Positions 1-37,869 of a DNA stretch of 37,869 bases are shown in pieces. Position numbers and translations under genes: made by a program. The DNA is from a bacterium (GTDB lineage: Bacteria; Hinthialibacterota; Hinthialibacteria; OLB16): contig JAJVIK010000008.1 of assembly GCA_022072055.1 (NCBI GenBank), positions 104,111-141,979 on the forward strand, in the 5' to 3' direction. The notes under the pieces are model-generated. The model searched no databases and was not told the origin of the DNA. It saw nothing but the letters and a program-made list of their open reading frames with translations. Position 1 is the stretch's first letter. Each line of letters opens with the position of its first letter.

Positions 1-371
1 CGGAGAAGGAATCGGCGGCGGCGTTCGCCGGTGGGGACCCGCAACGCTCCGCGCAGATCGCGCAGCTTGAGCGCCTGGCCCAGGCGATTCAGGATTTTCA
101 TGTGGATCTGGGACATTTTCCACGCGAGGAGCCGCCATTCTTCAAGGATTTGGTTGAGAACAATGGCGAAACCGGCTGGCGAGGGCCTTATCTGGTGGGA
201 GCCGATTTGCCCCTTAAGGATGTCTGGGACGCGCCGATTCGATATCGGCTGAAACCCGATCCCAAGGGCAATGGAATCGCCGCTGAGATCCTTTCCACGG
301 GACCGGACAAAAAATCCCAGGATGGGGATGGGGATGATATCGGTTTCCTGGTGGAAGGCCCTCGACAGTGA
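1..371 (+). CDS. GspG-like pseudopilin, C-terminal part (5' truncated)
   Basis: The frame is open from base 3 to the TGA at 369-371, so this is the C-terminal ~122 residues of a longer protein whose N-terminus lies outside the window. It has the layout of the periplasmic domain of type II secretion major pseudopilins (GspG): an amphipathic helix (QLERLAQAIQDFHVDLGHFP), then WRGPYL, a KDVWDAPIRYRL segment that matches the family's KDPWGxPYxY signature, and a final STGPDKKSQDGDGDDI that matches the Ca-binding SxGPDGxxxxxDDI loop. The methylated N-terminal helix expected of a pseudopilin cannot be seen. It may be a GspG or one of the many GspG-like pseudopilins found in this type of genome. Two other proteins in the window carry related folds (9472-10752 and 16286-16879). 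Confidence 0.75.
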   Translation, partial: EKESAAAFAGGDPQRSAQIAQLERLAQAIQDFHVDLGHFPREEPPFFKDLVENNGETGWRGPYLVGADLPLKDVWDAPIRYRLKPDPKGNGIAAEILSTGPDKKSQDGDGDDIGFLVEGPRQ

Positions 372-422
372 ATCCGGCGGACATTCGGCTCCGCTGTTAG
401 ACTCTTGAACCCGAGTTGAGCG

Positions 423-1967
423 GTGATCCCAGAACTCCCCCGAACCCCGGACCGCTCGCGCGGAGTTGAGCGCGGGGTCCACACGGCCCTAGTCGCCGCG
501 CTGGTCTTCTTCAGCGGGGTGTTTCTCTATCACGCGCTCCGGATCGTGGCGTACCCCTACACGGTGGATTTCGGCGAGGGTTACCTCCTCAACCACGCGG
601 GAGAGCTTGCGGATCTCCGAAACCCATACCGTTCGCTGGATTCACCTCCCTGGCTGGTGGCCAACTACCCGCCGGTCTTCCCGCTGCTTACCGCCGTGGG
701 GGTCAAAGCCTTCGGTTTCCAATTCCATTTCGGAAGGGCGCTTTCCCTGCTCGGGGTCCTCACCACCGGATTCTGCCTGTATCGGATGACCCGTTTCCAA
801 ACCGAGGACCGTTTCGCCGCGATCGTGGCGGGACTGATGTGGCTGACCGCCTATCCCATTTACAACTGGGGGACCCACCACCGAGTCGATTCCGTGGGGA
901 TCGCGTTTGAGGCGCTGGGCCTCTTATTCCTGTTGAGGCGCGATCACCCCCGCATCGCCACGCTCTTCTTTCTGCTCGCGCTCTACACCCGCCAGACCCT
1001 GTGGGTCGGACCGCTCGCGGGGTACTGTTACCTCCGGCGGGTCGAGGGCGCGCGCGCCGCCGCCAGATGGTTCGGGGAGCTGCTCTTGATCGGGGGGGCG
1101 ATCTTCCTCCTGCTCACGCTCGCCACCGGGGGCGAGTTCTATCGCCACCTTGTCTCCTACAATGTCAATCGCTTCTATTGGAAAGATGTGTGGGTGATGT
1201 TTCACAACGCCGTGATGCACTTCATGATGATCCCGATGGCGCTGTTCTTCTGGCATCTCCTGCGCGCCATCGGCACGGGACGCTGGGACCTTGCCGCTCT
1301 TTGCGTTCCCTTTGCCTTCGGCACATTCCTGCTCGTGGGCAAGGTCGGTTCGGCCACAAATTACCTCTTTGAAATGACGATGGTGGCCTGCTGGGTGACC
1401 GGGCTTACCCTGGCCGAGATTCGCCACACCACGCCGACCCTTCACCCGCTGCGTCCGGTTCTCCCGATTCTCCTGACTCTGGGGGCCTCATTTCCCACTC
1501 ACTTGCCCCATTTCTATGGGGAGTGGAAGATCTTTGACTGGGGGGGGACACCGGGGCGGACCTCCGGCGATCTGACCGGAACCTTGGTGAGTCGACTCAG
1601 GCAGATCCCCGAGCCGATCTTCAGCCAGGATGCCGGAGTGGCGCTGCTCTCCGGACACAAGCTGGTGTGGGACCCGTTCATCATGACCCAGCTCACCCAA
1701 GAAGGGCGTTTCGACCCCGAACCGTTCCACAAGATGATCCGCGCCAAGGAATTCAACGCCTTGGTGCTTCCGTTCGACACCGGACTAGGGCCGAACGCCT
1801 GGAAGGACACCGGCTGGTGGAGCCAATTCACCGAAGAGGTCGCTGCGGAAATCGACAAGGCCTATCGGGCGATCCCGGCCTCCCCCTATGATCCCAGAAC
1901 CCAGGACCCCCGCCTGCGGGGATATTTTTCCCCCTTTGGGACCAATTACTTGTATCTCAAGCGTTGA
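423..1967 (+). CDS. GT39/ArnT-like integral membrane glycosyltransferase (GT-C fold)
   Basis: A 514-residue polytopic membrane protein of the GT-C type, which transfers sugars from polyprenyl-phosphate donors on the outer face of the inner membrane. Visible features are a first membrane helix at about residues 22-42, then a first periplasmic loop with the acidic DFGEG motif (residues ~50-54) in the place of the catalytic Asp/Glu of GT39 enzymes, an N-P-Y and YPPVFPLL segment, and about ten further hydrophobic helices up to residue ~360. The last ~150 residues are soluble. The start is GTG at 423 with no strong ribosome site; a start slightly downstream is possible. It ends 6 bases before the convergent GT87-like gene. 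Acceptor and sugar cannot be told from sequence. Confidence 0.7.
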   Translation: MIPELPRTPDRSRGVERGVHTALVAALVFFSGVFLYHALRIVAYPYTVDFGEGYLLNHAGELADLRNPYRSLDSPPWLVANYPPVFPLLTAVGVKAFGFQFHFGRALSLLGVLTTGFCLYRMTRFQTEDRFAAIVAGLMWLTAYPIYNWGTHHRVDSVGIAFEALGLLFLLRRDHPRIATLFFLLALYTRQTLWVGPLAGYCYLRRVEGARAAARWFGELLLIGGAIFLLLTLATGGEFYRHLVSYNVNRFYWKDVWVMFHNAVMHFMMIPMALFFWHLLRAIGTGRWDLAALCVPFAFGTFLLVGKVGSATNYLFEMTMVACWVTGLTLAEIRHTTPTLHPLRPVLPILLTLGASFPTHLPHFYGEWKIFDWGGTPGRTSGDLTGTLVSRLRQIPEPIFSQDAGVALLSGHKLVWDPFIMTQLTQEGRFDPEPFHKMIRAKEFNALVLPFDTGLGPNAWKDTGWWSQFTEEVAAEIDKAYRAIPASPYDPRTQDPRLRGYFSPFGTNYLYLKR

Positions 1968-1973
1968 GTCCCA

Positions 1974-3341
1974 TCACCACTCCCCGCTCGGAACTCGCCG
2001 TTCCTGGGTTCGAGCCTGCCACAGACACATTCCGAAAAGCGCCAGCACCGGCGGCAAGGAGGCGTTCAGATACAGCATGCTCAAACCCTTCAAGTGAGCC
2101 GGGTTGAACCACAGGAACCACCAATTCGCCCACACCCAACAGATCGCCACCACCGCCCTGAGGCCATCCCCGACTCCCGGATGCGACAGGCGCGCAACAA
2201 GCGTGACCCAGGCCGGGATCGCAAGCGCCAGATAGTGGTCCCAAAACAGGCTGGGGATCAGCAGCATCCCAAACACCCACGCCGAGAGCTCCATCTCGGG
2301 ATCCTCATCCCGCCGCCGAACCCGGCAGCACGCCAGGCACAATCCCAGCACCCCAAGCGCCCACAGCGCGCACAGCCAGTAAGCCCCCACGCCGAGGTTG
2401 AGCCAGGGGGTGGTCTTGGGGTTCTCCGCGAACAGTCGGTAGATCAACGCCGGAACACCTATGTTTCCGGGATCGACATGGAACGAGGCCCCCTGATCAC
2501 TCCAGGTCGAGGAGCCGTAAGCCATGTCCCCGAGCACATCGTAATAAGCAAAGTAGGGTCCCAATCCGTGGATTACCCCCGGCCCCAGCACACACACAGC
2601 CACGGTGATCAACGCCGCGACCAAGGCGGTCCATTCCCGTTTCCAGGCGAGCCAAAGAACCAGAAAGGCGGGCTGGACCTTGACCAGGGCGGCGAATCCC
2701 AAGACCGCGCCGGCTATCCCTTTGCGCCCGTTCCGCCACAGCGCGAAGACCACGCTGAGCAAGAACAGGAGCACATGGTTCAGTTGACCGGCGGTGACGG
2801 ACCGGAACAGAGGAAATGAAAAGGCGACCGAGGCGACCAGGAAGCAGGTCCACCCCAACGAAGGGCGCCCGCCCGGACCGTTGATGAATAACAGCAGGGA
2901 CAGCACGAGCAGGAGTTGGCTTCCCCAGAACCAGAGCCACTTGGCGGTGTCATAGGAGAGCATTCCGAGCCAGCCGAACAAGTATCCGGTGAATGGCGGA
3001 TAGACATACGGGTTGAGATAGGCCATGTCGGGATGAGGCGCTGAGGGGTTTTCCGGATTGGGAACCTCCAGCGCGGCCCGCCGAAGGTTCTCGTAGGGAT
3101 ACGGGTCCTCACCGGCGAGAAGCAGGCGGCCGCCGAGATACAGATGCTTGAGATCGTTGGCGTGATAGGTTTGGCGGGCAGGGTCACCCGCCCCCTCCAG
3201 CGGCAAAAGGACCTGCTGGTTCAGGAAGACCGCCGCGAGGACCGCGAGAGCCACCATCCAGATCTGGCGTTGTCCCGGTCCTCCCTGAAAAGGCAAGTCG
3301 CGCTCCCCAAATGCGGCGTTTACTGATACGGATCCAGCCAA
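1974..3341 (-). CDS. GT87-like (DUF2029) integral membrane glycosyltransferase
   Basis: A polytopic membrane protein of up to 455 residues, resembling the GT87/DUF2029 family of polyprenol-phosphate-mannose-dependent mannosyltransferases. The first helix is followed by an extracytoplasmic loop with NDLKHLYLGGRLLLAGEDPY, the family-type Asp-containing loop, and by YLNPYVYPPF. About nine more helices follow. The start is unclear: TTG at 3341 overlaps the end of the upstream isomerase gene by 22 bases; a TTG at 3293 has a better-placed GGGGAG six bases upstream; an ATG lies at 3257 directly before the first helix. I keep the longest frame. It lies directly downstream of the isomerase gene and is probably co-transcribed with it. 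The sugar and acceptor are unknown. Confidence 0.7.
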   Translation of the reverse strand: MAGSVSVNAAFGERDLPFQGGPGQRQIWMVALAVLAAVFLNQQVLLPLEGAGDPARQTYHANDLKHLYLGGRLLLAGEDPYPYENLRRAALEVPNPENPSAPHPDMAYLNPYVYPPFTGYLFGWLGMLSYDTAKWLWFWGSQLLLVLSLLLFINGPGGRPSLGWTCFLVASVAFSFPLFRSVTAGQLNHVLLFLLSVVFALWRNGRKGIAGAVLGFAALVKVQPAFLVLWLAWKREWTALVAALITVAVCVLGPGVIHGLGPYFAYYDVLGDMAYGSSTWSDQGASFHVDPGNIGVPALIYRLFAENPKTTPWLNLGVGAYWLCALWALGVLGLCLACCRVRRRDEDPEMELSAWVFGMLLIPSLFWDHYLALAIPAWVTLVARLSHPGVGDGLRAVVAICWVWANWWFLWFNPAHLKGLSMLYLNASLPPVLALFGMCLWQARTQERRVPSGEW

Positions 3342-5152
3342 TACTCCGGAGGACGGGTGGCGCGGTCCAAGAGCTTCACGACCAACTGGGCCGCGGTGTT
3401 GATGTCATAGCTCGTGCCGACCTCGGCGAGAACCCGCTCGATATGGCCGGTGCGAAGGTTCTTGACCTTACTCTCCTTGGCGCGCTCACGCACCTGTTGT
3501 TTGGCGACCTCATACTTGAGGACCCCCCCCTCTTCCTTCTTGCCTCGAAGGACCAGCTCGAAGGTGTCCTTCACCCGGATCGGTTGGCTGATCTCACCCT
3601 CCTCCAGGGTGGCGACCACGCTGATCCATTCGGGCGGGAGCGCGAGCACGGGCTGGTAGCCCAGGTACCCGCCATCCTCGTAGTCCGTGAAACGGTCGGC
3701 CCAGGTCTTGAAATTCTCCCCGAGCTCAGCCACCCGCCGCCGAACCTCCATCAAGGTGCCGTAGATGCGACGCTCGGCGGTGACCCGATCCTTCTCGGAG
3801 GCGTCCACCGGATAGGGGATCTTCTTGGCGAGGTGCCAGGCTTCAATCCTTTCGGGACGGCGGAATTCCTCCGGATTGTCATCGTAGTACTTCTGCAATT
3901 CCTCCTCGGTGGGGTCCGCCTCGGGATCCACAGTGGCCCTCAGGTAGTAGTCGGAGAGCACCCGGTTCTCCAACGGCCGGAACCGTCGGCGGAAATAATC
4001 GGTGCTCTCGAACTTGACCTTCTTGATGTGGTGAAGCAGGAGCTTTCTGCGGGTGAAGAGTTCGAGAGCGGACTCCTTCTCGCTCCGATTCCTCGCGTTC
4101 TGGGACTCGGCGAATTTCAGGAACTCGCCCCAAGTGAAGCGCCCGCCATCCGGACGAATCTGAAGCGCCAACTCCGAGTCCTTGACCTCGGCGGCGTCGA
4201 AGAGCTCCTTATGGGCGACCACCTGATAGCGCGCGGCCAACTCGCGCATGAGCTCCTCGACCTTAGCTTTCTGCTGTTCGGTGAAGAGCTCCCGGAAGAT
4301 CTCTTTTTCGACCGAGGAAAGGGACCGCGGCACCGACTCGGTCTTGGTTTCGGGATAGAAGATCATGTAGCCATCGGGGAGCTCCACCACTTTGGAGAAG
4401 CGCCGCACCGGGGTTTCCAGGATGACCTGTTCGATAACCGGGGGGTTTTCTCCGGCCTTGAAGGGGCCATATTCCGTGTCGCGCTTCTCCTCGCGGGTGT
4501 CGGAGAATTCGGGGACCAAGTCATGGAAATTGGCGCCCTTGTCCAGCATGCGCCAGCATTCCTCGGCGCGCTGCTTGGCGCGCTCGGGGCCATGCACCTT
4601 GCTCGAGAAGAAGATCCGGTAATAGGTGTAGGTGCCGGGGGAGAGGAAGCGCTCCTGGTGCTCGTCGTAGAACTGCTGGATGTCGCGGCGCTTGATCCGA
4701 ATGGCCTCGTCGATGTGTTTGCGGACAAAGAAGGCGATGGAGCGATCCTCGCGCAGGGCGGCGAGCTCATCCAGGGCGCGCGGGTCCTGGTGCATGCCGG
4801 CCTCTCGCGCGCGTTCGGCCAGAATTTTTTCCGCGACCCACTCATGGAAGAGTTGGGAGACCACTTCGCCCACCCGTGTCGGATCGACCGCGTCGGGATC
4901 CTGAAGCTCTCGGAAGGCGTGCAGGAATTCACCCAGGGTGAGCTGCCCGCCGTTCCAGGTGGCCGCGACATTCTGCAGTTGGGGGGAGGGGCGCTCCTCG
5001 GCGTCGCGGGAAGCGGGCCCGCACCCCAAGGCGAGCGCGAGGGGAACCATGAGGGCGAGCAGCGTCGCCGGGCCCTCCCAGGCGTGGAGGGTTTTCCTTC
5101 CGGCGCCGATACATTCCGGAAAAGTCTTCAAAGTGGACAAGGATTTCTCCAT
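3320..5152 (-). CDS. SurA/PrsA-like lipoprotein peptidyl-prolyl isomerase with two parvulin domains
   Basis: A 610-residue envelope chaperone. The N-terminus has a hydrophobic segment ending in a lipobox (ALALGC, Cys44), so it is predicted to be a lipoprotein anchored in the envelope, where such proteins assist folding of exported proteins. Residues ~60-165 form a SurA/trigger-type helical chaperone region (LTLGEFLHAFRELQDP, then VVSQLFHEWVAEKILAERA). A first parvulin-like domain spans ~172-270 and ends in VVELPDGYMIFYPETKTES; a second spans ~430-541 and has the family pattern DGGYLGY, LEEGEISQPI and FELVLRGKK. The middle (~330-400) repeats the helical region (FTWGEFLKFAESQN). The first parvulin domain is the more divergent and may be inactive. 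The many secreted proteins in the window would be natural clients (inference). Confidence 0.8.
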   Translation of the reverse strand: MEKSLSTLKTFPECIGAGRKTLHAWEGPATLLALMVPLALALGCGPASRDAEERPSPQLQNVAATWNGGQLTLGEFLHAFRELQDPDAVDPTRVGEVVSQLFHEWVAEKILAERAREAGMHQDPRALDELAALREDRSIAFFVRKHIDEAIRIKRRDIQQFYDEHQERFLSPGTYTYYRIFFSSKVHGPERAKQRAEECWRMLDKGANFHDLVPEFSDTREEKRDTEYGPFKAGENPPVIEQVILETPVRRFSKVVELPDGYMIFYPETKTESVPRSLSSVEKEIFRELFTEQQKAKVEELMRELAARYQVVAHKELFDAAEVKDSELALQIRPDGGRFTWGEFLKFAESQNARNRSEKESALELFTRRKLLLHHIKKVKFESTDYFRRRFRPLENRVLSDYYLRATVDPEADPTEEELQKYYDDNPEEFRRPERIEAWHLAKKIPYPVDASEKDRVTAERRIYGTLMEVRRRVAELGENFKTWADRFTDYEDGGYLGYQPVLALPPEWISVVATLEEGEISQPIRVKDTFELVLRGKKEEGGVLKYEVAKQQVRERAKESKVKNLRTGHIERVLAEVGTSYDINTAAQLVVKLLDRATRPPEYWLDPYQ

Positions 5153-5329
5153 GGAATCTGGCTTGGACCGAACAAACCGCGCTTAGGCCTCAGTGTGTCA
5201 GCCGGGGCAATATAGTCCACCCCCTTTCCCTTGGGCAAGCAGGTGCGCGAAGCGCGTGATGAATCCCCGACTACGACGTGTCCCCGAACCGCTCCCTCAC
5301 GGTCGCGGCTCGGTTGCGTCGCTGCACTG

Positions 5330-5365
5330 GGGACAGGCGGGGATGCCTGTCCCACGGCGAGTGGG
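5330..5365. repeat. Overlapping inverted repeats (REP-like hairpins)
   Basis: GGGACAGGC (5330-5338) and GCCTGTCCC (5345-5353) are perfect 9-base arms around a 6-base loop. The right arm's end, CCCAC (5351-5355), can instead pair with GTGGG (5361-5365) across a 5-base loop. The two hairpins exclude each other. A third small dyad, TGGC/GCCA, follows at 5367-5380. The pattern looks like a mobile intergenic palindrome, not a terminator, as no T-run follows. Confidence 0.6.
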
Positions 5366-5385
5366 ATGGCTCGCTCGCCAAGTGG

Positions 5386-5409
5386 TCATTCTCCGACGTT
5401 GCCGAATGA
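5386..5409. promoter_or_regulatory. Candidate NikR operator (TCATTC-N12-GAATGA)
   Basis: TCATTC at 5386-5391 and GAATGA at 5404-5409 form a perfect 6-base dyad with a 12-base spacer. The right half overlaps the end of the putative -35 box of nikR, a position that would block RNA polymerase. Known NikR sites are two spaced half-sites of this kind (GTATGA-N16-TCATAC in E. coli). The half-site here differs and spacing is shorter, so assignment to NikR is inference. Confidence 0.4.
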
Positions 5410-5427
5410 GCGGGCCAACCTTATTCT
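5399..5427 (+). promoter_or_regulatory. Putative sigma70 promoter of nikR
   Basis: TTGCCG at 5399-5404 and TATTCT at 5422-5427 are spaced by 17 bases. The predicted start of transcription is about 5434, giving a leader of ~36 bases with the ribosome site AAGGAGG before the ATG. Matches to consensus are 4 of 6 in each box. Confidence 0.45.
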
Positions 5428-5469
5428 TCCGGACGCACCCAGAGATTCCCCCGAAGGAGGCTCCCACCC

Positions 5470-5889
5470 ATGAGCCAGATGGAGCGCTATACGGTCACCA
5501 TCCAGAAAGACCTCCTGCGGAGGTTCGACACCCTCATCGCGGCGCGCGGCTACACCAACCGCTCGGAGGCCATCCGCGACTTGATCCGCGACTCCCTGGT
5601 CACCGAGGAGTGGGCCCGAAAGGGGGAGAAGGTGGCCGCCACGGTCACGCTCGTGTACGACCATCACACCCCCGACCTCGGGGACCGCCTCACCGATGTG
5701 CAACACCATCACGCCGGCCTGGTCACCGCCTCCACCCATGTTCATCTGGACAATGACAACTGCCTGGAGGTCGCCATCCTGCGCGGGGAGAGCTCCAAGG
5801 TCAAACACCTGGCCGAAAAGATGATCGCCCTTCGCGGGATCAAACACGGCAAGATTGTCCACACCACCGAGGGCCGCGGGCTCGAATAG
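5470..5889 (+). CDS. nikR: Nickel-responsive transcriptional regulator NikR
   Basis: A 139-residue protein, the usual length of NikR. Residues 6-45 are the ribbon-helix-helix DNA-binding domain (YTVTIQKDLLRRFD, then NRSEAIRDLIRD). The C-terminal ACT-like domain binds nickel and makes the tetramer; its ligands are present as His79, His90, His92 and Cys98, exactly the spacing of E. coli His76, His87, His89 and Cys95 with an offset of three. NikR normally represses nickel uptake genes when nickel is plentiful. The ATG at 5470 follows AAGGAGG at a 9-base spacing. No nickel transporter, hydrogenase or urease gene is in the window, so its targets lie elsewhere, or it may control only itself (see the dyad at 5386-5409). 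It ends 12 bases before the convergent propeller gene. Confidence 0.95.
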   Translation: MSQMERYTVTIQKDLLRRFDTLIAARGYTNRSEAIRDLIRDSLVTEEWARKGEKVAATVTLVYDHHTPDLGDRLTDVQHHHAGLVTASTHVHLDNDNCLEVAILRGESSKVKHLAEKMIALRGIKHGKIVHTTEGRGLE

Positions 5890-5901
5890 TCTCGAGTTCC
5901 C

Positions 5902-7206
5902 CTACTCGTAAAGCGACCAGGCCTCCACGGAGCTGGTCGGGGGGCGTTTGGTGGTGCAAAACCAGATGTCCCCTTCGCCGAGGGCGCGATCCTCCTCCCA
6001 GATCACATGGGTGTCCCCATCCGGGCCCAACGCGAGGCTCGGGCGGGCCCAGTTTCCCGGCTCCGGAGTGACTGGCTGCTCCTCCAGGAGCTGGTCAAGG
6101 AGCGGGTCGTAGACTCCGTACAACACATGCGCCCCGCCGCGCTCATCCACCCAGACAAGATGCACCTTCCCTTGGGAATCGACCTCCAGGTCCGGGGCGT
6201 ACTGCCGCGCGGGATCGGGGGCTATCGAGATTGGCGGATCGAAAGTGGGCTGCCCCGCGCGACGCCGGAAGAGAACCACATCCTCGCCTTGAGGGTTGGA
6301 GTCATCCCCGCACGCAATCCAAACATCTCCGTTGGGCGCGCACACCATGCGCGGCGGATCGAAGAAATCCGTCGCGCCGGGAGCCAGCAGAACCTCCTGA
6401 ACCGTGGTCGCCCCCAGGGGGGCCGCGGCGTAATAGAGATTCACATCGGGTCCGTACCCGCCCGCCCAGGCCAGGTGACGGGTCCCCGATGAATCGACGG
6501 CGAAATCGGGAACCGAATAGGGGATCGTGGGATGGTCGGCGAGGTCGGTGAGACGCATCGCGCTCATCGGTTCGCCCAGGTCAAACACCCCCAACGGGTC
6601 GGAGGTTTTCAGGAAGATGTCGGCGAAATCCCCCGAGGAGAAGTGACTGTCATACCAAGCCAGGGAAAGCCGTCCATCCGGGCCGCGCGCGATCTTGGGG
6701 GTGTAACCGTTGTCCCCAGGGTGCCCGGCGTTGGTGTTTGTAAGGCGGATATCGGTTGAACCGAACGAGCCACCCGGCGGCAGCCTGTCGCCGTAGATTT
6801 CCACATTGTTGATCCAGTTCCCATCCGCAGTGCTGTCGCGGTGGTCATGCCAAACCACCCAGACCGTGTTATCCGCTGTCACCGTGATGGAGGGATGCCG
6901 GCCCCCGACATGATTCGGCCCGACACGCGAATCATCAATGGACACTTGCGGGGAGAAGCCTTCCGTGACAGTCCAGCTGCGGTAATAGACATAGCTGGGG
7001 GTCCCGGGAGTGGTCTGGATCCCCCCGGACCAATAGGTCAGGTGGAGCTTCCCCGCCGAATCCAGCGCCAGGATGCTGTTCGGGGTCCGTGAAAGGTTGT
7101 ATTTCGCCGCGCCGTTGGTGATTCGTTGGGGCGCGGTGAAGTCCGCCGCGAAGGATGCGCCGCAGAGGGCACCCATGAAAAGCAAGGAGAAGGTGCGCTT
7201 ACTCAT
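5902..7206 (-). CDS. Secreted beta-propeller-like (sialidase/BNR-type) protein, second gene of the riboswitch unit
   Basis: A 434-residue exported protein. The N-terminus (MSKRTFSLLFMGALCGASFA) is a clear signal peptide. The rest is a series of about six to seven repeats of the form PDGRLSLAWYD, DSSGTRHLAWAGG, PNGDVWIACGDD, DSQGKVHLVWVDERGG, GPDGDTHVIWEEDRA, each a hydrophobic strand followed by an aromatic, as in BNR/sialidase-type propellers. No catalytic site is recognised, so it may bind rather than cut its ligand. The tail, SVEAWSLYE, is nearly the same as that of the upstream gene's product. Its ATG overlaps the upstream stop (shared 8 bases, ATGAGTAA), so translation is probably coupled and both genes should answer to the upstream cobalamin riboswitch. 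Confidence 0.7.
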   Translation of the reverse strand: MSKRTFSLLFMGALCGASFAADFTAPQRITNGAAKYNLSRTPNSILALDSAGKLHLTYWSGGIQTTPGTPSYVYYRSWTVTEGFSPQVSIDDSRVGPNHVGGRHPSITVTADNTVWVVWHDHRDSTADGNWINNVEIYGDRLPPGGSFGSTDIRLTNTNAGHPGDNGYTPKIARGPDGRLSLAWYDSHFSSGDFADIFLKTSDPLGVFDLGEPMSAMRLTDLADHPTIPYSVPDFAVDSSGTRHLAWAGGYGPDVNLYYAAAPLGATTVQEVLLAPGATDFFDPPRMVCAPNGDVWIACGDDSNPQGEDVVLFRRRAGQPTFDPPISIAPDPARQYAPDLEVDSQGKVHLVWVDERGGAHVLYGVYDPLLDQLLEEQPVTPEPGNWARPSLALGPDGDTHVIWEEDRALGEGDIWFCTTKRPPTSSVEAWSLYE

Positions 7207-8314
7207 GGTAGAGCTCCCAATTTTCCACCGAGGCGGTGATCTCGGGGCGGAGGGAAAGGAGATTCAGTTCGCCGAAGCCGCTCCCGATGACCAAGGTCGC
7301 TCCGCTGGAACCGGAAGATGGCTCGAATTGTCGCAGCTTGGAATTGATCATCAGCCCGGTCAGGAAGAACGAATTCGTGCCGACAAACAGGCTCGGTGTG
7401 GCGGTTTCGATGAGGGGCGCGGCGGGAGCGGGAAAGCTCAGCACCTCCCCACCGCTGGTGACAAAGACATCATCCTCGGCATCGATGACCAAGTCGAAGA
7501 TGCCGTTCGGGAGCTGCTCCCCGGAAACCACTTGGTTGGATTCCCCGGCGCCGATGGACTCATCCTGGTCCACATCTTCAAGCGCGAGGACATTCCCGAC
7601 AATCACGAAAAAGGTGGGATCGATCACATTCGCGGCCCCCACCAACAGGTTCCCGGCGCTGTCGAAATCAAAGCCCCCGTTGAAATCGAATCCCGTGAAG
7701 AAGGCCCCACCGATGGGGCGGAAATCAGGCGTGCCGAGCGGATCGGCGACCACCAGCAGGTCTCCCTCTCCGCCGCCATCGGCGGTTTGGATAAGGACCG
7801 ACCCGGCGGGAATGCCAGAACTGTTCCCCGGCGGGACCACTCGCGCTTGAGCGCCGCTCCAGCCGAAGAAGCCGGTCAGGATCGGTTCGATCAGTTCCCC
7901 GATCTCTCCCGGGTCGTTGAAATCCCTGTCGGCGTTGAGGTCTTGCGCGAGCAGGATGGTTCGATCCGGCGGTCCTCCGGGCGCGGATGCGTTGTCCACA
8001 AGGGCCAGTTGGGTGGCCGAGAGCACCGCGATCCCGGCGAGGTTTCCGAAGGGTCCATCGGCGACCGTGGTCACCGCTCCGGAGGCGAGGTCGATACGGA
8101 CCAGCTCGGCATCCAAGAAGCTCCCGATGGAGGCGTAGACCGTCAAATCATCGTTCGGATCGGCGGCCAGCGCGCCCGCGAAGGTGCGCGGGAGGGGGAT
8201 CGAATCTCCCGTGTACCCCGAGGGAATGGAGGTGAAGGAAAGGACCTGGGAACAGGCCGGTTCGAGAATCCGGCAACACAGAAGGGAGACAACCAAAGGG
8301 CGGATGACAGACAT
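7199..8314 (-). CDS. Secreted propeller-like protein with Ca-loop motifs, first gene after a cobalamin riboswitch
   Basis: A 371-residue exported protein of unknown function. The ATG at 8314 is chosen because GGAGG lies 7 bases upstream and a signal peptide (MSVIRPLVVSLLCCRILEPACS) follows; the longer frame to 8407 would put basic, low-complexity sequence in front. The body has alternating strands typical of a propeller (AALAADPNDDLTVYASIG, GNLAGIAVLSATQLALVDN, FDFDSAGNLLVGAANV, FDLVIDAEDDVFVTSGG). Two Asp-rich loops, DLNADRDFNDPGE and DVDQDESIGAGE, resemble EF-hand/dockerin-type calcium loops. The tail SVENWELYHE matches that of the next gene. It is the first gene downstream of the B12 riboswitch, which suggests a role in corrinoid capture (inference). 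It could also be an unrelated surface protein whose function happens to need B12-dependent control. Confidence 0.65.
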   Translation of the reverse strand: MSVIRPLVVSLLCCRILEPACSQVLSFTSIPSGYTGDSIPLPRTFAGALAADPNDDLTVYASIGSFLDAELVRIDLASGAVTTVADGPFGNLAGIAVLSATQLALVDNASAPGGPPDRTILLAQDLNADRDFNDPGEIGELIEPILTGFFGWSGAQARVVPPGNSSGIPAGSVLIQTADGGGEGDLLVVADPLGTPDFRPIGGAFFTGFDFNGGFDFDSAGNLLVGAANVIDPTFFVIVGNVLALEDVDQDESIGAGESNQVVSGEQLPNGIFDLVIDAEDDVFVTSGGEVLSFPAPAAPLIETATPSLFVGTNSFFLTGLMINSKLRQFEPSSGSSGATLVIGSGFGELNLLSLRPEITASVENWELYHE

Positions 8315-8359
8315 GGAACAACCTCCGACACCGATTCGCATCGACCTCTTGCGATAGAA

Positions 8360-8396
8360 AAGGCGGCGGGCTGGAGGGCTTGCGGCGCCCCGCCTT
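8360..8396 (-). repeat. GC-rich hairpin in the riboswitch leader
   Basis: On the plus strand AAGGCGGCGGG (8360-8370) faces CCCCGCCTT (8388-8396), pairing with one bulged base. Read on the minus strand the stem is followed by CCTTTTCT. It sits between the intrinsic terminator and the ribosome site of the first propeller gene. It may be a second terminator or a structure that affects translation. Confidence 0.4.
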
Positions 8397-8426
8397 CTTC
8401 GACCCAAGATCGGAGGGGCAAACGAA

Positions 8427-8457
8427 AAGCCCCTCTCGGTGGATCGAGGAGGGGCTT
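8427..8457 (-). terminator. Intrinsic terminator, expression platform of the cobalamin riboswitch
   Basis: AAGCCCCTC and GAGGGGCTT are perfect 9-base arms (8427-8435 and 8449-8457) around a 13-base loop. On the minus strand the stem runs into GGGGCTTTTCGTTTG, a U-rich tail. It lies about 60 bases after the aptamer and 113 bases before the ATG, the place for a termination-type expression platform. B12 binding would then favour termination and shut the two propeller genes off. I did not identify the competing antiterminator. Confidence 0.75.
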
Positions 8458-8518
8458 CGTGGACTTTCCAAGCAACCCATCCGCCTTCTATCCCCGAAGA
8501 AGTGATTGCGGAAAGCCG

Positions 8519-8672
8519 CCCGGACTCGATATTCTGGCTTGCGGATCACCCTACTCGCCGCGTCTTCTCGGCCTTGCGGCCAATGACATGATGCGGCTTT
8601 CGTCCCCGCTTACAGCGACGGGTTCGCGCCGGCTTTTCACCGGCTTCCCGAGGCCGAGGGGCTGTCTATATG
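8519..8672 (-). promoter_or_regulatory. Cobalamin (B12) riboswitch aptamer
   Basis: Read on the minus strand the conserved core of the cobalamin riboswitch (Rfam RF00174 type) is present in the right order: GGGAAGCCGGTGAAAAGCCGG (8649 down to ~8629), then CGCTGTAAGCGGGGAC (to ~8603), then the B12-box hairpin GTCATTG-gccgcaaggcc-GAGAAGAC (8587-8562; consensus GCCACTG...GGGAAGGC, and the G-T-C/G-A-C pair change is compensated), then GATCCGCAAGCCAG (8547-8534; consensus GACCCGCGAGCCAG). The compensated B12-box change argues that the RNA structure is under selection. A strong promoter starts it and an intrinsic terminator follows. Which corrinoid form is preferred cannot be told. Confidence 0.9.
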
Positions 8673-8678
8673 AGCGAA

Positions 8679-8707
8679 ACCATAGGGCCCCCATTCCCGG
8701 CTGTCAA
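8679..8707 (-). promoter_or_regulatory. Sigma70 promoter driving the riboswitch leader
   Basis: On the minus strand a perfect TTGACA (8707-8702) and TATGGT (8684-8679) are separated by exactly 17 bases. Predicted transcription begins near 8672, just before the aptamer core. This makes a complete unit of promoter, aptamer, terminator, ribosome site and gene. Confidence 0.7.
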
Positions 8708-8773
8708 TCGAGATTTGTTGAGGAAGGCGTGATCTGGGCGCCACGGAGGTCCATCTCGAGAATTCGCGGTGGT

Positions 8774-8801
8774 TTGATCCCTGTTTCCGGCGTGTTATCC
8801 T
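8774..8801 (+). promoter_or_regulatory. Putative promoter of the toxin-antitoxin pair
   Basis: TTGATC (8774-8779) and TATCCT (8796-8801) lie 16 bases apart, and point away from the riboswitch promoter. The leader to the antitoxin ATG at 8830 would be about 22 bases. No clear palindromic operator is seen over it. Confidence 0.4.
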
Positions 8802-8829
8802 GAAGAAAGATGAATTGAGGTTCGGCAAA

Positions 8830-9054
8830 ATGGAGACGGCGCGGATTCTATTGGAGACGGACGAGCAAGGGGTCATCCGAGATATTCCGGCACTCCCGCC
8901 GAGTTCTCGGATCGAGGCTATCCTCTATGTTCCGGAGCCCTCGTCGAGTGAATCTGTCCGGAAACCACATCCGTATTTGGCTGAGATAACGGTCATCCAC
9001 GGGGATGTCGAGGGGTCGGTGGTCCCCCCTGAGGAGTGGCTTGGCGAAGCATGA
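8830..9054 (+). CDS. Putative VapB-position antitoxin (no recognised DNA-binding domain)
   Basis: A 74-residue protein whose gene overlaps the VapC gene by four bases (ATGA), the usual antitoxin-toxin layout. The start is the ATG at 8830, with GAGG nine bases upstream; an in-frame TTG at 8815 is possible. The N-terminus (RILLETDEQGVIRDIPALPP) has the look of an AbrB/DUF2281-like strand region, followed by SRIEAILYV. The C-terminus ends in a GDVEGSVVPPEEW motif that would be expected to wrap the toxin. I see no Phd, RHH or HTH motif. Antitoxin function rests on position and partner. Confidence 0.6.
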   Translation: METARILLETDEQGVIRDIPALPPSSRIEAILYVPEPSSSESVRKPHPYLAEITVIHGDVEGSVVPPEEWLGEA

Positions 9055-9458
9055 TCCTACTGGACACTCATACATGGCTCTGGTGGGTGTGTCAGGACAA
9101 GGATCGAATTCCGACGTCCGTTTCGTCTCGCATAGAGACCGCCAAAGACCCAGTCGCTGTGGCAAGTGTCTCCTGTCTCGAAATAGCTCTTCTTCAAAAA
9201 AAGGGGAGGATCGAGATCAGATCGGGCCTCGAAGAGTGGTTTGATTTGGCGCTCGTCGGTTCTGGAATCCACCTTCTTCCACTTACCCCAACAATTGCGG
9301 CGCGCTCCAGCATGTTGCCTGACATCCATCGGGACCCGGTGGATCGTGTTCTGATTGCCACGGCTCAGGTGAACAATGCGGTTTTCTTGACCAGGGATAA
9401 GGACATCGGGCGTTTTCCAGGCGTAGAGGTTCAATGGGATGGAAAAGCAGAGGGTTAA
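9051..9458 (+). CDS. vapC: VapC-family PIN-domain toxin
   Basis: A 135-residue PIN-domain protein of the Sll0205-like VapC group, a predicted Mg-dependent RNase toxin. The start is the ATG at 9051 that overlaps the antitoxin stop; it gives the standard MILLDTHTWLWW N-terminus. The acidic site is complete: Asp5, Glu44 (SCLEIAL), Asp98 (DPVDRVLIATA) and Asp116 or Asp118 (TRDKDI). The pair is less GC-rich than its neighbours (47% and 57% in two 60-base stretches I counted) and contains a run of seven A, as expected of a recently acquired module. It ends 13 bases before the convergent thioredoxin/TPR gene. The RNA target is unknown. Confidence 0.9.
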   Translation: MILLDTHTWLWWVCQDKDRIPTSVSSRIETAKDPVAVASVSCLEIALLQKKGRIEIRSGLEEWFDLALVGSGIHLLPLTPTIAARSSMLPDIHRDPVDRVLIATAQVNNAVFLTRDKDIGRFPGVEVQWDGKAEG

Positions 9459-9471
9459 CCCCGGCGCGGCG

Positions 9472-10752
9472 CTACTCTTTCACCGGGCGGCGGGTCAGAT
9501 CCCCTTGGCCCTTCTCTCCCTCGCTGGGGTTGAAATCCACCTCCCCCATCTGATCCATTCCATCCGGTCCAATCGAATACAGGAGGAAATCCTCCGGCTC
9601 CTCGAAGTGGAGATAGTGATACTCCGAGCCGAATAGGAACGGGTCGCGGAAGGCTTCCACCGCTTTGGGGTCCTCGAACAATCTGAAGATCTGGTCGGGA
9701 TATCCCCCCTTCGCCTGGAACGCCTCCGCGAGCATCGCGGCAAGATGGTCGAGGTCCTCGTTGGCCTTGCGCAGCCGCTCCTCGTAGGAGAGGGAAGGAT
9801 CGCCCAAATCCTCCGGCTCCTTCGCGATTCCCCCTCCCCCGCGCACCCCCGGATACCCTTCTCCGGCGAGCACAAACAAACCGCCGCGCACCGCCGCGCG
9901 ATAGCGGTCGAGCCGTTCCCGGTCGGCCGCCTCCTGGACCTTCCTCAGCGCTTCCTCCAACAGCCGAGAGGCCTCCTCGTTTTCCGATCGGTCATTCAAT
10001 AGGAGCGCGAGTCGCACCAAGACATGCACCGTTTCCTCATCGGTTGCTCCTTTCACCGAGAGATCCCAGGCTTCCCGGTAGCGCCGGATGGCGTCCTCGA
10101 AGCGTGAGGTTTCATAGGCCAGGTCCCCACGTTTGCGCGCGATCCCGCGCCGCAGCTTAGTCTCCCCGCTCGCGCCGGCCTTGTAGGCCTGCTCAAGCAG
10201 AGACTCGGCGCGCTTGGCGTCGCTGAGCCGCCGCGCGAGCTCCGCCTCCTCGATGAGCGAGGTGACCGATTTCACTTCGCCCGTCGCAAACTCCACCGTT
10301 TCCCCCCCGCGCAAGTCGGTCTCGAAACCGGCCTCGAGGAATGCCAGCACTCTTTCGCGCTCATCGAGTTCATCCAGAACAGAGACCACCCGTTTCGCCA
10401 AGGGGGCATCCGTCCGGGTGTCCAGGAGCACAAGCGCGGGGACTGATCGGACAGGAAGGCCGGAAACCGCCTCGCGGTTGGTTTCAAGGTTCAGGCAGAC
10501 CTTGCAGAACATCGACAGAATCTCGCGGACTCCCCGCCATCTTCGGAAACGCCCCTCGACCGCCAGGCTGTCCGTGCTCCAGTCGGCCCAGACCAAGATC
10601 AACGCCGGGCGTTCGCCGCCGAGCTGGCAGAGCTCCAGGTCGTCGAGACTGCTCATCCATTCGGGATCCGACGAAAAGGGGCCTTTCCCGTCGGGTGGTT
10701 CACACCAGCAGGGGTTTAGGACACAGAGGAAGAGAAGAGCATGCCAACGCAT
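9472..10752 (-). CDS. Exported thioredoxin-fold / TPR / pseudopilin-like fusion protein
   Basis: A 426-residue protein from the ATG at 10752, chosen because a signal-like hydrophobic N-terminus (MRWHALLFLCVLNPCWC) follows; the frame continues upstream only as overlap with the next gene. Residues ~45-145 have a thioredoxin fold (LILVWADWSTDS, then VRSVPALVLLD with the cis-Pro), but the WCxxC active site is replaced by WSTDS. A CKVC pair at 83-86 lies in the next strand, not the active position. Residues ~165-285 are TPR-type helix pairs. Residues ~325-410 resemble the C-terminal domain of GspG pseudopilins: a helix (LDHLAAMLAEAFQAKGGYP), then RDPFLFGSEYHY and FLLYSIGPDGMDQMG. It lies 65 bases downstream of the PA14-glycosyltransferase gene and is probably co-transcribed. 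Confidence 0.65.
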   Translation of the reverse strand: MRWHALLFLCVLNPCWCEPPDGKGPFSSDPEWMSSLDDLELCQLGGERPALILVWADWSTDSLAVEGRFRRWRGVREILSMFCKVCLNLETNREAVSGLPVRSVPALVLLDTRTDAPLAKRVVSVLDELDERERVLAFLEAGFETDLRGGETVEFATGEVKSVTSLIEEAELARRLSDAKRAESLLEQAYKAGASGETKLRRGIARKRGDLAYETSRFEDAIRRYREAWDLSVKGATDEETVHVLVRLALLLNDRSENEEASRLLEEALRKVQEAADRERLDRYRAAVRGGLFVLAGEGYPGVRGGGGIAKEPEDLGDPSLSYEERLRKANEDLDHLAAMLAEAFQAKGGYPDQIFRLFEDPKAVEAFRDPFLFGSEYHYLHFEEPEDFLLYSIGPDGMDQMGEVDFNPSEGEKGQGDLTRRPVKE

Positions 10753-10817
10753 GGAACCCACATCCGCATTCGTTTGGGCGGCTGATTGGGGCCACCCCCG
10801 AAGAGGTGTTCCATCCC

Positions 10818-13802
10818 TTAATAGGATAGCGCGCTTTGTGGGATCAGCGCGCGCCCTTGGCCGGGAACCTGCCAGTAAAGGCGGAGCGCTTCGCCGCCGC
10901 CGATGTTGTCGGTGTAACGCACTCGGATCGGATGCTTGCCCTTGGTGAGTTCGATGGTCCCCGGAGCCGGGCGATTCTTCTGGTTCCCGCCGCTTGGGGA
11001 TTCCACCACCTTCTTCCCATCGATCTCCACCAGTGCGTAGTCCCAGGCCTCGGTGACAATCGTGTAATTGCCCTCCTTGGGACATTCCAGAAAACCGTTC
11101 CATTCCACGCTCATTGGGAACCGGTAAGGGCCATTCCAACGGTAGTTGATGTACGGGTCAACCCAGACGAAAAGCGGCTTTCCGTCCCAGCGCCGCGCGC
11201 CATGCCAGAATGTCATCCTCAGACCGTTCGGAATTATCCCTCGATCATGGAAGCGCTCGCCGCGGAACTCCTCCCAATTCGAAGACCCGGGGGGCTGATA
11301 AAACGCTCGGGTGGGTTGAGCGTAGGTCTCGCTCTCCAGAATGAACTCCACTTGGTGCGCTCCGGCGAGGAGCTCCTTGCGGGCCTCAAGCGCCCCCGCG
11401 CCGGGTGTGGCCTCCAGAATCACCTCCGAATCCACCAGCAAGGTGAAATGGTCGATGGTTTCAGCCCGAAACCCGTACGATCCCTCTTGCCCCTCCGGAA
11501 TCACCCAGAGCGCCTTCCCCCTCACCTTGAAAGGGGCCTGGAGCGGCTGCTCCTCTGGGGTGAGCGAAAGCGACGGGTAGGTGATCGGCTCCCCTTGAGG
11601 GGTGTCGCTCCCATCCCGGGAGAGTGTTTGAACGGAGAAGCCGCGATGGCGCTTCTTGACCTCGACCGGCACACGGTAGGCCGCGAAAATCTTGTTGCCG
11701 AAGGGATCCACCGGATCCTCGCGGGGAACCTCAGGGTAAAGCCATTCGATCCAGACATTCTTGTCGGGACGGTTCCAAGGCTCCATCACGATATAGAGGG
11801 CGTCCTCATCATCCGCGTAACGCGCCGGAAGCTCCTGCTGGAGGTAGAGGTGGTTGCGCCAGATTCCGGGCGGGTTCAGGAGTCGTAGCGCGTTGTGGCC
11901 GTTGGCGTCGCTGACCGCGTAAAACTTCCCCTTCTGGTTGTTCACATAGTGCGCCATGTCCACGAACTTGGCGTCGAAGTGGATATAGGGATCGATCTTG
12001 GTGACCTGATCCTTGAAATAAAGGTTGTATTCCCCGCGCCAATAAACAATGGCGATAAGGGCCATCAAGGTGTAACCGCACCAGCGCAGCGGCTCGGCGA
12101 GCCAGCGCCTTCCGGGGAGCCAGTCTTCGGCCAGAGTCATCACCGCAAGCCCGACCTCCCGTAGCGCCACCGCGCTCCAGATGGCGATCACCGGCATGAC
12201 GCACAAGGTCCGCAGCGCTTGCGGGGCCTCGATCGAAAGCACCCCGGGCAGCAGCATGGCCACAAACCAACCGAGCGAGAAGAGCCCAAGGCGGCTCCGC
12301 CAGCACGCCAACGCCCAGGCCGCGCCGAGTGGGAAAAGCGCCGCGAGCAGCGGGTGCACCATCGGGGCGAAGGGGTGATTGTGACGCGGGTTGGAGTCGC
12401 CTCGGACATGGAACATGCGCAGCGTCGTGTACAGCGTGTCCCTCACCCGCTCCCAGTTGGGACGCAGCGGTTCGTTCGAGTTCACGATACTGACCATGTT
12501 GAGCCGTTCCGAGAACGCCTCCGGGTGGGTGCGACGGTATTCCAGCATCTCGCTCGCGCACCAATAGGCCGAGGCGAGAAACAGGATAAGTCCGATCACG
12601 TTCCAGCGCAGCAGATGGCGTTGCAGGACCCAGCGCACGGCGAGAAAACCGGCAAGCACCCCAGGCAAGAGATACAGCGGCTTGTAAGAATAGACCCCCA
12701 GCCCGAAGCAGTATCCCGCGAGGAGCCACATCGGCGCGGTTTTGAGCAGATGCCATCCCCAAGGGATCAAGGGGACACGCTCCTCCTGGGATTCGGCCTG
12801 GACCTTGGGCGGGGAGTCTTTGTGCTTGAAGGCCAGAAAGAAGAAGACTCCGGTAAGGGTGATGATCAAGGGGGCCTCGATGGCGTCATAGGCCACGCGC
12901 GAAAAGTTCACATGCCAACGCATGGCCGCGAGAAACGCCGCGCCCAAGAACGCCGTGGGAACATCGCAGAGGACCCGCAGAAGGAAGTACAGCGCGAGCA
13001 CGCCCAATAGGCCGGCGATCATGGTCGGAAGGCGGATGGTGAAGATGGAGGTTCCGAACCACTTCATCGCGAGCGCGATCTGATACATGTGCATGGTGGC
13101 CTTGCCGAATCCCTGTGTTGTGAAGACCGGGACCGCCATGTCCTCGCGGTGACGCTCCATGCCGCGAATTTCGGCGCGGAGACGGTCGATTTCAGCCTGC
13201 AGGTTCCGTTTGGCCGCCTCCTCGGTCGCCGCGGCTTGTTCATCGAGCTTGGCGGCGAGCTGCTCTTTCCGCTCGTGGATCTGTTGGTCGAGCTCGGCGA
13301 TCCGCTTCTGAGTTTCCGGCTCCCATTCGCGGATGAAATCACGCCCGATCATGGCGTTGGTGCTTTCGTCATAGTGCAACCCGAAGGGGTATATGTTGCC
13401 CAGGTGGAAGCGCATGAAGCCCGCCACCAACAGGAGAATGACCACCAGTCCCGCCTCAACCGTTGGCGGGACCCGGATCCGGCGCTTCGAGGGCATGTCG
13501 CGGACCAGGAGGACCCCGAGGGCGAACAGCGCCATCGCCGCCAACAGGTTTCTGTAGCCCGGCCAGGAGCCGTTGTAGTCCACCCAGGGAAAGCGATCCG
13601 GGAAACGAGGGTCGAGGAAGGGTTTGAGGGTGATCTCGGTCCCCGGGCGCAGATCCTTGGTTCCAAAACCGATCAGATTCGCCAGGGAGAGCTCGGCATA
13701 AGCGGCCCACACAAGCGCCGCGAGCAGGACCGGAAGCGCCAGTAAGAGCCGCCACTTTCTAGGAATAAGCGGGGCTGCCTGTTCGGGTGATTGCGGCGGC
13801 AT
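10818..13802 (-). CDS. PMT/GT39-like membrane glycosyltransferase with inserted coiled coil and C-terminal PA14 domain
   Basis: A 994-residue protein combining a GT-C glycosyltransferase with a carbohydrate-binding-type domain. Residues 18-38, 85-100 and 115-131 are membrane helices; the first large loop holds the catalytic-type Asp145-Glu146 (FGLHYDESTNAMIGRDF). Immediately after, residues ~158-222 are a charged coiled coil (KRIAELDQQIHERKEQ...AEIDRLRAEIRGMERHRED) where normal family members have a short loop. The remaining helices run to ~600. Residues ~840-994 form a PA14 domain (GIIPNGLRMTFWHG, then GNYTIVTEAWDYALVEIDGK and GKHPIRVRYTDNIGGGEALRLYW), facing the periplasm. The membrane enzyme would transfer a polyprenyl-linked sugar; PA14 may hold the acceptor glycan. 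The start ATG at 13802 has only a weak ribosome site. Confidence 0.75.
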   Translation of the reverse strand: MPPQSPEQAAPLIPRKWRLLLALPVLLAALVWAAYAELSLANLIGFGTKDLRPGTEITLKPFLDPRFPDRFPWVDYNGSWPGYRNLLAAMALFALGVLLVRDMPSKRRIRVPPTVEAGLVVILLLVAGFMRFHLGNIYPFGLHYDESTNAMIGRDFIREWEPETQKRIAELDQQIHERKEQLAAKLDEQAAATEEAAKRNLQAEIDRLRAEIRGMERHREDMAVPVFTTQGFGKATMHMYQIALAMKWFGTSIFTIRLPTMIAGLLGVLALYFLLRVLCDVPTAFLGAAFLAAMRWHVNFSRVAYDAIEAPLIITLTGVFFFLAFKHKDSPPKVQAESQEERVPLIPWGWHLLKTAPMWLLAGYCFGLGVYSYKPLYLLPGVLAGFLAVRWVLQRHLLRWNVIGLILFLASAYWCASEMLEYRRTHPEAFSERLNMVSIVNSNEPLRPNWERVRDTLYTTLRMFHVRGDSNPRHNHPFAPMVHPLLAALFPLGAAWALACWRSRLGLFSLGWFVAMLLPGVLSIEAPQALRTLCVMPVIAIWSAVALREVGLAVMTLAEDWLPGRRWLAEPLRWCGYTLMALIAIVYWRGEYNLYFKDQVTKIDPYIHFDAKFVDMAHYVNNQKGKFYAVSDANGHNALRLLNPPGIWRNHLYLQQELPARYADDEDALYIVMEPWNRPDKNVWIEWLYPEVPREDPVDPFGNKIFAAYRVPVEVKKRHRGFSVQTLSRDGSDTPQGEPITYPSLSLTPEEQPLQAPFKVRGKALWVIPEGQEGSYGFRAETIDHFTLLVDSEVILEATPGAGALEARKELLAGAHQVEFILESETYAQPTRAFYQPPGSSNWEEFRGERFHDRGIIPNGLRMTFWHGARRWDGKPLFVWVDPYINYRWNGPYRFPMSVEWNGFLECPKEGNYTIVTEAWDYALVEIDGKKVVESPSGGNQKNRPAPGTIELTKGKHPIRVRYTDNIGGGEALRLYWQVPGQGRALIPQSALSY

Positions 13803-13849
13803 GAGGGAGAGAGATTAGGGGAGGACCGGAGGGACCGTCAATTCCAAAC

Positions 13850-13885
13850 CGGTCGCGCGACCCCTCTTGGGGGACCGCGCGACCG
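13850..13885. repeat. Long GC-rich hairpin
   Basis: CGGTCGCGCG (13850-13859) and CGCGCGACCG (13876-13885) are perfect arms. Inside them CCCC (13861-13864) pairs with GGGG (13869-13872) around a TCTT loop, with a small internal loop between. No T-run follows on either side, so it is not a typical intrinsic terminator. Confidence 0.65.
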
Positions 13886-14002
13886 ATCTGGAGTGGGAAG
13901 GATGAAAACCGCCCCCCCGTTTGCCCTGGCTTCGGGGGAGCCGACTCGTATGATGATCGCCTCAAGAGGGGCGAATGAATCCGCTTTCGGTTGTTCTCTT
14001 TA

Positions 14003-14075
14003 ACGGTAGGTCCTGGGAGAAGGACCGATTGGGCTGAGGGGCTAACGGGAGCTTTCTGGGCCCAGGACCTACCGT
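14003..14075. repeat. 15-base perfect inverted repeat
   Basis: ACGGTAGGTCCTGGG (14003-14017) and CCCAGGACCTACCGT (14061-14075) are perfect complements around a 43-base spacer. The arms are long enough to resemble ends of a small non-coding mobile element, but I see no flanking direct repeats. Confidence 0.7.
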
Positions 14076-14091
14076 CTTGGTTGAAAACCCC

Positions 14092-14130
14092 GGCGTGGGA
14101 CTATTCGTGGAGCCGCCGAACTCCCACGCC
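14092..14130. repeat. 9-base inverted repeat
   Basis: GGCGTGGGA (14092-14100) and TCCCACGCC (14122-14130) are perfect complements around a 21-base spacer, only 16 bases after the previous repeat. The three together suggest a composite palindromic element. Confidence 0.6.
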
Positions 14131-14315
14131 AGGGCCACTCTCTCATCTATCTCGATCACCCGTGGCGGCGATTGGAACCTCCGCCGGTGTGTTTGCCCTT
14201 TTTGTTTCCGACAGCCGTGTTGATTTGCAGTGCGTGTGCCAACCCATTCCGCGAATGAATTCCCAAGGAAATCCCGGGATCGAGGCCAACCCTTGGCTGG
14301 AGTCGAGGCGGCCCG

Positions 14316-14334
14316 TCATATCAGCGGGATATGA
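14316..14334. promoter_or_regulatory. Operator-like palindrome upstream of the lpxH-like gene
   Basis: TCATATC-AGCGG-GATATGA is a 19-base perfect dyad 67 bases upstream of the LpxH-like start, and a third half-site-like CATATC follows at 14337-14342. It is AT-rich in an otherwise GC-rich region, which fits a repressor operator. The regulator is unknown. Confidence 0.4.
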
Positions 14335-14400
14335 ACCATATCGAGGTGAACTGGGATTCGCTCTTGCCAGACAGGCTTCATTCTGAGAAAAGAGCACCCC

Positions 14401-15135
14401 GTGACCGGCCCGACTGTCTTCGTTTCGGATGTGCATCTCGACCACAAGGTTCCCCACCGGATCGACCGGTTTGAGCGATTCCTTTTCGAGGACCTCCCAA
14501 GCCTCGGGTGCTCGGACCTCTATGTCCTCGGGGACTTGTTCAACATTTGGTACCGGGACCCGCGCCTGGAGGTCCTATTCGGGGCGCGCGTGTTGGAGCT
14601 GCTCAAGCGTTTTGTCGAGACCGGCGGAAGACTGGAGTATGTGGTGGGGAATCGGGACTTTGCGCTCTGTTTTGACCGCTCGCTGCCCCTTCCTTTTCCG
14701 ATCCATCGACGGAAGATCGAGCGAAAGATCGGCAAACGCGCCTTTTACCTGTGTCACGGGGATGATCTCTGTAAGCGTGACTGGGGCTACCGTCTCCTGC
14801 ATGGGGTCATCCGCCAGACCCTCCCGATGGCTCTGTTTCATTCGCTTTCCAGCAATTCCAAGGAGTGGATTGTGGCCCAGCTGATCAACCTGACCCATGA
14901 GGTCACCCGCCGCAAGGCGCTCTGGAAGACCTTGCCGTACTGGCCCTATGTCCACGCTCAGGTGGATCGCGGGGTGGATGTCTTTGTCCAGGGGCATATT
15001 CACCACCGGGCCTGCCGACTTCTGGAGGGGTCCCATCGACGTGGGCGGCATTTCATCCTTCCCAGATGGTTCGACCGCGCTTGCGGCCTGCTCTATGATC
15101 CGGAGGGCGATGGTTTCGCGTTTTTCGACCGATGA
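14401..15135 (+). CDS. LpxH-like UDP-2,3-diacylglucosamine pyrophosphatase (metallophosphoesterase)
   Basis: A 244-residue calcineurin-like phosphoesterase close to LpxH, which in lipid A synthesis splits UDP-2,3-diacylglucosamine into lipid X and UMP at the inner membrane. All metal-ligand blocks are present: SDVHLD (Asp10, His12), LGDLFN (Asp45), GNRDF (Asn84), CHGDDLC (His119) and GHIHH (His199, His201). The GNRDF and HGDxLC blocks and an NSKE segment (~152-155) are LpxH-typical. The block usually written GDLFE/D has Asn here. The start is GTG. Its stop overlaps the UbiA-like start by four bases (ATGA), so the two are translated together. No other lipid A gene is in the window, so a different phosphorylated lipid substrate is possible. 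Confidence 0.7.
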   Translation: MTGPTVFVSDVHLDHKVPHRIDRFERFLFEDLPSLGCSDLYVLGDLFNIWYRDPRLEVLFGARVLELLKRFVETGGRLEYVVGNRDFALCFDRSLPLPFPIHRRKIERKIGKRAFYLCHGDDLCKRDWGYRLLHGVIRQTLPMALFHSLSSNSKEWIVAQLINLTHEVTRRKALWKTLPYWPYVHAQVDRGVDVFVQGHIHHRACRLLEGSHRRGRHFILPRWFDRACGLLYDPEGDGFAFFDR

Positions 15136-16028
15136 AGGTGAAAGCCTATGTGGAGCTGGCGCGTCCGTTCACCTTACTCGCCCCTTCCGTCGGGTTTCTG
15201 AGCGGGGGCGTGGTGGCCTGGATGGCGCGTCGCCCGGAGGGGTTGTCCGGCGCGGCGGCCACCCTGGAGGTGCTCCTGGGGGCCCTGGCGGCGGCCTGCC
15301 TGAACGCCGCCTCGAACGCCATCAACCAGATCTATGACCTGGAAATCGACCGGATCAACAAGCCGAAGCGGCCTCTGCCCTCGGGGGCGCTGAGTCTCGG
15401 CGAAGCCTGGGTTTTCACGGTCGTCGCGTATGTTTTCACTTTCGCCCTGGCGGCCTTGGTGAACCTCGATTTCCTTGGGATTGTGGCGGTCACCACCTTC
15501 ATCACCTACGCCTACTCCGGGCCCCCATTTCGGACCAAGCGGTTCGGCATCCTCGCCAATGTCACCATCGCCATCCCGCGCGGGTGTCTGTTGGTGGTTG
15601 CGGGGTGGTCGGCGGTGGCCTCACCGGCTGATCTTGAGCCTTGGTTGCTCGGGACTGTCATGGGACTTTACATTCTGGGGGCGGCAACCACCAAGGACTT
15701 CTCCGATATGGAAGGTGACCAAAAGTACGGCTGCATCACCTTGCCGATCCGCTATGGGATTCGCGCCAGCGCTTGGATGATCGCCCCCTTCTTTGTGCTC
15801 CCCTTCCTCGTGCTCGCCGCGCTAGCGGGTATGGGTCGTCTTTCAGGCAACCCTCTGTTCTTGATCGGTCTTGGCTTGGCGCTTTCAGCCTGGGGGGCGT
15901 TTATTGCCTACTTGATCCTGCGTCGCCCGGAGGACCTTGCGGTCGAGGCGAATCATGTTTCCTGGAAGCACATGTACCTCTTGATGCTGGTGGCTCAGAT
16001 GGGCATGGCGATTGCGTATTTGCTCTGA
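15132..16028 (+). CDS. UbiA-family prenyltransferase
   Basis: A 298-residue membrane prenyltransferase with about eight to nine helices. The first Mg-diphosphate motif is NQIYDLEID (Asn65, Asp69, Asp73), followed by RINKPKRPLPSG; the second is KDFSDMEGD (Asp189, Asp192, Asp196). These bind the prenyl diphosphate. The family includes enzymes for quinones, heme O, chlorophyll and archaeal-type ether lipids (DGGGP synthase); the pattern here fits the broad quinone/DGGGP-like group, but the acceptor cannot be fixed from sequence. The ATG overlaps the LpxH-like stop by four bases. A hairpin at 16044-16064 follows the stop. Confidence 0.85.
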   Translation: MKVKAYVELARPFTLLAPSVGFLSGGVVAWMARRPEGLSGAAATLEVLLGALAAACLNAASNAINQIYDLEIDRINKPKRPLPSGALSLGEAWVFTVVAYVFTFALAALVNLDFLGIVAVTTFITYAYSGPPFRTKRFGILANVTIAIPRGCLLVVAGWSAVASPADLEPWLLGTVMGLYILGAATTKDFSDMEGDQKYGCITLPIRYGIRASAWMIAPFFVLPFLVLAALAGMGRLSGNPLFLIGLGLALSAWGAFIAYLILRRPEDLAVEANHVSWKHMYLLMLVAQMGMAIAYLL

Positions 16029-16043
16029 CGAGAAATGAATAAG

Positions 16044-16064
16044 ATCGGGCGGCAAACGTCCGAT
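16044..16064 (+). terminator. Possible terminator hairpin after the UbiA-like gene
   Basis: ATCGGGCG and CGTCCGAT pair over 8 positions (one G-U) around a GCAAA loop, 15 bases after the stop. The tail is AAGACAGAAA, with no U-run, so termination would be weak or factor-dependent. Confidence 0.3.
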
Positions 16065-16158
16065 AAGACAGAAACGCCACGAAATGCGCGGCGAGGTCTT
16101 TCAGGCGAAAGGCGTCGCTAGGAAGTTGACAAAAGCGTGGTAAACGGCAAGAAGGGAG

Positions 16159-16187
16159 TTGAACGCAGGGTCGGAACACGCTATGCT
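16159..16187 (+). promoter_or_regulatory. Sigma70 promoter of the pseudopilin gene
   Basis: TTGAAC (16159-16164) and TATGCT (16182-16187) are separated by exactly 17 bases. Transcription would begin near 16194, leaving a leader of ~92 bases. An alternative TTGACA at 16126-16131 has no good -10 partner. Confidence 0.55.
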
Positions 16188-16240
16188 TCAGCTGAGAGAG
16201 TCTGAATGGCTCTCCATAAACAAGCGAGGTCCCGGCCCGT

Positions 16241-16268
16241 GGACAGGGCGGCAACAGCCGCATTGTCC
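16241..16268 (+). promoter_or_regulatory. Hairpin in the pseudopilin leader
   Basis: GGACA-gg-GCGGC-AACA-GCCGC-at-TGTCC folds into a stem with a symmetric 2x2 internal loop (16241-16268). It ends three bases before the ribosome site GGGAGGAG, so it could affect translation or RNA stability. Confidence 0.4.
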
Positions 16269-16285
16269 GGCGGGAGGAGAAGACG

Positions 16286-16879
16286 ATGAGGCGGAATGAA
16301 CGCGGTCTCACGTTGATTGAAGTGTTGGTGATCCTGCTGGTCATCATGACCTTGGCGGTGATCGCCATCCCTCCGCTTATGAATGCTCGCACGCGCGCCG
16401 AGATCGCCCGGACTCAACAGGACCTTCAGGTGGTCGAATCCGCGGTGGAGTGGTTTTACATGGACAACAAGACATACCCGGAGAGCACCCCTCCCACCGC
16501 CCTTTCCAATCCAGGGGTGTGGAACAGGCGCGGATTGCTGCGCTTGATGGAGCCGGTGCGGTATCTCGACAATCTCCCCTCGGATCGTTTCCAGAACACC
16601 TCGTTGTTCGGTTCGTCGGACTTGTTGTACGAGTTCGGTTCAGGCGGGAACCGCGTGGTGAACGGCTACCGGATCGAGGCCTGGATGTTGGCCTCGCGCG
16701 GACCGGATGGGTTGCCCGACACCCGACACATCGACACCTTCCCCATGGGCACCGTGGCGCGGGAATACAGCCCCACGAACGGTCTGCGCTCCGAGGGGGA
16801 CATCCTGCGCTATGGCGGCCACTACACCGAGGGGAACTGGTTCCTCAACGGCCGCCGCATCTCCGCGGGAAACCAGTAA
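16286..16879 (+). CDS. Type II secretion/type IV pilus-like pseudopilin
   Basis: A 197-residue pseudopilin. The N-terminus MRRNERGLTLIEVLVILLVI is a prepilin leader with cleavage predicted after Gly7; Glu12 is the invariant Glu5 of the mature protein. The hydrophobic helix continues to ~residue 30. The helical stem (ARTQQDLQVVESAVEWFYMDNKTYPE) is standard, and the C-terminal part has the family-type LASRGPDGLPDTRHIDTFPMGT. The ATG follows GGGAGGAG at 8 bases. No GspE, GspF or PilD gene is nearby, so it is an orphan that depends on machinery elsewhere, or one of the expanded stand-alone pseudopilins of such genomes. The region after ~150 (YSPTNGLRSEGDILRYGGHY) is not typical of GspG. Confidence 0.85.
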   Translation: MRRNERGLTLIEVLVILLVIMTLAVIAIPPLMNARTRAEIARTQQDLQVVESAVEWFYMDNKTYPESTPPTALSNPGVWNRRGLLRLMEPVRYLDNLPSDRFQNTSLFGSSDLLYEFGSGGNRVVNGYRIEAWMLASRGPDGLPDTRHIDTFPMGTVAREYSPTNGLRSEGDILRYGGHYTEGNWFLNGRRISAGNQ

Positions 16880-16945
16880 GACCTGAAGCTTTTCCACACC
16901 CTTCGCTCGGGATCCGCGCCTTCTCCCACGCTTTCGTTACACCCC

Positions 16946-16973
16946 TTGCTCAAGGTCGTTTATGCCGTAGACT
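16946..16973 (+). promoter_or_regulatory. Possible promoter of the YugP-like gene
   Basis: TTGCTC (16946-16951) and TAGACT (16968-16973) lie 16 bases apart, 38 bases upstream of the ATG. Matches are moderate. Confidence 0.35.
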
Positions 16974-17010
16974 CAATGGAAACAACCTAAGGGGTTGGGA
17001 GGTTTGAGGT

Positions 17011-17736
17011 ATGTTCTTCTTCGATTCGCTATCGCTCACCGTGTTCGTGGTCTCCCTGATTCTGTCGGGAGGCGCGCAGCTTTTGGTTTCGCGCGCATAC
17101 CGGAAGTATCGGGAGGTTCCGGCCTCTTCGGGCCTAACCGGCGCTCAGGCCGCCGAGCGCATGCTGCGCGCCAACGGAGTCGCGGGGATCGGGATCGAGC
17201 CGGTGGATGGGATGCTCTCCGACCATTACGACCCGACCCACAAAGTCCTGCGTCTCTCTCCGGATGTGTACGCGGGGAGGAGCCTCGCGGCCCTCGGCAT
17301 CGCCTGTCACGAGGCGGGGCACGCCCTCCAGCACGCCCGCGGCTACACCCCGCTTTTTCTTCGGACCGCGATGGTTCCGGTGGCCGCGTTCGGAACCAAC
17401 ATGGGATACTTCTTCATGCTGATCGGGCTGATGCTCGGCGCGGCGAGTGGAGTTCCCGGCATCGGACGCACCATCGCCATGATCGGATTCGGAACCTTCC
17501 TGGTGGCGGTCCTTTTTTCGATCGTCACTTTGCCCGTGGAGTTTGACGCTTCCCGGCGAGCCAAGCGGCAGCTGGTGGAACTCGGCTTCCTTTCGGGACC
17601 CGGTGAGACCAGCGGAGTCGCGTCGGTGTTGAACGCCGCCGCCCTCACCTATGTCGCCGCCGCGATCACTTCCTTGCTCCTGCTCGTGGAATGGGCGATC
17701 CGGCTGGGGCTTCTGGGCGGGCGCAGCGAAGAATGA
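17011..17736 (+). CDS. YugP-family membrane zinc metallopeptidase
   Basis: A 241-residue protein of the YugP/Zn_peptidase_2 (PF04298) family. It begins with a membrane helix (residues 1-25), followed by EPVDGMLSDHYDPTHKVLRLS, the conserved family block. The HExxH site is HEAGHALQH (His100, Glu101, His104), and the family's LPVEFDASRRAK block (~174-185) carries the likely third ligand. Further helices lie at ~120-170 and ~210-235. Members are thought to act on membrane proteins; the substrate is not established. The ribosome site GGGAGG lies about 8 bases before the ATG. The stop overlaps the next gene by four bases (ATGA), which ties it to a PstS-like binding protein. Confidence 0.85.
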   Translation: MFFFDSLSLTVFVVSLILSGGAQLLVSRAYRKYREVPASSGLTGAQAAERMLRANGVAGIGIEPVDGMLSDHYDPTHKVLRLSPDVYAGRSLAALGIACHEAGHALQHARGYTPLFLRTAMVPVAAFGTNMGYFFMLIGLMLGAASGVPGIGRTIAMIGFGTFLVAVLFSIVTLPVEFDASRRAKRQLVELGFLSGPGETSGVASVLNAAALTYVAAAITSLLLLVEWAIRLGLLGGRSEE

Positions 17737-18623
17737 TGGCCGGGAATCGATCCCGGACCTCCTTCGTTTCCGCGGGACTCCTTCTCGCCGCGAGCCTTTC
17801 CGCTTTCCCATCCGTGGCGGCGCCTGTGCGCGTGGCGGCTGTCGCGCCTTTCCAAGAGCTCGCTCAAGCCTGGGGACAGGCCGCCTCCATTCAGGTCAAA
17901 GTTCAACCCTTTGAGCTCAGCCAGGCGATTCGCCAGGTGGCCGGTCGGAAATTCGATTTCGCCCTTGTTCCCGGCCCGCTCCTTCCCGGCCATCGGGCCT
18001 TCCTGGAAGCGAGTCCGGCCAAACGAGTCGTATCGGTCGAGGTGGGGTGGGAAACCCTCGCTCCGATTGTCCATCCGGGAAACCCGATCAAGTCTCTCCC
18101 GGAGCAGATGGCGCGCGACCTGATCGCCTCGGAGAGCTGCGTGAATGGCGCGGAGCTCCCGCGCGACTGGGGCGCCCTCCTCGATGAACCCTCCATGAAG
18201 GGGCGTAGGGTGGAGGCGCTGCTCCCGCCGGATAAATCCCCCGCCGGAAAAGCGCTCAAGACTCTGGTCCTTCCGAATTGCGCGGTCCGAACCGGGGCCC
18301 AAAGGGTGAGCAGCGACGCCGCTATCGAGCGCGCGGTGGCGAAAAATCCCCTCGCCTTGGGATGGGTCCACCGGCTGAGGTATATCGGCCAAGCGCGGGT
18401 GTTGCCGATTGTCGCGAGGGGAAATGTCGAGGCGGCGACCGCCAACCCGGAAGCCTTGGCCAGGGGATGGTATCCCTTTGGAAGAAAGGTTCTGCTTGTG
18501 ACGAATGAGGAGCCCGCGCCCGATGGCGACGCGGGGAGATACTTGAGGTTTGTCCGCTCCGAGGCGGGTCAACGCGAGGTGCGGCGTTTGGGCTTCACCC
18601 CCGTTTGGCTGCGCGCTCAGTAA
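17733..18623 (+). CDS. PstS-like periplasmic substrate-binding protein, divergent
   Basis: A 296-residue exported protein starting at the ATG in the ATGA overlap with the YugP-like gene; a second ATG follows directly at 17736. The signal peptide is RTSFVSAGLLLAASLSAFPSVAA. The body looks like a type 2 periplasmic binding protein of the PstS/phosphate group: an AVAPFQELAQAWGQ opening like the family's lobe-1 helix, WETLAPIVHPGNPIKSLPEQMARDLI like the PstS block, SPAGKALKTLVL, and a final RYLRFVRSEAGQREVRRLGF. It lacks the usual GSS/TG phosphate-binding opening, so the ligand may differ. No permease or ATPase follows. It may sense rather than transport. Confidence 0.6.
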   Translation: MMAGNRSRTSFVSAGLLLAASLSAFPSVAAPVRVAAVAPFQELAQAWGQAASIQVKVQPFELSQAIRQVAGRKFDFALVPGPLLPGHRAFLEASPAKRVVSVEVGWETLAPIVHPGNPIKSLPEQMARDLIASESCVNGAELPRDWGALLDEPSMKGRRVEALLPPDKSPAGKALKTLVLPNCAVRTGAQRVSSDAAIERAVAKNPLALGWVHRLRYIGQARVLPIVARGNVEAATANPEALARGWYPFGRKVLLVTNEEPAPDGDAGRYLRFVRSEAGQREVRRLGFTPVWLRAQ

Positions 18624-18630
18624 GGCGGAT

Positions 18631-19542
18631 CTAAGCGGTCAGCGCCTCCAGAAAAAGTCGCGCCCTCTTCGCCTCCGCGAGCAGCTCGGGGAGTCCGCCG
18701 GGCTTGAGACACTCGACAATCAGCGGTCCGCCGTTGAACCCCCCGGCTTTGAGCTGCTTGAGAACCCCCGCGAAATCGACCTTCCCATCACCGGGGGTGA
18801 CATCCACCACCTTCGGGTGGATGTAGTCTTTCACGCTCATGCCGACCACCAAGCCGTTCACCACGGCGGCATCCCGAACCGGGTCGAGGACTCCATCCGA
18901 GTAATACAGGATGTTGCCTGGGTCATACCAGATCCGGAACTGGTCTCGTCCGACCTTCTCGATCAGTTCGCGACATTGCGGGCCGGTGGCGTTCAGGCCG
19001 CCGTGCGGTTTCACACTGATCCCGATCCCGCGTTCGACCGCATGGTCGCAACTTCGCGCCACGGCCTGGTAGTAGGCTTCCTGCAACGCCGAGTCGCCGG
19101 TTCCGCCAAGCATCAGGTTCGGGACCTTTGCCGCCGCGCAGTTGTCGATCAGGCGCTTCAGTCCCTCGACCCCCTTTTCAAGCGACTCCGCAACCGGAAA
19201 GTCCCCGCCGTAGGCCGAGGCCGGGATCAGTCCGCGCGCCTCGCACTCCTCCCCAATCCGAAGCGCCTCCGCCTCCGTGGTGGCGGTGGAAATGACCAAG
19301 CCGTTCGTCGAGCGCGTGGTCATCAATCCCGCATACTTGAAGCCTGCCTCAGCGATGGCGTCCAGCGCCACGCGGTAATCGTGCGCGCCCCAAGGGCGTG
19401 TGTAACAGCCGATCCGCCAAGCGCTTGTTCCCTCTCTCGGCTCGGCGGCGGAGCTCAAACCCGGGGCCAGCAGCCCCGCCGCGCCCGCCAATGCCGCTTC
19501 CCCGAGGAACCTTCTCCGGGTTTGATTCTGCTTGAGGTCCAT
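18631..19542 (-). CDS. Tat-exported sugar phosphate isomerase/epimerase-like TIM barrel
   Basis: A 303-residue protein of the xylose isomerase-like (AP_endonuc_2) superfamily. The ATG at 19542 is chosen because AAGGTGA precedes it and a twin-arginine signal follows (TRRRFLGEAALAGAAGLL). The barrel begins at IGCYTRPW, has YAGLMTTRSTNG, and shows the typical metal-ligand strands: SVKPHGG (His), RIWYDPGN (Asp) and GPLIVECLKPG (Glu). Family members rearrange or epimerise sugars, often keto-sugars released by secreted glycosidases. It is the last gene of the minus-strand carbohydrate cluster and ends 7 bases from the convergent PstS-like gene. The substrate is not known. Confidence 0.75.
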   Translation of the reverse strand: MDLKQNQTRRRFLGEAALAGAAGLLAPGLSSAAEPREGTSAWRIGCYTRPWGAHDYRVALDAIAEAGFKYAGLMTTRSTNGLVISTATTEAEALRIGEECEARGLIPASAYGGDFPVAESLEKGVEGLKRLIDNCAAAKVPNLMLGGTGDSALQEAYYQAVARSCDHAVERGIGISVKPHGGLNATGPQCRELIEKVGRDQFRIWYDPGNILYYSDGVLDPVRDAAVVNGLVVGMSVKDYIHPKVVDVTPGDGKVDFAGVLKQLKAGGFNGGPLIVECLKPGGLPELLAEAKRARLFLEALTA

Positions 19543-19613
19543 GAGTTCACCTTTTTCCGCGACGGGCGGGGAATGTTCGCGGTTAATTGATCCGATCCAC
19601 GCCCCCGGGCGCT

Positions 19614-20288
19614 TCACTGGCTTGCCAAACGTTCGAGCCGGAGGTCATCAAACAGGATTCTCTTGCCCGAGAAGGGCGTGCCCCAGATCGAGGGGCGCCC
19701 GCTCGGGGGTTGTTTCGCGTCCTGGATGGAAACCATCCAATCCTTCGGCTCTTCCTGTCCCTCGACCCAGGCTTTCCCGGAGAGGGTCCAATCGGTCTCG
19801 CCGCTCTTCCGGGCCTCCAGCTTAAGATGGGTCCAGGAGCCGGACTGCCACTTGTACTCCGCGCTCCCGCGAACCTCGCCTCCGCGCAGGATCTCCAACG
19901 CGCGCTTGGCCGGAGAGACCTGGAGTTTGAACCCGCTCACCCCAAAAAGCCCCACCGCGAAGGTCGGGAAGGTCCGGCGCACATTCTCGCTCTTGAACCT
20001 GGCCGAAATCACCTGCCCCTCCCGCGCGCTTTTCGCGAACAAGAGCCCATAATCCTCCAACGGCTCCCCCGGGAGCTCCAGGACCTTGTTACCCTCCTCC
20101 TCGATGACCCTGAACTCGCCTTGGAGAATCAGGAACTCCTTGGGCGGCTTACCGGTCGCGAGCGCCTCGAAGTCATTCCGGTAGCCGGTGTCGGCTGGGG
20201 CGGCCTCTCCCTCGGCGGCGTTGGCCGGGGGCGCAAGCCCCCAAAGAAGGATTCCGACCATCAGGATGTTCGCTGAAAACCGTTTCAT
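19614..20288 (-). CDS. Secreted LamG/DUF1080-like beta-sandwich protein
   Basis: A 224-residue exported protein. The signal peptide is MKRFSANILMVGILLWGLAPPANA; the ATG follows GGAGG at 4 bases. The rest is a concanavalin-A-like sandwich of the 3-keto-disaccharide hydrolase (DUF1080)/LamG kind: RNDFEALATGKPPKEFLILQ, GEFRVIEEEGNKVLELPG, GQVISARFKSENVRR, WTHLKLEARKSG and ILFDDLRLERL as the closing strand. It may bind or cleave a glycan. It starts 16 bases after the FtsX-type permease stop, so it is in the same operon. Confidence 0.6.
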   Translation of the reverse strand: MKRFSANILMVGILLWGLAPPANAAEGEAAPADTGYRNDFEALATGKPPKEFLILQGEFRVIEEEGNKVLELPGEPLEDYGLLFAKSAREGQVISARFKSENVRRTFPTFAVGLFGVSGFKLQVSPAKRALEILRGGEVRGSAEYKWQSGSWTHLKLEARKSGETDWTLSGKAWVEGQEEPKDWMVSIQDAKQPPSGRPSIWGTPFSGKRILFDDLRLERLASQ

Positions 20289-20304
20289 GATTCCTCCAGT
20301 CCCT

Positions 20305-23300
20305 TCATTCGTTCCTCAGAGCATCCAGAATCGGGCCACAGAGAGCCATTCCAGCGGCAAGCCGAATCCAGATCATACCACTCCCGACAATCGCGACGAG
20401 GGTCACGGCCAGCGACAGTGCCGGGAACTCCACGCCGGGGGATATGAGATGCGGGAGGACGGACGCGAGGCCCGCCAGCGATCCGCAGCCCAATCCAAGA
20501 ATCAGCAGCATCCGGTGCTCCGCCAGGACCAGCCGCAAGACCTTTCGCTCAGAGAACCCGGCGGCGCGCAGAAGCGCGAGTTCCGCGCGACGCTCCAGCG
20601 CATTGCGCAGGACCACAATCCCCAGTCCCACGCTCCCCAGGATCAGCCCAAGCCCCCCCAGAACCTGGAAGATCGAAAGGTAAGCGTTCTCGACCGCGTT
20701 GAAGGCCGCGAGTCTCTCCTCGGCTGGAATCAGGTCGAGTCCCAGGTCGGACAGCGACCGGGAGAGGGTCTGCCCGATCTGCGCGATCTTCTCCCGGGGG
20801 GCGTCGATCAGCGCCATCCGATATCCGCTCTCGGAGGGGAAGCCGCGAAGGAGGTTCTCCTCGGAGATCAGGATGCTTCCCTGGAGGATGCTGTTCGCGA
20901 GGGTTCCCACAAAGCGAACCCGGAAAGGCTCTCCTTTCTCATCCGAATAGGTCAAGGTGTCCCCCAGCGAGGCATGCAGCGCCCACTGCAGGGTGGCCTT
21001 GTCCACCACCGCCGGGATGGTCCCATCCGCAAGCGGGCGATTCAGGAGCGCCCAGGGGGAGTCGCCCTCGACCGGTGAGAGGGTGCTCGCGAAGGTGAAC
21101 GCGCCTCGCTTGGCGAGCTCTGAGGGATCAATCCCAAGCAGGGTGGGAGCAGCCGCGCGATTGAGGTTCAGGCAGCTGGCATCCTCCCCCTGGTGAACTC
21201 GGATGGGCGCCACCGCGACCCCCGGCAAATCGGCCTTGGAGAGGCCGTATTGGTTCAGCCCTTCCTCGGTGTTGAGATCATGGAGCAGTGGGAAGGTGGA
21301 TTCGCCCAGGAAGGTGAAGCCGCCTGTGCCCGAGTTCCTCTGGTCGGCATCCCACGCGGCATCCCGGCGATTGGCCCCGACCGCGATGACCAGGAAGCAG
21401 CCGCACGCCAGCAAGGCCACGCACGCCAGGCTGCGCCCACGACGCCGCGAGAGATTCCCAACCCAAAGTCGAGTGAACGACAACGCCCCTCCCGTCCCTC
21501 CCATTTCCCACCGCGCGAGTAGCGCGCGTACCAGGAAGAGACCCGCGAGCAAGACCAGGAAGCCGACTCCGAAAAAGGTCTCCGCCGCGCGCGCGGCATC
21601 CGCGAGATCGGTTGAAAGGGAAAGCCCAAGCGCCGCCGCCAGCAAGACCAAGCCCAGCGCGAGGCTTCGCAGGGAGCTGCCGCCCCCGGACGCCGACATC
21701 TCCGGGAGGAGGTCCACCGAGCGGGCGAGAAGCTCCCGCGCGGGCCTTCGAGCCTGGCGTCGCGTGGCCAACGCAATGGCGGCAAGCGCCATCCCGGCTC
21801 CAAGCGTCCCTCCGAGGACCAAGCCGGCGGGACTTGCATGGAAGCTGAGCTCCAGCCCCGAACCGATCGCGCCCCGCCACAGCGTGGATAGCCCGATCAG
21901 CACACCCTTGGTATAGGCAAACGCAAGCGCCACACCGCACAGGCTCCCAAGAAGCGCGAGCGCGGCGCCTTCCAGGACCAGCAACCGCGCCAGAAGCCTC
22001 CTGGGAAACCCCATCGCCGCGAGCGCGCCGATTTCGCCCCCGCGCTGCTCGACCCCGAACACATTGAGCAGTCCCACCAGCAGCAACGCGGAGAGAATCA
22101 GGAAGAAGCTGAAACCCAGGAAGAGCGGGCCGAAGTCCATCGCGTTCGCGCGCGCGGTCTGACTGCCCGCGCGCACATCCCGAAACTGAAGGCTCAGCGC
22201 GCGCGGCTCAAGACGCGAAAGCAGGCTGGATTCCAAGGTCGCGCGCGGATTGGTGTCCGCCGGGAAACGGATCGCGGTCAGGTTTCCAAACCGGTTGGTC
22301 CACATCTCTTGCGCGGCGGCAAGGGCGACAAAGGCCTTCGGAGCCCCGCGATAATTGTCCCAGTAATCCTCATCCTTGGTTCGGATCCGGTCGAGCTCGA
22401 TGGTGAAGCCCGGTTCCCAGTCGCGGCAGTTCTCGGCCTTCGAGAGCCCCGGGTAATCCGGCATCAGCTGGGGGTCGATCCACTCCCCCTCCATCGGAAC
22501 AAGGGCGCGGACGCGAAAGGAGCGGGTCTTCTCGATCAGCTTGCGCATCGGGCCGAGGACATAGTAAGCGAGCTCAATCGAGTCTCCGACCTTGGCCCCG
22601 AGGTCCTCGGCCAGCCACGCGTTGATCAGAATCTCATCCTCGCCGAGGGTGAGGTTCTCGCCCGAAATCGATCGGATCCGGTCGAGTCCGGTGACCATGG
22701 AGTAGGGGGTCGCCTTTTCTCCGAGACGAAGCGAGTTGACAAAGTAGGTGAAGACACGCGAGGCGCCGGTTCCGGACTGAAGCACGGCCTCCGCCGCTCC
22801 CGGGTCCAGGAAGATGCGCGATGTCCGGAACTCCCTTTCGTGGGTGACCGGGGCTTCCCGCAGCTCCAGGGAGGCGTCCGCAAGGTCCCAGGTCTCCCGC
22901 AGCGCCTTGTAGGCCGCCTCCACATTGACCTTTCCAGCGCTGCTCGCGCCCACCAGGAGCAGGTTGGCCCCGCCGGGGTGATCGACACGGGTCTGGAGAT
23001 CTTGGAGTGGCAGGAAAAGATTGAGGGGAGGAATCTGATGGGCTTCGAGGCTGAACGGGCCGAGACTCGAATCCGAGACGATCGCGGAGACCTCGACACG
23101 CCACGCCGTGGTCGAATCCTCCTCGGTGGCGAGTGGGGCATCCAGGGGGAGCTCATCGGGTTTCTCCACGCGGATCACGATTTCATCGCCAACGGAGGCG
23201 CCGAGGTGTTTGGCGAGACGGCGGTTCAGCGCCACCCCCTTGGAAAGGTCCGCGCCCTCGGGCGGCTTTTCGACGCTGAGATCCCAGAATCGGCTGTCCA

Positions 23301-23631
23301 CCCCCAGAACTCGCACTCGATTGGCCCGCGCGCTGGAGTCTCCCTCGGAGACCGAACCGGTCAGGACAAGCAGGGGAACCACCGGGGCGCGGAGCGCCTC
23401 GGCAAGTTCCTCCGCCAGCGCGGCGCGGAAGAAGCGATCCTGCCCCACGAGCGCGAGTTCGGTCTTTCCCAAGCGTTGTTCGGCGGCGCGCCGTAAGGTC
23501 TCATCCAGGCAGTCGCCAACCAGGAGCGCGCCCGTGAGCACCGCCGTTCCCACCACAACACCCAGAAAGACCCCCAGGTGGGAGCGCCAATGGAAAACGA
23601 GGCCGCGGAGGATCAGGTCAAAACGGCGCAT
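20305..23631 (-). CDS. Large FtsX/MacB-type ABC permease, no ATPase partner in view
   Basis: A 1108-residue permease of the LolC/MacB-FtsX class. The N-terminal helix (HLGVFLGVVVGTAVLTGALLVGD) is followed by a long periplasmic MacB_PCD-like region (~45-500). The first FtsX domain has three to four helices at ~505-650 (FFLILSALLLVGLLNVFGVEQRGGEIGALAAMGFPRR), and a second copy sits at the C-terminus (~985-1100, GIVVLRNALERRAELALLRAAGFSERKVL). The two copies make it a complete double permease. Such proteins need a MacB/LolD-type ATPase, and none is adjacent. They move lipoproteins, peptides or toxins, or transmit force across the envelope. Its place inside a carbohydrate-enzyme cluster is unusual. 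Confidence 0.75.
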   Translation of the reverse strand: MRRFDLILRGLVFHWRSHLGVFLGVVVGTAVLTGALLVGDCLDETLRRAAEQRLGKTELALVGQDRFFRAALAEELAEALRAPVVPLLVLTGSVSEGDSSARANRVRVLGVDSRFWDLSVEKPPEGADLSKGVALNRRLAKHLGASVGDEIVIRVEKPDELPLDAPLATEEDSTTAWRVEVSAIVSDSSLGPFSLEAHQIPPLNLFLPLQDLQTRVDHPGGANLLLVGASSAGKVNVEAAYKALRETWDLADASLELREAPVTHEREFRTSRIFLDPGAAEAVLQSGTGASRVFTYFVNSLRLGEKATPYSMVTGLDRIRSISGENLTLGEDEILINAWLAEDLGAKVGDSIELAYYVLGPMRKLIEKTRSFRVRALVPMEGEWIDPQLMPDYPGLSKAENCRDWEPGFTIELDRIRTKDEDYWDNYRGAPKAFVALAAAQEMWTNRFGNLTAIRFPADTNPRATLESSLLSRLEPRALSLQFRDVRAGSQTARANAMDFGPLFLGFSFFLILSALLLVGLLNVFGVEQRGGEIGALAAMGFPRRLLARLLVLEGAALALLGSLCGVALAFAYTKGVLIGLSTLWRGAIGSGLELSFHASPAGLVLGGTLGAGMALAAIALATRRQARRPARELLARSVDLLPEMSASGGGSSLRSLALGLVLLAAALGLSLSTDLADAARAAETFFGVGFLVLLAGLFLVRALLARWEMGGTGGALSFTRLWVGNLSRRRGRSLACVALLACGCFLVIAVGANRRDAAWDADQRNSGTGGFTFLGESTFPLLHDLNTEEGLNQYGLSKADLPGVAVAPIRVHQGEDASCLNLNRAAAPTLLGIDPSELAKRGAFTFASTLSPVEGDSPWALLNRPLADGTIPAVVDKATLQWALHASLGDTLTYSDEKGEPFRVRFVGTLANSILQGSILISEENLLRGFPSESGYRMALIDAPREKIAQIGQTLSRSLSDLGLDLIPAEERLAAFNAVENAYLSIFQVLGGLGLILGSVGLGIVVLRNALERRAELALLRAAGFSERKVLRLVLAEHRMLLILGLGCGSLAGLASVLPHLISPGVEFPALSLAVTLVAIVGSGMIWIRLAAGMALCGPILDALRNE

Positions 23632-23706
23632 GCTGACAGGGATTCCTCGAATTGATTGTGGGAGAAAGGGGGGCCTGGTTCAACATTTCCCCGGATATGC
23701 CAAGCC

Positions 23707-26160
23707 TTACTCCTTGAGAAGCCAGACTTCCGCCACCGAGCAACCCCGCCCATCGACCAGATCCCATTCCAGGTCCAGGACTCCCCCCTTGGTGGCCTCC
23801 CTGGGGATGTAATACTCCACGGGCCAGATCGGATTCGGCTGCGCCACGGGGCCGTGGATGCTGTAAGCCTCATTGACAGTCAAGGTCATGGTCGGGCGAT
23901 AGCGCCCGGCGTAGGTCACCTTGAGCCGGTAGGTCGCATCCGGGTCAAGCCCATCGTAGTGCATTTTCAAGGGTGTTCCGTAGTTGGTAACCATCTGAGA
24001 CTGCCAGGACACGCGCAGCTCCTGGCGGCCACGGAGGAGCGGCGGGACACCGGGGCGATTCCGCTCTTCCTTGAAGGCGGCGTTGGCCTCATCCGAGGGC
24101 CCCTTGGCCGCGGCGATGGTCTCCGGGTCCGCCTTGTAGCCCGGAAACTCCACCCGTGGACTGTGGCAGGCGGAGGGGTCTTCCTCCCAGCTCTGTTGGT
24201 AAACCACATGGGGGGATCGGCCCACCGCCCCGAGGTCATCATAGAACCCACCCGGACCGGGATCCTTCCAGTGGACCACCTCATCCAGCGCGGCCCGTTG
24301 CGCCTGTTGGTCCTTCATCGAGAGGATGGTCTCAAAGCGCTGCTCCAGCCACGGCCTGTCATTCAGCGGTTGATCCAGCCAATCGAGGACCGCCCCGCGC
24401 TCCGAATTCCGCGCCTTGTAAGGCTCCTTCGCACTGAGCTGGTAGCCGATGCTCCGCAGCAGAACCGGTCCGAGGCTCTCGATCCCCTCGCGGAGTCCCG
24501 GCGCAATCGGGCCATCCGCCTTGGCCAACTCCGCGCGCGCCTTGTCTATCGCCTCCTCGATTCCAACCTCAGATGCTCTCGACAACGCCGCCAGGGCCTC
24601 TTGTTCAAAACCGGCTTCCGCTCGCGCCTTGGCCTGAACATAAGCGTCGTACCGGGCGCGCAAGAGATACATCTGCGCGCGCCAATGCGTGTCAAAACCC
24701 GTGGTTCGTTTCGCGATGCTTTCCCAGAGCTCCCGAGATGCAGGGATGGCGGCGTTTTCGAGAATCGGACCGCGCCAGTTCTCTTCCAGCATTTCCAGGC
24801 CCTGCGCGACATCTTCCGCAAGTTCCGCGCCCCACCAGACCTTGCCGTACTCCCGAAGGAGCGCGGGCATATCCGCGGCGGGGTCCCATCCGAGGGCGTT
24901 CCAGATCACTTTGTTCAGATCATCATGGATGCCATCCGAATAGGTCCCGAAGCCATCACTGAGATGCTTGTAGCGCAGATAGATGTGATGATGCGCCTTC
25001 GGCATCGGCATGACCGGTTCGCGCCCCAGGGTGTTGGCGAACGCCGGATCCCAGTCCCGCACCGGATACTGACAGCGGACCGTGTGGTTGATGTCCGGAT
25101 ACAGGCGAATCGGGAACTGTTTGGGAGCGCGGTCGCGCATCTCCTCAAGGCCCATCTTGGTCCAGGGACCATAGACAATCCCGGTCAGCCACCCCGGGTT
25201 CCTTGTGTGAAGGTAATCGAAGAAATAGTTGTTCTCATCGATGGTGAAGGTTTGATTGGAGACCCAGATTTTCGCGTTCGGGTGGGACTGCTTGAGAAGC
25301 GGGGAAAGCCCCTCGAGGAAGGGCATGAGGAACTCGGCGGGGGTATCGCCGTCATCACCTCCAGGCACGAACAGATGGTCGATCACCGGGTAGTCCGCGA
25401 AGATCGCCCTGCGTTTCTCCCAGGCCACTCCGGCGCCTTCCGGGTTGGTCACATCCTCGCCCGCTTCTCCCATCACCGGGGACCAAAGCCAGACATCGAT
25501 GCCGTACGAACCGATGAGCACGGAAAGCTTCTTGTTCATCGCGTGCATCGATTCGACCATCACGGAGCCATCTTTCTCGTCCGGATCGAGACTCGGGATC
25601 AGCTCCACTCCATTGCAGCCGAACAGGATCAGGTCGCGGGTGTACTGCTCATACATCTCCACAGTCCAGGCGTCATAGGTGTTGGCCGTGTTGCGATAGG
25701 CGAGCTGGTGGGCGCGATAGGGAGCATCGGGGGCGGTGGCGATGGGCTTGGCGAGCCGCAGCGTGATCTTTCCCGGCGCGCAGTCGGCAAGTCGGATGAG
25801 CCTTCCCGCCGCGAACAGCGCTCCGCGAGGGTCGCGTCCAACCAGCCTGACCGTGTCTCCTTCCATCGAGATGGAATACCCCTCGGGCTTGTCCGGAACC
25901 TCGATTCCCGGGATGGCCTCCACGGTTCCAATCAGTATTCGGGGATTTCCCTTTTCCGCGTCGCTCCCGATGGGGAGCGTGACGCCGGATCGTTCGGCCA
26001 GCTCCTCACTCAGCATTTGAGAGGCTTTAAGCAGGGTCCCCTCGGCGGGAGTCGGAATAATGACCGCTTGGGTGAGGTTCGCCGCCATGGAGGAAAGCGA
26101 AAGGACAGATTGTGCAATGAGTGCAAGAACGGCGAACCGCGCGCTTGATGGTGACTTCAT
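23707..26160 (-). CDS. Large secreted putative glycoside hydrolase with GH20/GH67-type N-terminal domain
   Basis: An 817-residue exported protein. The ATG follows AGGAGG at 8 bases, and a signal peptide (SARFAVLALIAQSVLSLSSMAA) follows. Residues ~30-135 resemble the small domain that precedes the barrel in GH20, GH67 and DUF4838-type proteins (LLKASQMLSEELAERSG, NPRILIGT, EGYSISMEGDTVRLVGRDPRGALFAAGRLIRL). A TIM-barrel-like region follows to ~450, with acidic segments NGVELIPSLDPDEKD and HLFVPGGDDGDT and a late KVWWG. Residues ~470-600 are helical, and the last ~150 are a beta-sandwich (YRLKVTYAGRYRPTMTLTVNE). Family membership and catalytic residues are not certain. Confidence 0.6.
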   Translation of the reverse strand: MKSPSSARFAVLALIAQSVLSLSSMAANLTQAVIIPTPAEGTLLKASQMLSEELAERSGVTLPIGSDAEKGNPRILIGTVEAIPGIEVPDKPEGYSISMEGDTVRLVGRDPRGALFAAGRLIRLADCAPGKITLRLAKPIATAPDAPYRAHQLAYRNTANTYDAWTVEMYEQYTRDLILFGCNGVELIPSLDPDEKDGSVMVESMHAMNKKLSVLIGSYGIDVWLWSPVMGEAGEDVTNPEGAGVAWEKRRAIFADYPVIDHLFVPGGDDGDTPAEFLMPFLEGLSPLLKQSHPNAKIWVSNQTFTIDENNYFFDYLHTRNPGWLTGIVYGPWTKMGLEEMRDRAPKQFPIRLYPDINHTVRCQYPVRDWDPAFANTLGREPVMPMPKAHHHIYLRYKHLSDGFGTYSDGIHDDLNKVIWNALGWDPAADMPALLREYGKVWWGAELAEDVAQGLEMLEENWRGPILENAAIPASRELWESIAKRTTGFDTHWRAQMYLLRARYDAYVQAKARAEAGFEQEALAALSRASEVGIEEAIDKARAELAKADGPIAPGLREGIESLGPVLLRSIGYQLSAKEPYKARNSERGAVLDWLDQPLNDRPWLEQRFETILSMKDQQAQRAALDEVVHWKDPGPGGFYDDLGAVGRSPHVVYQQSWEEDPSACHSPRVEFPGYKADPETIAAAKGPSDEANAAFKEERNRPGVPPLLRGRQELRVSWQSQMVTNYGTPLKMHYDGLDPDATYRLKVTYAGRYRPTMTLTVNEAYSIHGPVAQPNPIWPVEYYIPREATKGGVLDLEWDLVDGRGCSVAEVWLLKE

Positions 26161-26214
26161 GGAAGACGCCTCCTGATTCTCTCTTGGCTATCCGCGAGGA
26201 TGAGGTTGTAACCT

Positions 26215-27306
26215 CTACCGACCCGAACACCCCGGCAGTCCGTCATACACATGCGTACTCTCGCCGGTGAACAGGACCGCTTCCGAATGGGTGGAGTCAT
26301 AGGCCATTGCCCAGGTGTCGGAGGTCGGCGCGCTGGTGGCGGGGATGGGGGTCCAATCCGTTCCATCCCACTCCCAGGTTTCATCCGAGAAACCGACCCC
26401 CACTTCGCCGCCGAAGAGAACCACTCGCTCGCGCGCCGAGTCGTAAGTCATTCCGTGCCCGCGACGGGCCGAGGGGGATTGCATGGGGGTTTTCTGTTGC
26501 CAGTTGGTCCCGTCCCATTCCCAGGTGTCGCCCAGCAGGACATTTTCCCCCTGCCCGCCGAAGAGAACGGTCCGGTTTCGCGCGCTGTCGAAGGCCATCG
26601 CAAACCGGAACCGCGGAGGGGGCGAAACGGCGGGCGCGCGCTGTGTCCAGTTGGTTCCATTCCATTCCCAGGTGTCCCCCAGGCGCGGCGCGGTCAGCAC
26701 AAGGAAATCGCTGTCATCGCCCCCGAAGAGCACGGCGACTCCGCGCGAGGAATCGAAAACCATGGCATGCCCCACACGCGCGCTGGGGCTGGTGGTTGGA
26801 GAGAGTTGGGTCCAGGCCGCGCCATTCCAGGTCCGGGTGTCGGCCTGAGTGGCCCCGGGCTGCTGCATGGCGTTGGCCTGCTGCCCGCCGAAGAGGGTTG
26901 TCAGGTGGCGGACCGAGTCGTAGGCGATGGCCGCGCCGAGACGTCTACTCAAGCCATCCGTGTCCTCCAGCGTCCACTTCTCCCCATCCCACTCCCAGGT
27001 CTCCGAGACCACCACGGTGCCTTCGGCGTCGGTTCCGTTGAAGAGGACCACTCGCCCGCGCTGGGAGTCGTATGTCATTGAGAATCCCCCGAACGAGAGC
27101 GGTTGGGGGGTTCCCGGACGCGACTTCCAGCGCGCGAGGTCACAGCGCAGGAGCGCAAGCAGATCCTCGGCGTGGAAGTTCAAGTCGCCCCAGCGATTGG
27201 TGTAGATGAGGATTTCCTCGGTGGTGGGACGCTGCCCGAAGGAGGCGAACGGAAGCAGGCACAGGAGAATGGCGACACAGCCGCCCAGCAGATGACGGTG
27301 GATCAT
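26215..27306 (-). CDS. Secreted kelch-repeat beta-propeller protein
   Basis: A 363-residue exported protein with signal peptide MIHRHLLGGCVAILLCLLPFASFG. Five kelch-type repeats end in the motif (D/E)TxxWxGxxW: ETWEWDGEKW, DTRTWNGAAW, DTWEWNGTNW, DTWEWDGTNW and ETWEWDGTDW, each preceded by a MAFDSxRxxxVLFGG strand. A degenerate last repeat (MAYDSTHSEAVLFTGE) completes the propeller. Bacterial proteins of this kind bind ligands or glycans; a function cannot be assigned. The repeats are close to each other at the DNA level as well, so copy number may vary between strains. It begins 38 bases after the tiny membrane peptide gene. Confidence 0.85.
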   Translation of the reverse strand: MIHRHLLGGCVAILLCLLPFASFGQRPTTEEILIYTNRWGDLNFHAEDLLALLRCDLARWKSRPGTPQPLSFGGFSMTYDSQRGRVVLFNGTDAEGTVVVSETWEWDGEKWTLEDTDGLSRRLGAAIAYDSVRHLTTLFGGQQANAMQQPGATQADTRTWNGAAWTQLSPTTSPSARVGHAMVFDSSRGVAVLFGGDDSDFLVLTAPRLGDTWEWNGTNWTQRAPAVSPPPRFRFAMAFDSARNRTVLFGGQGENVLLGDTWEWDGTNWQQKTPMQSPSARRGHGMTYDSARERVVLFGGEVGVGFSDETWEWDGTDWTPIPATSAPTSDTWAMAYDSTHSEAVLFTGESTHVYDGLPGCSGR

Positions 27307-27344
27307 CCGCCAAGTATACGCGAATTCGGGCGGAGTGTGGACAC

Positions 27345-27407
27345 TCAGAGCAAGATCATCAGGGCGACCATGGCGAAAATCAGCGCAACCGCGACCAGGT
27401 TTTCCAT
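27345..27407 (-). CDS. Tiny (20-residue) predicted membrane peptide
   Basis: The ATG at 27407 follows a near-perfect ribosome site (AAAGGAGG, 9 bases upstream). The 20-codon frame is MENLVAVALI followed by FAMVALMILL, then TGA, which is one membrane helix with an acidic N-terminus and nothing else. The frame is open further upstream (to 27575), but those codons give an unconvincing hydrophilic stretch with no ribosome site. It ends 38 bases before the kelch gene on the same strand. Bacterial peptides of this size usually stabilise a larger membrane complex (as KdpF or CydX do). I know no family for this one. Confidence 0.5.
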   Translation of the reverse strand: MENLVAVALIFAMVALMILL

Positions 27408-27533
27408 GGGGGGAATCCTCCTTTCGTGGCGGGCATCAGGCCGGTCGGGCTCATCCGAGGAAAGCCGGTCGATCCGGACGGCGGCTCCCTCGCAAATCAC
27501 CTCTCTTTTCGACCAGATTAAGGGAGGACTTGA

Positions 27534-27749
<216 letters not shown>

Positions 27750-27778
27750 TAGTTCCGGGAAGAGGCATCACCCGCGAA

Positions 27779-27824
27779 AACAACCACGGGGCCACCGGCT
27801 CTTAAGCCAGTGGCCCCGCTTGTT
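27779..27824. terminator. Strong bidirectional hairpin (terminator-like)
   Basis: CGGGGCCAC (27787-27795) pairs with GTGGCCCCG (27810-27818). Inside, GGCT (27797-27800) pairs with AGCC (27805-27808), and outside AACAA (27779-27783) pairs with TTGTT (27820-27824). The tail on the plus strand is CTTGTTTG, on the minus strand GGTTGTTTTCG, so it could stop transcription both ways. It lies 30 bases after the DUF433 relic. Confidence 0.55.
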
Positions 27825-27833
27825 TGAAAGGTA

Positions 27834-27866
27834 CCGGCCACCGCCTGAGGGGGAGGCAGTGGCCGG
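27834..27866. repeat. Second hairpin related to the preceding one
   Basis: CCGGCCAC (27834-27841) pairs with GTGGCCGG (27859-27866), and GCCT (27843-27846) with AGGC (27854-27857). Both this and the preceding hairpin have the frame GGCCACC-G...C-AGTGGCC, with changes in the arms that keep pairing. They look like two copies of one palindromic unit. Confidence 0.55.
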
Positions 27867-27899
27867 GGCTGGGATGGGCACCAGCCCTTAAAAAAGGGC
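27866..27899. repeat. Third and fourth hairpins, mutually exclusive
   Basis: GGGCTGG (27866-27872) pairs with CCAGCCC (27881-27887). The sequence GCCCTT (27884-27889) can pair instead with AAGGGC (27894-27899) around AAAA. The two cannot form together. From here to 28214 I see no gene; a 12-base palindrome CCTTCCGGAAGG is at 28017-28028. Confidence 0.45.
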
Positions 27900-28214
27900 A
27901 CAGCGCAATCTTGGCCGATGAAGCAGTAAGCGCTGAACGCCCTTGCAGAGGCTTGAAAATCCGGGAAAAGGAGAAACCAGGAACTTCAGTCTTCAGGGCC
28001 TTCCTGGGTCGCCCGACCTTCCGGAAGGCTGCTTCCTCATCCCGCTATAGAGTGTCGGCTCGGTCTCAAGAATCTTTATGAGGAAATCTTGCTCAACCCT
28101 TTTCGCACTGGTAAGTTAAGAAAGTTGAAGGTTTAGAGATTGCCGCCTCCGAATGGGGGCTGAAATCGGGACCGCGCCGGGTTACGATGCGGTCGATTTG
28201 GGGGAGACAACAGC

Positions 28215-29555
28215 ATGCGACGGACCCTTCATACGGTGCTCCTTGCGGTGGGAGTTTGGGGGCTGCCTGGAGCCGCCCTGGAGTATCCGCTGCAATCCGG
28301 CTTGCAGATCATCTTCGAGGCCACAACCGCCGCCCAAGTCGCGCCGGGGCAGAGCGCGACGCCGTTTGCCTGGCGCTATGAGCTTTGGGTCTTGGGCGAG
28401 CGCGAGCAAGGGAAATTTGAGGCGGTCTGGGTCTTTTACAACGCCCCTCGAACGCCACAGGAAATGATGGGCGGCGCCCTTCCCCTCACCCTGGGGAAAA
28501 CCGGAGAGAAACAATTCCCGCGCGAGCGCGAGGCGACCTACAAGCTTCAGGAAACCATCGAGTCCTTCCTGCCCGACCTGTCAGGGATGAGCGCCTTCGA
28601 TAAAGTCTGGAAAGGGCCTGTCACGGTGCGGGGGCAATACATCTCCTATCAACCGCTCGGCGAGGCCAACGGCTTGGTGCGTTGCTCCTTCGCCCAATAC
28701 GGCGAGGACAAGATGGACCAAGTCATCGGCGTGCTGACCACCGGCGAGGCTTTCTTCGATCCTCAAAGCCACTGGCTGCGCGAAGTCCAGGTCTCCACCA
28801 CGATCCAAACCCCCCAGGGGCCGCAGACAGTGCCCCAGGCCACCGCGCGCCTGGTCAAAGTGGTCCAAAAGGACGCCACCTGGGTCTCCAAACGTCGCGA
28901 GGAGGCGCGCGCCTTCTTCACCGCCCTGCAGCAACATGATGATCAACTCTTCGCGGCCAACGATGATCTTTCGGCGGCCACCCTGACCCTTTCCACCCTC
29001 TCCAGCGCCTGGGAGACCTTCCTCAACGAAAACAGCGTCTCGATCTTCGCGCCGCTCGCGCGCTCCCATCTGCTCTCGATGCAGGCCGAACTGCCGATCC
29101 TCCAAACCCTGTGGCGCGCGCGCAAGACCCTGGTGGGCAAGACCTCCCCCAAGTGGACCCTCAAGGACACCGCGGGCGGACAGGTCTCGCTCGAGACCCT
29201 CGGCGACTACCCGGTCTTGATCCTGTTCTGGTCGCGCCTCTCCTGGGAATCGCTGCTCGCCATGCGCGAGCTGGGAAAGATTCGCGAGGACTATGGTCCC
29301 AAGGGGCTGGTGATCCTTCCGATCAACCTCGATCAAAACGACCAGGAGGCGATTGAATCGCTCAAGGTCATGGGACTGGACATGACCACGCTCCGAAACC
29401 TGGACCCCAACCTCTTGACCGCCTATGGGGTCCCGCTCGGGATGCTCCCCTCGATGGTCGTGCTGGACCGCTCGAAAAAGGTGGTGGATGTCCGCTATGG
29501 ATGGGGTAAGCGGGTGTTCCAGGAGTTGCGGCGTCGGATTGAAGGGACGCTCTAA
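28215..29555 (+). CDS. Exported TlpA/ResA-like thioredoxin-fold protein lacking the CxxC site
   Basis: A 446-residue exported protein (signal peptide MRRTLHTVLLAVGVWGLPGAA; ATG after GGGGGAG at 8 bases). Residues ~25-300 are a mainly beta N-terminal region of no family I recognise (LQSGLQIIFEATTAAQV, FEAVWVFYNAPRTP, FDPQSHWLREVQVS), followed by helices. Residues ~305-446 are a TlpA/AhpC-type domain: VGKTSPKWTLKDTAGGQVSL, LILFWSRLSWESLLAMREL, GLVILPINLDQND, YGVPLGMLPSMVVLDRSKKVV. The WCxxC redox site is replaced by FWSRLSWES, so no thiol-disulfide chemistry is possible there; the cis-Pro (Pro412) is kept. It likely binds or scaffolds. It is followed after 9 bases by the tandem-YggT gene. Confidence 0.7.
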   Translation: MRRTLHTVLLAVGVWGLPGAALEYPLQSGLQIIFEATTAAQVAPGQSATPFAWRYELWVLGEREQGKFEAVWVFYNAPRTPQEMMGGALPLTLGKTGEKQFPREREATYKLQETIESFLPDLSGMSAFDKVWKGPVTVRGQYISYQPLGEANGLVRCSFAQYGEDKMDQVIGVLTTGEAFFDPQSHWLREVQVSTTIQTPQGPQTVPQATARLVKVVQKDATWVSKRREEARAFFTALQQHDDQLFAANDDLSAATLTLSTLSSAWETFLNENSVSIFAPLARSHLLSMQAELPILQTLWRARKTLVGKTSPKWTLKDTAGGQVSLETLGDYPVLILFWSRLSWESLLAMRELGKIREDYGPKGLVILPINLDQNDQEAIESLKVMGLDMTTLRNLDPNLLTAYGVPLGMLPSMVVLDRSKKVVDVRYGWGKRVFQELRRRIEGTL

Positions 29556-29564
29556 CATGGGCCG

Positions 29565-30503
29565 ATGGATTTGATCATCCTTCTCGCCCGGTTCGCGGGC
29601 GACATCCTCGCGCTCATCCTCCTCTACGACTTCTTTGTGCAACCGTTCCGGTTCTATGGGATGGACCCGCTCACTCGGTTTGTGTGGGGGGCCGCGCGCA
29701 AGATTTGCGCCCCCTTTGAAACCCTCTCGCGCAAGCTCATTCAGGTTCCCGACCGGGACCTCACCCCCCTTTTCGCCCTGGCCATCGTGGTCTTCTGCCG
29801 GGGGTTGCTGTATGCCGCGGGGGTAATGGTCTCGCGCCCCGATCCGAGGGTGCTCGCGCTCGGGGTCACCTTGAGTTTTCAGGAGCTCTTCACCCGTCTC
29901 GCACTCCCCCTACTGCTGTTCGTGGTCTACGCCGACATCCAACTCTCCCGCCATCAGGTCACCTTCATCGGCAATGTCCCGGTGATGATGGTTCACGATA
30001 TCGCCAAGCGTTTCATTGTCCTGATCCGCAAGCTGCTCCCCTCTTACCGCCCCCTCTTGGTGTTTCTGGTGGTGGCCGCCCACCTGATTGTCTTCCAGTG
30101 GGCCTTGGTGGTGGTCACCTTGCTGCCGTTCACGGGTACGAGCGCGCTCCAGGCCTTTCCCCCGATTCTATGCCCGGAAGGGGGGACCCTGATCGAGTCC
30201 CCGCTGCTCGCGCTCCCGGTGATTGCCCTTTCGGTGGTCCGAACCTTCCTTTTCGGAATCTTCATCCTGCTCCTGCTACAGATGTTGGCGGGGTTCTCGG
30301 GCCTGGACCCCTATGATCGAATGACGCTGATTCTGGGATTGGTGGTGGCCCCGTGGATCGACGCCGCCCGAAAGTGGTTTCCCTTCGCGCGGGTGGGGGT
30401 GATCGATTTTTCGGTCGGAATCCTGCTGCTGATCTTGTGGATATTGCTGGATCTTTTGACCGGAATCGTGGCGCGAATCGGGGCCTCTCCTGGTCCCCTC
30501 TAG
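29565..30503 (+). CDS. Integral membrane protein with two YggT-like repeats
   Basis: A 312-residue protein with about six to eight helices. The first half has the YggT pattern: helix, then FFVQPFRFYGMDPLTRFVWGAARKICAPFETLSRK, then a second helix. The second half repeats it: ILLLLQMLAGFSGLDPYDRMTLIL, GLVVAPWIDAARKWFPFARVGVIDFSVGILLLILWILL, the last with the family's strong P-x(n)-R-x(n)-P...G-x-D-x-S signature. YggT proteins are small, widespread and implicated in osmotic or membrane-assembly roles. A duplicated form this long is less usual. It is 9 bases downstream of the cysteine-less TlpA-like gene, so probably co-transcribed with it. Confidence 0.65.
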   Translation: MDLIILLARFAGDILALILLYDFFVQPFRFYGMDPLTRFVWGAARKICAPFETLSRKLIQVPDRDLTPLFALAIVVFCRGLLYAAGVMVSRPDPRVLALGVTLSFQELFTRLALPLLLFVVYADIQLSRHQVTFIGNVPVMMVHDIAKRFIVLIRKLLPSYRPLLVFLVVAAHLIVFQWALVVVTLLPFTGTSALQAFPPILCPEGGTLIESPLLALPVIALSVVRTFLFGIFILLLLQMLAGFSGLDPYDRMTLILGLVVAPWIDAARKWFPFARVGVIDFSVGILLLILWILLDLLTGIVARIGASPGPL

Positions 30504-30515
30504 GATGCGTCCGCC

Positions 30516-30544
30516 TTGACTTCCATGCCTTCATCTCCCAGAAT
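30516..30544 (+). promoter_or_regulatory. Putative sigma70 promoter of hpf
   Basis: TTGACT (30516-30521) and CAGAAT (30539-30544) are separated by 17 bases. The leader of ~31 bases contains AAAGAGG before the TTG start. It suggests that hpf is transcribed on its own. Confidence 0.45.
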
Positions 30545-30581
30545 TTTAATCCCTTGAAGCATTCGAAAAGAGGTTCCTATC

Positions 30582-31142
30582 TTGAATATCACTGTTGCCG
30601 GACGCCATGTGGAAGTGACCCCCGCCCTGGAGGATCATGTCAAGAAGGGTGTTGAAAAACTGACTAAATTCACGGATGACATTCTCGAGGTTCACGCCAT
30701 CCTGGGGGTCGAAAAACGGTCTCACCGCGCCGAGGTGAACATTCAGGCCGATGGGTATTTCCTGCACGGCGACTCCACCACCGATGATCTCTACAAGTCG
30801 ATTGATGTCGCCCTGGCCCGTATCCAAACCCAAATCCTGCGTCACAAGGAAAAAATTCAGAATCACCGTCTGCGCCGCAAGGAGGAGACCGGGGTCATCA
30901 AGAAGCTCGGAGTTCAGGTCCAGGTTCTCGCCGGCGAGGATGTGGAGATGGGCGAGAAGAATCCGCGCGTGGTGATGAGCCGGAACTACGCCATCAAGCC
31001 CATGTCGGTGGATGAGGCGGCGATGCAGATGGACCTGATCCACCAGGAAATCCTGGTCTTCATCAACTCCGAGAATCAGCGTCTCAATGTGTTGTCGCGT
31101 CGCAAGGACGGCAACTACGAGCTGATCGACCCAAAGGTCTGA
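30582..31142 (+). CDS. hpf: Ribosome hibernation promoting factor, long form
   Basis: A 186-residue protein that dimerises 70S ribosomes into inactive 100S particles in stationary phase. The N-terminal S30AE domain (residues 1-~100) begins with MNITVAGRHVEVTPALEDHV and ends in KIQNHRLRRKEE. The C-terminal domain (~133-186) holds NYAIKPMSVDEAAMQMDL, then FVFINS-like sequence and DGNYELIDPKV, the standard dimerisation module of the long form. The start codon is TTG at 30582, placed by AAAGAGG eight to nine bases upstream and by the conserved N-terminus. The rare start may keep its level low in growth (inference). Confidence 0.93.
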   Translation: MNITVAGRHVEVTPALEDHVKKGVEKLTKFTDDILEVHAILGVEKRSHRAEVNIQADGYFLHGDSTTDDLYKSIDVALARIQTQILRHKEKIQNHRLRRKEETGVIKKLGVQVQVLAGEDVEMGEKNPRVVMSRNYAIKPMSVDEAAMQMDLIHQEILVFINSENQRLNVLSRRKDGNYELIDPKV

Positions 31143-31279
31143 CGTCGCCACGCCTTGGTTGCGTGAGCGAGGTTGCGGACCGGATTCGAGGCTCCGGAGG
31201 AGGGGCGCGGTCTCTCACGCCCGGACACGATAGAGCGAGTCCCTCCTGATCGAACTCGGATGCCTGAAAGGACCCCGGA

Positions 31280-32980
31280 GTGTGGTTTTCGCGCCACCGC
31301 GACCTTGAATCCCCAGGCTGGATGTTGGTCTGGGGCAGTCTTGTGGGGCTGTTTACGGGCGGGGTCACCGTCCTCTATCGCCTCGCGGTGCTCAAGGGCA
31401 ACGAGACCATCTGGGGAGGGAACCCGGCGGACTTCTTGCTCGGCTCGATCGCCATCCGTTTCCTGCTCCCGCCGCTGGGCGGCCTGGTGGTGGGTTTTGT
31501 TCTCTACAAACTCCTCGATCACCGTCCCGGGCACGGCATCCCCTCGGTAATCCACTCTGTTCAAACCAACCAGGTTCGTGTTCCGTGGCGAATGGCGGCC
31601 CCCTCGGTGGCCTCGGTCGTGGTGCTCACCACGGGCGGCTCGGCGGGTCCGGAGGGACCGGTGGCGGAGATAGGCTCGGTGTTCGGGTCCAACATGGGCT
31701 CCCGAATCGGCGCCAAACAGAAGACGCTTCGTGTCTTGGTAGGCTGTGGGGTGGCGGCGGCGATTGCCGCGGTTTTCGGGGCCCCCATCGGCGGGGTGTT
31801 CTTCGCCTTGGAGGTGATCTTCCAGGGCTTTGAACTGACCCTCTTCGCGCCGGTGGTGATCTCGGCGGTGGTGGCCTCGCTGATCACCAGCGCGGTCTTT
31901 GAGGTCGAGACCGCCGTGGTCTTTCCCGAGTTCGTGTTCCGCCCCATCGAGCTCCCGGCCTATGTTGGGCTGGGTTTGATCGTGGGGCTTGTGGCGGGAT
32001 TCTTCATCCATTGGATCGAGTATGCGTCCCGTCGGTTCGAGCGCCTTGAGGTTCCGCTGTGGATCAAGCCCGCCATCGGGGGGATAGGGGTGGGGGCGCT
32101 GGGGTGCTACTTCCTCCCCGAGGTGATCGGCGAGGGGTACGAGTCGCTGAACCACCTGATCAACAGTGAGCCGCTCCTCTGGGATCTTGCGTTTGTGCTG
32201 TTCGGAAAGATCTTGGCCACCGGGCTTACCCTCGGCTCCGGCGCTCCTGGAGGGTGTTTTGCCCCGGCGATCTTCATCGGGGCCACGCTCGGCGCTCTGT
32301 ACGGAGGAATCCTCGAACGGCTTTCCCCGGATGTGGTTGCCAGTCCGAGCTCTTACGCGACGATGGGGATGGCGGGAATGATCGCGGGAACCTTCAACGC
32401 CCCGATGACCGCCATTCTGGTCGCGTTGCGGGTGGCGGATGAGAACCCGGATGCCCTCCTGCCGCTCATGACCACCGTGGCGCTGGCGAGCTTTGTCATG
32501 AGCCGCTGGGAGCATGTTTCCGTGTACACCAACATTCTCAAGCGTCACGGGCAATGGTTTCCGGTGGATTTTGACAAAGACCCGTTGCTCGGAATCCGGG
32601 TGGAAGAGGTGGTTCGCGCGGGGGTTCCACGTCTTTCCGACTCGCTGAGCGTGGATCAGGCTTTTGAGCGGATTCGGGAGGGCGAGGATGCCGCCTTTGT
32701 GGTGGAAGGCGCAAAGGGAGAGTTTCGCGGAGTGGTGACCCTACAGGACCTGCGTCTCGCGCTCGCGGACCCATTCTTGGGTCGGTTGGTGAACCTGGAG
32801 GATGTGGTCGATTTCTCGATCCCGCGTCTCTCGCCGAACACCAGTCTGCGCGAGGCGGTGCGGGAATTCGCGACCAGCAAGCGCGAGGCGCTACCGGTCT
32901 TCACCGCCTCCGGGGAGTTTGTCGGGCTGATCACCCGCGAGGAGGTCCTCTCCGCCTATCGACGGGGGAAGGAGGTGTAG
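31280..32980 (+). CDS. ClC-family chloride channel/antiporter with C-terminal CBS pair
   Basis: A 566-residue ClC protein. Anion-selectivity blocks are GHGIP (residues 84-88, where E. coli ClC has GSGIP), GPEGP (123-127, with the gating Glu125 kept) and GGCFAPAIF (~313). The gating Glu argues for a gated channel or proton-coupled exchanger. His in place of the Ser of the first block occurs in a group of bacterial ClCs that also carry CBS domains. Residues ~440-566 form a CBS pair (RLSDSLSVDQAFERIREGEDAAFVV and SPNTSLREAVREFATSKREALPVF) that probably binds a nucleotide. Start GTG at 31280, after AAAGGA. It ends about 50 bases from the convergent DUF2442-like gene. Confidence 0.9.
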   Translation: MWFSRHRDLESPGWMLVWGSLVGLFTGGVTVLYRLAVLKGNETIWGGNPADFLLGSIAIRFLLPPLGGLVVGFVLYKLLDHRPGHGIPSVIHSVQTNQVRVPWRMAAPSVASVVVLTTGGSAGPEGPVAEIGSVFGSNMGSRIGAKQKTLRVLVGCGVAAAIAAVFGAPIGGVFFALEVIFQGFELTLFAPVVISAVVASLITSAVFEVETAVVFPEFVFRPIELPAYVGLGLIVGLVAGFFIHWIEYASRRFERLEVPLWIKPAIGGIGVGALGCYFLPEVIGEGYESLNHLINSEPLLWDLAFVLFGKILATGLTLGSGAPGGCFAPAIFIGATLGALYGGILERLSPDVVASPSSYATMGMAGMIAGTFNAPMTAILVALRVADENPDALLPLMTTVALASFVMSRWEHVSVYTNILKRHGQWFPVDFDKDPLLGIRVEEVVRAGVPRLSDSLSVDQAFERIREGEDAAFVVEGAKGEFRGVVTLQDLRLALADPFLGRLVNLEDVVDFSIPRLSPNTSLREAVREFATSKREALPVFTASGEFVGLITREEVLSAYRRGKEV

Positions 32981-32985
32981 TGGAT

Positions 32986-33027
32986 CGCGGGAGCGACTTC
33001 TAATCGCTAAAGATTCGCGCCCCCGCG
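32986..33027. terminator. Hairpin between convergent genes
   Basis: AGCGA (32992-32996) pairs with TCGCT (33004-33008) around CTTCTAA, inside wider arms CGCGGG (32986-32991) and CCCGCG (33022-33027). There is no U-run, so it is at best a weak terminator between the ClC gene and the DUF2442-like gene. Confidence 0.25.
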
Positions 33028-33031
33028 CCGG

Positions 33032-33214
33032 TTACGCGGCGCTACGCTCCCAGGTCTCCACAAGCTTTCTCAGATCCGGAAAAAACCTTGGCCCATCGTG
33101 AAGGATTGCCGGAGCAAAATCGATCGTTGGGGACATCCCATCCGCGAACTTGACCTGCAATGTATAGGGGGCGCCTTTCTCAAACCCGACTACTTTGTGT
33201 ATCCCGTGTTGCAT
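33032..33214 (-). CDS. Short DUF2442-like protein, possibly truncated
   Basis: A 60-residue protein with GAGG about eight bases before its ATG. HKVVGFEKGAPYTLQVKFADG resembles the opening of DUF2442 proteins (strand, then FxDG), followed by TIDFAPAILHDGPRFFPDL. The usual end of the family (F-x-x-V-x-V-D-x-x-x-G-T-x-x-W-P-N-G) is missing: the product stops after LRKLVETWERSAA. It may be a shortened member or a decayed gene. DUF2442 genes often pair with a DUF4160 gene, and none is seen here. Confidence 0.5.
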   Translation of the reverse strand: MQHGIHKVVGFEKGAPYTLQVKFADGMSPTIDFAPAILHDGPRFFPDLRKLVETWERSAA

Positions 33215-33284
33215 TTTGTTTACCTCAAAGGCTCAATCTTGAAAGGTGCGATAGGGAAGGGGCCACCTTGGAGTGGTTCTGTCT

Positions 33285-34871
33285 CTACCCAAACGTCAGC
33301 TCAAACTCCACTCGCTCCCCGGCCTTGACCTCACGGACCGCCAGGAGCGGCTCCACGACCGCCTTGTCGCCGCCTCCGAGGCCCCCCTCCTTCCAGGTCT
33401 TTCCCGTGGGAGGAGCCAGGACAAGCTTCCTGGCAACCTTGTCCTCCCAAGTTCCCGCAAGCGCTCCCTCGGCGCCCAAGAGGGTCAGCGACCCAGCGCC
33501 CACACGCAGCGCGGCGGTCCAACCCGCCTCCCACCAACTCTCCGGGAGGCGCGGGGCCACACGGAGCGTCCCATCGACTTGAGGGTCCAGTCCGAACAGG
33601 AACTGGTTCGTGATCCGAACCAGGTTGGCGGGGTATTCGCAATAGGTCATCGGACCACCCGGTTTGATGCTCTCGGCGGACGGAAAGTAGCGCTCTTGCC
33701 AGGAATATCCGTTGGGTCTGCCGGCCCGTTCGACTGCCTGCAACCCATCCAGGAGGCCCTCCACATCGCCACGCCGCGCGCGCGCCCAAGCCTCCAGATA
33801 CCAGACTCTTCCCATCGCGGCCAAGTCATGGCGATGGTCGAAATGGGGGAACTGGTCGGCGGGGATGAACTCCCAATCTTCGTAAGTTTCCGGGGCGGTG
33901 GAGATGCTCGTGGGCATTCCTCCATAGCGGAAGCCCTTATCGTCGCGGACCTTTTCCCAAAGCAGATCCTCCTGGTTCTTGGGAAGCATGCCGACCGCGA
34001 TGGCGGCCCAGTCCACATCGGTCATTCCATGCCTGTCAATCGGGCCTTTTTCGGGATGGATGTATTCCACACAGTGCCCCTCCCGCCAGAACTCCCGCCG
34101 GAAGTTGGACTGAACGCGCTCGGCCAGCTCGGCCCAATGCGCGCTCTTGGGTTGGTCTCCGGCCTTGGCGCAAAGCTCGGCGGTCTTCCGGAAGGCATCC
34201 ACCGCGTAGCACTGGGTCACTCCATCCCATTCGATTCGGGTGGGGACTTCCACATAGTAGCCCGCCCCCCCGACACGCCCCTCTGGGGTTAAAAGGGACT
34301 CCAGGTGCGAGGCCGAGAGGTGGATGCACTCCAGGTTTCTGGCCAACCAGCTCTCATCAAGAGTGTGCGTGTATAGGGCGTGGGCGTTGTGGGCGAGCGT
34401 GGTGGCGCCGAGGGCGCGAAGCGGATCGCCGGGAACCCAGTGGACATACAACCCCTTTCCGGCCGAGTCGATCATGATCGGGAGCTGCCCATTCGGCTTC
34501 TGCCAACGCTTCACATAGTCCCAGTTGGCCAGCGCCTCCTCGAACCGTCCGAGCCAAAGCAGGGCATGCGTGAGTTGGTGGCCATCCAGACTGGGGTAGG
34601 TGTTGCCAAAGCCGAACCCCTGCCCATCGGCGCAGACCGAAAAGTAGCCGAAGAAAATATCAGGGTTCAAAGCGGCCAGCACGTTGTCTTCCGCCGAGCG
34701 CGTGTAGACCGTGTTGAGCCATTCCTGGGGGGTCTTGATCCCGCTCATGGATTCCCGTCTCTTGGTGGTTTCTTGTCCGTGTGCTTTTCCTTGATGCGAC
34801 AGGGCGAGGGCTGAGCCCAGCGCTGTGTACGCCGAGGTTTGGAGAAAGCCCCTTCGGGTTGAGCGGTTCAT
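33285..34871 (-). CDS. Tat-exported six-hairpin (alpha/alpha)6 glycosidase
   Basis: A 528-residue exported enzyme. The ATG at 34871 follows GGAGG at 8 bases and is followed by a twin-arginine signal (STRRGFLQTSAYTALGSALAL); the open frame upstream overlaps the next gene and is discarded. The mature part is a six-hairpin toroid: YPSLDGHQLTHALLWLGRFEEAL, GQLPIMIDSAGKGLYVHW, WDGVTQCYAVDAFRKTAEL, GMTDVDWAAIAVGML, then DFDH-like acidic segments FPHFDHRHDLAAMGRVWYLEAW. A C-terminal beta domain (LRVAPRLPESWWEAGWTAALRV) is as in alpha-rhamnosidases and GH63/GH15-related proteins. Linkage and sugar are not known. It lies downstream of the methyltransferase gene with a 74-base gap. Confidence 0.65.
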   Translation of the reverse strand: MNRSTRRGFLQTSAYTALGSALALSHQGKAHGQETTKRRESMSGIKTPQEWLNTVYTRSAEDNVLAALNPDIFFGYFSVCADGQGFGFGNTYPSLDGHQLTHALLWLGRFEEALANWDYVKRWQKPNGQLPIMIDSAGKGLYVHWVPGDPLRALGATTLAHNAHALYTHTLDESWLARNLECIHLSASHLESLLTPEGRVGGAGYYVEVPTRIEWDGVTQCYAVDAFRKTAELCAKAGDQPKSAHWAELAERVQSNFRREFWREGHCVEYIHPEKGPIDRHGMTDVDWAAIAVGMLPKNQEDLLWEKVRDDKGFRYGGMPTSISTAPETYEDWEFIPADQFPHFDHRHDLAAMGRVWYLEAWARARRGDVEGLLDGLQAVERAGRPNGYSWQERYFPSAESIKPGGPMTYCEYPANLVRITNQFLFGLDPQVDGTLRVAPRLPESWWEAGWTAALRVGAGSLTLLGAEGALAGTWEDKVARKLVLAPPTGKTWKEGGLGGGDKAVVEPLLAVREVKAGERVEFELTFG

Positions 34872-34945
34872 CGTTCGGACCTCCATCCGGGAGAAATGGG
34901 AGGAATCAGCCCATGCGGGCGCTTTCATCCCGAACCGTCCCAATC

Positions 34946-35608
34946 CTACTCCGCCTTGCGGGCTACATAAATCAGCTGGTGCCCGAACTGGTCCTTGAGC
35001 GGCATGCGCGCCATCAGCCATGAAACCAGCGGATGTTGCGACTCCTTTGGCCCCTTCATCCCGGTGAGGCACACATTGACCGGCAGAACCTTTTCGATCG
35101 TGAACCCGGCGCGTTCGAGAAGCGCCCGGAATTCCTTCGGGGAAAGGTCATTGCGCCAATCGGGGTGACGGTGCGGGGTCTTTCCCAACGCGTGGAGGAT
35201 GCGCCGATAGGCGTGACGCATGTTGTAGTAGGAGGCCACGAGGCGCCCATTCCCGTGGAGGCGCGAGTGGAGCTCCGCGAACAGCCCGGATAGGTCCTCG
35301 ATGTACTCGAACACCCCGGACCCGACAATGCAATCGAAGGTCATCCCCGGAAAGGGAAGCGGGTCGGCGCGCAGGTCGGTTTGGACAACGTGAGGGTCAT
35401 TCAGCCGCGCCACCGCGGAGTGAGAAACATCGCATCCGTGGTAATCCAGATTGGGAAGACGCCTCAAGAGCTCCTCCCGCAACAGCCCCAACCCGCAGCC
35501 CAGCTCGAACACGGTCTTGGGAGAGCTTCGAGCCGCCTCCTCGGCGCACTTGAGAAGGCGGACATGCGGCCTGGAATAGTTGAAGGTCTCGGTTTCCCAA
35601 CGGCTCAT
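34946..35608 (-). CDS. SAM-dependent class I methyltransferase
   Basis: A 220-residue methyltransferase. The SAM-binding motif I is FELGCGLG (residues 34-41), the acidic residue at the end of strand 2 is Asp60 (HGCDVS), and FDCIVGSGVFEYIED (~91-105) is motif IV-like. It resembles methyltransferases of small molecules, sugars or lipids (Methyltransf_11/MetW-like). Its ATG overlaps the recJ stop by four bases (ATGA), so it is translated with RecJ; the open frame further upstream is a shadow of recJ. The substrate is unknown; the pairing with RecJ does not predict it. Confidence 0.8.
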   Translation of the reverse strand: MSRWETETFNYSRPHVRLLKCAEEAARSSPKTVFELGCGLGLLREELLRRLPNLDYHGCDVSHSAVARLNDPHVVQTDLRADPLPFPGMTFDCIVGSGVFEYIEDLSGLFAELHSRLHGNGRLVASYYNMRHAYRRILHALGKTPHRHPDWRNDLSPKEFRALLERAGFTIEKVLPVNVCLTGMKGPKESQHPLVSWLMARMPLKDQFGHQLIYVARKAE

Positions 35609-37869
35609 CGTTTCGGACCGGCCGGGTCCCCCCGAAGCCACATGCGAACCAGTTCGGCGGCGGGGCGACGGAGCGCGGTGTCGCTCCAGGTCTTGAGCTT
35701 CTCCGTGTAAACCTCCCAGCGGCGTAGGAAAGCGGACGCGGAGAGCTCCCGTTTGGCCGTGGCGGTGGCGCGTCGAGCAACCTCCTCGTCGCATTCCACC
35801 AACCCAAGATCCACAAGCGCCTCCAGGCAAACCCCCAGTGTCGCGGTGGACAGCGGTAGCTGGAGCAGCTCCTTGAGCGGAGTGGGCTGCTCCAGCTGAC
35901 GGTAGACCACCGCCGTGTTCTCGCGTGTCGCCTCGGCGTGCATTCCCGACAACCAAGCCTCCAAGGCCTCCGCGCCGTAGGCGAGTCGCACCAGGGTCCC
36001 ACGGCCGGTGGAGGTCAACACCGAGCGCAGCCAGGCGCGGTCCATCTTGCGGATCGGCGGCCAGAGGATATCCACTATCCGTCCATCCCATTCGGGGGGA
36101 ATCTCTCCCCCATATCCGGTTGAGCAACTCCCCGGCCAGGCCCCCACCGGCAGAGCCGAGCTTCGCTCCCAGATTCGGTTCTTCCAAAACGGCAACTCCC
36201 CGGGCGAGCTCTCGCGCCACCACACGCGCCACTCGGGACCGTAGCCCACGCGCAGGCACCCCTCCAGGTCGAGAGCGGCGCCCCCGCGACCATCCCACAC
36301 CACCACTCCCGGAATCCCGCCGCCGAGCTCCACCCGCGAGACCTCTTCCGGGAGCGACGGTTCAAGAGTTTCCCTCAGCGAGGGCCGGATCGCCACAATC
36401 CGAGGTCGAATCACTGTCCTGCCATTCCAGTGGTTCTCCCCATATTCAATCGCCAAATCCACCGGACCGTGGTCCAGGTCCTTGGCCCATTCGGCAAGCC
36501 GAAATCCGACCGCCTCCAGGGGGCGCGCGGGAGTTCCCAGGTTGATCCGCAGGTGCCCCTCGCCGAAAAGGGTGTAGCGCCCCCTGCCCTCGAACCGGCA
36601 GAGCGAAAACACCGGCGCCGGGAAACCCTGCCCGAAGGGTTCGAGCACGGGGACCTCGCGGAGGATCGCCTCCACGGGATGCTCGGATTCGAGGAAGGCG
36701 TCGATCAGGAGCTCCGGAGCGACCGCTTGCCCGTCGAACTCGGAGGCGACATGACGCAGCGCTTTCTCAAAGTCTCCCCAGCGGCTCATTTCGACGGTGA
36801 AACCCGCCGCTCCGGCATGACCGCCCCCGGCGACAGTCAAGTCCGACACGCTCTCCAACATCTGGCCGGCATCAAAGCCGGAAGGCGCGCGCGCGGAACC
36901 GTGCGCGAGGTCGCCTTCAATCGAGGCCACGAACACCGGCAGCCCGGTGGCTTCCATGAGCTTGGCGGCGACGATTCCAAGGATGCCTCGATGCCACTCC
37001 GGGTCGGCCAACACCACCGCGCCCGTGGGCGGGTTCGCGCGCAAACGCTCCAACGCGGAGGCGGTGGCGACAGCCCCCAACTTCTTGCGCTCCTCGTTGG
37101 CCTTCTCCAGTTCGGCGGAAAGATCCGCCAATTGCTTTGGGTCTTGGGACACCAGCAGGTCGAAGGCGAGTCGCGGCGAACGGAGCCTCCCCGCCGCGTT
37201 CAGTCGAGGCCCCACCTGGAATCCGATGGTCTCAAGGGTCGCCCCCTCCGGCGCGCAGCGCGCGGAATCAAGCAGCGCGCGAACCCCCGGCGAGGGATTG
37301 GCGCGCAAACGGTCCAGTCCATCCACCACAATCCTCCGATTCTCCCCGATGAGCGGCATCACATCCGCAACCGTGCCGATCATCGCCAAATCAATCGGGA
37401 GCTCGCGACGGTAGGCTTCCTGAAAGCTCGGGGGCACAAGCGGCAACAGCGCCTGGGCGAGCTTGAACGCCACCCCAGCCCCGGAAAGATGCTGGAAAGG
37501 ATACCTGCTCCTTGAAAGGTGCGGGTTGATGTGCGCGAGCGGTCCTTTCAGGTCCTCCTCGGGTTGATGGTGGTCGGTGAGGATCAGGTCGATCCCGAGC
37601 TCCGCCGCGCGGGCGCAGGCCTCCACCGCCCGCGAGCCGCAGTCCGTGGTCACGATCAAATCGAACCCCTCGGCCTTCTTGGCCTCGATCCAATCGGCGC
37701 GGATGCCATACCCGCTTTCCATTCGATTCGGCAGATACACCTCCGGGGAAAGCCCCACGCGCTCGAAGGCGAACTTGAGGATCGCCGCGCTGGTGATCCC
37801 ATCGGCGTCGTAATCCCCATGAATGACCACTCTGTGCCGGCGTGAAATCGCCGCCTCGATCCGCGAAAG
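35605..37869 (-). CDS. recJ: Single-stranded-DNA exonuclease RecJ (5' end outside the window)
   Basis: The frame is open to the window end (13 more codons, RIEAAISRRHR, before the first in-window GTG), so the true start lies beyond 37869. RecJ digests single-stranded DNA 5' to 3' in recombination and mismatch repair. The DHH core shows IHGDYDADGITSAA, TTDCGS, LTDHH and IGTVADVMPL, followed by GPRLNAAGRL, and the DHHA1 block GGGHAGAAGF, all metal- or substrate-binding. The OB domain follows (~430-545). The C-terminal ~190 residues (from ~550) are an extension of the kind seen in long RecJ proteins, ending in a helical region. The stop overlaps the methyltransferase start by four bases. Confidence 0.93.
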   Translation of the reverse strand, partial: LSRIEAAISRRHRVVIHGDYDADGITSAAILKFAFERVGLSPEVYLPNRMESGYGIRADWIEAKKAEGFDLIVTTDCGSRAVEACARAAELGIDLILTDHHQPEEDLKGPLAHINPHLSRSRYPFQHLSGAGVAFKLAQALLPLVPPSFQEAYRRELPIDLAMIGTVADVMPLIGENRRIVVDGLDRLRANPSPGVRALLDSARCAPEGATLETIGFQVGPRLNAAGRLRSPRLAFDLLVSQDPKQLADLSAELEKANEERKKLGAVATASALERLRANPPTGAVVLADPEWHRGILGIVAAKLMEATGLPVFVASIEGDLAHGSARAPSGFDAGQMLESVSDLTVAGGGHAGAAGFTVEMSRWGDFEKALRHVASEFDGQAVAPELLIDAFLESEHPVEAILREVPVLEPFGQGFPAPVFSLCRFEGRGRYTLFGEGHLRINLGTPARPLEAVGFRLAEWAKDLDHGPVDLAIEYGENHWNGRTVIRPRIVAIRPSLRETLEPSLPEEVSRVELGGGIPGVVVWDGRGGAALDLEGCLRVGYGPEWRVWWRESSPGELPFWKNRIWERSSALPVGAWPGSCSTGYGGEIPPEWDGRIVDILWPPIRKMDRAWLRSVLTSTGRGTLVRLAYGAEALEAWLSGMHAEATRENTAVVYRQLEQPTPLKELLQLPLSTATLGVCLEALVDLGLVECDEEVARRATATAKRELSASAFLRRWEVYTEKLKTWSDTALRRPAAELVRMWLRGDPAGPKR

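Follow-up and report, generated by a model that had tools for sequence, protein, structure and literature searches.

A predicted helical hairpin beside the catalytic loop of a PMT_2-type GT-C glycosyltransferase with a PA14 tail in Hinthialibacterota

GT-C enzymes build the glycans of the bacterial envelope, and what determines their choice of acceptor is often unclear. A 37,869-nucleotide stretch of DNA from a member of Hinthialibacterota (the whole stretch is called the window below; home genome 32 contigs, 5.86 Mb) encodes a protein of 994 residues in which a highly charged segment has been inserted close to the presumed catalytic motif of such an enzyme and a PA14 domain forms the C-terminus. 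The locus raises two questions, namely what kind of enzyme this is and what the inserted segment might do for it. The gene begins with ATG, its frame is open throughout, and its GC content by codon position (0.63/0.43/0.79) has the pattern of the neighbouring likely genes. The nearest named relative is Candidatus Hinthialibacteria bacterium OLB16 (L033, 59% by tblastn), and its gene is the same as that found with equal score in genome G001. That genome falls in the same family under a different genus, and its protein is 61% identical to ours. Because the frame is open and the G001 protein also carries the insertion, a sequencing or gene-calling artefact was rejected as its origin. The features are collected in Table 1.

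Table 1. Features of the glycosyltransferase gene and its neighbours, in window positions; residues refer to the 994-residue protein
Feature	Residues	Position	Strand	Basis
GT-C glycosyltransferase gene with predicted helical hairpin and PA14 tail	994 aa	10818..13802	(-)	ORF list, Pfam
GT-C part and the mixed periplasmic segment after it	110-717	11652..13475	(-)	fold search; PMT_2
DE motif, presumed catalytic	145-146	13365..13370	(-)	invariant in 15/15; role from the available parts of PMC12331936 and PMC12041299
First juxtamembrane helix	144-159	13326..13373	(-)	model
Inserted antiparallel helical hairpin (predicted)	162-222	13137..13319	(-)	model, pLDDT about 81-94; 13/15 aligned proteins without insertion
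GDxNxRHN-like family motif	468-475	12378..12401	(-)	15-row alignment
First beta-sandwich, putatively degenerate PA14-like	722-836	11295..11639	(-)	model strands
PA14 domain	856-994	10821..11237	(-)	Pfam, 53.8 bits; MpPA14 fold match
Secreted TPR-type protein gene, next gene, possibly co-transcribed with the glycosyltransferase		9472..10761	(-)	ORF and Pfam scans
LpxH-like metallophosphoesterase, divergent, conserved neighbour		14401..15135	(+)	family matches, comparison with G001
UbiA-family prenyltransferase, conserved neighbour		15132..16028	(+)	family matches, comparison with G001

An earlier note, made from the sequence, had called the protein a GT-C glycosyltransferase, and family match, structure model and fold search all uphold that assignment. 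Residues 235-327 match the Pfam family PMT_2 with 36.5 bits against a cut-off of 26.1. The Pfam family of GT39 PMT proper (PF02366) has no match to the protein at E up to 1, and from the STT3/AglB family TIGR04154 reaches 16.3 bits against a cut-off of 450 and PF02516 finds no match. An AlphaFold2 model built from 12 aligned sequences (mean pLDDT 80.8, pTM 0.76) was searched against known structures. Its membrane part takes the GT-C membrane fold, at Z 27-31 against AglB (Z 30.6), ArnT (Z 28.1) and Pmt4 (Z 27.3), and OST is also among the matches. The first juxtamembrane helix of GT-CA enzymes bears a conserved Asp at its tip according to the available part of PMC12041299, and the part of PMC12331936 at hand places the DE of MtPMT upstream of the first horizontal helix, HH1. 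In our protein, D145-E146 lies in the first periplasmic loop, on the predicted juxtamembrane helix that starts at residue 144, which is the placement of the Asp expected of GT-C enzymes. Farther along, G468 of the GDxNxRHN-like motif is invariant in the 15-row alignment, and D469, R473, H474 and N475 are nearly so.

Among characterized enzymes, the aminoarabinose transferase ArnT (5EZM/5F15), itself a GT-CA enzyme, matches residues 112-714 (449 residues, rmsd 5.0), and its first periplasmic loop likewise holds an acidic motif, but it has about 540 residues and no PA14 domain. Pmt1/2, Pmt4 and MtPMT match through the membrane part, residues about 105-604, at Z 25-27; protein O-mannosyltransferases differ in belonging to the Pfam family PMT that finds no match here. 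The mycobacterial arabinosyltransferases EmbB and AftB likewise join a GT-C core to a periplasmic C-terminal domain, a jelly-roll in EmbB (PMC7305291, PMC12041299), although their structural match is lower (Z 16-19), and the accessible parts of these two papers do not describe that domain as PA14 or mention a hairpin after the first juxtamembrane helix.

The insertion is 61 residues long and consists to 44% of D, E, K and R, within two points of the most charged 61-residue window of the protein (46%, at residue 161). A charged coiled coil directly after the DE motif had been proposed; the charge is real, but the segment starts 16 residues past DE, behind the juxtamembrane helix. The model predicts it as two helices of a single chain, residues 162-191 and 195-222, and the model of the G001 protein has helices at the equivalent place, residues 166-191 and 199-218, with pLDDT about 83-96. 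From the helix-turn-helix order in both models we infer a hairpin in which each helix packs against the other. The segment is thus helical by model, but the coiled-coil label is weakly supported by the sequence, where a match to the Pfam coil family FlxA (E 0.0031) lies below the cut-off. A crude test for helical periodicity gave p 0.14 for our protein and a marginal p 0.04 for the G001 relative, values that do not establish a heptad coil of the classical type.

Of 15 aligned proteins, only ours and that of G001 possess the insertion, and the 13 without it include L045, which comes from the same phylum. The expectation that near relatives would keep it thus holds for the nearest one and fails beyond. 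The same is seen in the distance from DE to the WH motif, which was measured in 64 of the 75 family ORF rows, the other 11 being mostly truncated loci, in a set where some proteins are present twice as truncated copies: 61 rows fall at 84-98 residues, G001 has 143, and our protein, in two rows, has 151. With two carriers among the aligned proteins and three outlying rows, the idea that the family as a whole carries the insertion was discarded. Among 14 genomes of the phylum, in which a subset of the paralogues was read, a close homologue of nearly full length occurs in two, each time with the insertion. The idea that paralogues of the home genome share it was not borne out in the open frames of the matching home-genome stretches (L078-L081), where no charged coil was seen by eye; the loop of L079 is longer but different.

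In a tree of the GT core, the two carriers group with support of 100/100, and L045 is their neighbour with weak support (80/74). The simplest reading is that the insertion was gained on the branch leading to the two carriers, and a loss in L045 is also compatible with the tree. With a GC3 of 0.77, hardly different from the 0.79 of the remaining gene, the insertion bears no sign of recent foreign DNA. No other part of the protein is as poorly conserved between the carriers: 14 of 53 positions are identical (26%) and there are 8 gap positions, whereas identity reaches 89 of 108 (82%) immediately downstream and 92 of 139 across the PA14 region. Such divergence, in a feature with only two carriers, is what would be expected if a surface loop that tolerates change had expanded neutrally, or nearly so, and the added segment had no function. 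We nevertheless consider this explanation rather unlikely, as a two-helix hairpin is predicted in both carriers despite their divergent sequences and the frame stays open with a GC3 like that of the gene. The predicted hairpin structure seems to have been kept while its sequence drifted.

The C-terminal PA14 domain announced by the earlier note is confirmed by sequence and by fold. Residues 898-989 match the Pfam family with 53.8 bits against a cut-off of 24, and in a check set beforehand residues 856-994 fold as PA14, aligning with the PA14 lectin MpPA14 at Z 15.6 and rmsd 2.2 over 134 residues. The beta-sandwich ahead of it may, judging from the model, be a degenerate PA14 domain. The whole of residues 717-994 matches 6qe7 at Z 20.4 but with an rmsd of 15.7, which indicates that each domain fits better alone than both do together and that the two are arranged differently; 6qdi, a like-named companion of 6qe7, has two PA14-like stretches by sequence. 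That the tail is a true lectin gripping the glycan acceptor would agree with the sugar-bound state of MpPA14 in the fold match, with the retention of PA14 in 15/15 aligned proteins, and with the C-terminal jelly-roll that the available text of PMC7305291 gives EmbB as well. PA14 lectins, however, bind calcium and sugar through two consecutive Asp residues (DcisD), as stated in the part of PMC8092209 at hand, and the tail has Trp920-Asp921 at that position; the Asp-Asp pair is found in only two of the 15 aligned rows, L037 (a plus-strand copy) and L048. Because the pair is missing, acceptor binding by the tail is uncertain, a possible role that the sequence leaves unsupported, and the lectin reading is doubtful.

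The combination of a PMT_2-type glycosyltransferase with PA14, for which the earlier note had suggested an architecture search, occurs in 15 of 15 aligned proteins (E 0.001 for PMT_2); GT39 PMT (PF02366), which has no match in ours, matches three of them. The set was picked for matching the 994-residue protein, so this count gives no rate for PMT_2 enzymes at large. Its members come from Hinthialibacterota, FCPU426 and Chloroflexota, among others. NHL repeats are present in three, and L035, L036 and L038, all from Anaerolineae, extend about 250 residues past PA14. In the class of genome G077, all 14 of 14 genomes match our protein, with 4 to 18 matches each, and GT-C and PA14-type proteins are hence numerous there. 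The same PMT2/PA14 pair is listed for OJX39484.1 of Chloroflexi bacterium 44-23 in a table of PMC8756737, a source available in part, and within the open-licence literature the fusion was found only as this entry. The PMT_2-PA14 fusion is accordingly widespread and already in print, and to it the hairpin adds a new but narrow variation.

The neighbourhood was also considered. The 16 kb surrounding the G001 glycosyltransferase gene showed no counterpart of the TPR-type gene. The LpxH-like and UbiA genes adjoin the glycosyltransferase gene in G001 too, and G002, of the same family and 84% complete, keeps the pair with other genes at the glycosyltransferase position and no glycosyltransferase match found in that assembly. 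The pair is therefore not tied to the glycosyltransferase, and inferring its function from these neighbours was set aside as weak. The site in G002 (L109 1668-3866 (-)) is occupied by two adjacent proteins that resemble each other, one of which has a tail rich in Gly, Ser and Tyr. Elsewhere in the window lie two more membrane glycosyltransferases, of PMT_2 and GT87 type (423-1967 (+) and 1974-3341 (-)), and a cobalamin riboswitch (8505-8673 (-), 90.1 bits), with a stem-loop hairpin and T-run seen by eye just after it. Downstream of the riboswitch, 7199-8407 encodes a secreted protein without an assigned family, and 5902-7206 after it has a weak match to the lipoprotein family NF053835, below the cut-off, and is not an obvious B12 gene.

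As to the donor, a GT2 protein related to polyprenyl-phosphate-sugar synthases adjoins the glycosyltransferase gene in three of 15 loci (L037, L039 and L047), a count taken over flanks of differing length and with L039 and L047 near-copies. One of the three has a GtrA/DPMS membrane domain, and the NCBIfam matches of these GT2 proteins all fall below curated cut-offs. Pfam scans of the window ORFs showed no such GT2, and the home genome has one polyprenyl-phosphate-sugar-synthase-like GT2 on another contig, 67% identical to its G002 counterpart.

We favour, with a probability of roughly 0.7, a polyprenyl-phosphate-sugar-dependent periplasmic GT-CA glycosyltransferase with a lineage-specific accessory hairpin arm. 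Such an enzyme would take a sugar off its polyprenyl-phosphate carrier and transfer it to an acceptor beyond the inner membrane, with donor type, direction and activity as we infer them, and the acceptor would most likely be a cell-envelope glycan or glycolipid. The hairpin, a lineage-specific element of the first periplasmic loop that follows immediately on the juxtamembrane helix, would project into the solvent as an arm next to the active site, on its acceptor side, and may touch the protein's own tail or a partner. It would be neither a part of the catalytic machinery nor a dimer coil, and we call it accessory because 13 of the 15 aligned proteins do without it.

A bolder proposal sees in the hairpin, which lies between the helix of the catalytic loop and the transmembrane helix that follows, a docking arm or gate specific to the clade. 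It would link the active site with a partner protein or with the PA14 tail and thereby set the choice of acceptor. We hold this to be improbable, and in the open-licence literature that was searched this way of retuning a GT-C enzyme was not met. Least likely of all is the dimeric enzyme of the earlier note, two copies scaffolded by a coiled coil, since, for all its charged helical sequence and the precedent of GT-C dimers such as EmbB (available text of PMC7305291), the two helices of the insertion are predicted in both carriers to pair with one another in a single chain, and the periodicity of the insertion in our protein is not significant (p 0.14).

Relatives with and without a removable arm near the catalytic Asp would offer a clean way to find out if the choice of acceptor is governed by the first periplasmic loop. 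The locus also draws attention to the PMT_2-PA14 proteins as a widespread, little-studied family that reaches across several poorly known phyla.
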